Both the position numbers and the translations under genes were made by a program. The notes under the pieces are model-generated. The model was not told the DNA's origin. It worked only from the letters and a program-made list of their open reading frames with translations, and ran no database searches. From Trichocoleus desertorum NBK24 (GTDB lineage: Bacteria > Cyanobacteriota > Cyanobacteriia > FACHB-46), in contig NZ_CP116619.1 of NCBI RefSeq assembly GCF_030409055.1, positions 715,628 through 779,627 on the forward strand: a stretch of 64,000 nt of DNA. The letters run 5' to 3'. This document shows, piece after piece, positions 1 through 64,000 of the stretch (position 1 is its first letter; every line of letters begins with the position of its first letter).

Positions 1-605
1 CCTCCGGGTCGGAGCTACTACACCAACTGTTTCAGAATGGCGAATGGCTAATGCTTTTAGCGGCTCTGTCTATGGCGGTAGGAACGGTTATGGCCCGCTT
101 AGTTTTCCGCCATGCCGATCCAGTCACCGCAACGGGCTGGCATATGATATTGGGAGGTCTACCACTTTTCGCGTTTTCATCGCTGTGGGAGTCCGATCAG
201 TGGGTGCATCTTGACTTTTCCGGATGGATAGCATTGAGCTATTCCACGATCTTTGGCAGTGCGATCGCCTATGGGCTGTTCTTTTACTTTGCCTCTAGTG
301 GTAGCCTCACCAGTCTCAGTTCTCTGACGTTTCTGACACCTGTGTTTGCCCTGCTATTTGGTAATTTATTCTTAGCGGAAGTATTAAGTCCTTTGCAGTG
401 GTTTGGGGTTGGTCTGACATTGGTCAGCATCTACCTCATCAATCAGCGCGAGGCGATCGCTCGGAAACTGCAACACTCTGCCGTAGGGGAGCCAACGGCT
501 CTAGCCGAGGGAAGTAGCTCTGCTGTAGAGCGATCGCCCCAACCTGCAAGGAATATCAGTAATATTACGAGGGTGCCTCTACCAGTAACCGAATCAGAAT
601 CTTAG
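1..605 (+). CDS. EamA/DMT-family transporter, C-terminal part (5' end outside window)
   Basis: The reading frame is open from base 3 to the TAG ending at 605, so the gene starts before the window. The visible protein is strongly hydrophobic with about five membrane segments, and its pattern of short loops and a closing LTLVSIYLIN helix fits the second EamA repeat of drug/metabolite transporters. The last 50 residues are a hydrophilic Ser/Pro-rich cytoplasmic tail. The substrate cannot be told from sequence; these permeases export amino acids, nucleotides or other metabolites across the inner membrane. Family call is fairly sure, function is not. Confidence 0.75.
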   Translation, partial: SGSELLHQLFQNGEWLMLLAALSMAVGTVMARLVFRHADPVTATGWHMILGGLPLFAFSSLWESDQWVHLDFSGWIALSYSTIFGSAIAYGLFFYFASSGSLTSLSSLTFLTPVFALLFGNLFLAEVLSPLQWFGVGLTLVSIYLINQREAIARKLQHSAVGEPTALAEGSSSAVERSPQPARNISNITRVPLPVTESES

Positions 606-687
606 CTTTTGCGATGATTGGCGATTAGTGCGAGTTATGAATCGTCGTACCAGTTTGGTCAGGCCCGACTTACCTTTTGAGATCGGG

Positions 688-719
688 ACTTTAACTTATC
701 AGGGTCCTAAGTTAAAAGT
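688..719. repeat. AT-rich inverted repeat after the EamA gene
   Basis: ACTTTAACTTA (688-698) is complementary to TAAGTTAAAAGT (708-719) with one bulged base and a 9-nt loop. There is no T-run behind it, so it is at best a weak terminator or RNA-stabilising hairpin in the 291-nt gap before the next gene. Confidence 0.35.
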
Positions 720-908
720 GCATTGATAACCCAGTGTTTTGCCACGTAAGCTTGAACGTAAGATAAGTCCTTCTAAGATGCCTTCCTATTCCGTAAAACT
801 AAGGAATCTTTTGAAGGCTTATGAGAGTCACAATCGCTATGTTAACTTCGCAGCAATCACACTCTCGCAGCTCACCCTGGTTGTAGTTTTTAAGCCTTGG
901 GTTTACTT

Positions 909-2213
909 ATGACGCTCTACCGCTCCACTCTACTCCTGCTTACCTGTGCCACTTTCCTCGGTGTCATCCCCGAGCCAGCAAGGAGTTACCCAGGAGTTCG
1001 TTCTAGGGTAAGTACTTCTGAGGCTCACAGCGCTTATCGGCTCAATAGCACGCTCCGCCTAGCCCAGGCCCTTCCGGTTGAACCTGCGCCAACCACACCC
1101 CAGCCAATTTCTAGTAGCCCAAGCCCAGCGACTACCCTCCAGCCTGGGGCTCAAGGGCCAGCAGTTCAGCAATTGCAAAGCACATTGAAGCTGTTAGGCT
1201 ACTACGAGGGTCCGGTCAATGGCAATTACGAGCAAAGCACCGAGATTGCTGTTTTAAATTTTCAAAAAGCGATCGGGCTGAGTGCGGATGGGGTCGCTGG
1301 TCCTAGCACACTTTCCCGACTGCAAGAGTTGCAAAAGGCTCAGACCACAGCCCCAAAACCTACGCCAGCATCGGCTCCAGATCCTGCACCTGCGAAGTCA
1401 CAGGGGAGATGGATAGGCTGGTTGATCGGGGTGATTGCGATCGCTGCAACTGGAACTGGCATTTTGTATTTACTAAACCGAGCCAGCAGCTCATCGAAGC
1501 AGCCCCACCCTCTACCCGAACCCGATTCTTCTCCTGCTGGTTTCTTAGAGCCAGAGGTAAATCGTTCGGAAGCGCCAGCCCCGCCTTCGCCTCATGCCGA
1601 CACTCCCAGACCTGCAGTTAAGACGAGTAGTAATGGTCATAGTGCTACGGGTGTAGCAGTCAATGGTAGTAGTTCATCACAGGCCAGAAACCCCAAGGAA
1701 TTGCCCGTCAGAGAAACCACACGGCTGCCCAAAATCAACATTGTTGAGGAGCTAATTCAGGATCTACGGAGTCCTGACCCTGCAAAGCGGCGCAAGGCCA
1801 TTTGGGAACTGGGTCAACGCGGTGATACCCATGCGGTGCAGCCACTCGTTGATTTGATGATGGATTCCGACTCCAAGCAGCGCAGCTTAATCCTCGCTTC
1901 CTTGTCAGAGATTGGGGTACGAACCCTGAAGCCAATGAACCGCGCCCTAGCAATTTCTTTGCAGGATGAAAATCCAGAAGTGCGAAAAAATGCCATCCGA
2001 GACATCACGCGAATTTACGATTTAGTGGGTCAAATTAGCCAACTTCTGCGTCATGCAACAGAAGATCCAGATGCAGAGGTGCAAGAAACGGCCCGTTGGG
2101 CACTCAATCAAGTCAATCGGATTAAAACGATTGCGAATGCGGAAGGCGTCCCAGCCCTGAAAAATGCTGTGAGTCCACCAGAAATTTTGCCTGAGAATAT
2201 CTCTGAGTCATAA
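909..2213 (+). CDS. Signal peptide + peptidoglycan-binding domain + TM helix + HEAT repeats
   Basis: ATG at 909 is preferred; a TTG at 897 would add four residues (numbering here is from 897). Residues 5-30 form a signal peptide or anchor. A Pro-rich stretch follows, then a PG_binding_1 domain (about 84-140, with GPAVQQLQSTLKLLGYY and DGVAGPSTLSRLQ). A second hydrophobic segment lies at about 173-192 (WIGWLIGVIAIAATGTGILYLL). After a 90-residue Ser/Pro linker come HEAT repeats (about 283-413, DPAKRRKAIWELGQRGDTHAV). If the second helix spans the membrane, the wall-binding part is periplasmic and the HEAT part cytoplasmic. Each domain is recognisable; the combined function is unknown, perhaps an envelope scaffold. 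Confidence 0.8.
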   Translation: MTLYRSTLLLLTCATFLGVIPEPARSYPGVRSRVSTSEAHSAYRLNSTLRLAQALPVEPAPTTPQPISSSPSPATTLQPGAQGPAVQQLQSTLKLLGYYEGPVNGNYEQSTEIAVLNFQKAIGLSADGVAGPSTLSRLQELQKAQTTAPKPTPASAPDPAPAKSQGRWIGWLIGVIAIAATGTGILYLLNRASSSSKQPHPLPEPDSSPAGFLEPEVNRSEAPAPPSPHADTPRPAVKTSSNGHSATGVAVNGSSSSQARNPKELPVRETTRLPKINIVEELIQDLRSPDPAKRRKAIWELGQRGDTHAVQPLVDLMMDSDSKQRSLILASLSEIGVRTLKPMNRALAISLQDENPEVRKNAIRDITRIYDLVGQISQLLRHATEDPDAEVQETARWALNQVNRIKTIANAEGVPALKNAVSPPEILPENISES

Positions 2214-2238
2214 AGGCTCTTTGACAATCTGGCCCAAC

Positions 2239-2280
2239 GATCTGACTAGGAGGATCTGGCTAAGAGGATCTGACCAAAAT
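2239..2280. repeat. 14-nt tandem repeat, about three copies
   Basis: GATCTGACTAGGAG (2239-2252), GATCTGGCTAAGAG (2253-2266) and a degenerate third unit (2267-2280) lie head to tail in the 93-nt gap between two genes. It looks like slippage in non-coding DNA. Confidence 0.7.
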
Positions 2281-2306
2281 TAATTTGTTCTTTTCATCAG
2301 TACTCA

Positions 2307-3410
2307 ATGGGTGCAACTACTTCACTGGATAGCCCGCTCAAGCTTTTGTTGGTTTCTACCTCCGTGGGGCCTTTAGGGTCTGGTTTAGGTGGGGGGGTTG
2401 AGCTAACGTTGTACAACATTGCTCAAGAGCTGATGAGTCGGGGCCACTCATTGCAGATTCTTGCCCCTACAGGTTCTTGCTTGGGGTCATTGCCGATCAT
2501 CGAAATTGCCGGAGAGTTGCAGACAACTGCTCAAACTCAGTTGAGAACTGACCCCATCGTGATGCCAGGTGAGGCAGTGCTAGCCAACATGTGGAATTAT
2601 GCTCGTCAAGTTGCCGCAGATTACGACTTGTTGGTGAACTTTGCCTACGATTGGTTGCCTTTTTACTTAACTCCGTTTTTCCCACGTCCGATCGCCCATC
2701 TGGTGAGTATGGGTTCGCTAACCGATGCGATGGACCAAATCATTGCACAAGTAGCGCGACAATTTCCCCACACTATCGGAGTCCATAGCCAAGCTCAAGC
2801 AGCCACGTTTCCCTTCGCCGTACAGTGCCGTTGTTTGGGCAATGGATTTGATTTGTCTCTGTATCAATTCTGTGCAGAACCGCAACCTTGGTTAGGGTGG
2901 GTGGGGCGAATTGCTCCCGAAAAAGGTTTGGAAGATGCGATCGCGGCGGCTGAGGAGACAGGCATACCGCTGAAGATTTTGGGCGCAATGCAAGACTCTG
3001 CTTATTGGCAACAACTCTGCCAAAGCTATCCCAAGGCTCCCGTTGAGTACTTGGGTTTCCTCCCAACTACTGAGTTGCAGCAAGTAGTACGGCAGTGTCA
3101 GGCTTTGTTAGTGACACCGCGCTGGATAGAGGCTTTTGGCAATGTGGCGATTGAAGCGTTAGCTTGCGGTGTTCCGGTGATTGCCTATCGGCGCGGTGGC
3201 CCAGCGGAAATTGTCAAAGATGGCAAGACGGGTTGGCTGGTGGAACCAGACAGTGTGCCTGGTTTAGTGGCAGCGATCGCCAAGATTGACCAGATCGATC
3301 GGGCGGCCTGTCGTCAACAAGCCGAGGCCGAGTTTTCGCAGGCGGCAATGGGCGATCGCATGGAAGAATGGTTTGCAGACATTCTGGGAATAACACTGAG
3401 GCCAGCATGA
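2307..3410 (+). CDS. Glycosyltransferase family 4 (GT-B fold)
   Basis: 367 residues, the usual GT4 size. The N-terminal acceptor domain begins LLLVSTSVGPLGSGLGGGVELTL, a glycine-rich opening seen in cyanobacterial enzymes related to UDP-glucose:tetrahydrobiopterin glucosyltransferase. The C-terminal donor domain has WVGRIAPEKGLEDAI and the EAFGNVAIEALACGVPVIAY block, containing the E-x7-E retaining-GT signature. It should move a sugar from a nucleotide-sugar to a small molecule or lipid in the cytoplasm. Pterin glucosylation is possible on resemblance but not shown. The TGA stop overlaps the next ATG by four bases (ATGA), suggesting translational coupling to the carboxypeptidase. Confidence 0.85.
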   Translation: MGATTSLDSPLKLLLVSTSVGPLGSGLGGGVELTLYNIAQELMSRGHSLQILAPTGSCLGSLPIIEIAGELQTTAQTQLRTDPIVMPGEAVLANMWNYARQVAADYDLLVNFAYDWLPFYLTPFFPRPIAHLVSMGSLTDAMDQIIAQVARQFPHTIGVHSQAQAATFPFAVQCRCLGNGFDLSLYQFCAEPQPWLGWVGRIAPEKGLEDAIAAAEETGIPLKILGAMQDSAYWQQLCQSYPKAPVEYLGFLPTTELQQVVRQCQALLVTPRWIEAFGNVAIEALACGVPVIAYRRGGPAEIVKDGKTGWLVEPDSVPGLVAAIAKIDQIDRAACRQQAEAEFSQAAMGDRMEEWFADILGITLRPA

Positions 3411-4297
3411 ACTGCCAACTTCCGCCTTTCCTCAAACCTGGCGATCGCTTGCGGGTGATTGCACCCAGCGGCACCTTACGAGAATTGCAAGCCTTTCAGC
3501 AAGGGGTAGAAATTTGGCGATCGCGCGGCTATGCAGTAGAACTTACCCCTGGATTTGACGATCGGTGGGGATATTTGGCAGGGGATGATTCTAGCCGTCG
3601 CCAGCAGCTAGAAATTGCGTTAAAAGATCCAGATTGCCAAGGAATTCTCTGCGCTAGAGGGGGGTATGGAGGGGCGCGCCTCTTGGAAAAATGGCACTGG
3701 CCGCCGACACCGCCGAAATGGTTGATCGGTTTTTCTGACATCACTAGCTTGCTGTGGAGCTTGAGCCAGCAAGAAGTTTCTGGTGTTCATGGCCCTCTGT
3801 TAACCACACTAGCGGCTGAGCCAGATTGGTCAATTGAGCGCCTATTTAGCTGGGTGGAAGGACGTAATTCTCTTGCTCCTCTACAAGGCCAAGGCTGGGG
3901 AGGCGGCCAAGCCACAGGCATTCTGCTGCCTGCCAACTTGACGGTTGCAACTCACTTACTGCACACACCGCATCAACCAGAGCTAGAAGGTGTCATCTTA
4001 GCCTTCGAGGATGTCTCGGAAGCACCCTACCGAATTGACCGAATGCTGACGCAGTGGCGCTTAACTGGAGCCTTTCAAGCAGTGCGGGCGATCGCATTGG
4101 GGCGATTTAGCCAGTGCCAACCGCCTGTCAATGTGCCTAGCTTTAGCGTCGAAGAGGTGTTGCGCGATCGCCTCAGCGACCTCAACATTCCCATCGTTTC
4201 TGGCTTGCTTTTTGGTCATGATGGCCCGAATGCGGCATTGCCAGTCGGCAGACTCGTTACCCTAGATGGTGATCAAGGACTGTTGCACTTTGAGTAA
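3407..4297 (+). CDS. LD-carboxypeptidase family protein (peptidase S66)
   Basis: The start at ATG 3407 gives the ATGA overlap with the preceding gene and the family-typical N-terminus MNCQLPPFLKPGDRLRVIAPSG. Length is 296 residues. The S66 Ser/Glu/His triad can be placed: Ser110 in IGFSDIT, Glu201 in LAFEDVSEAPYRID and His271 in FGHDGPN. The ARGGYGGARLL loop is also typical. S66 enzymes trim the terminal D-Ala from L,D-linked muropeptides during cell-wall recycling; relatives of the MccF type cleave microcin-like nucleotides instead. No signal peptide, so cytoplasmic. The family call is firm, the substrate is inferred. Confidence 0.9.
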   Translation: MNCQLPPFLKPGDRLRVIAPSGTLRELQAFQQGVEIWRSRGYAVELTPGFDDRWGYLAGDDSSRRQQLEIALKDPDCQGILCARGGYGGARLLEKWHWPPTPPKWLIGFSDITSLLWSLSQQEVSGVHGPLLTTLAAEPDWSIERLFSWVEGRNSLAPLQGQGWGGGQATGILLPANLTVATHLLHTPHQPELEGVILAFEDVSEAPYRIDRMLTQWRLTGAFQAVRAIALGRFSQCQPPVNVPSFSVEEVLRDRLSDLNIPIVSGLLFGHDGPNAALPVGRLVTLDGDQGLLHFE

Positions 4298-4336
4298 AGT
4301 TAAAGTTTGAAAAAAGGCTGAGGCTAGCTGGGTCAT

Positions 4337-4813
4337 TTAGAAGCTAGGCATTAAGTGATTCACGACTCCAGCTTGCTGCGTATCGCTTTGTTGTTTCAGG
4401 GTGCTGCGGGCTTGGCTGAGCACTACCTTGGCTTCCATAAATTTGCCTTCCTGAATCAACACTTGGCTCCAGCCTAAGTAAGGAGCGCCCAACTGTGGAT
4501 CAGCTTCAATTGCTTGACCAAAGGCAACGATCGCTTCGGAGTTTTTACCTTGTTTGGCTAGTAAGGCTCCTTTAGCCGTGTAGGCTTCAGCGTAATTCGG
4601 CTTGAGCTCAATGGCTTGATCAAAAGCTGCCAAAGCTTCAGGCAGTTGACCTGCGGCTCGTAACGAAAAGCCTTGCTCTAATAGATCAACCGCTTGAACC
4701 TTGCTAGTAGGTGTCTTGTTGGCGACACCAAAACCGTAAGCAGATGCCGCGATCGCTGTGGTCAGACCAAGGGCGATCGGAAATTTAAACCACCATGAAT
4801 GAGAAACTGGCAT
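4337..4813 (-). CDS. Membrane-anchored TPR protein
   Basis: 158 residues. An N-terminal hydrophobic helix (about 10-28, FPIALGLTTAIAASAYGFGVA) acts as signal or anchor. It is followed by about two and a half TPR units, e.g. RAAGQLPEALAAFDQAIELKPNYAEAYTAKGALLAKQGKNSEAI. TPRs are protein-binding scaffolds, so this is probably a periplasmic or membrane-side adaptor. It is convergent with the LD-carboxypeptidase (39 nt between stops). No partner is indicated by the neighbours. Confidence 0.8.
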   Translation of the reverse strand: MPVSHSWWFKFPIALGLTTAIAASAYGFGVANKTPTSKVQAVDLLEQGFSLRAAGQLPEALAAFDQAIELKPNYAEAYTAKGALLAKQGKNSEAIVAFGQAIEADPQLGAPYLGWSQVLIQEGKFMEAKVVLSQARSTLKQQSDTQQAGVVNHLMPSF

Positions 4814-5082
4814 GACGTTTACCCCCGTATTTTTGCGCTTAACTGTGTTAAAAAAGTTACCTTTTGGGCTTCCTAACCGTAATTCGACTCTATCAAAGCC
4901 AAAAGCACTGGAAACGCCTAGAGAACAAACTTTTTGGAGTCTTTATGGACTGGCGAGTAAAAGCGTTAAAAGCATCAAGGAAGTGTAATTCAGCTTAGGG
5001 ATGGTCTCCGTACACTGAGCTAAGGACGCCTCGTAGAGGTGCTCTGCTGAACTGTAAATTTAGCTGCAAATGTGCGGGCAAC

Positions 5083-5114
5083 AAAAAACCTGCCTGATTT
5101 AGAACCAGACAGGT
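5083..5114 (-). terminator. Rho-independent terminator of the HEAT-repeat gene
   Basis: On the minus strand ACCTGTCTG pairs with CAGGCAGGT (nine pairs, one G-U wobble) around a 9-nt loop and is followed by six T. It lies 17 nt past the stop codon. The rest of the 318-nt gap 4814-5131 shows no gene; it holds the upstream region of the TPR gene. Confidence 0.9.
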
Positions 5115-5131
5115 CTTATCACTGACAAACT

Positions 5132-5815
5132 TTATTCGGCAGCTTCTGTTTGTTCGGATAGACGTTGGAGAGAAATTCGGGCCGATTCTGAAACGTGGTG
5201 ATGGCCGTCTTTCTCTAAAAACTTCAAAGCTGAAACACTTTTAGGACTTGGAAGATGGCCCAAAGCTTCAGCTAGGCGTTGGCGCACCAGCCAATCCTCT
5301 GACTGAACAAAACGCAGAATCTTATCCACAGCTTCTACAGCTTTGATTTCACCTAGAGCCGCGATCGCCGCTTGTTGTACCACAATTTCACTGCTATCTA
5401 GCGCCTGAACCAACACATCATAAGCTCGGTGGTCTTTCAAGTTACCCAAAGAGACCGCTGCACTAAAACGCACCAACCAATCTGTATCTTCATAAAAAGC
5501 TCGAGACAATGGCTCCAACGCCCGCGGATCGGCTAAGTAACCCAAAGCTCCCGCAGCATCAGCCCGAATGCCATAATCCGGGTCGTTTTCTAATAAGCGG
5601 ATCAAAATGGGGTAGCACTCTTCAGTAGGCTTGACGCCTAAGGCAAACACAGCCATTGAGCGGATTTGTAAGTTTTCATCGTCCAGTACTTTTTTAATCA
5701 GGGGAACTGCGTCAGCCGCTGAAACCCCCCGCAAAGAAGCCAAGGCCAACATGCGATCGCGTGAATTTTCACTTTCTAGCTGACTGGCAATCTGTTCTAA
5801 ATGAGAAGGAGTCAT
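5132..5815 (-). CDS. HEAT-repeat protein of the CpcE/NblB type
   Basis: ATG at 5815 (MTPSHLEQIASQLES) is preferred; an in-frame ATG at 5857 adds 14 atypical residues. The 227-residue protein is almost entirely HEAT repeats of about 31 residues (DENLQIRSMAVFALG, PDYGIRADAAGALGYLADPRALEPL, TDWLVRFSAAVSLGNL, EIVVQQAAIAALGEI, EDWLVRQRLAEALG). Length and repeat style match cyanobacterial phycobilin-lyase subunits (CpcE) and the phycobilisome-degradation protein NblB, but the call does not rest on specific residues. It is monocistronic with its own terminator. Likely a cytosolic scaffold; a role in phycobilisome metabolism is an inference from fold only. Confidence 0.75.
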   Translation of the reverse strand: MTPSHLEQIASQLESENSRDRMLALASLRGVSAADAVPLIKKVLDDENLQIRSMAVFALGVKPTEECYPILIRLLENDPDYGIRADAAGALGYLADPRALEPLSRAFYEDTDWLVRFSAAVSLGNLKDHRAYDVLVQALDSSEIVVQQAAIAALGEIKAVEAVDKILRFVQSEDWLVRQRLAEALGHLPSPKSVSALKFLEKDGHHHVSESARISLQRLSEQTEAAE

Positions 5816-6065
5816 ATACTTTAATCTTGCTATATTACAAATTTTTACATTTTCCACGATAGTTAGGGGAGTGTTGATTCCACTCCATCCAGTTGAATAA
5901 ATCTGAAAATATCTTATAAGCCCTTTTTAGCTGAGCTTACAGAGATTATACAGAAATCAAAAACCAAAGATGGCATTACTGGTTTTCCTACTTTTCAAAA
6001 GGAATATAGGCATTTATGTATAGAATCTTAAATATTTTTTCAGAAAACCAATAGACTGGCTCCAT

Positions 6066-6118
6066 AAAAATACTGCCTCGCTGTTTCCGTCTGGACAAAT
6101 ACGGGCAAGCGAGGCAGT
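6066..6118 (-). terminator. Rho-independent terminator of radA-exbD
   Basis: On the minus strand ACTGCCTCGCT pairs perfectly with AGCGAGGCAGT (11 bp) around a 25-nt loop, then ATTTTTA. It sits 28 nt beyond the exbD stop. The remaining gap 6119-6146 and 5816-6065 contains no gene. Confidence 0.85.
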
Positions 6119-6146
6119 TAAATTAATGAAAATTGCAAGATTGCCG

Positions 6147-6548
6147 TTAGGGCTTTTGGGCCGCGATCGCCAAACGCGCTCCGAGAATCCGCCGCAAGCG
6201 ATCCATCACCTGTACGACTTGTCCATGTCTAACGTTTTCATCAGCATTCAAAATTACCAGCGCCTCCTGACCGGAGGGAATCAAGCCACGTACCCCCGTC
6301 TCTAAAGCCTCTAGCTGAATGGCTTGGCGGTTGAGGGCAATTTGGCCTTGGGGGTCAATCGTGATTGTAATGCGAGTGGCATTTTGAACTTGGGCCGTTG
6401 CTGCTTGGGGGAGACTAACGGGTAAGCCCTCAGAGCGAGTCAGATAAAGCGATGAGAGAATAAAAAATGTCAAAATCGCAAAGATGACATCGATCATCGG
6501 CACGATGTTGATCTGGGGTGGGATATCCGGTTCAGTAGGTAGACGCAT
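6147..6548 (-). CDS. exbD: ExbD/TolR-family biopolymer transport protein
   Basis: 133 residues with one N-terminal membrane helix (about 15-38). The conserved proton-pathway aspartate lies in VPMIDVIFAILTFFIL, followed by a periplasmic domain (ITIDPQGQIALNRQAI, LVILNADENVRHGQVVQVMDRL). With ExbB it would form the proton-driven motor that energises outer-membrane uptake or envelope processes. The ATG shares one base with the radA stop (TAATG), so it is translationally coupled to radA. The only ExbB-type partner in the window is at 25027-25674, about 18.5 kb away. Confidence 0.9.
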   Translation of the reverse strand: MRLPTEPDIPPQINIVPMIDVIFAILTFFILSSLYLTRSEGLPVSLPQAATAQVQNATRITITIDPQGQIALNRQAIQLEALETGVRGLIPSGQEALVILNADENVRHGQVVQVMDRLRRILGARLAIAAQKP

Positions 6549-8065
6549 TAATTGCTTTCCGCAGCATCATGAATTTCCGTTTCTGGGGCATGTCGGTGTT
6601 GACCCGGTAGCGCTGCAATCATGGCATCCAAAACTTTAGCCACTGGAATAATTTCTAGATCAATATCCGGAACGGTTTGCCCTTTAGGAATAATTGCGCG
6701 TTTGAATCCTAGCTTAGCGGCTTCCTTCAGGCGTAACTCAATTTGAGAGACAGGGCGAATTTGCCCCCCCAAACCCACTTCCCCAATCAAAACGGTCTTC
6801 GGGTCAACAACGCGATCGCGGAAACTCGCAGCGACCGCAACCGCCACACCCAAGTCGGCAGCAGGCTCACCCACATTCAGGCCACCCGATGAAGCCACAT
6901 AGGCATCTAGTTTAGAGAGGGGAATGCCGACCCGCTTTTCCAAAACCGCCAAAATTTGCAGCAAGCGATTGTACTCAATCCCTGTCGTGGAGCGGCGAGG
7001 AGAGCTGTAGCTGGTAGGGCTAACTAAGGCTTGGAGTTCCACCACAATCGGGCGGGTGCCTTCGCAAGCCACAATCGTAGCTGTGCCAGGAGCAACCTCT
7101 TCTCGATTGCCAAGAAACAACTCGGATGGATTCGAGACTTCTGCCAATCCGCGATCGGCCATCTCAAACACACCCAGCTCATGGGTTGCGCCAAAACGGT
7201 TCTTCACAGAGCGCAGTAAGCGATGGCTAGCAAAGCGATCGCCCTCAAAATACAACACTGTATCGACTAAATGCTCCAATACCTTCGGCCCCGCGATCGC
7301 GCCCTCCTTAGTGACGTGCCCCACAATAAATAGCGTGATATGTTCGCGTTTAGCCACATGCATCAAAGCTGAGGTGCATTCGCGCACTTGAGATACGGAA
7401 CCTGGAGCGGAACCCAACGCCGAGTAGTAAAGTGCCTGAATACTATCAATCACTGCCACCGTTGGTTTCAAAGATTCCAACTCTGCCATCACAGTTTCCA
7501 AATCTGTTTCTGGCAATAGGTACAAGTTCGGCCCTGGAGCGCCTGCGGCAGTTTCTTCGGCTGAGAGTTGCGATACCTGCACCGGAGGTTGCTTGCCAAT
7601 GCCTAAACGTTGCGATCGCAGCTTCACCTGCTGCCCAGACTCCTCCGCACAAACATAGAGAATGCGATGCTGAGTCCCTAATTGATTGGCGACTTGTAGC
7701 AATAGCGTTGATTTGCCAATGCCCGGATCTCCCCCAATCAAGACCAAAGATCCGGGAACAATCCCGCCCCCTAGTACGCGATCGAGCTCTGCATAGCTAG
7801 AAGAGATTCGCGCTTGAGGATGATCAGAGATCTGTTCAAAGGTGAGGGATGAGCGAGCCTGCACAGAAGCACTGGACGAAGCGCGTTTTTTACCGTTGAG
7901 GCGAGCAGTTGCCGTGAGACCAATTGGAGTTGCGGCACCAGGATTAGATTTAACGATCTGCTCCTCTAAAGAGTTCCAAGCATGACAGGATGGACACTTA
8001 CCAAAATACTGCGGAGATTCTGCACCGCAATCATTACAGACAAAGTGGGATCGAGTTTTGGGCAT
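6548..8065 (-). CDS. radA: DNA repair protein RadA (Sms)
   Basis: 505 residues, slightly longer than typical because of a Ser-rich linker after the zinc finger. It has an N-terminal four-cysteine zinc finger (C10-x2-C13...C24-x2-C27), Walker A GGDPGIGKST (111-120), the RadA-specific RSVKNRFGATHELG motif, and a C-terminal Lon-protease-like domain. RadA is a hexameric ATPase that drives branch migration in recombination. Its gene is followed immediately by exbD. It is transcribed divergently from rpaB with about 160 nt between them. Confidence 0.97.
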   Translation of the reverse strand: MPKTRSHFVCNDCGAESPQYFGKCPSCHAWNSLEEQIVKSNPGAATPIGLTATARLNGKKRASSSASVQARSSLTFEQISDHPQARISSSYAELDRVLGGGIVPGSLVLIGGDPGIGKSTLLLQVANQLGTQHRILYVCAEESGQQVKLRSQRLGIGKQPPVQVSQLSAEETAAGAPGPNLYLLPETDLETVMAELESLKPTVAVIDSIQALYYSALGSAPGSVSQVRECTSALMHVAKREHITLFIVGHVTKEGAIAGPKVLEHLVDTVLYFEGDRFASHRLLRSVKNRFGATHELGVFEMADRGLAEVSNPSELFLGNREEVAPGTATIVACEGTRPIVVELQALVSPTSYSSPRRSTTGIEYNRLLQILAVLEKRVGIPLSKLDAYVASSGGLNVGEPAADLGVAVAVAASFRDRVVDPKTVLIGEVGLGGQIRPVSQIELRLKEAAKLGFKRAIIPKGQTVPDIDLEIIPVAKVLDAMIAALPGQHRHAPETEIHDAAESN

Positions 8066-8228
8066 TACTTAACTATTCTTAAATACTCTTAAAGGCGAAT
8101 TAATTGTTAAGAAAAACCGAAAGGTAATAATGATGGGAGTTCCAGGGGTATTCAACCATCCAAATAGGGTACTATCTTAATGATAAAGTACTAAAAATTA
8201 ACTATCAGAAATCCTACTTACAGGAGCG

Positions 8229-8969
8229 TTGGATAAGTTGGAAAATCACAAAGAAAAGATACTAGTCGTTGATGACGAAGCCAGTATCCGCCGCATTTTA
8301 GAAACACGCCTTTCGATGATTGGCTACGATGTCGTCACTGCTGCTGATGGCGAAGAAGCATTAGATACATTTCGCAATGCTGCCCCCGACCTGGTTGTCC
8401 TGGACGTGATGATGCCAAAGCTGGATGGCTACGGCGTGTGCCAGGAACTTCGTAAAGAGTCTGATGTGCCAATCATCATGCTAACAGCCTTGGGAGATGT
8501 GGCCGATCGCATTACGGGGCTTGAGCTAGGAGCAGATGACTATGTCGTCAAACCCTTCTCACCCAAAGAGCTAGAAGCTCGGATTCGCTCTGTACTGCGT
8601 CGCGTAGAAAAGACAGGCACTTCTGGGATTCCTAGCTCTGGCGTGATTCACGTCAACGCTTTGCGCATCGACACCAACAAGCGTCAAGTTTATAAGGGTG
8701 ACGAGCGCATTCGGCTCACTGGCATGGAATTCAGTCTCTTAGAACTACTTGTGAGTCGCTCTGGCGAACCTTTCTCTCGCTCTGAAATTTTGCAAGAAGT
8801 TTGGGGCTATACACCTGAGCGCCATGTGGACACCAGAGTGGTAGACGTGCATATTTCTCGGCTACGAGCCAAGTTAGAAGATGACCCCAGCAATCCTGAG
8901 CTGATCTTGACTGCACGAGGAACTGGCTACCTGTTCCAGCGGATTGTCGAACCCGGTACTGAGGAATAA
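8229..8969 (+). CDS. rpaB: OmpR-family response regulator RpaB (Ycf27)
   Basis: Receiver domain with phospho-acceptor Asp59 (VVLDVMMPKLDGYG), acidic pair VVDDE and Lys in VVKPFSP, then a winged-helix DNA-binding domain (about 140-240, VVDVHISRLRAKLEDDPSNPELILTARGTGYLF). The sequence is characteristic of RpaB, which controls photosystem and high-light genes in cyanobacteria. There is no ATG start: TTG at 8229 lies only 2 nt from AGGAG (8222-8226), while an in-frame TTG at 8238 would give the usual RpaB N-terminus MENHKEKI with 11-nt spacing and may be the true start. No clear pair of HLR1 half-sites was seen upstream. Confidence 0.95.
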   Translation: MDKLENHKEKILVVDDEASIRRILETRLSMIGYDVVTAADGEEALDTFRNAAPDLVVLDVMMPKLDGYGVCQELRKESDVPIIMLTALGDVADRITGLELGADDYVVKPFSPKELEARIRSVLRRVEKTGTSGIPSSGVIHVNALRIDTNKRQVYKGDERIRLTGMEFSLLELLVSRSGEPFSRSEILQEVWGYTPERHVDTRVVDVHISRLRAKLEDDPSNPELILTARGTGYLFQRIVEPGTEE

Positions 8970-9281
8970 GGCTCAGTTCACAACTCACTACGCCAACTTA
9001 CTTCACTGCTTCATCTATTTCACACATTCTTGACTTAGAAACCTAGTGGCTGATCAGATGCGCGTTAATCATTCTCCGGCTAGGCTCTCCATCAGGGCTT
9101 AGCCGCCTATAAGGAATGTGATTGGCTCAATCTTGACTTAAGTTATAACTTGAGTAACATAATTGGGCGAAGTCTTTGCACTTCTGCGAAATTTGTTGAA
9201 GTGACTGAGTAGACTGTTAAGGATTAGCTATGGCGTAGAAGCCATCTGATAAAATTTGTAAGGTTTCTATAAGTTTGATCA
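8970..9281. other. Non-coding gap between rpaB and plsX
   Basis: 312 nt with no convincing ORF. It holds one hairpin: CGGCTAGGC (9077-9085) pairs with GCTTAGCCG (9097-9105), nine pairs with one wobble, 11-nt loop, without a T-run. This could be a transcript end for rpaB. The plsX promoter must lie in the AT-rich stretch from about 9130 to 9280, but I cannot place it. Confidence 0.5.
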
Positions 9282-10316
9282 ATGGGACCAACTCGGGCAC
9301 GGATCGCAATCGATGCTATGGGCGGGGACCACGCCCCTGCTGAAATAGTCGCTGGAGCGCTGCGAGCGCAAGAAGAACTCGGTATTGAAGCTTTGGTAGT
9401 AGGTGACCCTGACCAAATCCAGGCTTACCTCAAGCAACATAATAGCTCTGCTCATTTGGAAATCATTCCATCTGAGGGCACAATCGAGATGACTGAGGAG
9501 CCACTAGGTGCCCTGAAGCGAAAGCCGAAGGCATCTATTAATGTGGCAATGGATTTGGTTAAGCAGAAGCGAGCTGATGCAGTCGTTTCAGCGGGACATT
9601 CGGGTGCCGCAATGGCAGCAGCATTACTGCGCTTAGGGCGGTTACGTGGCATTGACCGACCTGCAATCGGCGCTGTGTTGCCAACCTTGGTCGCTGGAAA
9701 GCCAGTGTTGATTTTGGATGTGGGCGCCAACGTAGATTGCCGCCCGAAGTTCCTAGAGCAGTTTGCGCTCATGGGCACCATTTATAGCCAATACGTTTTA
9801 GGGGTTGAGGCTCCTAAAGTAGGGCTACTCAATATTGGGGAAGAACCTTGCAAAGGCAATGACCAAGCCGTTCGCACCCATCAAATGCTGCAAGACAACC
9901 CTCAGATTCCATTTGTTGGGAATGCAGAAGGACGCGATGTGTTGTCTGGTCACTTTGATGTGATTGTTTGCGACGGCTTTGTTGGTAATATTCTGCTGAA
10001 ATTTGCTGAAGCAGTGGGTGAGGTGGCTTTGCAAATTTTGCGAGAAGAGTTACCCCAGGGACTGAATGGCAAGTTGGGTGTAACACTCTTAAAGCCAAAC
10101 CTGAAGCGGATCAAGCAGCGGATGGACCACGCGGAGCATGGGGGTGGCTTGCTACTAGGAGTAGATGGGGTTTGCGTCATCAGTCATGGTAGCTCTCAAG
10201 CGCCTTCTATCTTTAATGCGGTGCGTCTCGCTAAAGAAGCTGTGGATCATCAAGTTCTAGATCGAATTCAATCGTGTTATGGAAGAAAGACTGCTCCTGC
10301 AAGTGAGGGAGAATAG
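9282..10316 (+). CDS. plsX: Phosphate acyltransferase PlsX
   Basis: 344 residues, normal size. Opening IAIDAMGGDHAPAEIVAGA, the central SAGHSGAAMAAALLRLGRLRGIDRPAIG and the VCDGFVGNILLKFAEAVGE block are diagnostic. PlsX converts acyl-ACP to acyl-phosphate, the first dedicated step of phosphatidic acid synthesis. It is first in the run plsX-fabH-fabD-plsC with gaps of 2, 41 and 0 nt, a lipid-synthesis operon. Confidence 0.97.
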   Translation: MGPTRARIAIDAMGGDHAPAEIVAGALRAQEELGIEALVVGDPDQIQAYLKQHNSSAHLEIIPSEGTIEMTEEPLGALKRKPKASINVAMDLVKQKRADAVVSAGHSGAAMAAALLRLGRLRGIDRPAIGAVLPTLVAGKPVLILDVGANVDCRPKFLEQFALMGTIYSQYVLGVEAPKVGLLNIGEEPCKGNDQAVRTHQMLQDNPQIPFVGNAEGRDVLSGHFDVIVCDGFVGNILLKFAEAVGEVALQILREELPQGLNGKLGVTLLKPNLKRIKQRMDHAEHGGGLLLGVDGVCVISHGSSQAPSIFNAVRLAKEAVDHQVLDRIQSCYGRKTAPASEGE

Positions 10317-10318
10317 TC

Positions 10319-11311
10319 GTGCTGCCATCTGGAATTGCGATTACGGGGAGTGGCTCAGCCGCTCCCAAAACTGTGTTAGACAATGCAGGACTAAGCCAGG
10401 TCGTAGAAACCTCAGATGAGTGGATTGCGACTCGAACGGGAATTCGGGAACGCAAACTGGCTAATCCCCAAACTTCTCTGGCTGCGATCGCGACTGAGGC
10501 GGCCCAAAATGCGATCGCGATGGCAGGCATTACCGCTGCTGAACTGGACCTGATCATTCTGGCGACCTCAACCCCAGACGACCTGTTTGGCACCGCCAGC
10601 AAAATCCAAGCGGAACTGGGCGCTACCAAAGCCGTGGCTTTTGATTTAACTGCGGCTTGCTCCGGTTTCGTATTTGGCTTGGTAACTGCGGCCCAGTTTA
10701 TTCGCACAGGCGTTTACAAAAATGTTTTGCTGATTGGGGCAGATATGTTGTCCCGCTGGGTGGATTGGTCCGATCGCCGAACCTGTGTGCTGTTTGGGGA
10801 TGGTGCTGGGGCTGTCATCATCCAGGCTAACGAGTGCGATCGCCTCTTAGGCTTTGAAATTCGCAGCGACGGTACTCAGAATAGTTCGCTCAACTTAAGC
10901 TGCCAACCTCAACCTCAAGAACTCATTCCGGGAGTGACCGTAGGTTTGGGGGCTTACCAACCTGTCACGATGAATGGGCAGGAAGTGTACCGCTTTGCTG
11001 TCAAGCGGGTTCCCGAAGTCATTGAAAAAGCGCTTTATCGGGCAGAACTCAGCGTCGATCAAGTTGATTGGTTGCTTCTCCATCAAGCCAATCAACGAAT
11101 TCTTGATGCCGTATCTCAACGGTTGAAAGTGCCTGCTGAGAAAGTGATCAGTAACTTAGCTCGGTACGGCAATACTTCTGCTGCTTCCATTCCCATTGCC
11201 CTAGATGAAGCTGTGCGGCAAGGCCAGATCAAACCTGGAGATGTGATTGCAACTTCTGGTTTCGGAGCGGGGCTGACCTGGGGGGCAGCAATTTTCCAGT
11301 GGGGCCGATAA
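10319..11311 (+). CDS. fabH: 3-oxoacyl-ACP synthase III (FabH)
   Basis: 330 residues starting at GTG 10319, two bases after the plsX stop. The catalytic triad is visible: Cys114 in TAACSGFVFGL, His in LLHQANQRI and Asn in ARYGNTSAASIPIAL. FabH condenses acetyl-CoA with malonyl-ACP to initiate fatty-acid synthesis. It lies between plsX and fabD, which fits co-expression of fatty acid initiation and use. Confidence 0.97.
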   Translation: MLPSGIAITGSGSAAPKTVLDNAGLSQVVETSDEWIATRTGIRERKLANPQTSLAAIATEAAQNAIAMAGITAAELDLIILATSTPDDLFGTASKIQAELGATKAVAFDLTAACSGFVFGLVTAAQFIRTGVYKNVLLIGADMLSRWVDWSDRRTCVLFGDGAGAVIIQANECDRLLGFEIRSDGTQNSSLNLSCQPQPQELIPGVTVGLGAYQPVTMNGQEVYRFAVKRVPEVIEKALYRAELSVDQVDWLLLHQANQRILDAVSQRLKVPAEKVISNLARYGNTSAASIPIALDEAVRQGQIKPGDVIATSGFGAGLTWGAAIFQWGR

Positions 11312-11352
11312 GTGATAAAGTTTGAATCTTGATTCGCTGATATCAATTAGAC

Positions 11353-12234
11353 ATGACAAAGACGGCATGGGTGTTTCCTGGGCAAGGCTCTCAGGCGATC
11401 GGGATGGGGGTAGATCTGCTAGATCTACCCGAAGCAAAAACTAAGTTTGAGCAAGCAGAACAGATACTGGGTTGGTCTGTTCCAGCAGTTTGCCAAAGTG
11501 AGGAAGATAAACTCTCCCGCACCCTTTATACCCAGCCTTGTCTTTATGTCGTGGAAAGCATCTTGGTTGACTTGATGCAAGCCAGAGGCCAACAGGCTGA
11601 CCTGGTAGCGGGTCATAGCCTGGGTGAGTATGTGGCGCTTTATGCTGCTAAAGCTTTTGATTTTGAGGCTGGGCTACGCTTGGTGAAGCGTCGAGCCGAG
11701 CTAATGGATAGTGCTTCTGACGGAATGATGGCCGCTATCATTGGTTTCGATCGCGAACAGTTAGAGCAGCAAATTGCTCAAGCTGCTGATGTGGTTCTCG
11801 CCAATGACAACAATGCGGGCCAAGTCGTAATTTCTGGTACTCCCGCTGGGGTGGAAGCAGTGCTCTCACAGATCAAGGCGAAACGGATTGTGCGCCTGAA
11901 TGTGTCTGGGGCATTCCACTCACCTTTGATGTCACAGGCAGCGGCGGAGTTTCAGCAAGTTCTAGAAACTGTGAGTTTTGCGGACGCTCAGATTCCAGTG
12001 TTGTCGAATGTAGAGCCGACTTCAGCGATCGCGGCTACCGAGCTAAAGGAACGTTTAGTCAGGCAAATGACCGGATCGGTACGCTGGCGCGAAATTTCTC
12101 TGCGCCTACCAGAAGAGGGCATTCAACGAGTTGTAGAAATTGGCCCTGGCAAAGTATTAACTGGTTTAATCAAGCGCACCGCCCCTAATCTAGCCTTAGA
12201 GAATGTCAGCACTATTGCCGATCTCCCCAACTAA
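11353..12234 (+). CDS. fabD: Malonyl-CoA:ACP transacylase FabD
   Basis: 293 residues. N-terminal WVFPGQGSQAIGMG, nucleophile Ser89 in AGHSLGEYVAL, and the conserved His in NVSGAFHSPLM identify FabD. It loads malonyl groups on ACP for FabH and the elongating synthases. It begins 41 nt after fabH, and its stop codon directly abuts the GTG of plsC. Confidence 0.97.
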   Translation: MTKTAWVFPGQGSQAIGMGVDLLDLPEAKTKFEQAEQILGWSVPAVCQSEEDKLSRTLYTQPCLYVVESILVDLMQARGQQADLVAGHSLGEYVALYAAKAFDFEAGLRLVKRRAELMDSASDGMMAAIIGFDREQLEQQIAQAADVVLANDNNAGQVVISGTPAGVEAVLSQIKAKRIVRLNVSGAFHSPLMSQAAAEFQQVLETVSFADAQIPVLSNVEPTSAIAATELKERLVRQMTGSVRWREISLRLPEEGIQRVVEIGPGKVLTGLIKRTAPNLALENVSTIADLPN

Positions 12235-12897
12235 GTGAGCAGCAATCAATCAACCCTTATGGGCAGAAGCCGCGAACCTCGCATTAGCCTCTTCCTCTAC
12301 CATCTATTTAAGTGGTCAGTCGTCAGTCCCATGCTCCACGGCTATTTCCGAGGACGAATTTATGGGGCAGAAAACGTGCCACGGCAAGGGCCGCTTGTCG
12401 TGGTAAGCAATCATGCCAGCGACTTTGACCCACCCATTGTGTCTTGCTGTCTGGGCCGACCCGTGGCTTACATGGCAAAAGAAGAACTATTCCGGGTACC
12501 AGTGCTGAAGCAAGCAATTCGTCTCTATGGGGCTTACCCAGTCAAGCGAGGATCTGCCGATCGCAGTGCCATTCGGGAGGCGATCGCTTCTCTAGACCAG
12601 GGTTGGGCCGCAGGTATTTTTCTGCAAGGCACACGGACGGTAGATGGTCGCATTCCCAGCCCTAAATTAGGAGCCGCTTTGATTGCTGCCAAAACCCAAG
12701 CTCCACTGCTACCCGTGAGTTTATGGGGTACCCAAGCCATTATCCGTAAAGGCTCCTCCATCCCTCGGCTTGTGCCCTTAACGATTCGGATTGGACAGCC
12801 CATTTTGCCGCCTCAATCAACAGAACGAGAAGCACTAGAACTAGTCACACAACAGTGTGTTGAGGTCATTCATGCAATGCATGATTTGGGCCGATAA
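12235..12897 (+). CDS. plsC: 1-acyl-sn-glycerol-3-phosphate acyltransferase (PlsC family)
   Basis: 220 residues, GTG start immediately after the fabD stop. Acyltransferase motif I NHASDFD (H-x4-D), motif III-like FLQGTRTVDG (usual FPEGTRS, here Gln for Glu) and a hydrophobic N-terminal segment place it in the PlsC/LPAT family, acting at the inner membrane on lysophosphatidic acid. Linkage to plsX, fabH and fabD supports the role. Confidence 0.9.
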   Translation: MSSNQSTLMGRSREPRISLFLYHLFKWSVVSPMLHGYFRGRIYGAENVPRQGPLVVVSNHASDFDPPIVSCCLGRPVAYMAKEELFRVPVLKQAIRLYGAYPVKRGSADRSAIREAIASLDQGWAAGIFLQGTRTVDGRIPSPKLGAALIAAKTQAPLLPVSLWGTQAIIRKGSSIPRLVPLTIRIGQPILPPQSTEREALELVTQQCVEVIHAMHDLGR

Positions 12898-13039
12898 ATA
12901 ATCGCTAGTTAACCTAGGGTGAATTACCACTAAAGAGAGTTTGCTAGTAACCAAAAACACCACGAGAATAGGCATGGTTCTAGGCTCCATCACTCACTAG
13001 CACCAATCGCAAACTCGTGGCTTGTTGCCTACTCCAAAT

Positions 13040-14143
13040 ATGAATGAACGACCTGCCAGAGATTTCTGGGACCGACTGAACAACTCGGCACTCGTTCGCT
13101 TTTTATTACTATTCGCATCTGGCTGGGCTTTAGTCCAGCTATTGGCATATTTTGAGACGGTTATTGTCACATTTACACTAGCAGCAGTTTTGGCATTGCT
13201 ACTCAACTATCCAGTGCGCTGGTTACAACATTTTGTACCTCGCAGTTTAGCAATTGGCTTAGTATTTATATTTAGTTTGGTGCTGTTTGGTGGACTGGCA
13301 GTTACTGTTGGTTTTACGCTAGCGTCCCAGGCCCAAGAGTTAGTTAACAGAATTTCGGAAGTTCTCAATTCTTTAGTGCCATTGACTGAGCGCATCGAGC
13401 AATTTCTGCGCGATCGCAATATTCCAATTCAGTTAGATGAAGTTCAAAGGCAATTTCAAAACCGATTTTTATCAGAAGTTGGAACTAGCATTGGTTTCGG
13501 TTTAGCAGCATTAAGAATCTTCTTTTCCAATTTCATTAACTTTATTTTAATTACAGTTGTGGCATTCTTTATGCTGCTAGATGGGAGACGACTGTGGCAG
13601 CTTCTGATTAAGTTAGTCCCTATTCATCTGCGCTCTCGCTTTACCTTAGTCGTACAACGCAAGTTTTTGGGATTCTTTCGGGGACAATTTTTGCTAACAG
13701 CATTTCTGACCACAACCAGCTTTTTAGTTTTTCTGGTTTTACGAGTTCCGTTTGCTTTGTTACTAGCAATTATTATTGGAATTCTTGATATGATTCCGGG
13801 CATTGGTGCTACGCTCGGAGTTGGGGTGGTTTCTTTAATTGTCTTATCTCAGAGTATTTGGTTAGCATTGCAAGTCTTGGTCGCATCAATTATTTTGCAA
13901 CAAGTTCAGGACAATTTAATTGCTCCTAGAGTGATGCAAAATTCACTCAATATCAACCCCGTCATTGTCTTTTTCTCACTACTGGTAGGCGCTAGAGTCG
14001 CAGGTCTCTTAGGCATTTTTTTGGCGATTCCGATTGCGGCTGTTTTAGTCACTTTGTTTGAAATCGATGAGATGAAAGCGGAACCTATTGAGAAGCTACT
14101 AGCCTTACAAGAAGACACGCTACAAGAAGACACGCTAAAATGA
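13040..14143 (+). CDS. AI-2E/UPF0118-family membrane permease
   Basis: ATG at 13040 is chosen (a TTG at 13022 would add six residues); 367 residues. Hydrophobic helices occur at both ends, around a central amphipathic region (SQAQELVNRISEVLNSLVPL). The C-terminal pore-like part has VPFALLLAIIIGILDMIPGIGATLG and LVASIILQQVQDNLIAPRVMQ, the strongest family signature. The tail contains a short duplication (LQEDTLQEDTLK). Members transport diverse substrates (AI-2, auxin, Na+/H+), so the substrate is unknown. Confidence 0.9.
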   Translation: MNERPARDFWDRLNNSALVRFLLLFASGWALVQLLAYFETVIVTFTLAAVLALLLNYPVRWLQHFVPRSLAIGLVFIFSLVLFGGLAVTVGFTLASQAQELVNRISEVLNSLVPLTERIEQFLRDRNIPIQLDEVQRQFQNRFLSEVGTSIGFGLAALRIFFSNFINFILITVVAFFMLLDGRRLWQLLIKLVPIHLRSRFTLVVQRKFLGFFRGQFLLTAFLTTTSFLVFLVLRVPFALLLAIIIGILDMIPGIGATLGVGVVSLIVLSQSIWLALQVLVASIILQQVQDNLIAPRVMQNSLNINPVIVFFSLLVGARVAGLLGIFLAIPIAAVLVTLFEIDEMKAEPIEKLLALQEDTLQEDTLK

Positions 14144-14168
14144 GCCGAGTTTAAGCGGTAGTTGAAAG

Positions 14169-14474
14169 ATGTCAGGTTTGGAAAGTGTCAGAGCAGATTT
14201 AGCAGAGATGTTGGATGAGGCCGAGTGGAACTGGTTAATGCCTCATGCCCAACGTGATGTTTTGCTGGTTGTAGCTCCAGAACTAAGTTTGTTGGATGTA
14301 GGCGTGGCGATCGCGAGTGATAACGTGCTGGAAGTGCAAAATTGGATTCAGCAAAACTTGGTAGCCAAACCAACAGCAACTCAGTTGTCTGATTGGAACA
14401 GCAACCAAGAAAAACGCTTTAGCGCCCTGATTGTGCGGCCTTATGTCTTGGTGCAAGAGCCAACCGCAGCCTAA
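14169..14474 (+). CDS. DUF2288-family small protein
   Basis: 101 residues, soluble and acidic. The pattern DEAEWNWLMPHAQRDVLLVVAPELSLLDVGVAIASDNV...WI...W.....FSALIVRPYVLVQE matches the DUF2288 family common in cyanobacteria and proteobacteria. Function unknown. It follows the permease by 25 nt and its TAA overlaps the TAG of the convergent YdcF-like gene by four bases (CTAA). Confidence 0.8.
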   Translation: MSGLESVRADLAEMLDEAEWNWLMPHAQRDVLLVVAPELSLLDVGVAIASDNVLEVQNWIQQNLVAKPTATQLSDWNSNQEKRFSALIVRPYVLVQEPTAA

Positions 14475-15133
14475 TGCTCCCTTAGGTCAGGGAAAGCGTG
14501 AATGGCTTGTTTTGGGTCAAGAGATGTATTGAGGAGATGGCTCAGACGCGAACCAGTCCGACCTGTTGCGACCCAAAGTACAGCTCTAGCTCCATCTCGT
14601 ACAGCCTTCTCAAGCGATTCTGGCGCTTGCCCAGAGGGTACAGATATAGGCTTGAAGTCAATGCCTCGGCTGCCTAGAACGATCTCACCAATCACCCTGG
14701 CCCGACGCATATGGTAGTCCGAGGTAATGAGGTAGACACTTTCAATTCCTTCCGCTTTGAATTTATCGACTAAAGTCGTGAAATTAGTGACGGTGTCAAC
14801 AGCCTCGCGATCAATGATCACGCGCTCGGGGTCGATCCCTGCCTCAGAGAATGCCCACTCTGTATATTCCGGATTGCTACCACTCGAAATCCAAACCGAT
14901 ACTTGAGGATGTTCCCGCGCAAATTCAGCCGCAAACACTTCTCGCTCCGGCGCTCCGCCCAAGACTAACACCGCTTGGGGTTGCTGGAAGTAACTTCTGA
15001 TTTCCCGATACCCTACCCATAAGACAACGGGCAGCACCAGCATCAACCACGGAAACGACTTGCGCCGAGACTGAGACTTTTTTGAGCGTTTAGATTGCTG
15101 TGCTCTAGGATAGATAGCTTCCCTCGACCGCAT
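14471..15133 (-). CDS. YdcF-like (DUF218) membrane protein
   Basis: 220 residues. A basic N-terminus is followed by one membrane helix (about 28-43), then the DUF218 fold: AVLVLGGAPEREVFAAEFA, VWISSGSNPEYTEWAF, IDREAVDTVTNF and LITSDYHMRRARVIGEIV, whose conserved residues form the presumed active site. Relatives include SanA/ElyC-type envelope proteins linked to cell-wall precursor handling. The exact reaction is unknown. The 311-nt gap to the divergent GH1 gene (15134-15444) holds only promoters and a near-repeat of TACCCTCAA (about 15210 and 15391). Confidence 0.85.
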   Translation of the reverse strand: MRSREAIYPRAQQSKRSKKSQSRRKSFPWLMLVLPVVLWVGYREIRSYFQQPQAVLVLGGAPEREVFAAEFAREHPQVSVWISSGSNPEYTEWAFSEAGIDPERVIIDREAVDTVTNFTTLVDKFKAEGIESVYLITSDYHMRRARVIGEIVLGSRGIDFKPISVPSGQAPESLEKAVRDGARAVLWVATGRTGSRLSHLLNTSLDPKQAIHAFPDLREH

Positions 15134-15444
15134 ACTTAAAATCGTAGATAAGTGTAATCTGGAGTGCCCATGCTGTTCCTAGCACAACAGTGAGTAATTC
15201 CCCAGTAAAAGAGTACCCTCAAATTTAAGCAAACTTGTGGAAAATAACTCTTTTAGGATGAAATTCTGCGCTCCGTGCCACGCCTGACGTATGCTCCTTA
15301 GCATGGTTCACCTAATCTAGGGAATGGTCAGGAAAGGTTGCTCGATTTCATGGGCGATCGCTAACTGAGGCTAATATTCCAACGAGACGGTACCCTCAAG
15401 ATTTAGTAGCAAAGTAGCAAGAATTTAGCAGCATTGGAGGTTCT

Positions 15445-16818
15445 ATGGCCAGCTACTCCTTCCCAGATGATTTCACTTGGGGCGTAGCGACTGCCTCTTA
15501 CCAAATTGAGGGGGCAGCGACAGAAGATGGCCGCCAGCCCAGTGTTTGGGATACCTTTAGTGCAACTCCGGGGCGTGTGCTAAACGGCAATACGGGCGAA
15601 ATTGCTTGCGATCATTACCATCGCTACAAAGACGATATTGCCTTAATGGCCCAATTGGGGATCAAACATTACCGCTTCAGCCTTGCTTGGCCCCGGATCG
15701 TACCCACTGGGACAGGTGCAGTAAATGAAGCAGGGATTGATTTTTACAAACGTTTAGTCGATTGCCTCCTAGAGCATGGCATCACGCCTCATGCCACCCT
15801 ATTTCACTGGGATAGCCCCCAAGCTTTAGAAAACCGCTACGGATCTTGGCGGAGCCGGGAAATGGCCCAGGCCTATGCTGACTATGTTAGCGCGGTGGTC
15901 AGTCGCTTGGGCGATCGCATCACCCACTGGATGACGATCAACGAAATTTCTTGTTTTACCCACATGGGTTATGCAGTGGATCAAATTCCTGTCCATGCGC
16001 CAGGGACTTCGGTAAGGACGCTGAAAGAAGTTTGGCAAACATCGCACCATGCTATTTTGGCCCACGGATTGGGTTGCCAAGCGATTCGCGCCGCTTCTCC
16101 TGTTCCTTGTTCAGTAGCCTGGGTAGATAACTTCACGACCACAGTGCCACTAATCGAGTCACCAGAGCACATTGCGGCGGCTCAGAAAGCGTTTGGCTCT
16201 CTCATGTCTAACGGTGGAATTATTTTTCCAGTTCTAACCGGAGCCTACAACCCAGATTTACTCGAGAAACTGGGTGCTGATGCGCCAGATATACAAGATG
16301 GCGATCTAGAAAACATTCACCAACCTTTAGATGCGATCGGCCTCAACATTTACTTCGGCAGCTACGTCCGAGCGGCTGACAACAAACAGGGGTATGAAGT
16401 GTTGGACTTCCCCCAGGGTTATCCCCGGATGCACATGCCCTGGCTGCATATCGTACCGGAAAGTATCTACTGGAGCATTCGCCACATCAGCGAAACCCTA
16501 GGCAGACCCGATTTGCCTGTTTTCATCACCGAAAATGGTTGTGCCGCTCAAGATGAAGTGCGACCCGATGGCACTGTCATGGATAGCGATCGCATTATGT
16601 ATTTGCGTCAACACCTCAAGTCGGCCCAGAGAACCATTAGTGAGGGCTACCCACTCAAAGGTTATTTTCTCTGGACCTTTATGGATAACTTCGAATGGGC
16701 CTGGGGCTACGATCGCCGCTTTGGAATTGTTTATACAGACTATCCGACGCAAACCCGAATTCCTAAGGCTAGCTACCATTGGTATAGCGAGTGCATTCGC
16801 CAAAATCGCGTTGTGTAG
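15445..16818 (+). CDS. Family GH1 beta-glucosidase
   Basis: 457 residues with a good ribosome site (TTGGAGG, 15434-15440). GH1 signatures: opening FTWGVATASYQIEGA, acid/base Glu167 in TINE, nucleophile Glu363 in ITENG, and the glucone-binding WTFMDNFEWAWGYDRRFG. No signal peptide, so cytoplasmic, likely hydrolysing beta-glucosides or cello-oligosaccharides. It is followed 25 nt later by a small PH-like protein, probably on the same transcript. Confidence 0.95.
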   Translation: MASYSFPDDFTWGVATASYQIEGAATEDGRQPSVWDTFSATPGRVLNGNTGEIACDHYHRYKDDIALMAQLGIKHYRFSLAWPRIVPTGTGAVNEAGIDFYKRLVDCLLEHGITPHATLFHWDSPQALENRYGSWRSREMAQAYADYVSAVVSRLGDRITHWMTINEISCFTHMGYAVDQIPVHAPGTSVRTLKEVWQTSHHAILAHGLGCQAIRAASPVPCSVAWVDNFTTTVPLIESPEHIAAAQKAFGSLMSNGGIIFPVLTGAYNPDLLEKLGADAPDIQDGDLENIHQPLDAIGLNIYFGSYVRAADNKQGYEVLDFPQGYPRMHMPWLHIVPESIYWSIRHISETLGRPDLPVFITENGCAAQDEVRPDGTVMDSDRIMYLRQHLKSAQRTISEGYPLKGYFLWTFMDNFEWAWGYDRRFGIVYTDYPTQTRIPKASYHWYSECIRQNRVV

Positions 16819-16843
16819 TGCTCAAACAGGAAGCGAGACTTCG

Positions 16844-17206
16844 ATGCATATCAAAATTGACAACGACAAATTTTGCATTGAGCTTAACTTCTGGGAAAAA
16901 CTTTGGTCTTTGCAGTTCAATCACACTTGGCAAATTCCCCTCAGCCACATTGAATGTGCCACTACAACTGCACCTGTGAGTAATTGGAAAGAAATTAACT
17001 GGAAAGAAGTTAAGATGCCCGGAACGTTTGTTCCAGGGGTGATTAAAGCTGGGACTTATTACACAGAGCGAGGTAGAGAGTTTTGGTATGTCACAGGTGA
17101 CAAAAACTATCTAACCCTCGACCTAAAAAATGAGTTTTATCAAAGAGTGATTTTGACTGTAGAACAAAGTCAATTTTTGGCAGAGCAATTGAATTTAGGG
17201 CACTAA
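16844..17206 (+). CDS. Small PH-domain-like protein
   Basis: 120 residues from ATG 16844, preceded by AGGAAG. A longer in-frame reading back to 16535 runs across the GH1 gene and is rejected. The beta-rich pattern (FWEKLWSLQFNHTWQIPLSHIE, MPGTFVPGVIKAGTYYTERGREFWYV, LTLDLKNEFYQRVILTVEQ) resembles a family of small bacterial PH-like proteins best known as hypothetical proteins of actinobacteria. Function unknown; no membrane segment. The family resemblance is from memory and moderate. Confidence 0.7.
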   Translation: MHIKIDNDKFCIELNFWEKLWSLQFNHTWQIPLSHIECATTTAPVSNWKEINWKEVKMPGTFVPGVIKAGTYYTERGREFWYVTGDKNYLTLDLKNEFYQRVILTVEQSQFLAEQLNLGH

Positions 17207-17727
17207 AAATTCCTAACAATTGAGTCTATCTCCTCTGAAATTCTGAGGAGTCTTGCGGTCAACTAAAACGAGATTCCCTTTCAGGTATTACCTAGTCTAA
17301 CGAACTCAGACAAGTCAGTGTAAATACGTATAAAACTAGCTCGTCTTAGTAATATTTAATTTATCTAAAATCCAGAGCCTATGTCTGCCTGAGTCTAACC
17401 GTAACTGCTGGCAATCTTTGCTTTACAGAAACTTCATAAAATACCACCTAAACTACATCGCTAGTTTAACGACGGGTTAAGTAAGTCGATTCAAATTAAG
17501 TAGAGATTAAATTAGAATTAATCCTTGCTTAAACATTTATCAAACTTGATTTTCTGTTTGGAGGTTTCCTTTCTCACCATAGATTTTTAAGTTTTTCTAT
17601 GTGGCCTTTCCTTTAACCACGAGAAATGAACTTTTCTGGTACCTGCATTCTCTTAGGGTGGAGGGCTTTTTCTAGCAACTTTTTCTACTACCTTGCTGAG
17701 TCCCCGATTTCGAGGTGCCGAGCAATC
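17207..17727. other. AT-rich non-coding gap
   Basis: About 520 nt without a convincing gene. A small hairpin CTCCTC (17230-17235) / GAGGAG (17245-17250) 24 nt after the PH-like gene may end its transcript, but there is no T-run. The rest is AT-rich and presumably holds the promoter of the next membrane protein. Confidence 0.5.
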
Positions 17728-18528
17728 ATGATTTCTGTTTCTTCTAGAAAAGTTACTAAATTTTTGGCGTTTGTTGTCTTAGGCTTACTGTCATTTAGTT
17801 TGCTAGGACAACTTTCTAAAGTGATGTGGGGTGGTGAGCATCCGTGGATCGCTTCACTAGCGCATGTCTTTGATATAGATCGAGAAAAAAATCTTCCTAG
17901 TTTATATTCGGCAGCAACGTTATTTATTTGTGCCTGTCTATTGGCTGTGATTGCTACGGTCAAGCACCAGAAACGCGATCGCTACGTTGGGCATTGGGGC
18001 TGTTTATCCTTTATTTTTCTCTTCCTTGCCGCCGATGAATGGACCAGTCTCCATGAAAAAACCATTGAGCCGCTGAGAGCTTTGCTTGGTAGCAATGGCG
18101 GTGGTGCTTTACACTTTGCCTGGGTGCTTCCCGGTGCGCTCTTTGTGGGCCTTGTGGCGATCGCCTATCTCAAGTTCTTAAGAGATTTGCCAACTCGAAC
18201 TAAGCGCCTGCTTTTAACGGCTGGTGCGCTTTTTGTAGCAGGCACTTTAGGGATGGAGATGATAGATGGAGCTTACGCCCATCAATATGGGTTAGCGATT
18301 TGGAACAGAGAAGGCTTAAAACCTACTTGGGAAGCCTTAGTCTACACCTTGATGATGACCTGCGAAGAAGGTCTAGAAATGGCGGGAGTACTGGTTTTTA
18401 TGTATGCCCTAATCTCCTATTTAGGCGATTGCATACAAGAGATCCGCATTCGCATCGATCCGAACAGTCATCCGATTCTGTCTGATGTCGTTGCTGAGGC
18501 AGCGATCCCCAACCGGGGCCGAGTCTAA
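17728..18528 (+). CDS. Polytopic membrane protein, unknown function
   Basis: ATG 17728 (MISVSSRKVTKF) is preferred; an ATG at 17626 would add 34 poorly hydrophobic residues. The 266-residue protein has about six membrane helices. Conserved-looking acidic patches sit in or near them: AADEWTSLHEKTIEPL, GMEMIDGAYAHQ and MMTCEEGLEMAGVLVF. The pattern of acids and His within helices suggests ion or metal chemistry, but I do not recognise the family. Its TAA overlaps the TAG of the convergent hydrolase gene by four bases. Confidence 0.7.
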   Translation: MISVSSRKVTKFLAFVVLGLLSFSLLGQLSKVMWGGEHPWIASLAHVFDIDREKNLPSLYSAATLFICACLLAVIATVKHQKRDRYVGHWGCLSFIFLFLAADEWTSLHEKTIEPLRALLGSNGGGALHFAWVLPGALFVGLVAIAYLKFLRDLPTRTKRLLLTAGALFVAGTLGMEMIDGAYAHQYGLAIWNREGLKPTWEALVYTLMMTCEEGLEMAGVLVFMYALISYLGDCIQEIRIRIDPNSHPILSDVVAEAAIPNRGRV

Positions 18529-19424
18529 AGATTTTGCAGATAATGCTGTAGCAGCCCAGTGACAATTGCAGGCTGTTCTAATTGTGGCAACACGCCTGCA
18601 TCGGGAATCACTCGAAAAGCCTGGACTGCTTTGGGGTTCAACTCAGCCAAACGTCGTCCTAGAGCAATGCCAGTAAATTGAGCCTGCTCGCCCCATACCA
18701 TGCAACTGGGTATGGTGAGCTGCCCTAAGTACTGCGTTAAGTCAAAGTAGAGATCGCCTCGTAAAAAAGCCAGTGCCGCATATTCAGCATTGGGTTGCTG
18801 CGCCGAAGCTAGATAAGCGGCCACCATTTCTGGAGAAACGCGCTCTGGCCGAGCAAAGAGAAATCGTTCTAGAAAGTTCCGTACCGCCACTTCGTTCATA
18901 GCTCCTAGCGTGTAAATGAAGCTATCCAGTAGCGGCGTGCGAATCAACTGCAAGGGGAGGCGACGGCCTGCACTTTGTCCAAAATCATCAAACCCAGAAG
19001 GACAGACCAGAAAGAGCGATCGCAAGAGGTTGGGCTGTTGAATGGCTAGACGAATCGCGATCGCAGCGGTGAGTGAAGCGGCAACCACACAAACAGGTTG
19101 CTCAGATACTTGTTGCAAAAATTCCGTTAGGGTAGTCAGATAATCGGCTACTTGGTAATCGCGCACCGGATGAGCAGATTGCCCCCAGCCAATTAAATCG
19201 GGCGCAATAATCCGGTGGGTAGTAGCGAAAGCAGCATAAACTTTAGACCATTCGTAGGCGGAGGCTCCACCCCCAAAGCTGTGCAAAAAAACGAGCGGGG
19301 GTAACCCTTCGGTATCGCTGGGAAACCAGGATTCTGGTTGAGTGGACTGAGTATAGTAGGCGATCGAACCCAGAGAGGTTTGGACCACGCTTTGCCGAAA
19401 ACCAGGAGGTTGAAACTGGAGCAT
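18525..19424 (-). CDS. Alpha/beta-hydrolase-fold protein with degenerate triad
   Basis: 299 residues of alpha/beta-hydrolase fold: oxyanion loop LHSFGGGASAYEWS, DLIGWGQSAHP, and a nucleophile elbow reading VAASLTA (Ser117) instead of G-x-S-x-G. At the acid position the usual GEKD reads GEQA (Ala248), and at the histidine position the usual GH-x-PQLE reads GVLPQLE (Val278). So Ser is kept but Asp and His are missing. It may be a non-hydrolytic relative or use different residues. No signal peptide. Its start is only 36 nt from the divergent secreted-protein gene. Confidence 0.85.
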   Translation of the reverse strand: MLQFQPPGFRQSVVQTSLGSIAYYTQSTQPESWFPSDTEGLPPLVFLHSFGGGASAYEWSKVYAAFATTHRIIAPDLIGWGQSAHPVRDYQVADYLTTLTEFLQQVSEQPVCVVAASLTAAIAIRLAIQQPNLLRSLFLVCPSGFDDFGQSAGRRLPLQLIRTPLLDSFIYTLGAMNEVAVRNFLERFLFARPERVSPEMVAAYLASAQQPNAEYAALAFLRGDLYFDLTQYLGQLTIPSCMVWGEQAQFTGIALGRRLAELNPKAVQAFRVIPDAGVLPQLEQPAIVTGLLQHYLQNL

Positions 19425-19460
19425 ATCTTGTCATGCTTAGTATCTTCACTCCTTAAGAAT

Positions 19461-19859
19461 ATGAAACAAACTCTCACTCTGGTGACAGCGATCGCCCTCT
19501 CTTTAGCTACTACAGTTCCAGCACGTGCTGCTTTGCCCGATCAAGAAACCTACGATTTTGTCACCGAGCACTACAGTTTGCTACTAGAAGATACGAGAGG
19601 TGGCTGTAGTAATTACGCCAATCCTGGCACCCTATCTCAAGCATCAGACAATTCTCCACTAGTCAGTGTGAACGTCCTCCAAATGCAAGGAGAAGTTGGC
19701 GGCTCTATGTGCAACGGAGTCTTTGAGTTCAAGGAACTGAATGTGAATTGCCAAACAGCGGAGGTAATGTACCGTGATCTAATTGGCTCACCCGCTAACT
19801 GGACTGAGCAACCCTACCAAAATGAGGGCCTGGCTAATAAGGTTTGTTCGCTACTTTAG
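19461..19859 (+). CDS. Small secreted protein with four cysteines
   Basis: 132 residues from ATG 19461. A Sec signal peptide (about 1-23, LTLVTAIALSLATTVPARA) precedes a mature part of about 109 residues. Its four cysteines (GGCSNY, MCNGV, NCQTA, KVCSLL) could form two disulfides in the periplasm. No known domain recognised. The upstream in-frame extension into the hydrolase gene is rejected because ATG 19461 gives a clean signal peptide. Confidence 0.75.
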   Translation: MKQTLTLVTAIALSLATTVPARAALPDQETYDFVTEHYSLLLEDTRGGCSNYANPGTLSQASDNSPLVSVNVLQMQGEVGGSMCNGVFEFKELNVNCQTAEVMYRDLIGSPANWTEQPYQNEGLANKVCSLL

Positions 19860-19912
19860 TTAGTGGAGACAAAATTGCTCCATACACTTGAGAGGAACTC
19901 TGGAAAAGCAGT

Positions 19913-21196
19913 ATGGCCCCTAGAAACTCCGTGTCGTGGGATGCAGGCCGATTTCTAAAAACATTGGCCTACTTTGATGTCATTCCCCTTTTTAATTGCT
20001 TACAGCGGCTGTTCAAAGGACAAACTCAGCATCCGATCAATTCCCCAACTGGAGCAAAACGCATGGGTGTGGTTTTAGTGGTAGGAGCAATCAGCGACCT
20101 GGGGCAACAAGTCGTCCAACGCTTACGGGCGCAAGGGTATCAAGTGCGATCGCTCGTACCCAATTTATCGCAAGGGCAAGAAATTTTGGACGCAGAGGTG
20201 GATTTGGTCGTGGCAGACATCACCCAACCCGAAACGCTGATTCCGCAGACTTTGGGTAGTATTGACGCGATCGCTTATTGCCCGGATACTACCCTGGCAT
20301 CTGGGGGCATCAACTCCCCAAGCCCAACCACATCTTTAGCCATACAAAACTTGGTCGAAGCTGCTGCTCATGTCCTGAGCCAGTCTGGAGAAACTACTCT
20401 TTTTGATTTCACCTACCCCTCCACAAATCTAAAAGAGCTTTGGGGCGCGGTCGATGACGTGGTGATGGGAGGTGTGAGCCAAAGCGAGATGCGCCTCAGT
20501 GACACTAGCGCTTTATTCATGGGCAATGTCTCAACTGCGAACTCTGGCGGCTTTGCCTCCATCCGCACTCGTAACTTCTCATCCGCGATCGCCCTAGGCA
20601 ATTACCAAGGCATCAAGCTACGGGTCAAGGGCGATGGTAACCGCTATAAGTTTCTGCTGCGAACCGAGGAGAAATGGGATGGTGTCGCTTATTCCTACTC
20701 CTTTGATACCGTTTCTGATCAATGGATGGATGTTGAAATTCCTTTCAGTGCTTTGATTCCAGTCTTTCGCGCTAAAACTGTACCCGATGATGGCCCAATC
20801 GACCCCAACCGCATTTGCTCCTGCCAGTTCATGCTGAGCAAGTTTGAGTATGACGGAGGCTTAAACCCTCAATTTACCGCTGGTCAGTTTCAGCTCGAAA
20901 TTTCCTCTGTCAAAGCTTATGGTGGCCCCACCCTACCTCAGTTTGTTTTGCTTAGCGTCGCCACCTCTCCCCAGCCAGATCAATTAGAGAGTGATTCAAC
21001 CTCACTTCCCCAAGGCGAAGAACGGGTGCGATCGAGTGGTATTCCACACACGATCATTCGTCTCCACCCATCAACTGCATCACTAGGCGATCGCTTTTCA
21101 GACTTAGCCACACCAGCAGATATTGCCGAGTTGTGCGTACAAGTTTTAGCCCAACCTGAAGCTTGCAATCGTACTTTTGAAAAAGCCGTGAATTGA
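19913..21196 (+). CDS. Rossmann-fold / CIA30 fusion, HCF173-like
   Basis: 427 residues. An atypical NAD(P)-binding domain (about 51-150; VVLVVGAISDLGQQVVQRLRAQGYQV) lacks the usual TG of the GATGxxG loop. It is interrupted by a CIA30 domain (about 160-335; WGAVDDVVMGGVSQSEMRL, GFASIRTRNFSS, YQGIKLRVKGDGNRYKFLLRTE). The C-terminus returns to an SDR-like end (GIPHTIIRLHP...TPADIAELCVQVL). This arrangement is that of plant HCF173, which promotes psbA translation, and its cyanobacterial relatives. A role in photosystem II biogenesis is therefore a reasonable inference. Confidence 0.8.
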   Translation: MAPRNSVSWDAGRFLKTLAYFDVIPLFNCLQRLFKGQTQHPINSPTGAKRMGVVLVVGAISDLGQQVVQRLRAQGYQVRSLVPNLSQGQEILDAEVDLVVADITQPETLIPQTLGSIDAIAYCPDTTLASGGINSPSPTTSLAIQNLVEAAAHVLSQSGETTLFDFTYPSTNLKELWGAVDDVVMGGVSQSEMRLSDTSALFMGNVSTANSGGFASIRTRNFSSAIALGNYQGIKLRVKGDGNRYKFLLRTEEKWDGVAYSYSFDTVSDQWMDVEIPFSALIPVFRAKTVPDDGPIDPNRICSCQFMLSKFEYDGGLNPQFTAGQFQLEISSVKAYGGPTLPQFVLLSVATSPQPDQLESDSTSLPQGEERVRSSGIPHTIIRLHPSTASLGDRFSDLATPADIAELCVQVLAQPEACNRTFEKAVN

Positions 21197-21278
21197 GGGT
21201 GATATTGAGCCAGCGATCGCTCCCCTAACAGGTAAGGTAAGGATTAGATCCACATAGATGAACGCATCCTGAACCCTA

Positions 21279-21701
21279 ATGCAACCCCTGACAGAACTCA
21301 CAGTCGAAGCAGCACACAAAATTCTTCAAACCTTTACTTGTATCGAGCAAGGCTCTACCGAATCTCTACCCTCAAATGCGCTAGTTCGGCAGGCACTCCT
21401 ATTAGTGACCGATCTTTCCGACTATCAGATGTTTGGTATTTGTGCTGACACAGTGACTCAGGGGTTAGCCGCTCTCAAGAGTTATTTACCAGCCTTGGGC
21501 TACAGCGCAGACGAGCTGACAGTTAACCCAATTGAGGGGCCAGCCTACATCAAATTCAACTCCAAAACTGGCTTGTGTTATGCCAGTCCTTACCCAGGTT
21601 CCCATCGTGGCGTTTTGGTTTCCTGCCAGTCAGCTCTGAGCAATGGCATTAATGAAATGTACGGGCACTTACCCCTAGATTTATTCTTAGAAGCTGCGTG
21701 A
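21279..21701 (+). CDS. DUF1824-family protein
   Basis: 140 residues, soluble. LTVEAAHKILQTFTCIE, LRQ-like ALVRQALLLVTDLSDYQMFGICADTVTQGLAALKSYLPALGY and the closing SALSNGINEMYGHLPLDLF match DUF1824, a family largely confined to cyanobacteria and plastids. Function unknown. It ends four bases before the stop of the convergent linker-like gene. Confidence 0.85.
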   Translation: MQPLTELTVEAAHKILQTFTCIEQGSTESLPSNALVRQALLLVTDLSDYQMFGICADTVTQGLAALKSYLPALGYSADELTVNPIEGPAYIKFNSKTGLCYASPYPGSHRGVLVSCQSALSNGINEMYGHLPLDLFLEAA

Positions 21702-21705
21702 GTTC

Positions 21706-22419
21706 CTAGATCATTGCTTTGCGCAAAGCTCGACGCTGCTCTGATGAGAGCGCTGCCACCACCTGCTCAGGGTCAGAAGATTCAAACAACTTGACTAGAT
21801 CCCAGAGTTCCTCATCTTCCTTAGAACCAAGGGGAGCTAAGACTTCATCAGCTTCGGGATGCCGACACACCCCGCCATCACAGTTAAGCCCTAACTGATG
21901 CCAGTAGAGGGTAGGAACACCCCAGCCCCGCTGACCAAAATGCTCGTGATTTAACAAATGAGATTCCAAATATGCTTTAGGGGACGCATAGTACTTCTGC
22001 TCGCGAGGATAGGGCACTGTGAAGCAGCCAAAAGCTTTCCGATATTCTTCTGAGTCCAGGATGGCAGTCACGAGCTGAGCCACTCCTTGCTTCATCAAAA
22101 TATTGCAGTAGAGCTGGATTTCTTCTTGATCCATGGGAGCGCGACCCATGAACTTTTTGAAGCACCAATCTAAAAACTTGAGATTAGAAGCATGGTGATA
22201 GAAGGCTTGCAGAAAAACTTCTGAATGGCCCAATTCTTTGAGAAATCGTCTAACCCCAATTTTGTCTTTCAAAAAGTTTTTCTCGATTTGAGCTAGACTC
22301 TGACGCTCATAGGCATAGGGCTGCCGCTCTAGCACTTGGCGATAAATTTGGGTCAAAGCAAAGCGGCGCTCCTCTGGAGAAGAGTGACGGCTGACCGTAA
22401 TGGGTTGAACTTGGGTCAT
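21706..22419 (-). CDS. Phycobilisome-linker-domain protein
   Basis: 237 residues from ATG 22419, preceded by GGGAG; an ATG at 22467 adds 16 residues. Residues about 17-150 are one phycobilisome linker domain (PF00427-type): LTQIYRQVLERQPYAYERQ, KIGVRRFLKELGHSEVFLQAFY, NLKFLDWCFKKFMGRAPMDQEEI and LDSEEYRKAFGCFTVPYPRE. The C-terminal 80 residues, with NCDGGVCRHPEADEV, match no rod, core or CpcG linker that I know. It lies 71 nt downstream of the biliprotein-like gene, so the two probably form an operon. Confidence 0.85.
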   Translation of the reverse strand: MTQVQPITVSRHSSPEERRFALTQIYRQVLERQPYAYERQSLAQIEKNFLKDKIGVRRFLKELGHSEVFLQAFYHHASNLKFLDWCFKKFMGRAPMDQEEIQLYCNILMKQGVAQLVTAILDSEEYRKAFGCFTVPYPREQKYYASPKAYLESHLLNHEHFGQRGWGVPTLYWHQLGLNCDGGVCRHPEADEVLAPLGSKEDEELWDLVKLFESSDPEQVVAALSSEQRRALRKAMI

Positions 22420-22490
22420 GGTGGGTCTCCCGTAAAGGTATTGAGGTGAAATACCTGAGTCGGGCATATGGAGTTAGGAAAGCTTTGGAA

Positions 22491-22967
22491 TTAAGCGTGG
22501 GACTGGAGAGATTGCAGCACAATATCTAGGTAAGGGCGTACCAAGGTGCCGCTGGTGGGAGACAAACTGCTAGTAACGGCTTCTTGTAAAGCGCGATAGG
22601 CGATCGTGCATTGGCTCGTTTTACGATGTGCCAGCAAGATGGTATCGAGCCAAGACATCATCTGTTCTTTGAAGAAAACTTCATCGTCTCGCAAAATTGA
22701 GACGGCAATATAACGTAGAACCTCGGTCATGTCGTACTTGCAGCGCTGACCATGTTGCTGAATGATCTCTGGATAAGCCTGGGCCAACTTACGCAAAGCT
22801 TGTAAAACCAGTTTGTCACTATGATCTCGTAGCTGTTGATAGGTTTCCACGCGAACTTTGTAACTTTGGAGATATTGTTCTAGCGGGTCCAGCTCTCGTG
22901 AGTTGAGATAGCGGCCATCCGCTTCCAAGATATTTTTTTCCAGAGTGTGATTGAGAGTATGCATCAT
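22491..22967 (-). CDS. Phycobilisome (biliprotein-like) globin-fold protein
   Basis: 158 residues, all-helical. ILEADGRYLNSRELDPLEQYLQSYKVR and QRCKYDMTEVLRYIAVSILRDD align with the phycobiliprotein fold. Cys76 sits at the usual bilin-attachment position, but the C-x-R-D motif reads C-K-Y-D, with Tyr for the bilin-contacting Arg. A second Cys is in SQCTIAYRAL. It is not an ordinary phycocyanin or allophycocyanin subunit; it belongs to a divergent 'phycobilisome protein' family of unknown role. The linker-like gene follows on the same strand. Confidence 0.8.
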   Translation of the reverse strand: MMHTLNHTLEKNILEADGRYLNSRELDPLEQYLQSYKVRVETYQQLRDHSDKLVLQALRKLAQAYPEIIQQHGQRCKYDMTEVLRYIAVSILRDDEVFFKEQMMSWLDTILLAHRKTSQCTIAYRALQEAVTSSLSPTSGTLVRPYLDIVLQSLQSHA

Positions 22968-23170
22968 GGTTCGGCGCTGAACTAAGTCACTTTAAAGGCA
23001 CTGCTTCTTCATCAGACTGCCCTGAGGCAATAACAAGCTCAACAGATTGAAGCGATTCTTAATACAATTTTTTTGTCACTTCTACAAACCGGAAGCGTAG
23101 CAAGTTAAAGGTTCAGTTCCTATGAAGAAACCATGCAGTTTTACTGAAGAACAAGTTAGCCTAGAAGCAG

Positions 23171-23695
23171 GTGAGCGCTTGGAATAAACCATCAACAGAC
23201 AGGTCAACCAAAGCAATGAATTGGATTTTAAGTTTAGTTGGAAAAGCCCTGGGGATCGTATTGCTCTTTAGTGGTGGCACCGTTTCTACAGCCATCTTGT
23301 TAGGCATTGCTGCGAGCCACGCCACGGGAGGGATTCTGGCACTGCTGTCTATGTTGCTGGTTTTCTTTGGTCTAGCACCTGCATTGATTGGCGCTGGGTT
23401 GCTGTTTCTAGGGGCATCGGCAAAACGGCGGCTGATCCGAGAGCGATTTTTTCAAACTTTGCATATTCAGCAAGGGCGGTTGTCTTTGTTAGATTTTTCA
23501 GCGGCGGCTCGCTTGGAACCCGCGATCGCTCGTCGGCATTTAGATGGCTGGGCTAAAGAGTTTAATGCCACCTTTGAGGTGAGTGATGAGGGCGAAATCT
23601 ACTATGTGTTTGCACCCGTTGCAACTCCGCTCTACAACCGTGACCCCCTATCTTCGCTAAATTATTTTGTGCGTCGCTTAGAGGGGATTCTCTAG
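23171..23695 (+). CDS. Membrane protein with two TM helices and a soluble C-terminal domain
   Basis: GTG at 23171 gives 174 residues; ATG at 23216 (MNWILSLVGKALG) is an equally good start. Two helices (about 20-50 and 54-80) precede a cytoplasmic domain, SLLDFSAAARLEPAIARRHLDGWAKEFNATFEVSDEGEIYYVF. That domain looks like a small winged-helix or helical hairpin module found in cyanobacterial membrane proteins of unknown function. No operon partners. Confidence 0.7.
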   Translation: MSAWNKPSTDRSTKAMNWILSLVGKALGIVLLFSGGTVSTAILLGIAASHATGGILALLSMLLVFFGLAPALIGAGLLFLGASAKRRLIRERFFQTLHIQQGRLSLLDFSAAARLEPAIARRHLDGWAKEFNATFEVSDEGEIYYVFAPVATPLYNRDPLSSLNYFVRRLEGIL

Positions 23696-24074
23696 AATTT
23701 CAAATTGGGCCAGAAGTTACCTCGAAAGTTGCAGAGTCTGGTTTATCTGGTCTTTCTGGTTTATCGGTCTTGTGAAGTGCCCCGAATAGAGCCCCGAATA
23801 GAGATTTATACATTGAAATATCCTGGGCTTATGATTAGGTAAACTTATTGAAAGATCAGGCAAAAGAGAGACATTTTTGCAATTGTTCAATCACCTGGGA
23901 TCAATACTCTACAACCGTTCAAGGCGAATTTGTGCATGAATTTTTCAAATTAGCGATCGCAACCCTTCAGCTTATCGGTTACTATCTTTTACTAAGCCTA
24001 AGGTCACAAATTGATTGCTGTGTTCTTCATATTTTGTTACAAAAGGTGAAGAGCTGTTTCAATTGAGAACCTGC
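23696..24074. repeat. Non-coding gap with short tandem duplications
   Basis: 379 nt without a supported gene. TCTGGTTTATC occurs at 23737-23747 and 23755-23765 (18-nt period). GCCCCGAATAGA is perfectly duplicated at 23779-23790 and 23791-23802. A 72-codon TTG-started frame at 23848-24066 has no family features and is not called. Confidence 0.6.
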
Positions 24075-24875
24075 ATGTTTGGCGGTCTTTCTGGTTTGAC
24101 AACTCCTCCCGGTTCCGGCACCGACTTTGGTGAGCGTATGCTCAACACGGTTGCCAGCCAAAGTATTCGTCATCTGTTTACTCAGAGCGAGTCAGTGGAG
24201 GTTGCTGTCCGTTGCTTCCCTTCCAGCAAACTCCTCCAGGGCAGCATTGACAGCTTCAAGATGAGCGGTCGTGGTTTAATCATCCGCAAGGATTTTTGGG
24301 TCGAGGAAATGTCATTTGAAACGGATGCAGTTTCAATTGATTTTGGCTCGATTTTGGGTGGAAAAATTCGTTTGAAGCAGTCAACCCAAGCTGTTGCTCA
24401 AGTTACCTTGACAGAAGACGGTATTAACCAAGCGTTCCAGTCTGAGCTGGTGCAAAAACGTCTTCAAAACCTCACCATGTCAGAACTGACTAACCTGTCT
24501 GGGGGAGAGCCCGTTTCATTTCGCGAAGTGCAGTTACAGTTGCTGCCCAATAACCAAGTCAAGATCTTGGCTAAGACTGACCTACCTAACTGTGAGGCGG
24601 TTCCGGTCAGTATGAGCGCAACCCTGGATGTAGAACGACGGCGACGAATTTTATTTCAGAATTCTCAGTTTGAGCCAGAGGTAGTCCCTGAGTCCTTACG
24701 GGCTATTTCTGAAATTCTGACCAAGGCATTTGCTCAAGTGCTAAATGAAATGGTTGACCTCGATCGCTTCAACCTAGATGGAGTGCTGATGCGGATCAAT
24801 CGCTTGGAAACTCAGGGCAAGAAGCTAGTTTTTAGTGGTTATGCTCAGATTGATCGCTTTCCAGGTGGTAACTAA
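24075..24875 (+). CDS. DUF2993 (LmeA-like) protein
   Basis: 266 residues from ATG 24075 (MFGGLSGLTTPPGSGTDFGERML). The repeated pattern VEVAVRCFPSSKLLQGSIDSFKMSGRGLIIRKDFWVEEMSFETDAVSIDFGSILGGKIRLKQ is typical of DUF2993, which includes the mycobacterial phospholipid-binding LmeA. No signal peptide is evident. Cyanobacterial members are of unknown function; lipid binding at a membrane is inferred. exbB follows 151 nt downstream. Confidence 0.8.
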   Translation: MFGGLSGLTTPPGSGTDFGERMLNTVASQSIRHLFTQSESVEVAVRCFPSSKLLQGSIDSFKMSGRGLIIRKDFWVEEMSFETDAVSIDFGSILGGKIRLKQSTQAVAQVTLTEDGINQAFQSELVQKRLQNLTMSELTNLSGGEPVSFREVQLQLLPNNQVKILAKTDLPNCEAVPVSMSATLDVERRRRILFQNSQFEPEVVPESLRAISEILTKAFAQVLNEMVDLDRFNLDGVLMRINRLETQGKKLVFSGYAQIDRFPGGN

Positions 24876-24887
24876 GCCTTTAAGTTG

Positions 24888-24947
24888 GGGCTTAGAGGCC
24901 AAGGTCTAGAGCCAAGTGGTCTAGAGGCAAGCGGTCTAGAGGCAAGC
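24888..24947. repeat. 15-nt tandem repeat, four copies
   Basis: Units based on GGTCTAGAGGCAAGC lie head to tail: a degenerate copy at 24888-24902, one with two changes at 24903-24917, and two identical copies at 24918-24932 and 24933-24947. It lies in the gap between the DUF2993 gene and exbB and abuts a HIP1-like GCGATCGC. Confidence 0.85.
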
Positions 24948-25026
24948 GATCGCATCTCGTAACTCAATTACGAACTGGTAAGCTGTTCAAGGTGAACCTA
25001 TCTCTCTGCTTGAAAGCTTATCTGGC

Positions 25027-25674
25027 ATGGCATTCGCGAACTTATTCATCTTAGGCGGCGTTGTAATGTGGCCGTTGTTAGGATTTTCGCTCCTGGCAAT
25101 GGCTTTGATCTTGGAGCGAGGTGCCTTTTGGTTCCGGATTACTCAACGGCAAGACCGTGTAGTGCGCGAAGCGCTGAGCCTATACAAACGCAGTCCTCAA
25201 GCGGCATTTCAGAGACTAGAGCAAAATGCTGATCTGCCCATCACTCGCATTTTTTTGACTGCATTGGAGCTAGAGCAGCCCTCGCCAGAGGAATTTCGCT
25301 TGGCTTTAGAAAGTGCGGCCCAAGCAGAGCTACCCTTGCTTAAGCGCTTTAATACTATCTTTGAAACCATCATTAGCGTCTCACCCTTGCTAGGTCTGCT
25401 CGGAACCATTCTGGGCTTGATTGGCTCTTTTGCTTCGCTGCGAGTTGGAGATTTAGGTGGTACTAACGCTACCGGAGTAACAGCTGGCATTAGTGAAGCC
25501 TTAATTTCTACTGCCTCTGGATTAGTGGTGGCTATCTTTACCCTGCTATTTGCCAATACATTCCGAGGGTTATATCAACGGCAAATTGCGCTAATTCAAG
25601 AATACGGAGGGCAGTTGGAACTGCTTTATCGCCACCGCTATGAGCGGGGTGACTTGCCTTACGCTTCTCCTTAA
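25027..25674 (+). CDS. exbB: MotA/TolQ/ExbB proton-channel protein
   Basis: 215 residues with three membrane helices: about 7-28 (ILGGVVMWPLLGFSLLAMALILE), 118-140 (SVSPLLGLLGTILGLIGSFASL) and 157-180 (ISEALISTASGLVVAIFTLLFAN). The ISVSPLLGLLGTILGLI and EALISTASGLVVAI motifs are diagnostic. It would pair with ExbD to form a proton-driven motor. No exbD is next to it; the window's only one is at 6147-6548. Its TAA overlaps the stop of the convergent kinase gene by four bases. Confidence 0.9.
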   Translation: MAFANLFILGGVVMWPLLGFSLLAMALILERGAFWFRITQRQDRVVREALSLYKRSPQAAFQRLEQNADLPITRIFLTALELEQPSPEEFRLALESAAQAELPLLKRFNTIFETIISVSPLLGLLGTILGLIGSFASLRVGDLGGTNATGVTAGISEALISTASGLVVAIFTLLFANTFRGLYQRQIALIQEYGGQLELLYRHRYERGDLPYASP

Positions 25675-27017
25675 TTGAATTCTGCTTTCGGCAACTGAGC
25701 TTGGAGATGTACGATAAAAGTCGTTCCTAATCCCACCTGAGATTTGAAGTTGATGCTGCCGTTGTGCATTTCCACTAACTGCCGCGTCAAGGCGAGTCCT
25801 AATCCAGTGCCTTCATGTTTACGATTTAAGGCACTATCAATCTGCTGAAAAGCTTCAAAGAGCAAGTGGTGCTTGTCTATGGCAATGCCGATACCTGTGT
25901 CTTCTACTTCGATCGTGACTGTGGTGCCATCGCAACGCATGCGGAGCCAAACCTGCCCACCTTGAGGCGTGAACTTAACTGCATTCGAGAGCAGGTTTAA
26001 GAGGATTTGTTTAACTCTGCGTTCATCACCTACAAAGCGATCGCAGTTTTGCAAACCTGCTAAGTCGTGACTGAGCCTCAACTTCTGGGCATAAGCTTTT
26101 TCGCGCAGCAAGGCAACGCATTGTTCCGCTACGTCTTGCAAAGAGAAACAGCTAATTTGTAAGGAAGCTTTGCCTGCCTCAATTTTGGATAGATCTAAAA
26201 TATCGTTAATCAGTTGCAGCAGATGAGCACCGCTGTTGTGAATGATCCCTAAGTACTCGCTTTGTTTGGGCGTCAGCGAGCCAAATAAGCAGCTAAGGAG
26301 AGCGGAAGACATGCCAATCACTGAAGTGAGCGGAGTGCGTAGTTCGTGGCTCATGGTGGCTAGAAACTCACTTTTGGCCTGACTAGCTTTACAGGCAGCC
26401 GTTAAGGCATCTTGGAGTTGTTCGGTGCGCTCGGATAAAGCTTGACGAGTTTCGATCAGCTCAGTGATGTCGCGGGATGTCCCAAGCAGACCATAAACCT
26501 CACCGTCTGGTTTTTTGAGGGGTACTTTGAATGTGTCTAGGTGACGCATGCCACTCGGAAAAATAACGGTTTCTTGGGCGTGCAGGGTTTGACCCGACCG
26601 AAACACTTGCAAATTTTGCTCGGCAAAATGATTGAGTAAGTTGCTAGGGAGACACTCAAAGATGGATTTACCTTGGATGCATTGCCGATCGCTGTAACCA
26701 AGTGATTTGGCGAAGGCGTGATTGCAAAACGATAAAGTCATGCCCTCGCGATGCAAAACAAAAATATGATCGGGTAGGGCGTCGAAGAAGTATTCTAGCT
26801 CGGCTGTGCGTTGTGCCACCTGAGCTTCTAAGGTGTGATTGTGCCGCTGAATTTGTTGATAGAGAGTGGCTTGATGAATCGCGATCGCCAATTGATCGGC
26901 CACTGCCGTTAACAGTTCCACCTCTGAGGCATGCCAATAACGCGGGTAATGATTTGGTGAATGACCATATGGAGCAAATACATCTCTTCGGATTGCCAAA
27001 CGCGATCGCTCTCCCAT
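25671..27017 (-). pseudogene. Sensor histidine kinase, C-terminal fragment (PAS-HisKA-HATPase) after a frameshift
   Basis: 448 residues. It begins mid-domain: the first natural segment, HASEVELLTAVADQLAIAIHQATLYQQI, is the last helix of a GAF domain. A coiled coil (HNHTLEAQVAQRTAELE), a PAS domain (about 70-190, FFDALPDHIFVLHREGMTL), HisKA with MSHELRTPLTSVIG, and a HATPase domain (NLLSNAVKFTPQGG, DTGIGI, GTGLGLALTRQL) follow. The missing GAF front is in the frame of 26909-28189, overlapping by 109 nt. Read together they make one soluble kinase of about 840 residues. It may be a real mutation, a sequencing error, or two separately made proteins starting at ATG 27017. Confidence 0.75.
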
Positions 27018-28189
27018 TGTTCAATACAAAGAAAACCACCCACCCATTTATCTACATGCTTTGGGTGAGATTGCGTCCAACTAGAAAGGGCGGCGCGAAC
27101 AGTACGAGAGCCATTCACTTCGGTAGGTTCTGTTGGCAAGGGCAACTCATCGGAAACCCAAGTGCTGAGATGATAATACTTATGGATTAGGTGCTCTACG
27201 GTTGCCCAAGCAGGATAGTGAGCGTGCCGATCCCAAGTCATGAGTTCGGGTGATCGCGCGATCGCTCCCCAAACTACCCGTTGATCTCTAGGGCTATAAA
27301 AGGCAATTAAGCAACGACTAACGTTAAAAATAGTGCGAATCACTTCCGCAGAGCGACGTAAAATCGTTTGCGGATCTAAAGAGCTACTACTAACATGCAA
27401 AAGTTCATGCAAAAGTTTTTCTTGTTGTAACCAGTGGCGTTGCTGGTAGATAGTTTTAGGACTCAGTCGAGCTTCTACGGCTATCTGAGAATTGGTGGCT
27501 GGAGAACTGCGGCTATCAGACAGGGATGGCGGTTGTCCGGCGTTGGCATCCAGGGCGCTGAGTAGCCTCAAGCTCAGCCCACTCTGCAACTCACTATCAT
27601 TGGCCTGGGGCAACACTGCGATCGCCTCATCCAGAGCGGCTGCCAGCCTGGAGAGAGTGGAAGCTTGACTCTTTAGAGCAACGCAAAATTTCGTAATGGC
27701 GGCGGCATCATAGATTAAATTAATTTGATGCTTAGGCTCGGAACTGCGCTCCTGATCTTGCACTGAAGCATGAGAGCCTGCTTGCCACAAAACCTGAAAG
27801 CGATCGCTGATCCCTAATATAAAAATTAAGGGTGCGTCAGCAGTTTGATCAGCCAGTTGAAGATGGGTTGGCAAGTGATTGAGATCTAAGCAACCAGAAA
27901 GCCAAGGATTCGCGTTGCCTTCCTCAATGGCTAAACTGGATGACGCTAAAGGCGATCGCTGCTGGGTTCCGCTCTTGGGCTTGAATTTGAAGTAACTATT
28001 AGCAGCGGTTGAATTTGGAGCAACACCACTACAAGCCTTAAGATCTAAACTGAGCTGTAAAGGCATCCATTGAGGATCTTGAAAGCTAACTAGCACTAAG
28101 TTCAAATCAGGTAGCTCTGTCAGAAACTCCAGCAAGGTAGAGGCCAAGGTCAGACAAGAAGATTGCTTCAACGCATACTGATGATTCAT
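26909..28189 (-). pseudogene. Sensor histidine kinase, N-terminal fragment (DICT-like + GAF)
   Basis: 426 residues in a different frame from the kinase core. Residues about 1-170 resemble a DICT sensory region (LIFILGISDRFQVLWQAG...INLIYDAAAITKFCVALKSQ; weak). Residues about 260-405 are a GAF domain (DPQTILRRSAEVIRTIFNVSRCLIAFYS, VGGFLCIEQWESDRVWQSEEMYLL). It then runs into a stop at 26909 just where the GAF domain should finish, and the closing GAF helix is found in the other frame. No catalytic kinase part is present here. Best read as the front half of the frameshifted gene. Confidence 0.7.
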
Positions 28190-28464
28190 TGCAAAAATGA
28201 CCCTGATCTCTGTTCAAAACTCGCAACTTGCTGGCGAAGCTGGCTGTAACAATGACTCATAAAATTTTTAAGTAATTTGGTCTTAATTCAGGTCAGCAGA
28301 CACAGCTTTAATCTAAATTTTTATAATCCTTAAGGATGTATCAATTTATATCAAGCCTGAATCAAGCACTTTCGATCACTGAATTGGATTACTGCGCCGC
28401 TCCTGTAGAAATTGTTCCCTAGAGGTCAGGAGATACAACGGTTGAAAGTTAATCGTAGGGTGAG

Positions 28465-29775
28465 CTAAACCGAGCCGAGTTTGGGATAAGAGTTTGAGAG
28501 TAGCGGCTCAATGTCACTGGGATAGATCAGCCAAACTCGCTGAACAGGCTGAGTCAGGGTGTTTACTAAAGGTGATAAGTCACTAATTTCTTGTAAACCC
28601 ACTGCGGTTTGTAATTTAATACCCCGTTGATAAAGCGTGTAACCACGGCTACAAGCAACACGGATACCAGCGTAGTAAGTAGGGCTGAAACCTGCTAACC
28701 AAAGCGATACTTGTTGCATCAAATTTTCTTGCTCAGTCGGACTTAAACCAGAAATATCTAAAGCTTTGAGAAGATCGCGATCGAGAAACCGACGGCACAA
28801 ATCTGCTAACACCGGATCAGCACAATGCTGCCAACGCTGTAGGTGGTAGGTTAATACGCCATCATCAGCAGCCAAGTATTGGGCAAGTGGCAATACCTCT
28901 GCTAAAGCATGGCCCCTATTATTCTGGGAATCCGCTTTTCCTGTTGTCCTCGCTTGAGTCAGCCAAGCCGCAACGGTGGCATCTGCTGCAATGTCGCCCA
29001 AAGCAAATTGCTCACAGGCCCGTCTAAAAGCATGTTCCAACACCCAAGTTGCGGCAATGTTTTTGGGATGGTTGTAAACTTGGGCATACATGAAGTAGCG
29101 CACGATCAAATAGTGCTCGATCGCGGCCATGCCTTTGCGAGCTACAACCAACTGCTGGCTTACGGGGTCATAGCTCAGAGCCATCAAAATGCGATCGAGG
29201 TCAAGCTTGCCGTAGGAAGCACCCGTGAAGTAGCTATCACGCATTAAGTAGTCAAGGCGATCGCAATCGAGTTGACTGGAGATCAACTGCCAAACAAAAG
29301 GAACTGGATACTTCTTTAAGTAGACCTGCTCTAGGCTATCTACCAAATTCGGGTCAAAGTGGTCTAAAAGCTGGCGGACAGGAGCAGATTCTCGCAAGAT
29401 CCGCCGTGTCCACGCTTCATGGTGATTACCAAAAATCTCTTCGCTGGTGTGGCTAAAGGGGCCATGCCCAATGTCATGCAGCAACGCCGCACACAAAACA
29501 ATGGGGCGATAGGGTTGCACTTGGGGATAACGTTTGGCAATGCGATCGAACACTCGCCGCGCGATCGCCATTACTCCCAAAGAATGGGTAAAGCGAGAGC
29601 CTTCGGCCCCATGAAAGGTGAGACTAGCGGGGCCAAGTTGGCGAATCCGGCGCAACCGCTGAAAGGCAGGTGTATCGATCAGGCGAATCAGTAAAGCTTC
29701 GGTTGGATCACTGTTATCCAACGCGATCGCCCCATGCAAGGGGTCATGGTAGGTGCGACTGGAATTAGGCAGCAC
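28465..29775 (-). CDS. HD-domain phosphohydrolase (dGTPase-like)
   Basis: 436 residues starting at GTG 29775; no in-frame ATG is near. HD metal ligands: RFTHSLGVM (His), ALLHDIGHGPFSH (His-Asp) and a later Asp, with HHEAWTRRIL. The family includes dNTP triphosphohydrolases and relatives of SAMHD1-type proteins acting on nucleotides. The start overlaps the end of ctpA by 11 nt, so it is translationally linked to ctpA. The substrate is not determined by sequence. Confidence 0.85.
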   Translation of the reverse strand: MLPNSSRTYHDPLHGAIALDNSDPTEALLIRLIDTPAFQRLRRIRQLGPASLTFHGAEGSRFTHSLGVMAIARRVFDRIAKRYPQVQPYRPIVLCAALLHDIGHGPFSHTSEEIFGNHHEAWTRRILRESAPVRQLLDHFDPNLVDSLEQVYLKKYPVPFVWQLISSQLDCDRLDYLMRDSYFTGASYGKLDLDRILMALSYDPVSQQLVVARKGMAAIEHYLIVRYFMYAQVYNHPKNIAATWVLEHAFRRACEQFALGDIAADATVAAWLTQARTTGKADSQNNRGHALAEVLPLAQYLAADDGVLTYHLQRWQHCADPVLADLCRRFLDRDLLKALDISGLSPTEQENLMQQVSLWLAGFSPTYYAGIRVACSRGYTLYQRGIKLQTAVGLQEISDLSPLVNTLTQPVQRVWLIYPSDIEPLLSNSYPKLGSV

Positions 29776-31000
29776 CCGCCAACACAGAACGCTGAGTCAG
29801 CAGTTCTACAGCCGCTTGATACTGTTGATCCTGTTCGGTAGCAACTTGGTCGCGGGTAATGGCTTCGAGTGGCACCACGCGATCGGGGGTAATGCCCAAC
29901 TTATTGATGTCTTGGTGATTCGGAGTTTCATACTTAGCCACCGTCACCGCTAAGCCAGAGCCATCGGAGAGTTCAAATAACGACTGAATTAAACCCTTGC
30001 CAAAGGTTTTTTCACCGACTAACTCAGCGCGACCATTGTCTTGCAAGGCTCCTGCCAAAATTTCACTCGCACTCGCAGTGCCTTGATTCACCAAAACAAC
30101 AAGTGGATCTTGAGTGAGCGCGGGGCCATTCGCTTCAAAACTATCTTGAATCCCTTGGCGATTCACAGTGTAGACGATGGTACCGGAGTCCAGCCACAAG
30201 CGAGCAATCTCCACGCCAGCTTGCAGCAAACCGCCAGGATTGTTGCGGAGATCGAGAATGTAACCCTCTGCTCCTTGATCTTCTAGGCGATGGACAGCCT
30301 TGGCTAATTCCACAGTGGCATTGGCATTGAACTGATTGAGACGGATGTAACCAATCGGAGGACGCTCCGGTAACGTGCGTAGCTGAGCATAAACCGGATT
30401 AATCGCAATGCGATCGCGCACCACTGGAATATCCAACTCAGACTCCCCTTTTCTCGCTACCGTCAAAATCACGCGGCTGCCAATGGGCCCGCGCATTCTT
30501 TCGGCTGCTTCATCTAGAGTCAACTTAGCCGTAGAAACACCATCAATGCGAGAGATGCGATCGGCAGGGCGAATACCCGCTTGCTCGGCTGGAGAACTTT
30601 CAAGCGGAGCGATCACTTTCAACTCGCTCGTTTCAGGATCGAGCGCAATCTGCAAGCCAACTCCAGTCAACTCACCAGAAGTGTTGGTTTGTAAGCTGCG
30701 GTATTGATCGGGTCGCAACAGCCGAGTAAATGGATCGTTCAAGCTCGCCAGCATTTGCTGAATTGTTTCATAGGCAGCTTCGCGATTGTCAAGTGGACGG
30801 CTCAGGAGTTGCTGACGGAGCGATCGCCAATTTTGATGGTTGAAGGACTCATCGACATAAGAGCGATTCACAATCCGCCAAACTTCATTTACTAATCGCT
30901 GCTCCTCACTAAAAGCCCAAGCTGGCGTAGACCAACTCAAAATCACCACAATTGGCACTATCAGCAACAACCCAATCTGAGCAATCCACTTTTTTTGCAT
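29765..31000 (-). CDS. ctpA: Carboxyl-terminal processing protease CtpA
   Basis: 411 residues. A signal peptide (about 1-29, IGLLLIVPIVVILSWSTPAWA) directs it to the lumen or periplasm. A PDZ domain (about 105-190, GVGLQIALDPETSELKVIAPL) precedes the S41 protease core with Ser310 in GTASASE and Lys335 in EKTFGKG, 25 residues apart as in Tsp/CtpA. CtpA matures the D1 protein of photosystem II. Position next to petB-petD, divergently transcribed, agrees with the arrangement reported in other cyanobacteria. The HD gene overlaps its 3' end. Confidence 0.93.
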   Translation of the reverse strand: MQKKWIAQIGLLLIVPIVVILSWSTPAWAFSEEQRLVNEVWRIVNRSYVDESFNHQNWRSLRQQLLSRPLDNREAAYETIQQMLASLNDPFTRLLRPDQYRSLQTNTSGELTGVGLQIALDPETSELKVIAPLESSPAEQAGIRPADRISRIDGVSTAKLTLDEAAERMRGPIGSRVILTVARKGESELDIPVVRDRIAINPVYAQLRTLPERPPIGYIRLNQFNANATVELAKAVHRLEDQGAEGYILDLRNNPGGLLQAGVEIARLWLDSGTIVYTVNRQGIQDSFEANGPALTQDPLVVLVNQGTASASEILAGALQDNGRAELVGEKTFGKGLIQSLFELSDGSGLAVTVAKYETPNHQDINKLGITPDRVVPLEAITRDQVATEQDQQYQAAVELLTQRSVLAGAA

Positions 31001-31399
31001 GGCACCGAATCTTAGCTTTACTCACCACTACTATTGTTCTGTCACCACTGTTCTATCAACTTTAATGGGTGTGTGCTTATGGGTTTACTTGTATGGGTGC
31101 TATGTAGAGCCCCGCACCCAGCAAAATCCACTTGACACCACCTACTCTGTCACTCTAACTTTTCTGTCACCACAGCTTCGAGAGATTTAGCGGCTAACCA
31201 AATCCCTCCCTTCTTCAGCCATCCCAGCATGAAATCCTCTTCTGGTCTATGTTACATTTTTTATAGACTCCTATCAGTTAGCCCATCCATTTAGCCCAAA
31301 TTAGCTTCAAGGACTGTCACCTGATTCCCATTTGGGGAAGCTTCACCCAAGCAACGAGCTGATGGCGATTCAGGATGCAACCTGCCAGCTTTTTAATAG

Positions 31400-31421
31400 C
31401 ACACTAGTGTGGTCACACTAG
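31400..31421. promoter_or_regulatory. Double palindrome upstream of petB
   Basis: CACACTAGTGTG (31400-31411) is a perfect palindrome, and CTAGTGTG-GT-CACACTAG (31404-31421) is an overlapping 8-bp inverted repeat. Three half-sites in a row suggest binding of a dimeric regulator. It lies about 190 nt before the petB ATG in the 612-nt ctpA/petB gap (31001-31612), which contains no gene. Confidence 0.5.
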
Positions 31422-31496
31422 AATGGATAGAACATCTGAACTCAATAAGCTCAGGCTAGATCAGCCGCAATCTAGTGTTCTGTAATTATTGGGAGC

Positions 31497-31563
31497 CTCT
31501 CAGAAGATTCTTTGGATAAGCAGCTGATAAAGCTGATACCCAAGATTCTCTTTCTTCTGAGAG
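31497..31563 (+). promoter_or_regulatory. Long hairpin in the petB leader
   Basis: CTCTCAGAAGA (31497-31507) pairs perfectly with TCTTCTGAGAG (31553-31563). Inside, TTCTTTGG can pair imperfectly with CCCAAGA, and the apical part carries a direct repeat of AGCTGATA. It ends 49 nt before the petB ATG, so if transcribed it would be a stable 5'-leader structure affecting translation or RNA decay. There is no T-run, so it is not a terminator. Confidence 0.55.
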
Positions 31564-31612
31564 ACTAGAAAAGGTCACAAACAGCAATACATGTTTTAGG
31601 AACTCTTGCTCT

Positions 31613-32260
31613 ATGGCAAAAGTGTACGACTGGTTTGAGGAACGCCTTGAGATTCAGGCCCTCGCTGATGACGTCACCAGCAAATACGTACCTCCCCACG
31701 TTAATATCTTCTACTGTCTGGGTGGCATTACCCTGACTTGCTTCTTAATCCAGTTCGCGACTGGATTTGCAATGACGTTCTACTATAAGCCAACCGTAAC
31801 TGATGCTTTTGCTTCAGTTCAGTACCTGATGACAGATGTCAACTTTGGTTGGCTGATCCGCTCCATCCACCGCTGGTCTGCCAGCATGATGGTGCTGATG
31901 ATGATTCTGCACGTCTTCCGGGTTTACCTCACTGGTGGTTTCAAAAAGCCTCGTGAGCTGACCTGGGTGACAGGTGTAATTTTGGCCGTAATCACCGTTT
32001 CTTTTGGTGTAACTGGCTACTCCCTACCTTGGGACCAAGTTGGTTACTGGGCTGTCAAGATCGTTTCTGGCGTCCCTGATGCTATCCCAGTCGTAGGCCC
32101 CTTTATCGTTGAATTACTTCGCGGTAGTAGCAGTGTGGGTCAAGCAACTTTGACTCGCTATTATAGCTTGCACACCTTCGTTCTGCCTTGGTTGATTGCA
32201 GTCTTTATGCTGCTGCACTTCCTCATGATCCGTAAGCAAGGAATCTCTGGTCCCTTGTAA
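31613..32260 (+). CDS. petB: Cytochrome b6 (PetB)
   Basis: 215 residues, exactly the usual size. Four membrane helices with haem-ligand histidines ([22 protein letters not shown] and [10 protein letters not shown]...[12 protein letters not shown]), Cys35 (FYCLGG) for covalent haem ci, and the Qo-site end SGPL. It is the core haem subunit of the thylakoid cytochrome b6f complex carrying electrons between plastoquinone and plastocyanin. petD follows after 139 nt. Confidence 0.99.
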
Positions 32261-32399
32261 GCACCTTGTAAGCAGTTCACAGCCAGTCTTCACAGTTTGC
32301 TCAAAGCACTTATACTAGGCTATTAACAATAGCTCAAGTCTAATTGCTGTCTCGTTCTCTACCTGCTGACTTCAGAATAAAGGAGAGCACTTTTACATC

Positions 32400-32882
32400 A
32401 TGGCAACGCTTAAAAAACCGGATCTTAGCGATCCACAGCTTCGCGCCAAACTTGCCAAGGGGATGGGCCATAACTACTATGGTGAACCCGCTTGGCCCAA
32501 CGACCTACTTTACATCTTCCCAGTTGTAATTGCAGGTACGATCGCCCTTTGCGTTGGTTTGGCAGTACTTGACCCAGCTTTGGTGGGTGAGCCTGCTAAT
32601 CCCTTTGCCACTCCCTTGGAAATTTTGCCTGAGTGGTATCTCTACCCTGTCTTCCAAATCCTACGCATTCTTCCTAACAAGCTGTTGGGAATTGTGTGCA
32701 TGGGTGCAATTCCTTTGGGTCTGATGCTTGTTCCTTTCATTGAGAACGTGAACAAGTTCCAAAACCCCTTCCGCCGTCCCGTTGCTACCACCCTCTTTTT
32801 GTTTGGTACTTTGGTGACTCTGTGGCTAGGAATTGGGGCCACATTCCCTATCGACAAGTCTCTGACTTTGGGTCTGTTCTAA
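32400..32882 (+). CDS. petD: Cytochrome b6f subunit IV (PetD)
   Basis: 160 residues, the normal length. [41 protein letters not shown], the PEWY quinol-site motif ([19 protein letters not shown]) and three membrane helices identify PetD. It has its own ribosome site (AAAGGAGAG) and forms the petBD unit. Confidence 0.99.
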
Positions 32883-32883
32883 A

Positions 32884-32971
32884 AGAGCCTTAGGCTCAAC
32901 TCAACGCCTGCTCGCTCTGCCACGGTGCTAACTGATTGCACTAGGGAGAACAAAGCAGGCGTTATTATTTT
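32884..32971 (+). terminator. Terminator-like hairpins after petD
   Basis: GAGCCT-T-AGGCTC (32885-32897) is a small hairpin right after the stop. AACGCCTGCT (32903-32912) pairs perfectly with AGCAGGCGTT (32954-32963), followed by ATTATTTTAT. The long loop (41 nt) makes it weaker than a classic terminator. The T-rich tail reaches to the ATG at 32972, so it may act as an attenuator for the next gene. Confidence 0.6.
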
Positions 32972-33430
32972 ATGTACATTTTATCTGCCGCTCGATCCTT
33001 GGGCATGTTGCAGCAAGACCACTTAACCGTTCCCAGCGACTTGACTGTTTTAACCGAGATCCAACAGTGGTTTGAACGATTTTGTCGCCAATTTCTACCT
33101 CAGCTCGCTTGGTCGGATCACCAGCTATATCGCCTGACTTTAGCGATCGCTGAAGGATTCACCAATGCAGTACGTCATGCCCATCAGGACTTACCGCCTG
33201 AAACGGCAATCGATATTCATTTAGCCCTTTGGGACGATCGCCTAGAAATTCAGATTTGGGATTATGGTCAACCTTTTGATCCCGATGTCTTAGAGGAGCC
33301 GAAGCCTGGAACGCTACGAGAAGGAGGCTATGGCTGGTTCTTACTGCGACGCTTGGCAGATCGAGTTACCTATGAGCGATCGCCGGATGGTCGCAATTGT
33401 CTTTTGATCGTCAAATACAAAGTGCGGTAG
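32972..33430 (+). CDS. Anti-sigma-factor-type ATP-binding protein (HATPase_c, RsbW-like)
   Basis: 152 residues from ATG 32972; ATG 33005 (MLQQDHLTVPSDL) is a credible alternative and would avoid the overlap with the hairpin upstream. HATPase_2 pattern: LTLAIAEGFTNAVRHAHQDLPP (N box), LEIQIWDYGQPFDP (G1) and REGGYGWFLLRRLADRVTYE (G2). Such serine kinases bind or phosphorylate anti-sigma antagonists in partner-switching systems. No antagonist or sigma gene is nearby. Confidence 0.85.
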   Translation: MYILSAARSLGMLQQDHLTVPSDLTVLTEIQQWFERFCRQFLPQLAWSDHQLYRLTLAIAEGFTNAVRHAHQDLPPETAIDIHLALWDDRLEIQIWDYGQPFDPDVLEEPKPGTLREGGYGWFLLRRLADRVTYERSPDGRNCLLIVKYKVR

Positions 33431-33690
33431 ACCCCAGGGAATCAGGGTTTATAAAGCTCTGCCCAAAGGTCCGCTATCGCTTCGCAAAGATTAGATTAAT
33501 CTGGATGGTTTTTGAGCAAATCCAAACTAGTTATTTGCTAGGATTTGGCAGCAATATTCATTAATTACACAATAAGCAAACTGAGTATCTAATCAGCTTC
33601 TATAGTTCTAAGGCCCTTAGCTCTAAAAATTTGGGTGCGAAAACTGCAAATACTTATGGGGAGCGGAGTCACTTGCTCCGGTTATGATGG

Positions 33691-34956
33691 ATGACTGGAA
33701 CTTACCATTTACCTGATATCTTAGCAGTCAAGCCTGAAGTTAAAGTTACAAAATTGGAGTCTACTACGACTAAAAACACTCGCCACGTCTTCGTATTTCT
33801 AGAAATTTTTGCTTGCGAAGGTGGCATCCAATCCTATATTAAAGACGTTCTGAAGTCCTACGCAGATTTGGCCAAGCCATCAGGTCAAGAGATGGTTTGG
33901 CCTTATCAAGCTGATGTGTTTTTACTGCGGGATGGGCCAGAATGCCACAATCCTCTAGAACTCAGTCCGCTCGGCTTCCATTATTTAAAGACCCATCCCC
34001 CAGCCTTAGGACGCATTAAATTAGCAGCTCAGTTGCTGGCTTACCTGCTGCGCTATCGTCCGGAGCGCGTTTTTTGTGGTCATATCAATCTTGCACCGCT
34101 GATTCAGGCGCTTTGTCAACCACTAGGCATTCCCTACACGGTCTTGACCTACGGCAAAGAATTTTGGGTTAAGCTACCAGCCCATGAGCAAAAAGCTTTA
34201 CAGCAGGCAGCTACTATTTGGACAATTAGCCGCTATAGTCGCGATCGCGCCTGTGAGGTGAATGAGCTAGATTCGCAGCGAGTCAAGCTGCTTCCTTGCA
34301 TTGTGGATGGTGATGCTTTTACCCCTGGCCCTAAAGACCCAGCGCTAGTGGAAAAATACGGCTTGGCTGGAGCGAAAGTGCTGATGACCGTAGCGCGGCT
34401 TTGGAAAGGCGACCGCTATAAAGGGGTGGATATCACAATTCAAGCTTTGCCCGCGATCGCCGAAGTATTTCCACAGGTGAAGTATTTGGTGATTGGTCGT
34501 GGTGATGACCAACCTCGTCTAGCTCAGCTCGCTCAAGATTTGGGTGTGGCGGATCAGGTGGTATTTGCGGGCTTTGTACCGACCCAAGATTTGGTCGAAC
34601 ATTACCGCTTGGCTGATGCCTATGTCATGCCGTCCCAAGAAGGTTTTGGCATTGTCTACTTGGAAGCAATGGCTTGTGGAGTGCCTGTGGTGGCAGGAGA
34701 TGCAGATGGTTCTGCCGACCCCCTACAAGATGGCAAACTCGGTTGGCAAGTACCTCACCGCGACCCAGAGGCCGTAGCAGCCGCCTGTATTGAACTTTTA
34801 CGCAATACTGAAGCTGCGGCAGAATCCCGCGATCGCCGCTGTGATGGGGGTTGGTTGCGCCAAGAAGCTTTGTCTCTGTTTGGAGCTGACGCATTGACTC
34901 AGCAATTAAAACAATTACTAAGTCCACCCTTAGGGGAGCCATCAAAGCTATCCTAA
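33691..34956 (+). CDS. Glycosyltransferase family 4
   Basis: 421 residues. N-terminal domain VFVFLEIFACEGGIQSYIKDVLKSY, with a non-polar acceptor site; C-terminal donor domain with VARLWKGDRYKGVDITIQALP, FAGFVPTQDLVEHYRLADAYVMPSQEGFGIVYLEAMACGVPVVAGDADGSADPL. The E-x7-E motif (EGFGIVYLE) is present. Likely makes exopolysaccharide, lipopolysaccharide or a glycolipid in the cytoplasm. The ATG at 33691 is used; a GGAGC/GCTCC mini-hairpin lies just upstream. A zinc-ribbon membrane protein follows 34 nt later. Confidence 0.9.
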   Translation: MTGTYHLPDILAVKPEVKVTKLESTTTKNTRHVFVFLEIFACEGGIQSYIKDVLKSYADLAKPSGQEMVWPYQADVFLLRDGPECHNPLELSPLGFHYLKTHPPALGRIKLAAQLLAYLLRYRPERVFCGHINLAPLIQALCQPLGIPYTVLTYGKEFWVKLPAHEQKALQQAATIWTISRYSRDRACEVNELDSQRVKLLPCIVDGDAFTPGPKDPALVEKYGLAGAKVLMTVARLWKGDRYKGVDITIQALPAIAEVFPQVKYLVIGRGDDQPRLAQLAQDLGVADQVVFAGFVPTQDLVEHYRLADAYVMPSQEGFGIVYLEAMACGVPVVAGDADGSADPLQDGKLGWQVPHRDPEAVAAACIELLRNTEAAAESRDRRCDGGWLRQEALSLFGADALTQQLKQLLSPPLGEPSKLS

Positions 34957-34990
34957 AAAAAGCTAGAATTGTTGCCTCTAGGAGACTGCT

Positions 34991-35371
34991 GTGAATCAAA
35001 ACAGCCTCAAAAATTTTCAGTTAACCCTCGCTGCTGCAAGTCGCTGGCTCCCATTCGTCGCCCTAATCTGGTTGTTAGGATTAGCTGGCTTAGGCTGGTT
35101 GGTGAAGTCATTTCTCATCTTGGTGGGATTCATTTGCCTCGCCCCAGTCATTGCGTTTCTGGGGTTTCGCTGGTGGCTCAAGCGCAATCTAGTGCAAGCT
35201 CAATGTCCCGTTTGTGGAACTGAGGTGGCGGGGATCAACCAAACCCAGATTGAGTGCTCTAGTTGTGGTGAAGCGCTCAAAGTGGAAAAAGGACACCTCA
35301 GCCGACTGACTCCCCCCGGAACCATTGATGTCCAAGCGATAGAAGTACCCGCTCAACCGATGGATCGCTAA
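34991..35371 (+). CDS. Membrane protein with C-terminal zinc ribbon
   Basis: 126 residues from GTG 34991, preceded by AGGAG. Two hydrophobic helices (about 19-37 and 41-62) and then a C-x2-C...C-x2-C zinc ribbon (CPVCG, CSSCG). The ribbon probably faces the cytoplasm. Function unknown. Likely on the same transcript as the glycosyltransferase. Confidence 0.75.
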   Translation: MNQNSLKNFQLTLAAASRWLPFVALIWLLGLAGLGWLVKSFLILVGFICLAPVIAFLGFRWWLKRNLVQAQCPVCGTEVAGINQTQIECSSCGEALKVEKGHLSRLTPPGTIDVQAIEVPAQPMDR

Positions 35372-35482
35372 ACTAGGGCGCACTCTTAAGGCACGTTTTA
35401 TTGAAGCGATCGCCCCAAGCAATGCTTTAATCCATGTCCTAATCAATCCTCTAGAGCAAACTAGATCAGATCAAACTCGATC

Positions 35483-35520
35483 AAAAAAGTAGACGGTTCT
35501 GAGGGAGCCATCCACTTTTT
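35483..35520. terminator. Bidirectional rho-independent terminator
   Basis: AAAAAAGTAGACGG (35483-35496) pairs with CCATCCACTTTTT (35508-35520), 13 pairs with two G-U wobbles on one strand and an 11-nt loop. It has A-run on one side and T-run on the other, so it works for both convergent genes ending at 35371 (+) and 35551 (-). Confidence 0.88.
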
Positions 35521-35550
35521 GTAAGTTTAGAGAATCAAAAATTGCGGCTG

Positions 35551-35979
35551 TTACGGGTTGGGAGCCTGAGAGATAGAAAGTTGGTAAGCATGCTGCCCTG
35601 CGGCCCGATTGCCAACATAGACAGAATAAGTACCAGGAGACCAAAAACCAGAGATTTGGGCTGGCTTCTTAGAATAAGTATCAGCTAAAGAACAAAACCG
35701 TCCTCCTGGCCCATCAATCACCAACGTCGATTGACCTTCACTTTGGACGGCAAAGCGCAGGTAGGGAACAGCCTGAGTTACCTGAATCACCTGACTAGGA
35801 GCTTCACCCACATAGCCGCAATCGCCACTCTTAGTCCCACCCGATGTGCCCGTAAGCACCTGGGGATCGGGCTTGAAACCTGGAGCAAGAGATAGAGGTT
35901 TACCTTGAGCTGTGCCAGCAACTGTCAGAGCTACGACGAGAGCTGTAGGAACAGCGAACCAACGTTGATATGTCCTCAT
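35551..35979 (-). CDS. Small secreted beta-sandwich-like protein
   Basis: 142 residues with a Sec signal peptide (about 1-26, VPTALVVALTVAGTAQG). The mature part, with SGDCGYVGEAPSQVIQVTQAVPYLRFAVQSEGQSTLVIDGPGGRFC and SGFWSPGTYSVYVGNRAAGQHAYQLSIS, reads as a PPC-like beta-sandwich common in secreted cyanobacterial proteins. Two cysteines may pair. Function unknown. Confidence 0.75.
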   Translation of the reverse strand: MRTYQRWFAVPTALVVALTVAGTAQGKPLSLAPGFKPDPQVLTGTSGGTKSGDCGYVGEAPSQVIQVTQAVPYLRFAVQSEGQSTLVIDGPGGRFCSLADTYSKKPAQISGFWSPGTYSVYVGNRAAGQHAYQLSISQAPNP

Positions 35980-36113
35980 CTTGCGTCAACCCTCAAAAAG
36001 CACGGAGGGCTCCTAACTTCAGTATCCGCAATTTCAGGCAAACTGCGGAACTGCATGTTCATGTTTCCAAAGTGTCACATAAGTTTTGTAATTACTGAGA
36101 CCGCTACACCCTT

Positions 36114-36148
36114 AAAAAACCAACTGAAAAAAACTAATAGGTTAGGTT
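36114..36148 (-). terminator. Terminator overlapping the TPR gene's stop
   Basis: On the minus strand AACCTAAC (36148-36141) pairs with GTTGGTT (36124-36118) with one bulge, followed by six T (36119-36114). The left arm includes the stop codon of the TPR gene. Confidence 0.6.
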
Positions 36149-38007
36149 GAATGGCGATACTGGTCTAGGAGTTGCGGAATGTGATCATAACCATCGACTC
36201 CAATCACAGAGGCTATTTGGCGACGGTGCTGCTCCAAAGCAGATTGAAATCCTGCTTCTCCCATTTGACCTTGCAAAATCATCAACAGCCCTGCGGGTTG
36301 TCGCCACTCGTTGGAAGCAATTTGCTCTAAGAGATACATGCCCAAGCAACCGCTATAAACCGATTTTTCCAAGTTTTGCAGACGGTAATAGGCTTCTGCT
36401 AAGTGAGCCAAGTTGCGCGCTTGTAAATAGAGATCCCCAGAAAACTGTGCGGCTTGAATTCCCCCTTCTAGGTAAGCGATCGCTATTTGCGGTTGATCTA
36501 GAACAATGTGAGCGATCCCCAAACTGCTGAGGCAAAGGGCTTGGCTTTGGCGATCGCCCAATCGCTCAGACAATTTCAAGCCTTGTTGCAAATAATCAAT
36601 CGCGCTTTCGTAGGTTTCGGGTTCGACTTGTTCTAGCTGTTGGGCTTGAAGCACTTCGCTATAACCGAGATTTACCAGTGCATTAGCCTCACCCAAGCGA
36701 TCCCCAGCTTGACGACTCAGGATCAAGGCCCGCTGACTATAGTTGATCGCCTCAGCGTAATTTTTCTCGGCCACACAGGCGCGACTAAGGTGGTTAAAGT
36801 TGGCAATTTCACAGGGGCGATCGCCTGCGGTACGAGCTAGCTCTAGGGCTTGTTGGTGAAAGTTTTGCGCGCGGTCATATTGGCCTTGGGCGCGGAAAGA
36901 ATAGCCCAGTAGCGTCAGAATTCTGGCTTTTTCTTGGGTGCCTTCAGCCCGCCGCAACGGTTCATCTAGGTAGTTAAGGGCGTCGCGTAAGTAGTTGCCA
37001 GCAAAGGAAGCAAAGATGCCACCATAGAGCGGGAAGTAATCACGCTGGGCAAACGTTCGCAGAATTTGCAGAGTTGTTTGGAAAGCGGCATCGGCAAAGC
37101 GATCGCCTAAACCCACTCCCATTTGAGACCACAGCACAGCAAACGCCAGAAACGTGGAAATGGAAAGCTTAGACCCAACTTTAGAGTCATAGACCAGCTT
37201 GTCAAACCAAGTCACTAAACCTTGTTGTAAACCTCGGAGGATCACCGTCAGTTCCACCCAGTCTTCCAGGTCTACGGTTTCATGTCGGCCCCACTCCGTC
37301 GCCGACTGCTCATGGGTAAGGGCTTGAAATAAGGCTTGAGGGATGGGGCTACCCACCTGCTTGGCCCACAAAGCCCAAGGACCTCGTTGCCCTGGAACCC
37401 CTTCAAACCCTAGCTGTCCTTGGCTTTGGTCGTACATCCAGCCTACCAGATGGTCTTCCAAACGACGCCAAGCTTCGATCCCACGTCCAATCCCTGTGGC
37501 TAGCTGCTCTATCTGCTGCTGAGATTCTGCTTCGGTGATAGTGATAGCTTGTTGTTGCAGTTGCTTGGCGAGTTGCTGCCACTGCTGTAGCGTGACAATC
37601 TGGGCTCGATTGGGGTCAGTCACTTGTAGCAAAACCGTCAAACGATTATGTGGCTCAGCCGCCACGACTTGACGAACCGCCGTCGATAGCATTTCTGTTG
37701 CTTGATTTTGCTCCTGCCAGCGTTCCCACTCACCTTGAATGGTTTGTAAGGCTCTCAAGATCCGGTTGGCCTTGGCGAGTTTCAGCTCATCGGTTTGGAT
37801 TTCAACCTGGCGCTGAGCCGCGCTGAGGCGATCGCCCAAACAACGCTCAAAAATTTCTCCAGTTCCAGGACTTACCTCATTCAATAGCATTTGGTAAACC
37901 TGTTCTTTAGAGCGGATTTTGCCCTTGAGAGTCGTTTCGACGATGCGGTCGATCAGTTCTAGGTAGCGACTAGCTAGTGGCGTAGCACCACTCACAGAAT
38001 CAGACAT
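36142..38007 (-). CDS. Large TPR-repeat protein
   Basis: 621 residues, no signal peptide. Residues 1-350 are a helical region without a recognised domain, with glutamine-rich and coiled parts (LQQWQQLAKQLQQQAITITEAESQQQ). Residues about 355-580 hold tetratricopeptide repeats of the 40-residue type (ARILTLLGYSFRAQGQYDRAQNFHQQALELARTAGD, IANFNHLSRACVAEKNYAEAINYSQRAL, GEANALVNLGYSEV). The repeats suggest a cytosolic adaptor or regulator. The 543-nt gap 38008-38550 towards the divergent RDD gene has no gene; GACCTTCTA occurs twice near 38475-38500. Confidence 0.8.
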   Translation of the reverse strand: MSDSVSGATPLASRYLELIDRIVETTLKGKIRSKEQVYQMLLNEVSPGTGEIFERCLGDRLSAAQRQVEIQTDELKLAKANRILRALQTIQGEWERWQEQNQATEMLSTAVRQVVAAEPHNRLTVLLQVTDPNRAQIVTLQQWQQLAKQLQQQAITITEAESQQQIEQLATGIGRGIEAWRRLEDHLVGWMYDQSQGQLGFEGVPGQRGPWALWAKQVGSPIPQALFQALTHEQSATEWGRHETVDLEDWVELTVILRGLQQGLVTWFDKLVYDSKVGSKLSISTFLAFAVLWSQMGVGLGDRFADAAFQTTLQILRTFAQRDYFPLYGGIFASFAGNYLRDALNYLDEPLRRAEGTQEKARILTLLGYSFRAQGQYDRAQNFHQQALELARTAGDRPCEIANFNHLSRACVAEKNYAEAINYSQRALILSRQAGDRLGEANALVNLGYSEVLQAQQLEQVEPETYESAIDYLQQGLKLSERLGDRQSQALCLSSLGIAHIVLDQPQIAIAYLEGGIQAAQFSGDLYLQARNLAHLAEAYYRLQNLEKSVYSGCLGMYLLEQIASNEWRQPAGLLMILQGQMGEAGFQSALEQHRRQIASVIGVDGYDHIPQLLDQYRHST

Positions 38008-38556
38008 GGAGTTTAAATGCTTGGTAGAGAATTTTTAGTTACCTGACAGGGAGATCAAACCAGCCCAATCCTTTTATTTTTTCTTATAAACTGAGCGTGC
38101 TCAGGAGACCTCCGTTCGCTACAATCGCAGACACAACAGTAGATTTACTAGCTCCACCGCTGTCCCCTACCATTGTCGCGATCGCTGTGAAAATTCAGAA
38201 GTTGCAACTTAGCTGAATTTCTCCTGCATTGGCTGGATTAGGGCAGGAATTTGTCCTACTTTACCAGGGTAGCTTTCTGGGTAGGGCAGCTTACAAAATG
38301 TATGTTCACTAGTTTGTGTGTCTCTTCGCAGATACGCACTGGTTTCCTGAAGGAAGCCTCAGTACTGCTCGCTAGCCAGGGTGCAAAATGCTAATGAGTC
38401 ATCAATTAACGCCCCACACAGAGGTTCCACCCCTGCACCCCGTTCCAGCATCAAAAAGGATTGCTATAGGTAAAGACCTTCTAGGGACCGAGACCTTCTA
38501 CCCAAGAATTACAAGAACCAATAGACTGCATAACTAGTGACGGGGAGTTTTTGAAG

Positions 38557-40737
38557 ATGGCGAGCCCAACAGTCAGGAGAAGCACCAACCGCTCTCAATC
38601 AACGCTACCAAGTTGGCGCTTCAGACGTCTGCCTCTGCTACCTCGACGATGTGGAGCCTGGATGATTGAGGTGTCTCTGATTGTGGCGAGTGCTTGGGCG
38701 CCCTTTAGCTTAGGGGAGTATGCCAAGTTGCACTCCGCCAGTGAACCTGTGCCGTTGAATCCGTTTGTCGCCGAAGCTGAGTCCGCGATCGCCCAAACCT
38801 TGGCAATCCCAGTGGGGGATCGTAACCGGACGGTGCCTCCCCTCACGAACCTACTATGGTCTGGAGCGGTCGTCGCTCCCTTGGTGGTAGCAGGACTCAA
38901 CCTGTACTCACTCGCTAAGACTGGTCAAACTCAACCAAAACGCTGGTTTGCGGTCAAGGTAGTAACCGCTACGGGAGCACCTCCAGGCTTTTTGAGAGCC
39001 GTGATGCGGGAAGGAGTGGGTCGGTGGGGGTTGCCTCTGGGGATCGCCTACACGATCTGGCGCTACAGTGGTGCCTTTCCCGACCTCAGCATTCTGTTGG
39101 GGCTGGCCAGTTTTCTGGTACTCGGTGAAAACTTCAGTGCCCGATTCAACTCGCGGCGTCGCGCTTGGCACGATCGCTTGTCAGGCACGGCTGTAATCGA
39201 CGCGGCCCAACCCACTCCCTTCTACAGCGATCGCGTTCAAGTTTTGCGGCGTCACGGCCAAGGTTGGTCAGAGCAGTCATCTCACTGGAGCGAGGAAGAT
39301 GCTGCGATCGCTGCCATTGTACTGACCCCGGAAAAAGGCTGGCGGGGGCAAGGTCTGTGGTGCTGGATGCGCCAACACCCCGGCATGACATTGTTGATTG
39401 TGTCACTCTCCAGCGTGGCGTTGGTACTAGGTACATTTGTCGGGACTCAGGTCTATGTGCAGAGCCAAGCCAACCGTCGGGAGTTTAAGCAGCAAGATAA
39501 TCAAGTTTTTTTAGCGTTGGTAAGTAAGCTGACGCCTAACTCAGCAGGTGCGCCGGATGAACGACAAGGTGCGATTCTGGCACTGGGTACTGTGAATGAC
39601 TCACGCGCAGTTCCCCTTTTAGTAGATTTGTTGGGGCAGGAAGACAAACCCACCCTGATCGACGCAATTCAGCAAGCTCTAGTCAGTAGTGGCCCAGACG
39701 CTTTGCCCTATCTACAACGGCTCAATCAAGCCTTGAAGAACGATTTGGAGTCACTGCGACATGGCAACAACGAAAGAGAGTACAGATTATTAGAGTTAAG
39801 ACGGCGGGCTACCCAGCGGGCGATCGCTAAACTTCTCACCATCTATAGCGGTCAAGTGCATACTGCCGACCTAAGTCGAGTAGATTTAGGCCGCGTAGAT
39901 AAAGGGGTCGCTCAGTTTACGCTGGTTTTGGACCGCATCGATCTCTCAGGAACCCAACTTAAAAACGCAATTCTCTCCGGGGCAAGCCTACAAGGAAGCC
40001 GCTTTTATGGAACTGGAGAAGACGAGCGTTGGGGGACTTTCGACGACTGGATCACTGACTTAAGTGGCGCTGAGCTAAAGGATGCCAACTTAACAGGGGC
40101 TTTCCTAGGTCATACTCTGATGGATCGCACAAATCTAACTCGCGCCATTCTCAACAAGGCCGATTTGTCCCATGCCCGCATGTCTAAAGCGAATCTCAGT
40201 AGTACCAAGCTGGTTGCCGCTAACTTCCACCAAGCAGTCTTGGATAGCGCTAGCCTCACAGGTGCCGATCTGGGAAATGCGGACTTCTCTCAGGCCAACT
40301 TGCAATCTGCACGGTTGGGACAAGCCAGTGCTACAGCCACAAAATTTCAGTTAGCTAACCTAGTACGTTCCGAGTGGCAGGGAGCTGATTTAACCGGGGC
40401 AGACTTCAGGCAAGCTAACCTCCAGCATGCCGATCTCAGTTCTACCCAACTGGCAGAAACTAACTTCAGAAACGCCCAACTGCAAAATGTGAGTTTCCGG
40501 AATGCGGATCTCAGACAGGCAGACTTACGCGGAGCCAATGTGTCTGGGGCAGATTTTCAAGGTGCGACCTTTGCTCCTTCGTCACCTAAATCTTCGAGTC
40601 AGTTTATTCAGTTAGCTCCTAGTGCCTCAGAATCTAGCGGGCTGAAAGGGGTCAATTTTGTCGATGCTCAAAACTTAAGCCCTACTCAAATCACCTATAT
40701 TTGTGCTCAAGGCGGTCGCCATCCTCAATGTCGTTAA
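38557..40737 (+). CDS. RDD membrane domain + HEAT-like + pentapeptide-repeat protein
   Basis: ATG 38557 is preferred (GGGGAG nine nt upstream); TTG 38551 would add two residues, and numbering here counts from it. Residues about 33-220 form an RDD domain (RRCGAWMIEVSLIVASAW ... RAWHDRLSGTAVID). A further helix lies at about 278-300. A HEAT-like stretch (DERQGAILALGTVNDSRAVPLLVDLL) follows, then about 20 pentapeptide coils (about 435-680, A(D/N)LxxA). It ends in LSPTQITYICAQGGRHPQCR. The right-handed pentapeptide helix probably lies on one membrane face. Function unknown; the fusion is unusual. Confidence 0.85.
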   Translation: MASPTVRRSTNRSQSTLPSWRFRRLPLLPRRCGAWMIEVSLIVASAWAPFSLGEYAKLHSASEPVPLNPFVAEAESAIAQTLAIPVGDRNRTVPPLTNLLWSGAVVAPLVVAGLNLYSLAKTGQTQPKRWFAVKVVTATGAPPGFLRAVMREGVGRWGLPLGIAYTIWRYSGAFPDLSILLGLASFLVLGENFSARFNSRRRAWHDRLSGTAVIDAAQPTPFYSDRVQVLRRHGQGWSEQSSHWSEEDAAIAAIVLTPEKGWRGQGLWCWMRQHPGMTLLIVSLSSVALVLGTFVGTQVYVQSQANRREFKQQDNQVFLALVSKLTPNSAGAPDERQGAILALGTVNDSRAVPLLVDLLGQEDKPTLIDAIQQALVSSGPDALPYLQRLNQALKNDLESLRHGNNEREYRLLELRRRATQRAIAKLLTIYSGQVHTADLSRVDLGRVDKGVAQFTLVLDRIDLSGTQLKNAILSGASLQGSRFYGTGEDERWGTFDDWITDLSGAELKDANLTGAFLGHTLMDRTNLTRAILNKADLSHARMSKANLSSTKLVAANFHQAVLDSASLTGADLGNADFSQANLQSARLGQASATATKFQLANLVRSEWQGADLTGADFRQANLQHADLSSTQLAETNFRNAQLQNVSFRNADLRQADLRGANVSGADFQGATFAPSSPKSSSQFIQLAPSASESSGLKGVNFVDAQNLSPTQITYICAQGGRHPQCR

Positions 40738-40910
40738 GCAAAGAAACTGGATTATGGCTCTGCTTGGGTGAAAATAAGTAACAAGATCTCTAGTTTAAAA
40801 CTAAGGATTTGCTTGAATAGACCTGTGGATAAGTCAGCCCAGAGCAAGCGCTGACGCCTGAAGTTGAATTGAGCGAGACAATCAATGCTACTGGTAGTGA
40901 GGAATTGGCA

Positions 40911-41459
40911 ATGAAGTGTCTGAAGCACCTGTCGCAAGGCAAGAGTTGGGCTGGGGGAGCTAAGGCGATCGCGCTGGGAAGCACTGTAGCAATAGGAATG
41001 GCATGTTTCACCACATCAGCAGCATCCGCGCAGGCTGCCTATGGCAGTTACGTGGGCATTGGTCCCGCCATTGGTCTCACAGACGGTTCCATCAACGAAG
41101 ATAGCGAAAATGCTTTAGTCATTGCCGCTCGCTACAAACTGCTGAAGCTGCCCATTTCACTGAGAGCCCAGGCTCTGATTCTGAACGATAATACGGCGAT
41201 TGTACCGACGGTGTCTTACGATATCCCCCTGAACTGGCAAGCAGATGCTTATATTGGGGCGGGATACTCCTTCTCAGAGGGCGACTCTACTTCGCCTTTG
41301 GGGAATCAAGATGCCTTCGCCATTCAACCAGGAATTGACTACGCTCTACCCAACAGCAAACTCGTCGTTTTTGGGAATGCCATCATTGCCTTTGATGCCT
41401 ACCGGGAGACTGGCGGCACAGCGGTATCCGTGCAAGGTGGGGTGGGCATGAGATTCTAA
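40911..41459 (+). CDS. Secreted, probably outer-membrane beta-barrel protein
   Basis: 182 residues from ATG 40911 (GAGGAA seven nt upstream); an upstream TTG at 40869 is rejected. A long signal peptide (about 1-42, AIALGSTVAIGMACFTTSAASAQA) precedes alternating hydrophobic strands (AYGSYVGIGPAIGLTDGS, ALVIAARYKLLKLPISLRAQA, TVSYDIPLNWQADAYIGAGYSF) and a terminal aromatic, GGVGMRF. These fit an 8-stranded outer-membrane barrel. No known enzyme motif. Confidence 0.75.
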   Translation: MKCLKHLSQGKSWAGGAKAIALGSTVAIGMACFTTSAASAQAAYGSYVGIGPAIGLTDGSINEDSENALVIAARYKLLKLPISLRAQALILNDNTAIVPTVSYDIPLNWQADAYIGAGYSFSEGDSTSPLGNQDAFAIQPGIDYALPNSKLVVFGNAIIAFDAYRETGGTAVSVQGGVGMRF

Positions 41460-41465
41460 ATTGTA

Positions 41466-41515
41466 GGGGGTGTTCGGCTCAGTCGATAGTCGAGGGCAAC
41501 CCGACAACTACCCCC
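41466..41515. terminator. Imperfect hairpin between convergent genes
   Basis: GGGGGTGTTCGG (41466-41477) pairs with CCGACAACTACCCCC (41501-41515) with two bulges. There is no T-run, so it is only a possible transcript end for the barrel gene and the DUF6737-like gene. Confidence 0.4.
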
Positions 41516-41518
41516 ACG

Positions 41519-41782
41519 CTATTTGTCTGCGATCGCATCGTCTGATGCAGTGTGATCGATTTCTGGAAAACCACTACGCATGACCAGTTGGGGCCAGACT
41601 AAGAGAAAGAATCCCATCCAAGCCAGGATAGGAACTGCAACTAGACAGGTAAACCAAATAGTGTGGGCTAGGAGCCAACTGCCCGTGATGATTGTGATCC
41701 CCGTGAGCAAGATGGACCAGGGTTGACACCACCAGGGTTTATAAGACCAGGGGCTGACTTGAGAAGATTGAGACTGAGACAA
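41519..41782 (-). CDS. Small two-helix membrane protein (DUF6737-like)
   Basis: 87 residues from TTG 41782, the only usable start before an upstream in-frame stop. SPWSYKPWWCQPWSILLTGITIITGSWLL is a typical cyanobacterial motif, followed by a second helix (WFTCLVAVPILAWMGFFLLVWP). It matches what I recall of DUF6737. Function unknown. Confidence 0.7.
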   Translation of the reverse strand: MSQSQSSQVSPWSYKPWWCQPWSILLTGITIITGSWLLAHTIWFTCLVAVPILAWMGFFLLVWPQLVMRSGFPEIDHTASDDAIADK

Positions 41783-41872
41783 TTTGACGCGGCTCCAAAA
41801 ATAGTGGGGGTTCGACTTGAGTTAGGCGAGGGATACTGGATCATATCGCAACTGCATCTTTTGGTGATCGCC

Positions 41873-42151
41873 ATGCCTCACCGTGACTTTGATTCTTACC
41901 GAACTCAACATTTAGCTGACATAGAATGGCCAGCGAATCCTGAAGTGCAAGCCCAAATTGCAGCCTTACAGGATTCTTCTAGCTCCCACTCTAAGATGCT
42001 GAACCTCAATGCTTGGGCGATCGCAAAAACGATGGACAAATTCTACCCAGGTTTTTGGAATCGGTTTATGGCCAATCGGCAAGTAGCATTGCAGCAGTTT
42101 CTAGAGCAAAAACGCCACGATCGCCCTTCACCTAGCGACCCAAACGGTTAG
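41873..42151 (+). CDS. Small conserved-looking protein, unknown function
   Basis: 92 residues from ATG 41873 (MPHRDFDSYRTQHLADIEWPA). The same frame stays open upstream but overlaps the DUF6737-like gene, so the short form is chosen. Hydrophilic and helical (AWAIAKTMDKFYPGFWNRFMANRQVALQQFLEQKR). I do not recognise it. It overlaps the end of the convergent pentapeptide gene by 20 nt. Confidence 0.5.
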   Translation: MPHRDFDSYRTQHLADIEWPANPEVQAQIAALQDSSSSHSKMLNLNAWAIAKTMDKFYPGFWNRFMANRQVALQQFLEQKRHDRPSPSDPNG

Positions 42152-43463
42152 GAATGCCTTCGCAACCACCCATAATTGTGTTTCTAGTTTTGGAGCCACC
42201 CCAAGCACAGCAATAGCAGCGCTGTTCTTCAGATAGCTTGGCTCCTGTAAAGTCGGCACCTTCTACGACAGCTCCGGTATGGAGGCCAGTGCGATAATCA
42301 GGTGGTTCTATTCGGCTACGGGGAGTCGCAGTATCGAGGCTGCCATAGTACAGGCGTGTTCCCTCAAGCTCAGTCCCTTGCAGCTTGGCTTCATACAAAA
42401 TTGCCCGCGCTAGGTTGGCTTTCACCAAGTCACAGCCATTGAGATTAGCTCGGACTAAGTTGGCTTCACTTAAGTCAGTCCAGCGCAAATCAGTGCTGTT
42501 CAAATCGGCCCCCGCTAACATGACGCCCAAATCAATGACTCGAACTCCATGAATTCGGTCTTCTTCGTAGCCGCCCACACCATCTAGAATGGCTCGTCCT
42601 AAGCGGCGATCGCGTCTGAGGGGAGTCAGCAGTTTGGCGCGTGAGAGAAAACGAATGATTTTGGCCTTGCCACCCGCATCAACACTACTAAAGATTGCTG
42701 CTGTACGACCTTCAGCGATCGCGCGTTCTTGCGGCCAGTCTTCTAGCAAGCCTTGCTCATCCAACACCAAATCCGAAATACCTTGGAAGTAAGTGTCAAT
42801 CGTTTGTTGTTGAGTAATCAGGTTCTGCTGAATCGTTAAATCTTTAGAGATCACGTATTGTCGCCAAGCAATATAGACGGCTAAAACTGCAATCAAAATC
42901 TGGCCGAGCGCCCCAAAAACTTCACCCAAGGCTCCAATCGCGTCCCAATTTAGCTGACTAGCCCAGGCATCTAAGCGCTGGCTGAGCCCACTGAGGCGGT
43001 ACAAACCCAGGCAAGCTGCAAGCAGCCCCACCACACCAATAAAAACTGAGCGCTCTCCGGGCGGGAATAGTTCCGCGATCGCAGGCTGCAAAGCGGGCCA
43101 TAAGACTTGCAAGGACAGCAGTAAAGCAACTAAAGCCCCTGCCCACCCAAACCAAGCATTATTTAGCGCGAACCCGACTAGCATGATCGCGATCGCCGTC
43201 AAGATCATGATCGGCGTTGCAGCGGTCGTCGTTGATGAGGTATCTGAACTCCACTTCGAAAAGCGCCTAGAGGACTGGCGAGGCTGTGGTGAAGAGTTAG
43301 TGCTCAGAGCTGCTAACGCCTGGTTCGCAACTAAGTTTTCTTGGAACGGCTGGTTGCTCGACGCTCCGTTAGAGTTATGGGCCACGTGGGTAGAAGCCGA
43401 TAAACCTGATTCTGGCGCAGGGGTTGGTGAATGAGGCTCAGGTGAATTGGGATGATTGGACAT
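42132..43463 (-). CDS. Membrane protein with pentapeptide repeats
   Basis: 443 residues. A Pro/Ser-rich N-terminus of about 75 residues is followed by four membrane helices (about 83-185, ILTAIAIMLVGFALNNAWFGWAGALVALLLSLQVL; FIGVVGLLAACLGLYRL; IAVLAVYIAWRQYVIS). Then comes a soluble region with DTYFQGISDLVLDEQGLLEDWPQERAIAEGRT and pentapeptide coils (about 320-380, ADLNSTDLRWTDLSEANLVRANLNGCDLVKANLARA). The end, LSEEQRCYCCAWGGSKTRNTIMGGCEGIPN, resembles the ending of the 38557-40737 protein. Function unknown. Confidence 0.85.
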   Translation of the reverse strand: MSNHPNSPEPHSPTPAPESGLSASTHVAHNSNGASSNQPFQENLVANQALAALSTNSSPQPRQSSRRFSKWSSDTSSTTTAATPIMILTAIAIMLVGFALNNAWFGWAGALVALLLSLQVLWPALQPAIAELFPPGERSVFIGVVGLLAACLGLYRLSGLSQRLDAWASQLNWDAIGALGEVFGALGQILIAVLAVYIAWRQYVISKDLTIQQNLITQQQTIDTYFQGISDLVLDEQGLLEDWPQERAIAEGRTAAIFSSVDAGGKAKIIRFLSRAKLLTPLRRDRRLGRAILDGVGGYEEDRIHGVRVIDLGVMLAGADLNSTDLRWTDLSEANLVRANLNGCDLVKANLARAILYEAKLQGTELEGTRLYYGSLDTATPRSRIEPPDYRTGLHTGAVVEGADFTGAKLSEEQRCYCCAWGGSKTRNTIMGGCEGIPNRLGR

Positions 43464-43516
43464 GCTGATAAGTATGAAGCCTCAAAGACTCCGGGCATGG
43501 CTACTGATATCACTGA

Positions 43517-43566
43517 TATCCAAAATAGTAGCCAAAAGCTACGGGTATCCAAAATAGTAGCCAAAA
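43517..43566. repeat. Direct repeat, two 21-nt copies
   Basis: A 21-nt unit beginning TATCCAAAATAGTAGCC occurs identically at 43517-43537 and 43546-43566 (period 29) in the intergenic space before the pentapeptide gene. Confidence 0.85.
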
Positions 43567-43657
43567 TTTGGCTGAGAAGCGATCGCGCTATCCGTTACCA
43601 CTATCACCGATCGCTCTCACTTAATACTCATTTATCTAAACACTCACTCATACAAAT

Positions 43658-43690
43658 AAAAAAACGAGGGCATACCTATGCACACCCCCG
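43658..43690 (-). terminator. Terminator of the cadherin-like repeat gene
   Basis: On the minus strand GCGGGGGTGTGCAT pairs with ATGCCCTCG around AGGT, with a 3-nt bulge, followed by seven T. It lies about 40 nt past the stop. Confidence 0.65.
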
Positions 43691-43732
43691 CTGTTCCTTA
43701 ACCGACCTTCAACGAATTTGAATCGCTTTGGG

Positions 43733-46700
43733 TTAAATTCCAGGCATTGTTCCGGGTAACAAAATGCCGCCCATCACCACGGGAAGCATGGCGGTTTCTG
43801 TACCACTACTAAAGGCAGTGCTACCACCCGTACCAATGGTAGTTAAGTCGAGCACGGCTCCATCTTGTCCCTCAGTTCGATCCCAAGCGTGGTAGACAAA
43901 ACTTACCACTCCCTCGAAGCCCAGTTCTGGACGGAAGCGAATCAGTTGATTGCCCGCCAACAACTGCGCTGACTCTTCGGAAACCTCCGACAGCCCTATC
44001 CAGTTATTGCCACTATCAAGAGAGTATTGCCAAGTCCCATTAGCGCTATCGGCTTGAGTGATAGCGATACCGACAACAGCGCCTTCGTCCGCATCCGTAA
44101 CTCGGCTACCTAGTAAGTCAAACACCATATTGCCAGGGCTGTTCAGGTCATCGACAGCGATCGCCCTTAATTGAGGCAATAGGCTCGTTGTGAGCACAGG
44201 CGCATCATTAACAGCGTTGACCGTAACCTGTACTGTTGCTGTGGCTGTCGCCTGATTACCGTCTCGAACAATGTAGGTAAAGCTGTCATCACCGTTGAAA
44301 TCAAGATTGGGTGTGTAGGTGATCAGACCCTCCTCGGTGAAAGTGACGTTACCTTGGCTAGGCGCAGTCACCGACACAAGCGTCAGCGGGATGTCTTCCG
44401 CGTCCAGATCGTTAGCCAAGACATTAAAGCTAGCGATCGCTGTGTCCTCGTCGGTGGTGAGCACATCATTTTCAGCTACGGGAGGTATGTTCGTATCCCG
44501 AATTACAGTCAGATTGACAGTGGCTGATGCAGTAGCCCCAACGCCATCGCGCACCGTATAGGTAAAAGCGTCACTGCCGCTAAAATCGCGGTCAGGCATG
44601 TAGAAGTAGGTGCCATTGCCAAATCCCATCACATTGCCATTGGTCGGTTGATCAAAGCCAATGATGGTCGGTGCTTCCCCATCCATATCTACATCATTCG
44701 CGAGTAAGTCAGCGACACTTAGCGTCAGGACGGTGTCTTCGTTTGTCGAAAAGGCATCATTGCCCACAATGGGAACGTCATTGATTGAGTTAATCGTCAG
44801 GGTAACGACAGCGACAGCCGTGGCATTGTTGCTAGTGCCATCTGTAATGGTGTAAGTAAAGAAATCGGTGCCATTGAAGTTGGGATCTGGCGTATAAACA
44901 AAAGTATTTGCACCGCGATCGACCAAGCGCCCGTTTTGGGTGGGGGTAAAGTTCGTAATTAACAACGAATTGCCATCTACATCTGTGTCATTGCTCAGCA
45001 AATCGTCAGCCGTAATGGTGAGAGTGCCATCCTCATCGAAGCTAAAGCTATTGGCATTCGCGATCGGCAAATCGTTGGCTGACGCCACAGTGAGAGTTAC
45101 GGTTGCTACTGCTGTACCGCCGCTGCTATCTGTAACGGTGTAGGTAAAGCTGTCACTACCATTAAAGTCAGGATCTGGCGTGTAGAGGTAGGTACCATTC
45201 CCGTTCACGCTGAGACTACCGTTCTCAGGTTGGGTAAAGTTATCAATCAGCAGCGAATCTTCTACATCAGAATCATTCGCTAACAAATCGGCTGCATTCA
45301 AAACCAATAGGGTATCTTCTACCGTGGTGGCGATATCGCTGCTGGCAATCGGTAAATCGTTGATCGAGTTTATCAACAAGGTTACGGTTGCTGCTGCTGT
45401 ACCGCCGCTGCTATCCGTAACGGTGTAGGTAAAGCTATCGCTACCATTAAAATCAGGATCTGGCGTGTAGAGGTAGGTACCGTTCCCGTTCTTGCTGAGA
45501 CTACCGTTCTCAGGTTGCGTGAAGCTGAGGATCGTTGGCAAGCCATCTTCTACATCTGTGTCATTCGCCAGTAAGCTAGCCTCGGCAAAACTCAGAGAGG
45601 TGTCTTCGTCGGTGGTAAAAGCATCAGCTCCGGCGATCGCAATATCATTGACCGCTCCTACGGCAATCGTCACTGTGGCAGTCGCAGAACCATCAAGGCC
45701 ATCCGTAATGGTGTAAGTAAAGCTATCTGTGCCGTTGAAGTTAGGACTGGGCGTATAGAGATAGGTGCCGTCTCCATTGCCGACTACCGAACCACCCGCG
45801 GGTTGGGTAAAACCTGTGATCAGCAAAGCTTGGCCGTCAGGGTCAGTATCATTGGCCAAGAGTAGCGTGCTGCCAATCGTCAGGGAACCGTCTTCGCTAA
45901 TAGAGTAGGTGTCATTAGCTGCGACTGGAATGTCAGGACTCGGCTGAATGGTGATGCTAACCGTAGCACTCGTCACCCCTCCATAACCATCAGCAACCCT
46001 ATAGGTGAAGCTATCAGTTCCCTCATAATTTAGGTTTGGAGTATAAGAGAATGTGCCGTTGTTGTTAGTCAGCGTTCCATGAGCAGGATTAGTAAATCCT
46101 GCAATCTGTAGGACATCTCCATCGCGATCGCTGTCATTAGCCAGTAGGTTGGGGGTAATGGCACCAAGGGTGTCTTCACTAATGGTGAAACTATCAGCCC
46201 CAACAACAGGAGGAGTATTGACTGCTATTCTGCCTGCCTTCTGTCCATACAAGATGTAGTGTCGGAAGCCGCTTTCAATTTCACCCCTGCCAAGAGCCGC
46301 CAAAATATCAGGATTATGCTCTAAGTAGAATCGTTCGTCATAGAGCCTGCTGGGATTGCGGTTGTAGTTTGTATCGACTGCAAACTGGCCGTACCTGACA
46401 AAGTGCTCGTAGCCACTACTCAAGTCTCCCCGATTAATAGCTGCCACGACATCGGGATTATTGGCGAGGTAGTAGGCTTCATCAAACAGAGGACTCGGAG
46501 CACGGCTCAGCTTACTACCTAGTACAAACTGGCCATACCGGATGAAGTGCTGGAAGCCACTACTCAGTTGTCCTGCCTGAACGGCAGTGGCAACATCGGG
46601 ATTATTGGCGAGGTAGTAGGCTTCATCAAACAGAGGACTTGGAGCACGGCTCGGCTTGCCACTGAGGACATATTGGCCATACCGGATGAAGTGCTGGAAG

Positions 46701-46798
46701 CCACTGCTCAGTTGTCCTGCCTGAACGGCAGTGGCAACATCGGGATTATTGGCGAGGTAGTAGGCTTCATCAAACAGGTCGCTAATACTCAAGGTCAT
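43733..46798 (-). CDS. Tandem cadherin-like repeat surface protein with N-terminal NPDV modules
   Basis: 1021 residues. Residues 8-195 hold four 48-residue modules of the form LFDEAYYLANNPDVATAV...GFQHFIRYGQ; the first two are almost identical. Residues about 195-860 hold seven 'tandem-95' cadherin-like domains, each with a (E)DT/EDG start, LLANDTDxDG, NGTYLYTP and FNGSDSFTYTVTDxxGGTA elements. A C-terminal domain (about 865-1021) follows. No classical signal peptide, as in many type-I or autotransported cyanobacterial surface proteins. Probably a calcium-stabilised adhesin or extracellular matrix protein; its export route is not visible here. Confidence 0.88.
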   Translation of the reverse strand: MTLSISDLFDEAYYLANNPDVATAVQAGQLSSGFQHFIRYGQYVLSGKPSRAPSPLFDEAYYLANNPDVATAVQAGQLSSGFQHFIRYGQFVLGSKLSRAPSPLFDEAYYLANNPDVVAAINRGDLSSGYEHFVRYGQFAVDTNYNRNPSRLYDERFYLEHNPDILAALGRGEIESGFRHYILYGQKAGRIAVNTPPVVGADSFTISEDTLGAITPNLLANDSDRDGDVLQIAGFTNPAHGTLTNNNGTFSYTPNLNYEGTDSFTYRVADGYGGVTSATVSITIQPSPDIPVAANDTYSISEDGSLTIGSTLLLANDTDPDGQALLITGFTQPAGGSVVGNGDGTYLYTPSPNFNGTDSFTYTITDGLDGSATATVTIAVGAVNDIAIAGADAFTTDEDTSLSFAEASLLANDTDVEDGLPTILSFTQPENGSLSKNGNGTYLYTPDPDFNGSDSFTYTVTDSSGGTAAATVTLLINSINDLPIASSDIATTVEDTLLVLNAADLLANDSDVEDSLLIDNFTQPENGSLSVNGNGTYLYTPDPDFNGSDSFTYTVTDSSGGTAVATVTLTVASANDLPIANANSFSFDEDGTLTITADDLLSNDTDVDGNSLLITNFTPTQNGRLVDRGANTFVYTPDPNFNGTDFFTYTITDGTSNNATAVAVVTLTINSINDVPIVGNDAFSTNEDTVLTLSVADLLANDVDMDGEAPTIIGFDQPTNGNVMGFGNGTYFYMPDRDFSGSDAFTYTVRDGVGATASATVNLTVIRDTNIPPVAENDVLTTDEDTAIASFNVLANDLDAEDIPLTLVSVTAPSQGNVTFTEEGLITYTPNLDFNGDDSFTYIVRDGNQATATATVQVTVNAVNDAPVLTTSLLPQLRAIAVDDLNSPGNMVFDLLGSRVTDADEGAVVGIAITQADSANGTWQYSLDSGNNWIGLSEVSEESAQLLAGNQLIRFRPELGFEGVVSFVYHAWDRTEGQDGAVLDLTTIGTGGSTAFSSGTETAMLPVVMGGILLPGTMPGI
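46490..46777. repeat. Two near-identical 144-bp coding modules
   Basis: Modules 1 (46634-46777) and 2 (46490-46633) of the surface-protein gene are almost identical in DNA. Module 3 (46346-46489) is diverged. This implies a recent duplication or gene conversion. Confidence 0.85.
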
Positions 46799-46803
46799 GC
46801 AAT

Positions 46804-47298
46804 TTACCTACTGAAGCGTGAAGTGAAGATGTTTACAGTGACTGCTGCCGCCACATCGGTATAACGAGCTAAATAAGCTTTGGTATCAAAACAGCGCTGA
46901 GATTTCGCTTCTCTCCTTGCCCGAACAAGACAAAATGTTCGAAAGCACTTCTAAAGATGCCTGCCTCTACCATCTGAGCTACATCCGGGTTTTGGGCCAA
47001 GTAGTAGTTGTGTCGAACAAGGGAGTGGACTCACGCCTTTCTGCCTAACCAAACTGGACAAAGTGATCAATTGGACTGGGAATCGTTTTAGCCTCGAATG
47101 CCAGTGCTACAACCGGGTTAGTACGCAGGTGGAATTTGGTATCAAAAAGAGGACTGACTCACGCTTCTCTAAACGACCAAATTGGGTGAAGTGATCGAGA
47201 CCACTGGTGAATGCTCCTGAAGCGATCGCTTGAGCTACGTCAGGATTTGCTTCCAGATAATAAGTTTCGTCAAACAGGTCGGCAAAGTTTAGGCTCAT
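46804..47298 (-). pseudogene. Decayed copy of an NPDV-module gene
   Basis: ATG 47298 has a good ribosome site (AAGGGG) and starts MSLNFADLFDETYYLEANPDVAQAIASGAFTSGLDHFTQFG, one intact module. Then, in shifting frames, come FDTKFHLRTNPVVALAFEA...IDHFVQFG followed by a TAG, YYLAQNPDVAQMVEAGIFRSAFEHFVLFGQGEKR, and FDTKAYLARYTDVAAAV. So four modules are recognisable with three frameshifts, one at a T-run near 47145, and one in-frame stop. The remnant ends six nt before the ATG of the intact gene. The intact open stretch would encode at most 63 residues. Confidence 0.85.
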
Positions 47299-47548
47299 AG
47301 AATTCCCCTTCACAAAATCAAAACACTTGGGCAGTCTCTAGCCGAAGACTACGGAAGTCAAAGTTAAATTTATTACTGAGCTTGCTTTCTGTACAGTATT
47401 TTCTTTCGCTCTGCAAGAGTAACAATGCTGACTAAAGTACAATACCAGCCAGATTTAACAATCTTTTTGTTTTTTTGATGAAGTCTTTGTACTTGCAACA
47501 CAAAACGCTAGGAAGACAAAATGAACAAGGCTAAGGCACTGGAGAGAT

Positions 47549-49339
47549 ATGAACAGAATTTTGGGATGGGCAGGACTCGGTACTGGCACCTGTAGCGTTT
47601 TCTTGTGGCAAACCCTGACAATGGCAGCACAACCGCTGTACCTGGCCTACCCACCCAGTAATCATGAGACCACCAGCGATCGCATTTTCTTAATTGGCTC
47701 GGCTCCCCCATCGGGAGAAGTGCTGGTCAACGATCGCCCGATTCAACGCAGTGCGGCGGGGCATTTCGCTCCTACGTTTCCGCTGCAAGTCGGTGAGAAT
47801 TTATTCACCTTGCGCTACCAAAACCAAACCATTCAACTCAAGGTGACTCGCCAAGCAGTGCAGTCAGAAGTGCCCAGTGGGTTGAACTTTGCCAAAGATT
47901 CTTTGACTCCGGCGGCGGATATTGCTCGTCTACCGGGAGAATCTATTTGTTTTGGCGCGATCGCTCCACCCCAAGCCCAGGTCAGCGTCAAGCTTGGCAA
48001 CCAAACCATTCCCTTACAAGCCCAAACCCAAGCGGTCAATCTGCCAGAAAATTCTGCAGTACTCACTCAGCAAAACCAACCCACCATTGGCTCCGCGATC
48101 GGCCAATATCAAGGCTGCACTACCGAAACGACGCCCGGAAACTTGGGTCAGCCTCAATTTCAACTCAGTCTCAAAGGTGCTAGCACAGTGCAAGCCGCGC
48201 CCGGAAAAGTCACAATCTTGGCACCGAATCAGCTAGAAGTGGCGGAGGTCACAGCCGAAACAGGCACCGCCCGCACAGGTCCCAGCACCAACTATTCCCG
48301 TCTTACGCCATTGCCGAAAGGAACACGAGCCGCTGTAACAGGCAGAGAAGGAGATTGGTTGCGATTGGATTATGGAGCGTGGATCAACCAAAAAGAAACA
48401 CGACTAGTGCAGAGTGCGGTGCCGCCGCGATCGCTGATTCGCAGCCTCGGTTCTCGGCAAGTTCCTGGCTGGACAGAGGTGGTGTTTCCCTTGCAAGCCC
48501 CTGTACCCGTGAGCGTGCAACAAGGCGATCGCACCTTTACGCTCAATCTTTTCAACACTACAGCCCAGACCGACACTATCTATGTCAACCCGGATCGGTT
48601 GATTTCTCGGCTGGATTGGCAACAAGTAGCACCTACCCAAACCCAATACACTTTTCAACTCAAGTCAGATCAGCAGTGGGGTTACAAGCTGCGGTACGAG
48701 GACACCAGCTTAGTCTTGTCATTACGACACCCGCCCCAAGCACCTCAGAACTCTAGAAACCAGCGGCCTAGAAACCAACCCCTGCAAGGCATCACCATCC
48801 TTCTAGATCCCGGACACGGCAGTCCCAATGATTTGGGATCAAGAGGCCCAACAGGTTACCCCGAAAAGGATGCCACTTTAGTCATTTCCAAACTGGTGCG
48901 AGAGCAACTGCTGAAGCGGGGTGCCACTGTTTATATGACCCGTGAAGGTGACGAAGACCTATATCCCCAAGATCGGGTCAACATGATTCAAAAACTAGAA
49001 CCCACGATCGCGCTCAGTCTCCACTACAACGCCCTTCCAGATAACGGAGACGCGATCAAAACCCAAGGAATTTCTACGTTTTGGTACAACACTCAAGCCA
49101 ACAGCCTAGCTGTGTTTCTGCACGACTATCTCGTAGAAAAGCTCGATCGCCCTGCCTATGGCGTCTATTGGAATAACCTGGCTTTAACTCGTCCCACCGT
49201 CGCCCCCTCTGTCTTGCTGGAACTCGGTTTCATGATTAACCCAGAAGAATTCGAGTGGATTGTCGATCCCAAAGCGCAGCAGAAATTAGCTGAGGCGATC
49301 GCGGCTGGGATTACCGAGTGGGTACAGACAAGCAAATAG
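47549..49339 (+). CDS. N-acetylmuramoyl-L-alanine amidase (Amidase_3) with SH3-like domain
   Basis: 596 residues. A signal peptide (about 1-28) is followed by a long N-terminal region, an SH3b domain (about 228-285, TAETGTARTGPSTNYSRLTPLPKGTRAAV), an AMIN-like beta region (about 300-390) and the C-terminal zinc amidase. Its zinc and catalytic residues are in ILLDPGHGS, PEKDATL, SLHYNA and LLELGFMINPEE. It would cleave peptide stems from glycan strands in the periplasm, for cell separation or recycling. Monocistronic. Confidence 0.93.
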   Translation: MNRILGWAGLGTGTCSVFLWQTLTMAAQPLYLAYPPSNHETTSDRIFLIGSAPPSGEVLVNDRPIQRSAAGHFAPTFPLQVGENLFTLRYQNQTIQLKVTRQAVQSEVPSGLNFAKDSLTPAADIARLPGESICFGAIAPPQAQVSVKLGNQTIPLQAQTQAVNLPENSAVLTQQNQPTIGSAIGQYQGCTTETTPGNLGQPQFQLSLKGASTVQAAPGKVTILAPNQLEVAEVTAETGTARTGPSTNYSRLTPLPKGTRAAVTGREGDWLRLDYGAWINQKETRLVQSAVPPRSLIRSLGSRQVPGWTEVVFPLQAPVPVSVQQGDRTFTLNLFNTTAQTDTIYVNPDRLISRLDWQQVAPTQTQYTFQLKSDQQWGYKLRYEDTSLVLSLRHPPQAPQNSRNQRPRNQPLQGITILLDPGHGSPNDLGSRGPTGYPEKDATLVISKLVREQLLKRGATVYMTREGDEDLYPQDRVNMIQKLEPTIALSLHYNALPDNGDAIKTQGISTFWYNTQANSLAVFLHDYLVEKLDRPAYGVYWNNLALTRPTVAPSVLLELGFMINPEEFEWIVDPKAQQKLAEAIAAGITEWVQTSK

Positions 49340-49348
49340 CTTGGGGTT

Positions 49349-49390
49349 CAGCGATCGCGATTCTTCTTAAATTGCTAAGGGCGATCGCTG
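49349..49390. terminator. HIP1-based inverted repeat between convergent genes
   Basis: CAGCGATCGC (49349-49358) and GCGATCGCTG (49381-49390) form a 10-bp inverted repeat around 22 nt. As HIP1 is itself a palindrome, two copies always pair; the extra CA/TG pairs add a little support. No T-run. Confidence 0.35.
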
Positions 49391-49424
49391 AACGGTGTCA
49401 CGCAATCATCGCAGCATTAATTGC

Positions 49425-50684
49425 TTACCAGGGGCCCCAAATTGCAAAGGTAATGCCAGGGGTTTGCATATTAATAAACATCGTTTGACCATCTGGAGAG
49501 AAGCAGACTCCAGCCAGCTCTGATGTGTTGAGGGCATTCCTGGCAAACTTATAAAGACTGCCACTAGGGGTGACACCTAGGATGAAGTCTGTGCCATCGC
49601 CGTCTTCGCAGAGGAAGATATCTCGGTTTGGCACAACCACAATATTGTCAGGATTGTCTAAGACACCAGAGTTGTTGGGCTCAATATAAAGCTCAACAGT
49701 ATTGTTAGCGGGTGAATAGCGCCAGATCTGTCCATCTCCAGAACTACCGCCGCTCTTGCAGGTGAAGTAGACATAACCACCGCCGTAAAAGATCCCCTCT
49801 CCACCAGAGAATCTCGCTGCTCCCTTGTTATACCCCTCTGTTCTAACGGTATCAGTTGAGGGATCGGGATTCGTGATCGTCACCCAGTCCACTGTTTTAG
49901 GAGTATTTTTTGGGAAACCAGAGGCGGTATTGATTCCAGAGGAACCAGTGATCCTCAGAGCAGATAAAGTGCCGCCAGCACTCAAGTTGGTTCTTTGATT
50001 GGGAACGAAGCGATAGAACAGCCCATCCCCTCGGTCTTCCGTCATGTAGACATACCCTGTGTTGGGGTCTACAGCCGCAGCTTCATGATTGAAACGTCCC
50101 ATAGCCGTTAACGGCACAGGTGTCACAAACGCCGTTGCGCTGCTAGGAACTTCAAATACGTAGCCGTGCCTCTTAGTATTGTTGGTTTCAAAGGTTTCCT
50201 CACAAGTTAGCCAAGATCCTGAAGGGGTCGGACCACCCGCACAGTTACGAATCGTCCCTGCCAATACGCCTCGATGCGATACCAGAGTCCGAGTGGGACT
50301 CACCACCAACTTAGTACAGCCACCCCTAGCGTTGGTGTTGTACTTCTTGCTGCTGGGAGCGCTCAAGCCATTGCTAGAGGAAGGAGCGAGTTCATGGTTG
50401 CGGATAAGAACCGTATTGCCGTTGGCATCTGCAAAGGCACCCATCCCGTCATGACCACCAGGCACTTTGTAGCCGTCAGTCATGGTTTGTCCCGTTTCAG
50501 ACAGCCTGCGATAAGTAAACCCAGACGGTAAATCTAAAACCCCCTTTGGGTCGGCCACGAGATTGCCGTAAGGTCCAGCAGCGATCGATGGTTTAGCATA
50601 AAAAGCTTCCAAAGGAGATAACAATACAGCACCCGCAGCCGATGTTCCTGCTAGGGTGAAAAATTGACGTCTTGATAGATTCAC
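49425..50684 (-). CDS. Tat-exported DUF839 (PhoX-family) protein, copy 1
   Basis: 419 residues. The twin-arginine signal SRRQFFTLAGTSAAGAVLLSP directs export. The body shows DUF839/PhoX motifs: PSGFTYRRLSETGQTM, VPGGHDGMGAFA, RNHEL, GGCTKLVV, NCAGGPTPSGSWLTCEET, RFNHEAAAVDPNTGYVYMTEDRGDGLFYRF and FSPDGQTMFINMQTPG. It is shorter than classical PhoX (about 650-700 residues), so it is a distinct subfamily. Probably a calcium/iron phosphatase in the periplasm. A Pho-box-like site lies about 75 nt upstream. Confidence 0.85.
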   Translation of the reverse strand: MNLSRRQFFTLAGTSAAGAVLLSPLEAFYAKPSIAAGPYGNLVADPKGVLDLPSGFTYRRLSETGQTMTDGYKVPGGHDGMGAFADANGNTVLIRNHELAPSSSNGLSAPSSKKYNTNARGGCTKLVVSPTRTLVSHRGVLAGTIRNCAGGPTPSGSWLTCEETFETNNTKRHGYVFEVPSSATAFVTPVPLTAMGRFNHEAAAVDPNTGYVYMTEDRGDGLFYRFVPNQRTNLSAGGTLSALRITGSSGINTASGFPKNTPKTVDWVTITNPDPSTDTVRTEGYNKGAARFSGGEGIFYGGGYVYFTCKSGGSSGDGQIWRYSPANNTVELYIEPNNSGVLDNPDNIVVVPNRDIFLCEDGDGTDFILGVTPSGSLYKFARNALNTSELAGVCFSPDGQTMFINMQTPGITFAIWGPW

Positions 50685-50743
50685 TACAGCCTCTTTATAG
50701 TTTCGGAAAGGTTGTTGCCAACAGGCAGTTTGATTATCTGGGA

Positions 50744-50777
50744 AGGATAAGAATTCTTAGTTTAACTAGAGGCTAAG
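50744..50777 (-). promoter_or_regulatory. Pho-box-like promoter of DUF839 copy 1
   Basis: On the minus strand CTTAGCCT (50777-50770) and GTTAAACT (50766-50759) are two 8-mers spaced by 3 nt, close to the cyanobacterial Pho-box consensus PyTTAAPyPy(T/A). TATCCT (50749-50744) about 9 nt further may be the -10. The same layout is found before the second DUF839 gene. Confidence 0.55.
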
Positions 50778-50958
50778 ATAATCTTATAAAAAGCAAAAAA
50801 GCAGGTTTAAAAACATACAAATTTCTAATCACTGGCCTATTATTAAAAATTACAAACTCTGAGTTGAAAATTAAGATTTTAGATTAAAAATAAAAACTTA
50901 TTTATGACAAGCATCCTACGTTTATGCTTATATTTGTTGTAAGCATGCAGTATTTAAC

Positions 50959-51432
50959 ATGAAATTCTTCAATGAGAAAAAGAGGTTTCTGAAAGTCTTT
51001 AGCCTATTAGTAATGACTCTATTGATGAGTTTAGCAGGAAGTCTTAATCACTCTGTTCTTGCCTCTCAGCAGTTTAATTATCCTACTATCCCCAATGCTG
51101 ATGCTTCTGTATGCTACATGAGGACGACCAGCGGTTCAATTCTCAATCTCGATCGCCTCTGTGGAGAAAGAGAAGTTAAAATAATTCAAACTAGAGATCA
51201 GCAATTTCTTGAAGAATATTTAGGTCTTCTGGCAAGTTCTCCCACGCTCGATCCACAATTAAGGCAAGTAGCACAAAAAAATCCTCGCCGGATTCTTCAG
51301 GTCGCATCGGCTGTGTGTAGTGCTTTAAGAACAAATACCGAAAGCAGTTTTTGGGAAAATAAGATTCCAGCAGATAGAGATATTTTAGTGAATTTATCTA
51401 CTGAGTATTACTGTCGTGATCTTGCTGATTAG
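50959..51432 (+). CDS. Small secreted protein with CYMRTTSG...LCG motif
   Basis: 157 residues. A Sec signal (about 10-36, VFSLLVMTLLMSLAGSLNHSVLA) leads to a mature protein with CYMRTTSGSILNLDRLCG near its N-terminus, a motif seen in many small secreted cyanobacterial proteins, plus two more cysteines (SAVCSAL, YYCRDL). Function unknown. It is divergent from DUF839 copy 1 and convergent to copy 2, so it lies inside the phosphate island. Confidence 0.75.
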   Translation: MKFFNEKKRFLKVFSLLVMTLLMSLAGSLNHSVLASQQFNYPTIPNADASVCYMRTTSGSILNLDRLCGEREVKIIQTRDQQFLEEYLGLLASSPTLDPQLRQVAQKNPRRILQVASAVCSALRTNTESSFWENKIPADRDILVNLSTEYYCRDLAD

Positions 51433-51505
51433 CAGCGATACTCAAGGGATAATCTAGCAGCTTTAAAAGGCTCTTTTGTTCAACCAACTCATTTAGAAGT
51501 TAGCT

Positions 51506-51548
51506 AAAAAATTGCTACCTGAAAACATTTGCCGTTTCCAAGTAGCAA
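51506..51548 (-). terminator. Rho-independent terminator of DUF839 copy 2
   Basis: On the minus strand TTGCTACTTGGAAAC pairs with GTTTTCAGGTAGCAA (15 pairs, two G-U) around a 7-nt loop and is followed by six T (51511-51506). It lies 100 nt past the stop. Confidence 0.87.
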
Positions 51549-51649
51549 CGATTCGCCCAAACATTAACGCAGGTGAGAAGGATAAACGCGATCGCTCTCT
51601 AGAAATGTCAATTCTAAAACATTAAGAGAAAGCAACTAACAAACTTAAA

Positions 51650-52990
51650 CTAAGCTCGGCTCCAAGGCCCCCAAATAGCGTAGGTAATACCAGGAGACTG
51701 AACATTTAAGAACATGGTTAGACCATCGGGAGAGAAGCAAGCACCCGCTACCTCAGAGTCATTGAGGGCATTACGAGCAAACTGATAGAGTTCACCGCTA
51801 GCATTGACACCAACTACAAAGTTGTCACCAGAGCCATCTTCGCAGATGAACAAATCGCCGAAGGGAGAAACCACAATATTGTCTGGAGCTTGTAACTCAG
51901 CTTGCTGAGTAGACTCGACAAACAAAGTTAGAGTGCCGCCATCTTCAGCCGTTTGCCCTGGCACATAGCGCCAAACTTGACCCAATCTGGCAGGGCCGCC
52001 ATCGGTGCAAGTAAAGTACAGCTCGTTATTACCAAACCAAATGCCCTCACCACGGGTAAAGGTAGCTGCTCCCTTCGCACGGCCTTGGAAGCGAGTACCC
52101 GTAGGTGCGCTATCTCTTACTGGATCTGGCTCATCAATTGTGACCCACTCAGCCGCAAACGGTTGGCCGACAGGAATCACAACTGTAGGCAGGTTTCTAG
52201 TCAGCACACCTGTAGGAAAGTCTTTAAGCTTCAGCGCTTGCAGAGTACCCCCCGCCTCTAGTTTGCCAGGTTGGTTGGGGATAAAGCGATAGAACAGGCC
52301 ATCACCCCGATCTTCGGTTTCATAAGCAATGCCTGTGCGAGGATCGATCGCTACTGCTTCGTGATTAAAGCGGCCCATCGCCTTTAGAGGAACTGGATCG
52401 ACAGCTCCTGTTGCGTTAGCAGGAACTTCAAAGTTATAGCCGTGGCGTTTCAAAACTAAACCAGGATTCTCTTCGGGTGTAGAGGTGTTTTCTTCCGAGG
52501 TGAGCCAAGAACCCCAAGGAGTGACACCACCTGCACAGTTACGGAAGGTACCTTGAATAGAAGGAAAGTGCCGAATCAGTTTGCGATTGTTGCCGATCAC
52601 CAATGTGGTCGTACCCCCTTTACACAAGGAGTCATAGACAGGCGCATTCAGGTCAGAAACTTTAGTGCCAGAAGTGGGGCTGAGTTCATGGTTCCGTACC
52701 AGAATTGTGGTGCCGTTAGAACCCGCAAAAGCACCCATGCCGTCGTGACCTCCGGGCACCAGCGAGTTGTTGCTCATGACATCCCCAGTACGGGAAAAAG
52801 CTCGGTACTGGAAGCCACGGGGTAAATCTAAAAGACCATTAGGATCGGGGATGAGCGGGCCATAGCCATCGCCAAATACAGATTGACCGTTCGCTTTGCG
52901 GGCATACAACGCTTGCAAAGGAGACATCATTACCGTACCAGCCGCACTAGCGCCTGCCAGTGCAAAGAATTTACGTCGCGATAAAGCCAT
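51650..52990 (-). CDS. Tat-exported DUF839 (PhoX-family) protein, copy 2
   Basis: 446 residues, clearly a paralogue of the 49425-50684 protein. Tat signal SRRKFFALAGASAAGTVMMSP, then DLPRGFQYRAFSRTGDVM, VPGGHDGMGAFAGSNG, RNHEL, NCAGGVTPWGSWLTSEENTS, RFNHEAVAIDPRTGIAYETEDRGDGLFYRF and FSPDGLTMFLNVQSPGITYAIWGPW. About 27 residues longer than copy 1 by insertions. Probably a periplasmic metallo-phosphatase. Its own terminator lies downstream and a Pho-box-like site about 70-85 nt upstream. Confidence 0.87.
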   Translation of the reverse strand: MALSRRKFFALAGASAAGTVMMSPLQALYARKANGQSVFGDGYGPLIPDPNGLLDLPRGFQYRAFSRTGDVMSNNSLVPGGHDGMGAFAGSNGTTILVRNHELSPTSGTKVSDLNAPVYDSLCKGGTTTLVIGNNRKLIRHFPSIQGTFRNCAGGVTPWGSWLTSEENTSTPEENPGLVLKRHGYNFEVPANATGAVDPVPLKAMGRFNHEAVAIDPRTGIAYETEDRGDGLFYRFIPNQPGKLEAGGTLQALKLKDFPTGVLTRNLPTVVIPVGQPFAAEWVTIDEPDPVRDSAPTGTRFQGRAKGAATFTRGEGIWFGNNELYFTCTDGGPARLGQVWRYVPGQTAEDGGTLTLFVESTQQAELQAPDNIVVSPFGDLFICEDGSGDNFVVGVNASGELYQFARNALNDSEVAGACFSPDGLTMFLNVQSPGITYAIWGPWSRA

Positions 52991-53052
52991 GTCCTTCTCT
53001 CAGTTCTCAGGATGCGTCATCAGCTTAAGCAACGAATCTCATCATCTGGCAA

Positions 53053-53076
53053 AGGATAGATTAATCTTGGGTTAAG
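53053..53076 (-). promoter_or_regulatory. Pho-box-like promoter of DUF839 copy 2
   Basis: On the minus strand CTTAACCC (53076-53069), AAG and ATTAATCT (53065-53058) form two consensus-like 8-mers at 11-nt period, followed by a -10-like TATCCT (53058-53053). The neighbourhood (AAG spacer, TATCCTT, CCAGAT) resembles the site before copy 1. Confidence 0.6.
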
Positions 53077-53160
53077 CAATTGCAGATTTCAATTTTTTTT
53101 GCTGTATTACTTAACACTTTTTGGCAAGATTGCTACTGTCAAGTTAACTCACGGAGCTAC

Positions 53161-54174
53161 TTAGTGGGCAACTAAGTTTTGCTCGACTATTTCCTGCTGG
53201 AAACTGAAAAGATTGGGGTCTTTGAAGTTTACACTTGCTCGTAACCAGTGGACATCTGGTGAGCCAAAGGTTTCAACCCGAGTAAAGTTTTCGATGCGGC
53301 CTTGACTGCGCGAACCGATTAAAGGTTTGTCAATGCGGAAGTAATGGCTATCTCCATGCACTAGGACTACAGGCTTTTTGAAAGCGACAGTTTCAGCTTC
53401 CAAAGCCGCCAGGAAATCGTTGTATCCGGTACGGTTGGGATCGGTAGGAGCTAACTCAAACCCAGGATTGGCTTGAATCACTAGCATGATGCCTTTGCTG
53501 CCGTTGCGGTTGGCGATCGCAAATCCTTCTCTTAACCAAGCTAAATTTGCCGCGTTGCGCTCTTGGTATTCAGCGTCAGCCTCTGGAGTGCGGCCAAAAT
53601 TGTTGTTGCTGCCAGGAATATTCAGCCCCACAAATACAATGTTATTAGAGATCCAGCGGACGTTTTCCCGAAACTTGCTGTACTGCGGAGCGTTGCTTTG
53701 GCGGGTGAGAGCGATCGCGCGTTTACCTTGGCTTTGACTCCCTTGAAAAAAGATTTCCCGCAGTTTAGCCAACCTCTCTATGGGGTCGTAGCCGCCATTA
53801 TTGGCTCGGTGGCAATCCGTCCATTCGTTATCTCCCGGCACAAAAATGAACGGATGCACAAAGGTATTGAACAAGTTGTAACGCTGATAAAACGTTTCGT
53901 CATTGCATAGAGTCGAGCCGCTCTTAAAGTCACCATCATGAACAATGAAAGTGAGCCGTGCCTTGTTCATATCCTGAATCAGGTTTTGGAACTTGCCTTC
54001 CTGCTCAGGGTTATAGGGTAAATCTCCAATCAAACCGAAATCGAACTTGGTAGCCGCTAAACTTTCATTACCAAAAGGTTGAGCTTCTATCAGAGAGACT
54101 AGCCCTACAACAAACAAAGATAACAAGGCAACCCAAAGAAACCGACGACTTCGACGCATCGTTTTTCTTTCCAC
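53161..54174 (-). CDS. Exported metallophosphoesterase
   Basis: 337 residues; ATG 54174, with ATG 54159 (MRRSRR) an alternative. A signal anchor or Sec signal covers about 8-35. Metal-site motifs in order: GLIGDLPYNPEQ (first Asp), VHDGDFKSGS (second), VPGDNEWTDCH (Gly-Asp-Asn) and LVHGDSHYFRID (His-Gly-Asp-x-His). This is a calcineurin-like phosphoesterase acting outside the inner membrane. Its neighbours and upstream Pho-box-like repeats point to phosphate scavenging. Confidence 0.87.
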   Translation of the reverse strand: MERKTMRRSRRFLWVALLSLFVVGLVSLIEAQPFGNESLAATKFDFGLIGDLPYNPEQEGKFQNLIQDMNKARLTFIVHDGDFKSGSTLCNDETFYQRYNLFNTFVHPFIFVPGDNEWTDCHRANNGGYDPIERLAKLREIFFQGSQSQGKRAIALTRQSNAPQYSKFRENVRWISNNIVFVGLNIPGSNNNFGRTPEADAEYQERNAANLAWLREGFAIANRNGSKGIMLVIQANPGFELAPTDPNRTGYNDFLAALEAETVAFKKPVVLVHGDSHYFRIDKPLIGSRSQGRIENFTRVETFGSPDVHWLRASVNFKDPNLFSFQQEIVEQNLVAH

Positions 54175-54249
54175 GTTTTTCCCTCCACAGATAAATGGCC
54201 CTAGCAGATTAAGCCTGAGCCATCACCTTAAGGTATTTTCCTCAACAGG

Positions 54250-54279
54250 AGGGAAAGAACGTGTTAATGATGCGTTAAG
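54250..54279 (-). promoter_or_regulatory. Pho-box-like triple repeat of the metallophosphoesterase
   Basis: On the minus strand CTTAACGC, ATTAACAC and CTTTCCCT are spaced by 3 nt each (ATC, GTT), three 8-mers at an exact 11-nt period as in the cyanobacterial Pho box. The site is 76 nt before the start codon and within 16 nt of the end of argZ. Confidence 0.65.
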
Positions 54280-54294
54280 GGATGAGGCTTTGGT

Positions 54295-56412
54295 TTAGGC
54301 AGTGGTAGAGGCAAAGTGATACTGACTCGTCAGCTTATCGAGCTGCTGCAACAATAAGCTGAGGAACAAACCCACATCTGTGACGACACCCACCGATTCG
54401 ACAGAGCCGCGATCGCTGAGTTTGGTGACAACAGCGGGGTTGATATCCACGCATACCATCTTCACACCTGCGGGAGTCATGTTACCCACCCCAATGGAGT
54501 GCAGCATAGAAGACAGCATGAGGATTAAATCAGCTCCTTCAATGAGGCGAGCATAGTCAGCCTGGGCTTGCAGCAGATCCATCTGCGTATCGGGTAAAGG
54601 CCCATCATCACGAATCGAACCCGCTAGAGAGAATGGCACTCCGTTGCGGACGCACTCGTACAATACACCACTCGTTACCACGCCTTGTTCCACCGCTTGA
54701 GCAATGCTGCCACAGCGACGGATGGTATTGATCACCTTGAGGTGATGGCGGTGACCACCTCGCACCGAAACTCCTCGCTTCATATCCACACCAAGGGAGG
54801 TGCCCATCATAGATTGCTCGATGTCATGAACAGCGATCGCATTGCCACCCAACAGAGCTTGCACATATCCTTGGCGGATTAGCTGGGCTAGATGCTCGCC
54901 TCCGCCTGTATGAATTACCACTGGCCCCGCTGTGACGACTACTTTGCCACCTTGGTCTCGAATCTTGCGTAACTCCCAAGCGATCTGTTCTACGACAAGT
55001 TCGACTCGGCGTTCACTAGAAACACCCGCTCCCATAAAGCTGAACTCTTGCACATTACGCTGCTCGCGAGATTCCGTCTTCCGCACGGTCCGAATCCCTT
55101 CCACGCCGACAACGACGCGATCGCCTACGGCTAAATCTCGTAGCAGTTTGCATTCTGCAACTGGGCCTGTGGGAGTTGAATGCAACACGATCGCCGCATC
55201 CATCCGCTGTTTTTGCACCTTCACCCACTGGCACTCCACTCGCACTTCTGTGGGGTAAATCGTGGTGACATAGAAGTCATCAGGAGACACTCCCGCTTGA
55301 GTCACCACTTCCAAGTTAATATCACAGGCTTCTTGTGGAGGTGGCACAGCGCCCAGATCAATCAACTGCGTCATGATCGTTTCCATGACTTCATGGGAGG
55401 GAGCCGACACTTTCACCTCAGCCGAAGAAGTACTTTGGCGCTGTTCACCCAAGTTAAAGTTGAGCACTTGGAAGCTACCACCCGCTTCCACAATTAAATC
55501 CAGGGCGCGATTGATCAAACCAGAATCGAGTAAGTGACCATCTAGACGAATCACACGGCTCTCTACCGTGGCAAGGGCATGAACTTCAACTCGGACAGGT
55601 TCGGTGACACGCAGGGTTAAGCACTTAGCTGCTCCCCCCGCTTTGAGAAACTCAGTCAGCGGTGTTTCCAGCACTTCAAAGCCTTTGTCAGCCAGACGTT
55701 GTTTTAGGCCATCACTGGCTTTGTTCAAGATCACTCTGTGATCTACGTTCACTGCATTGCAAGCGAAATTCACCGCATCGGCTTCTGCGATCGCAATCCG
55801 CTTCTCCTCAGGCACCCGCATTTCAATCAAGCGATTGGAATAAGCGTCAAAGGCAGGGGGATAGTAGAGCAAATAGCCTTGGCTGAGCGGGCAGAAGCAA
55901 GTATCAAGGTGATAGAAGCGCTCGTCCATGAGGCGCAGCGACAGCACTTCAATGTCTAACCACTTGGCTAAGTAAGGATGGGAATCGAGTTCGGAGCGGA
56001 AGCCGTACCCTGCCCACAACCAGCGACCTTCGCGATCGAGTAAGGCATCTCCCGCTCCCTCAAACGGCAGCTCTTTCGGTAATTCATGGACAGTGTATCC
56101 CTTCTCCAAAAACCACTGCTTGAAGAAGGGTTCTTCAGCTTGCCGTTCCTTATGGAAAAAGCGGCTTAAGACCACAGTGTCACCTAAGACCAAACCCGCA
56201 TTGGCCGTAAACACTATGTCTGGAACCCCAACCTGGGGTTGAATTAAATCGACGATCGCGTACTCTTTGATTAGATGAAATAGGTGCTCCCATTGTTCGG
56301 CAGCGCGATCGCGAGAAGAGCGGTGAACATTTCCTTCCATCCAAGGATTAATTACATAGTCCACCTCATAGTGATCCGGCGAACACATTAAAAAACGAAT
56401 TGAGGAAACCAT
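54295..56412 (-). CDS. argZ: Bifunctional arginine dihydrolase / ornithine cyclodeaminase-like protein (ArgZ/AgrE)
   Basis: 705 residues. Residues 1-280 are a guanidine-modifying domain with Asn22 (VINPWM), Asn71 (FTANAGLV), Glu118 (FEGAGD), His168 (FYHLD) and Cys264 (AAKCLTLRV), all at the positions known for ArgZ. Residues about 285-700 are the LOR/SDH-type ornithine-handling region (TAGPVVIHTGGGEHLAQLIRQGYVQALLGGNAIAVHDIE). The first part turns arginine into ornithine, CO2 and ammonia; the second probably converts ornithine to proline, as in Anabaena AgrE. This is the cyanobacterial ornithine-ammonia route for nitrogen storage use. No NtcA site was seen upstream. Confidence 0.95.
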   Translation of the reverse strand: MVSSIRFLMCSPDHYEVDYVINPWMEGNVHRSSRDRAAEQWEHLFHLIKEYAIVDLIQPQVGVPDIVFTANAGLVLGDTVVLSRFFHKERQAEEPFFKQWFLEKGYTVHELPKELPFEGAGDALLDREGRWLWAGYGFRSELDSHPYLAKWLDIEVLSLRLMDERFYHLDTCFCPLSQGYLLYYPPAFDAYSNRLIEMRVPEEKRIAIAEADAVNFACNAVNVDHRVILNKASDGLKQRLADKGFEVLETPLTEFLKAGGAAKCLTLRVTEPVRVEVHALATVESRVIRLDGHLLDSGLINRALDLIVEAGGSFQVLNFNLGEQRQSTSSAEVKVSAPSHEVMETIMTQLIDLGAVPPPQEACDINLEVVTQAGVSPDDFYVTTIYPTEVRVECQWVKVQKQRMDAAIVLHSTPTGPVAECKLLRDLAVGDRVVVGVEGIRTVRKTESREQRNVQEFSFMGAGVSSERRVELVVEQIAWELRKIRDQGGKVVVTAGPVVIHTGGGEHLAQLIRQGYVQALLGGNAIAVHDIEQSMMGTSLGVDMKRGVSVRGGHRHHLKVINTIRRCGSIAQAVEQGVVTSGVLYECVRNGVPFSLAGSIRDDGPLPDTQMDLLQAQADYARLIEGADLILMLSSMLHSIGVGNMTPAGVKMVCVDINPAVVTKLSDRGSVESVGVVTDVGLFLSLLLQQLDKLTSQYHFASTTA

Positions 56413-56643
56413 AAATCCAAAGCTCGAATGAGGAGTTGATGCAAAAACTTTAACGAGCCTACAAGATGAAAACTGTGGTCAAACTTGCAGCTAAATAACG
56501 CTTCTCAGTCTCTAAATTCCCGTAGCAACGAGACTGGAGTCTATCTTATTATTCCTACGACCTCAGGTATTGACAGAAAAGCCAACCTTGTAATAGGTTC
56601 CTGACTTTCTGAGCGTTTCTCTCTCCAGCCTAAATCATTAAAA

Positions 56644-56961
56644 GTGTCTGTCTACAACCGTATTTATGCGATCGTGCGTCAAATTCCTACCGGAAAAGTT
56701 GCTACTTATGGCCAGGTAGCTGAGTTAGCGGAGTTATATGGCAAAGCTCGTTTGGTGGGATACGCGCTTTACCGAGTTGATAAAAATTCAGATATCCCTT
56801 GGCATCGCGTGATTAATGCCAAAGGTGAAGTGTCAGAATCACCCCTACGTCTGGGTTCTGACCACGTACAGCGATCGCTCTTAGAAGCAGAAGGAATTCA
56901 ATTTAGCGCCGAGGGAAAGGTCGATTTACGGGAATATTTGTGGCGACCCGCCGTAATCTAA
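56644..56961 (+). CDS. Alkyltransferase-like protein (ATL)
   Basis: 105 residues from GTG 56644. It has the MGMT DNA-binding fold, TGKVATYGQVAELA and KARLVGYALYRV (with the Arg finger), but the active-site motif reads PWHRVI instead of PCHRVI, so it cannot take up the alkyl group. ATLs bind O6-alkylguanine and pass it to nucleotide-excision repair. Its TAA overlaps the TAG of the next, convergent gene by four bases. Confidence 0.92.
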   Translation: MSVYNRIYAIVRQIPTGKVATYGQVAELAELYGKARLVGYALYRVDKNSDIPWHRVINAKGEVSESPLRLGSDHVQRSLLEAEGIQFSAEGKVDLREYLWRPAVI

Positions 56962-57263
56962 CCCCGTCGGTGCTGGGTAGGCAGAATTGATGACTGTTCA
57001 GGTTGAGTTAAAGTTGGCTGAGGCAGCGATCGCAGTTCTTTCCAGACGTTGTAGCCGTTGTCGGAGTCAGTAATGACAACTTGCTGGTGGTACTCTGATA
57101 ACCCGTAAGCCAAAGCATAAGCCTGGTTCTGGCAAGCTATTGGAAACGAAGCGACATAGCTATACAACTGGCCTCCGTTTCGCATTCCTTGTCTCAGACA
57201 ACCATCGGAGCCAACGAAGGTGAAGTAATGAATCAGAGTTTCAGAGATAGTCAGTGGAGACAT
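56958..57263 (-). CDS. Small protein of unknown function
   Basis: 101 residues, no signal peptide. TISETLIHYFTFVGSDGCLRQGMRNGGQLYSYVASFPIACQNQAYALAYGLSEYHQQVVITDSDNGYNVWKELRSLP has a dense aromatic, compact pattern. I do not recognise the family but it has normal composition. It ends within the ATL stop codon. Confidence 0.55.
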   Translation of the reverse strand: MSPLTISETLIHYFTFVGSDGCLRQGMRNGGQLYSYVASFPIACQNQAYALAYGLSEYHQQVVITDSDNGYNVWKELRSLPQPTLTQPEQSSILPTQHRRG

Positions 57264-57514
57264 GGGAGTGTGGGATGCACGCTTAAGGGCAGTTTACGCA
57301 AATGCCTTTGGCTCTACAAGTAGACTCCTACAAGATTCATGATCTCTTGATTCTACTAACGTGCGTGAGGTTTCTTAAGGTAATCTTGGCCTTGCAGGAG
57401 CAGAGCTACAAGAGACAACTAAGCTTTCAACCGTAGCTTTACGAGAAATCACGTCTCGCTGCATAAAGATTTCATGATCACAGACGACATAGATATCTAA
57501 ACCAACATAAACCA

Positions 57515-57559
57515 ACAAAAATGCGATCGCCTGGGATTGAACCAGAGAGCGATCGCATT
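57515..57559 (-). terminator. purM terminator built from two HIP1 sites
   Basis: On the minus strand AATGCGATCGC pairs perfectly with GCGATCGCATT (11 bp) around an 18-nt loop and continues TTTTTG. It starts 36 nt after the purM stop. The rest of the gap 57264-57594 holds no gene. Confidence 0.8.
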
Positions 57560-57594
57560 GTCTTTATATATTGAGTGAGATTTACCAGCAGTGG

Positions 57595-58623
57595 TTACGC
57601 TGGCAGCCCAGTCAGTTCACCAGCACCCGAAACCACTTCACCGATCGCATAAGCCGCAAGATTTTGCGACGTAAACCACTGAATCGTTTGCTCGGCTTGA
57701 TCTGGTGGCACCATCACGACCAAGCCAATGCCCATGTTGAACGTATTAAACATGGCAACCTCACTAACTTCTCCAGTAGTCGCCAACCACTGAAACACAG
57801 GTAGAACAGGCCAACGGCTAGGGTCGAGGTGGACAGCTTGGCCTTCGCCTAAACAGCGGGGGAGATTTTCTGGTAAGCCACCACCCGTAATGTGAGCCAA
57901 ACCATGAATCGTCAGTCCAGCCTGTCGTGCCGCCAATACGGGTTTGACATAGATCTGGGTTGGGGTGAGCAATACCTCTGCTAAAGTTTGTCCCCCTAGT
58001 AGTTCCAGACGGTCATCCCAGCTAAAGCCGCGATCGCTAATGATTTTGCGAACCAAACTAAAACCGTTGCTGTGCAATCCTTGGCTAGCCAAACCGATCG
58101 CCACATCTCCAATTTGGACTTGAGAGCCATCTAGCAGTTGGCTTTTCTCCACCACACCAACACAAAAGCCCGCCAAATCATATTCTCCTGGCTGGTAAAA
58201 ACCTGGCATTTCTGCGGTTTCTCCTCCCAACAAGGCGCATCCCGCTTGACGGCAACCTTCACTCACGCCAGATACCACTTGAGCTAACTGCTCTGGCTCT
58301 AAATGCCCTGTTGCCAAATAATCTAGGAAAAATAGCGGTTCGGCTCCAGAAGTCAGCACGTCATTGACACACATTGCCACCAAGTCAATCCCGACCGTAT
58401 CGTGACGGTTTGCCACCTGAGCAATCTTTAATTTAGTGCCAACCCCATCTGTGCCAGACACCAAAATCGGCTCATGATACCCTGCCGGAATTTGAAATAA
58501 ACCGCTGAAACCACCAAATTTTCCTAGTACACCCGGTCGATAAGTACTCTCGACCATGCCGCGAATTTGCTGCACAAAGGCTCGGCCTGCTTCGACATCA
58601 ACCCCAGCTTCTCTGTAATCCAT
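57595..58623 (-). CDS. purM: Phosphoribosylformylglycinamidine cyclo-ligase PurM
   Basis: 342 residues, normal length. [47 protein letters not shown] and [13 protein letters not shown] are PurM signatures. It converts FGAM to AIR in purine synthesis. Monocistronic with a HIP1-based terminator. The start is ATG 58623. Confidence 0.97.
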
Positions 58624-59044
58624 GAAACGACGTACTTCTCGTGCTAGTTGCAGGATGTATTCTACTCGCCATTGGTCTTGCGAACGCAGGCTGAAATGAA
58701 ATTCTGCGATCGCCTGCCAGATAAGAATTTAGACAAAAAATAATTCACATTCAGCATGAAGTTTATGTAAATTTTTGATGAAGCACCCTGAGATAGCTAA
58801 AAGGCTGAAAACCTGTTCTCTAGAGCGTTTCAATCACTTCCTGAATATAAAGTTTTAATAAAATTCCAGACGACCTCCGTAACACCCTGATCCCCAAGGC
58901 AAAAACTTCGTGTTACTCTGTTGCAGTTCTCAGACAGAAAATAAACACGGAACGAGTACGAGTTGCGCCGCTTAATTAAACCCGTTTTTTACGACTGATT
59001 TGCAACCATCGATCTCGACGTTCCAATGCCCTTTACATGGATTT
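58624..59044. other. Divergent promoter region purM / rlpA
   Basis: 421 nt with no supported gene. It holds the promoters of purM (minus) and rlpA (plus). A c-di-AMP (ydaO) riboswitch, often found before cyanobacterial rlpA genes, was looked for and its core motifs were not seen. Confidence 0.5.
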
Positions 59045-60223
59045 ATGAATCAACGATTTCGGAGTCGTGTCACTGTTGCCCTGTTGGTAGCTGCTTTATC
59101 TCCCTCTCTACCAGGTTCTGCTGGAGCGATCGAGCTTAGTACTAAAAACAGCTCTGCTGCTAGCCAGCCAACTTTACTAAACCAGCACTCAGAGAAGCAA
59201 TCTGCGATTAAACTAGCACAGTCACAACCCACTCAAGCGACAGAAGTCGTCAAAGTTGGAGAACGCCAAAATTCAACTCCAGACAAAAATACGCTGATCG
59301 CCAAAATTCAAGCCCATGAAGTGGCAGGCCGAAAAGCTGCAACGCTCTATGTCCGAGACATTCCTGTTCTGACCTTTTTAGCAACGACCAGAACCCCATC
59401 AGACCCCGAAGCTGACGAGCACAGCAAAAGTTTAGCGATCGCCAATCCAGTCAAAGTAGCAACTCGCCAAGCGGTATCTATAGAAGCTCAAACTGTAAAA
59501 TCAGGTGAGGGTACCAAGACAGGTGCGATCGCTACTACCTCAGCTTCCAACAGCACTCCCCTAGACAACGCCGACGATCCCCTATGGCGAGCCACCGCCG
59601 TTGCTGCTCAAATTAACCAAATGAGCTGGAATGGGTTAGATGCCGACAAGATTACTGTCAACTGGGACGCTGAAACCAGTCCTACAGGCGCACCTGGCGA
59701 TCGCTATCTGATCAAAGCTAACGGCAATATCTTAGTTACACTGGATACCACCACTACCCTGCCAGATACCACCCGTGACTTGGCGAACGATGCGCTTCAA
59801 GCCACCAACCGCTTACGACGCCTGTTAGGTAATGCCGTTCCTTTGCGAGAAGTTTCGGGTCGCCCAGTTAAGCGAGAGCAAACAATCGCAGTAGGCTCAG
59901 TCAAGTTTCACGTCAAGGGATGGGCTTCTTGGTATGGCCCTGGTTTCAATGGCAATCGCAGTGCCAGTGGTGAAATCTTCAACCAAAATGCTCTCACAGC
60001 AGCCCATCGTGACTTACCATTTGGCACAAAAGTGCGAGTTACTAACCTAGATAATGGGCGATCGGTCATGGTACGCATCAACGATCGTGGCCCTTACGCG
60101 GGCGATCGCGTCATTGATCTCTCTGCGGCGGCGGCTCAGGTTCTAGGTTTGATTCACAGTGGTGTGGCTCCAGTGCGTCTTGATGTGATGGATACCCAAA
60201 GAACTGTCACAGCTAGCAATTAA
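59045..60223 (+). CDS. rlpA: RlpA-like septal-ring lytic transglycosylase
   Basis: 392 residues from ATG 59045 (MNQRFRSRV); TTG 59000 would add 15 residues. A signal peptide (about 1-28) precedes a long Ser/Thr-rich region and the C-terminal RlpA double-psi beta-barrel (about 290-385; GWASWYGPGFNGNRSASGEIFNQNALTAAHRDLPFGTKVRVTN, INDRGPY...VIDLSAAAA). RlpA cleaves peptide-free glycan strands at the septum. It lacks the C-terminal SPOR domain of the E. coli protein. Transcribed before panC/cmk. Confidence 0.92.
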   Translation: MNQRFRSRVTVALLVAALSPSLPGSAGAIELSTKNSSAASQPTLLNQHSEKQSAIKLAQSQPTQATEVVKVGERQNSTPDKNTLIAKIQAHEVAGRKAATLYVRDIPVLTFLATTRTPSDPEADEHSKSLAIANPVKVATRQAVSIEAQTVKSGEGTKTGAIATTSASNSTPLDNADDPLWRATAVAAQINQMSWNGLDADKITVNWDAETSPTGAPGDRYLIKANGNILVTLDTTTTLPDTTRDLANDALQATNRLRRLLGNAVPLREVSGRPVKREQTIAVGSVKFHVKGWASWYGPGFNGNRSASGEIFNQNALTAAHRDLPFGTKVRVTNLDNGRSVMVRINDRGPYAGDRVIDLSAAAAQVLGLIHSGVAPVRLDVMDTQRTVTASN

Positions 60224-60292
60224 ACTGACACAGACCGGAAATGAATCCCTAAACTAGTAGGCGGAGCTTTGGTAATCAACCTAGGGGGATTG

Positions 60293-61900
60293 GTGCGCCT
60301 GTTTACAACGGTAGCGGGATTGCGATGCTATCTAGAGCTACATCGATCTCAGCAATATGCGTTGAAGCGAGAACAGCCTATTAACGATGCCTCGTCTTTG
60401 GCACCTACGGCAACCGTGGGTCTAGTGCCAACCATGGGGGCTTTGCACCAAGGTCATCTGAGCCTAATTCAACGGGCTAGTCAGGAAAATGCTCTCGTCG
60501 TTGTGAGCATCTTTGTCAATCCGTTGCAGTTTGGGCCTACGGAAGATTTTCAGCAGTATCCTCGTACCTTAGAAACAGACCAGAATCTCTGTGAGCAAGC
60601 TGGAGTTGATGCCATCTTTGCGCCTACCGCTGAAGAGTTGTATGGCTCAGCCTATTGCCGTCAGCAAGAACTAGTCACTCAAGTTGTACCTCCCCAGTCT
60701 ATGACTGCTACTTTGTGTGGTCGCTCTCGCTTGGGACACTTTCAAGGGGTGGCCACGGTGGTCACAAAGCTACTACAACTCGTTCAGCCCGATCGCGCCT
60801 ATTTTGGCCGCAAAGATGCTCAACAACTGGCAATTATTCAGCGACTCGTGCGCGATTTGAATATTCCCGTCCAAGTTGTGGGTTGTCCAACGGTACGGGA
60901 GGCAAGTGGATTGGCTCTCAGCTCTCGCAACCAGTACCTCTCCGACCAAGAACGTGAACAAGCAGCGGTAATCTATCGAAGTTTGCAGCGGGCGAAACAA
61001 CAATTCCAAGCAGGTGAAACAGACACAAGTGCACTAATTGATGCGGTCAAGGTAGAATTGGCAACTGTGCCGATCAAACCCGAATATATTGAATTAGTGC
61101 ATCCCATGACGATGGCTCCCTTAGATAAAGTTGATGAGGCAGGCTTGCTGGCGATCGCAGCCCGCTTAGGTTCAACTCGCTTGATTGATAATGTGGTTTT
61201 GCAAGACCGTCAGCCGATTGTGGCGATCGATGGTCCCGCTGGAGCAGGGAAGTCGACGGTGACTCGTCAGATTGCTCAGACGTTAGCGCTGCTTTATTTA
61301 GATACGGGAGCCATGTACCGAGCTTTGACTTGGCGGGTGCTGCAATCGGGGATTGACATTCAAGATGAACCCGCGATCGCCGAACTGGTGAGCAAGTGCG
61401 AAATTCAACTCGTACCCGGAGAAACTCCGCAAGAGCCAGTTAGAGTTTGGATTGATCAACAAGAAGTGACAGAAGCCATTCGTGACCTAGAAGTCACTTC
61501 TAATGTCTCGGCGATTGCGGCTCAACCTGCCGTCCGAGAAGAATTGGTGAAGCAACAGCAACGCTATGGCCGCAAAGGTGGCATTGCGATCGAGGGTCGT
61601 GACATCGGCACCCATGTTTTCCCCGATGCCGAACTTAAAATCTTTTTGACCGCTTCGGTGCAAGAACGCGCCCGTCGCCGCCAACAAGACCTAAAAAATC
61701 AGGGCAAGGGCGACATCAGCCTAGATGAACTAGAGCGGCTGATTTATGAGCGCGATCGCAAGGACAGCACTCGCACTCTAGCCCCGCTACAAAAAGCAGT
61801 AGACGCGATCGAAATTACTACCGATGGCCTGACGATTGCTGAAGTGCGCGATCGAATTGTGGCACTGTATCATGAGCGTGTTTCCACCACCAATGCTTAG
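60293..61900 (+). CDS. panC/cmk: Fused pantothenate synthetase / cytidylate kinase (PanC/Cmk)
   Basis: 535 residues from GTG 60293 (VRLFTTVAGLRCYLEL, family-typical; AGGGGG five nt upstream); a TTG at 60269 would add eight residues. The N-terminal part (about 1-305) has PTMGALHQGHLSLIQRA and SSRNQYL of PanC, which makes pantothenate from pantoate and beta-alanine. The C-terminal part (about 309-535) has the P-loop IDGPAGAGKSTVTRQIA of CMP kinase. This fusion is normal in cyanobacteria. A terminator follows. Confidence 0.96.
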   Translation: MRLFTTVAGLRCYLELHRSQQYALKREQPINDASSLAPTATVGLVPTMGALHQGHLSLIQRASQENALVVVSIFVNPLQFGPTEDFQQYPRTLETDQNLCEQAGVDAIFAPTAEELYGSAYCRQQELVTQVVPPQSMTATLCGRSRLGHFQGVATVVTKLLQLVQPDRAYFGRKDAQQLAIIQRLVRDLNIPVQVVGCPTVREASGLALSSRNQYLSDQEREQAAVIYRSLQRAKQQFQAGETDTSALIDAVKVELATVPIKPEYIELVHPMTMAPLDKVDEAGLLAIAARLGSTRLIDNVVLQDRQPIVAIDGPAGAGKSTVTRQIAQTLALLYLDTGAMYRALTWRVLQSGIDIQDEPAIAELVSKCEIQLVPGETPQEPVRVWIDQQEVTEAIRDLEVTSNVSAIAAQPAVREELVKQQQRYGRKGGIAIEGRDIGTHVFPDAELKIFLTASVQERARRRQQDLKNQGKGDISLDELERLIYERDRKDSTRTLAPLQKAVDAIEITTDGLTIAEVRDRIVALYHERVSTTNA

Positions 61901-61952
61901 AATTGGGCTCTAATTTAGCTTAGCGAAGCAAGCAATTCAACATTAATCAGGG

Positions 61953-61985
61953 GAGGAGGATCTACGTTTGCTACTCCTCTTTTTT
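61953..61985 (+). terminator. Rho-independent terminator of panC/cmk
   Basis: GAGGAG (61953-61958) pairs with CTCCTC (61974-61979) around a 15-nt loop, then six T (61980-61985). Confidence 0.75.
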
Positions 61986-62013
61986 GGTTTATTAAGCGTT
62001 GTGTTTACTGCCT

Positions 62014-62577
62014 CTATTCCAATAGCCAACTAAACACAGTTCCCACGTTTAAATTTAGTTCGCTAGCAAAGGATGGAACTGGGAGTTTTTGCTCTGATTC
62101 ATCAAAGACTTCTGGTTGCTGCTTTGGAAGATAAACAAATACAGTTTGCTCATCTGGATCGATCAGCCAACCCATTTGAATTCCATGATTGAGACAATGT
62201 AGGATATTTTTAGTGACCTTGGTTTGGCTTTGGTCAGGTGACAGAATCTCGATTGTCCAGTCAGGAGCGATCGCAAAGGTATTGGCAATCTCGCCATTCT
62301 CGTCACGCGGAATTCTCGTCCAAGTAAACACAGACACATCTGGAACAGTTGAGCGATCGCCAAAAGTACAGCGTAATTCTGAAAATGCTCGTGCCGTTCG
62401 CCCTGGTTTCAAAACAGTATTAACACTAGCAGAAAACTCAGTCTGAATCGTGCTGTGCTTACCTTGCGGCATCGGCTTCCTAATAATTTCTCCATCAATA
62501 TATTCACTAGCAGGCTCAGTTTCTGGTAGCTTCAGAAATTCCTCTAAGTTTATGGATTTAGATAGGATTTGGGCCAC
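62014..62577 (-). CDS. Uma2-family (DUF820) endonuclease-like protein
   Basis: 187 residues from GTG 62577 (GGAG six nt upstream). The PD-(D/E)xK core is visible: DGEIIRKPMPQGKHSTIQ, PDVSVFTW, DWTIEILSPDQSQTKVTKNILHCLNHGIQMGWLIDPDEQTVFVY. These small proteins are extremely multiplied in cyanobacteria and are often linked to mobile or duplicated DNA. A real nuclease role is unproven. Convergent with panC/cmk. Confidence 0.9.
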   Translation of the reverse strand: MAQILSKSINLEEFLKLPETEPASEYIDGEIIRKPMPQGKHSTIQTEFSASVNTVLKPGRTARAFSELRCTFGDRSTVPDVSVFTWTRIPRDENGEIANTFAIAPDWTIEILSPDQSQTKVTKNILHCLNHGIQMGWLIDPDEQTVFVYLPKQQPEVFDESEQKLPVPSFASELNLNVGTVFSWLLE

Positions 62578-62641
62578 GATATCTCCTTACACAAGGGAGT
62601 AGGATGAGTTTTATATACTTAGATAGGCCGCCAATGCAGCA

Positions 62642-63307
62642 TTATTCATTTTGCTCCATTTCCTTAGCAATATTAGGGAGCCAAGACTGTTTAAAGATCG
62701 AGGTCCAGTCATACTGAGGGATCGGCAAAAGTTCAATGCTGCTAGCAGTAAGTAACAAGAAGTACTTTTGAAATATATTTCCAAGAATCGAAATAGCGTC
62801 ATCTAAATCCTGGAAGGTACCGAATGAAGGAACTTCAGATACTTTTTCGTAATGTGCAACCCTTCGATCAGTAAACTCTTTATGGAGAGCTTTAATTTTT
62901 TCCAGTTGTTGCAAGTCAATCTCTAAAATCTTTTCGGGAAATACATCTAGATCTTTATCCGCAAGAATGTCAAACGTATTATGGCCTAGAGCTTGCATGT
63001 CTTTTAAATAGAGAGCAAGGTGTTTTTCTCTAGTCAATAATGTATTGTTGATTTGTAAATCACGCAAAAGCTTAATAAGAGAAATACAATCTGGGTGCTC
63101 ATCTAATTGCCTTCTAATTCCCATAAGTGTTGCGTCTACATAATTCCTTGTGAGCCAATCATAAAAGAGATTAGAGTTGTTGATAGCTGAATTTTCGACA
63201 ACAATTTTTCGTGTTTCCGCATAAATATAGTTTGACCGCACAAGTCTGGTTATCTGTTCTCGAAGAACTTGTACCCACCTGTTCCACTTTTGAGTTTTCT
63301 GTTCCAT
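62642..63307 (-). CDS. HEPN/AbiU2-like protein (tentative)
   Basis: 221 residues, mainly helical, richer in A+T than the genes around it. NYVDATLMGIRRQLDEHPDCISLIKLLRDLQINN and the later HKEFTDRRVAHYEK (RRVAH) resemble the HEPN_AbiU2 layout, in which an R-x3-6-H motif cuts RNA in abortive-infection systems; this is a weak resemblance. The Uma2 gene starts 64 nt downstream on the same strand. No antitoxin-like gene is next to it. Confidence 0.55.
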   Translation of the reverse strand: MEQKTQKWNRWVQVLREQITRLVRSNYIYAETRKIVVENSAINNSNLFYDWLTRNYVDATLMGIRRQLDEHPDCISLIKLLRDLQINNTLLTREKHLALYLKDMQALGHNTFDILADKDLDVFPEKILEIDLQQLEKIKALHKEFTDRRVAHYEKVSEVPSFGTFQDLDDAISILGNIFQKYFLLLTASSIELLPIPQYDWTSIFKQSWLPNIAKEMEQNE

Positions 63308-63326
63308 AACTCTAGTTAAAGGTAAT

Positions 63327-63359
63327 AAAAAATAGGAGTTAGCTTGAGAGCCAACCCCT
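63327..63359 (-). terminator. Rho-independent terminator of glutamate synthase
   Basis: On the minus strand AGGGGTTGGCT (63359-63349) pairs with AGCTAACTCCT (63344-63334), eleven pairs with two G-U wobbles, loop CTCA, followed by ATTTTTTATT. It lies 55 nt past the gltB stop. Confidence 0.87.
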
Positions 63360-63414
63360 ATCTATATGTTACAAAGCAATCTATTGAGCGATCGCCTAAA
63401 CAATCGCCCGCTTT

Positions 63415-64000
63415 TTACTGCACCGAACTCAGCACCTTTTCAGTTGCAGCATCAGGATTTGCTTCTGGGCTGTCTGCTTCGGAAGGTGGAACCACTTGCC
63501 AGAACTTAGACAGAGACTCTGACCAGTTCGCCAAAATCGCTTTCGCTTTCGGGCTGCCTGTCCGCTCTGCGTGAGCTTCAATCAGATCTCGTAGTTGCTG
63601 TTCACCCGCAGGAGCAATCACCCGCTGCACTTTCACAATTTCGGGGTTGACCTTGGTGGGGAAGCTGCCATCTTCATCCAAGAAGTAAGCTAAGCCACCT
63701 GTCATGCCTGCGCCTACGTTGCGACCTACACGACCGAGAACAACGATAGTGCCGCCTGTCATGTATTCGCAGCAGTGGTCACCCGCCCCTTCAATTACCG
63801 CTTGACCTTTGGAGTTGCGGACAGCAAATCGTTCTCCTACTTGACCATTGGCAAACAGAGTGCCACCCGTCGAGCCGTAGAGACAAGTGTTACCCACAAT
63901 CACGTTTAAAGCAGGATCATAGGTCGCAGCGGCGGGTGGCTTGATCACAATTTCGCCGCCATGCATACCCTTACCCACGTAGTCATTCGCTTCCCCTTCC
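63415..64000 (-). CDS. gltB: Ferredoxin-dependent glutamate synthase, C-terminal end (5' end outside window)
   Basis: The frame is open to the window edge (codons for [17 protein letters not shown]), so only the last 195 residues are seen. They are the GXGXG beta-helix domain: [75 protein letters not shown]. The end lacks a site for an NADPH subunit. Cyanobacteria use ferredoxin GOGAT (often called glsF), which makes glutamate from glutamine and 2-oxoglutarate. A strong terminator follows. Confidence 0.93.

Follow-up and report, generated by a model that had tools for sequence, protein, structure and literature searches.

Gene content of the locus

The window analysed here, a stretch of 64,000 nucleotides, comprises bases 715628–779627 of a cyanobacterial chromosome that is closed and 5.46 Mb long (genome G000). 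Three genes on its minus strand follow each other in the direction of transcription, encoding a metallophosphoesterase-fold protein (MPE; 53161–54159), PhoX-2 (51650–52990) and PhoX-1 (49425–50684). The latter two genes encode proteins of 446 and 419 aa belonging to the DUF839/PhoX family, DUF839 being the former name of PhoX. Divergent from PhoX-1, a gene on the plus strand (50959–51432) encodes a secreted protein of 157 aa. The gene order MPE, PhoX-2, PhoX-1 and 157-aa gene is identical in the congeneric comparison genomes (n=2; G001 and G002), with protein identities of 81–96% (87% for PhoX-2 in G001, 81% for the 157-aa protein in both). A relative of the 157-aa protein with 26% identity adjoins PhoX in four Microcoleus loci. 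A search for a strong Pho box on the own (plus) strand of the 157-aa gene found none, so that a Pho box driving this gene from its own strand is unsupported.

The Pfam profile PhoX (PF05787) matched PhoX-1 with 266 bits (1.5e-78) and PhoX-2 with 304 bits (3.5e-90) at a cut-off of 24 bits, and a family search identified these two as the only PhoX genes in the genome. The AlphaFold model of PhoX-1 (pLDDT 86) had P. fluorescens PhoX as its best match in the PDB (4a9v, E 3.2e-19; next match 6e-09), and a phmmer search of the PDB with PhoX-2 returned PhoX with 1.5e-11. Both proteins carry Tat-type N-terminal signals (SRRxFF), namely SRRQFF in PhoX-1 and SRRKFF in PhoX-2. Judged by these features, they are predicted Tat-exported PhoX-like alkaline phosphatases. 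They have family, fold and Tat export in common with P. fluorescens PhoX (PDB 4a9v/3zwu) but are shorter, with about 420–446 aa and shortened loops compared with about 590 aa. In the residue numbering of PhoX, which was taken from PDB alignments, the equivalents of Cys179, Glu273, Asp292 and Glu387 are invariant in 79 relatives, both window proteins included; these four are metal-site residues of PhoX. Arg385 and Asp292 were described as active-site residues of PhoX in the Psip1 paper. PhoX-2 retains every PhoX active-site residue that was tested.

Neither Pfam nor NCBIfam profiles recognised MPE. Its structural model (pLDDT 84) matches calcineurin-like phosphoesterases (2xmo, SMPDL3A, GpdQ, PhoD), and a remote relative (L032) exceeds the Pfam Metallophos cut-off (1.3e-05). 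From conservation, translation probably starts at the ATG at 54159 rather than at the GTG at 54174, which yields a protein of 332 aa with an N-terminal hydrophobic helix. Canonical metallophosphoesterases (PF00149) possess the metal motifs DxH, GDxxD, GNH[ED] and GHxH. In MPE, these occur in degenerate forms, the conserved motifs being GDLPY, DGDFKSG, GDNEWTDC and GDSH. Thus, MPE has the overall fold of calcineurin-like metallophosphoesterases such as Lmo2642, SMPDL3A, GpdQ and PhoD (TM up to 0.53) but differs from them by GDNE in place of GNH[ED], GDSH in place of GHxH and a DxH motif without the His. An earlier note on this DNA had listed the protein as a metallophosphoesterase enzyme. The fold agrees with this assignment, but phosphatase activity is not to be assumed because the metal-binding motifs are degenerate, and the label "phosphatase" is a guess. 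Export or membrane anchoring of MPE is probable, as is an alteration of its metal site.

Pho-box arrays upstream of the three genes

The same note had reported TTAA-type repeats before all three genes, and these are present on the minus strand exactly in sequence and position, with 8-3-8 spacing. They comprise two boxes upstream of PhoX-1, CTTAGCCT-cta-GTTAAACT (50777–50759), two upstream of PhoX-2, CTTAACCC-aag-ATTAATCT (53076–53058), and the three-box array CTTAACGC-atc-ATTAACAC-gtt-CTTTCCCT upstream of MPE (54250–54279). Alignment with the congeners made a third box visible for each PhoX gene, which had been overlooked; it lies in the 11-nt register on the upstream side in PhoX-1 (TATAAGAT, 50788–50781) and on the downstream side in PhoX-2 (CTTTGCCA, 53054–53047). 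The complete arrays on the minus strand are therefore TATAAGAT-tat-CTTAGCCT-cta-GTTAAACT for PhoX-1 (50759–50788) and CTTAACCC-aag-ATTAATCT-atc-CTTTGCCA for PhoX-2 (53047–53076). Direct arrays of TTAA boxes double as inverted repeats.

Both PhoX sites had also been thought to share a downstream context, AAG..TATCCTT..CCAGAT. This is not one conserved element: the copy at PhoX-2 is the third box, and within the copy at PhoX-1 only AGATAAT is conserved, which includes a -10-like hexamer, GATAAT (50733–50738, minus strand), 20 nt after the last box. We rejected TATCCTT..CCAGAT as a common element of the two sites, as it is absent from PhoX-1 of G002. AGATAAT is kept in the congeners and in most Nostocales orthologues of PhoX-1, in the latter about 20 nt downstream of the boxes.

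For scoring, we derived a matrix from three-box sites published by Su et al. 2007 (n=21; PMC1906773). The background was the 150 bp upstream of each of 1252 genes from 1.6 Mb sampled evenly along this chromosome; targeted stretches were covered in addition to the sample. A Pho box of the SphR type consists of two or three CTTAACCT-like 8-mers separated by linkers of 3 bp; the arrays before PhoX-1 and PhoX-2 conform to this, with three-box scores of 16.5 and 18.9, respectively. Only 2 of the 1252 genes scored as high as or higher than the PhoX-1 array and 0–1 reached the PhoX-2 array, so that both sites outscore about 99.8–100% of the sampled upstream regions. The pstSCAB operon of the same chromosome scored 13.0 bits, with both PhoX arrays at or above this value. 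The expectation that a matrix of known sites would single out these regions was borne out for PhoX-1 and PhoX-2, which rank above nearly all intergenic DNA. The MPE array is weak by this measure (10.9) and is equalled or exceeded at 25 genes (2%) with three boxes and at 14% of genes with two. Arrays of similar score also occur at unrelated genes (TM family, 17626–18528). Genome-wide, the specificity of the matrix is modest, with 27 intergenic two-box matches of at least 14 bits vs 15 in the reversed-sequence control. As the matrix alone discriminates weakly at this scale, the case rests on conservation.

Conservation of the arrays

Cross-species conservation before orthologous genes holds for all three arrays. 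In the three congeneric genomes, identity inside the sites was 95% for PhoX-1, 93% for PhoX-2 and 87% for MPE, compared with 66%, 66% and 44%, respectively, in the rest of the spacers. Spacer windows outside the boxes matched the identity of the site in 8 of 256 cases for PhoX-1, 16 of 141 for PhoX-2 and 2 of 106 for MPE; no part of the poorly conserved MPE spacer is better conserved than the array.

The PhoX-1 array is kept in G001 and G002 and is position-matched in the Nostocales orthologues, in which AATAATCT-ttt-TTTAACCT-ctt-ATTAATTT lies equally far from the start codon. Of 80 PhoX relatives fetched, 77 had upstream DNA and were scored. Their best three-box scores had a median of 17.7 vs 6.2 on reversed sequence, and 77% of these 77 related cyanobacterial upstream regions reached at least 14 bits vs 6.5% of the reversed ones, percentages that are descriptive since the samples are non-independent (many Nostoc). 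Among the 77, Pho boxes were missing before about a dozen relatives (Acaryochloris, Prochloron and others).

Of the 291 cyanobacterial genomes sampled, 28 had MPE relatives; most of these relatives have no boxes and do not lie beside PhoX. In a distant lineage in which MPE does precede PhoX (L197/G126, L142), the array CTTAACGA-gag-GTTAATCG-aat-CTTTACCT has the same register and scores 21.8 bits.

Candidate regulator

The genome encodes PhoU and about ten full-length PhoB-like regulators. One of these (G000:C1:4306822-4307520), an OmpR-type regulator of 253 aa and the second-best match to the PhoB profile in the genome, adjoins a PAS-HisKA-HATPase kinase whose N-terminus is short and hydrophobic. 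By gene architecture, this SphS/SphR-like pair is the candidate SphS and SphR of the organism.

Probable origin and altered active-site position of PhoX-1

A tree built from 79 proteins nests PhoX-1 in a Nostocales clade (support 99/94); its identity to a Nostoc protein is 88.5%, while the best match of PhoX-2 outside the genus in the same protein set is at most 70.5% identical. A recent tandem duplication of the two PhoX genes was rejected on the basis of the tree. Because of this grouping inside the Nostocales (88% identical to Nostoc), PhoX-1 was probably acquired laterally from a Nostocales lineage, promoter included, this being the direction of transfer that we infer.

PhoX-1 and its 15 clade mates (16 members) have Gly in the column equivalent to Arg385, whereas the other 63 of the 79 proteins, among them PhoX-2, have Arg. 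In the PDB alignment, this Arg corresponds to PhoX Arg385, with R-P-E opposite R-G-E. The all-or-none Gly/Arg pattern was repeated in an independent genome sample. Only three other positions are fixed differently in the PhoX-1 clade, one of them a Thr to Lys exchange at PhoX-2 position 329 (PhoX position 403), so that PhoX-1 is of the R385G/T403K type. The PhoX-1 model places residues 294 (Gly) and 310 (Lys) opposite each other at the ends of a single beta hairpin (strands 295–301 and 304–312), which makes a charge swap plausible. We tentatively suggest, as a reading with somewhat less than even odds, that the PhoX-1 clade lost the substrate-binding Arg385, gained a Lys on the facing strand in place of the Thr403 equivalent, and was passed to this genus together with its Pho-box promoter, representing a second solution to phosphate binding in the PhoX family.

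Discussion

The island is probably a phosphate-starvation gene set of a known, normal type; the new element is the clade around PhoX-1, in which an active-site position has changed. As the best explanation of the whole, to which we give a probability of roughly 80%, we propose a phosphate-starvation island activated by SphR that comprises two exported PhoX enzymes and an altered MPE. Under phosphate scarcity, SphS/SphR, a system of the PhoR/PhoB type, would bind the 8-bp direct repeats with their 11-bp period before PhoX-2, PhoX-1 and MPE and thereby activate three transcription units. Both PhoX proteins would be exported in the folded state via the Tat route and free phosphate from phosphomonoesters outside the cytoplasm, presumably with an Fe/Ca centre of the PhoX type. 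What the sequence shows directly are the sites and their conservation, the protein families, the Tat-type N-termini and an SphS/SphR-like pair; we infer that SphR binds, that the genes are induced, and that the enzymes are active with these metals. The prediction of SphR/PhoB control made in the earlier note gains from the scores of the PhoX arrays, the cross-species conservation of all three arrays and the presence of an SphS/SphR-type pair. Points that speak against it are the modest genome-wide specificity of the matrix, the unexceptional MPE score, the spacer windows outside the PhoX boxes that match the sites in conservation, the PhoX relatives without boxes, and the failure of the Nodularia study described below to find a P-box. 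Such control is very likely for both PhoX genes and likely for MPE; for the set, it is well supported, short of proof.

The arrangement corresponds to that of the cyanobacterial SphR-box regulon (Synechocystis sphX, pstS2 and phoA; Su et al. 2007): the CTTAACCT-like boxes of 8 bp, three in number, have 3-bp linkers, and at most about 125 bp separate the arrays from the start codon. That paper names phoA, nucH and the pst genes along with PhoD families; neither DUF839 nor metallophosphoesterase turned up in a search of it. In the stimulon of P-limited Nodularia spumigena, PhoX-like and DUF839 genes were strongly induced (log2 7.0 and 6.3), as was one metallophosphoesterase gene, although no conserved P-box was found before the P-stimulon genes (PMC9846622). 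There, expression was shown and boxes were not found, whereas here boxes were found and the evidence comes from sequence.

Pho control could instead be limited to the two PhoX genes, with MPE as a neighbour carrying a chance or differently used repeat. The ordinary matrix score of the MPE array and its mostly box-less relatives elsewhere (median three-box score 3.1 vs 0.2 reversed), which are not beside PhoX, are compatible with this, but the array tops its poorly conserved spacer, where only 2 of 106 windows equal it, and its register recurs with a strong score in the distant lineage. We regard this restriction as unlikely. Less likely still is that another OmpR-family regulator, or another factor reading TTAA, binds the repeats in place of SphR. 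With about ten PhoB-like regulators in the genome, the inverted-repeat character of TTAA direct arrays and similar scores at the unrelated TM-family gene, such a factor is conceivable; against it, both the spacing and the letters agree with the SphR consensus published for cyanobacteria (PMC1906773), most related genomes also have the pattern ahead of phosphatase genes, and homologues are induced when phosphate is limiting. That the repeats arose by chance in AT-rich spacers is very improbable: Pho boxes are short and degenerate, and their forward counts across the genome are modestly above the reversed ones, but the joint gene-level tail for three adjacent phosphatase-type genes is near 1e-8 if they are independent, and the register is conserved between genera.

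Activation of all three genes by SphR remains the preferred reading. The finding assigns a recognisable Pho box to the abundant short PhoX enzymes of many cyanobacterial genera. If the proposed change in the PhoX-1 clade is true, it would resemble the replacement reported for Psip1, which carries Lys in place of Arg385 of PhoX (Psip1 paper), and the members of the clade may differ in substrate range. Two PhoX copies that are apparently under the same control and differ at one catalytic position constitute a natural experiment on the role of Arg385, and the pair bears on the question why cells keep two PhoX enzymes.

The top-scoring three-box array of all those found (25.5 bits with a matrix of 21 published sites) lies outside the window at L013:7435-7464, upstream of a minus-strand gene encoding a small DUF3147 membrane protein (L013:7088-7429). 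Among the top scores found in the chromosome are the TTAA arrays at window positions 17463-17544 and at L018:10480-10522, the latter in another stretch of this genome, which precede two paralogous plus-strand genes for multi-pass membrane proteins (window 17626-18528 and L018:10593-11333). Neither paralogue matched a Pfam family; of 291 cyanobacterial genomes, 63 encode relatives of the pair. Three-box scores of at least 14 were reached by 30% of the relatives scanned (n = 30), vs none in the reversed control; several relatives carry the inverted repeat TTAACC-N3-GGTTAA in place of the array.

A Pho-box-like site is also located upstream of a PhoD-type phosphatase in L014, a further stretch of the same genome. 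This phosphatase shows up as two ORFs (L014:1096-1887 and L014:1926-2657), possibly through a frameshift.

Between PhoX-1 and PhoX-2, a small secreted protein is encoded (window 50959-51432). A distant relative (26% identity) immediately follows PhoX in Microcoleus, and weak DUF732 similarity was noted for this protein/relative pair; the protein is a possible PhoX partner. PhoX-1 itself (window 49425-50684, minus strand) was placed within Nostocales PhoX proteins (88.5% identity), a nested position suggesting that the gene was acquired laterally, along with its promoter.
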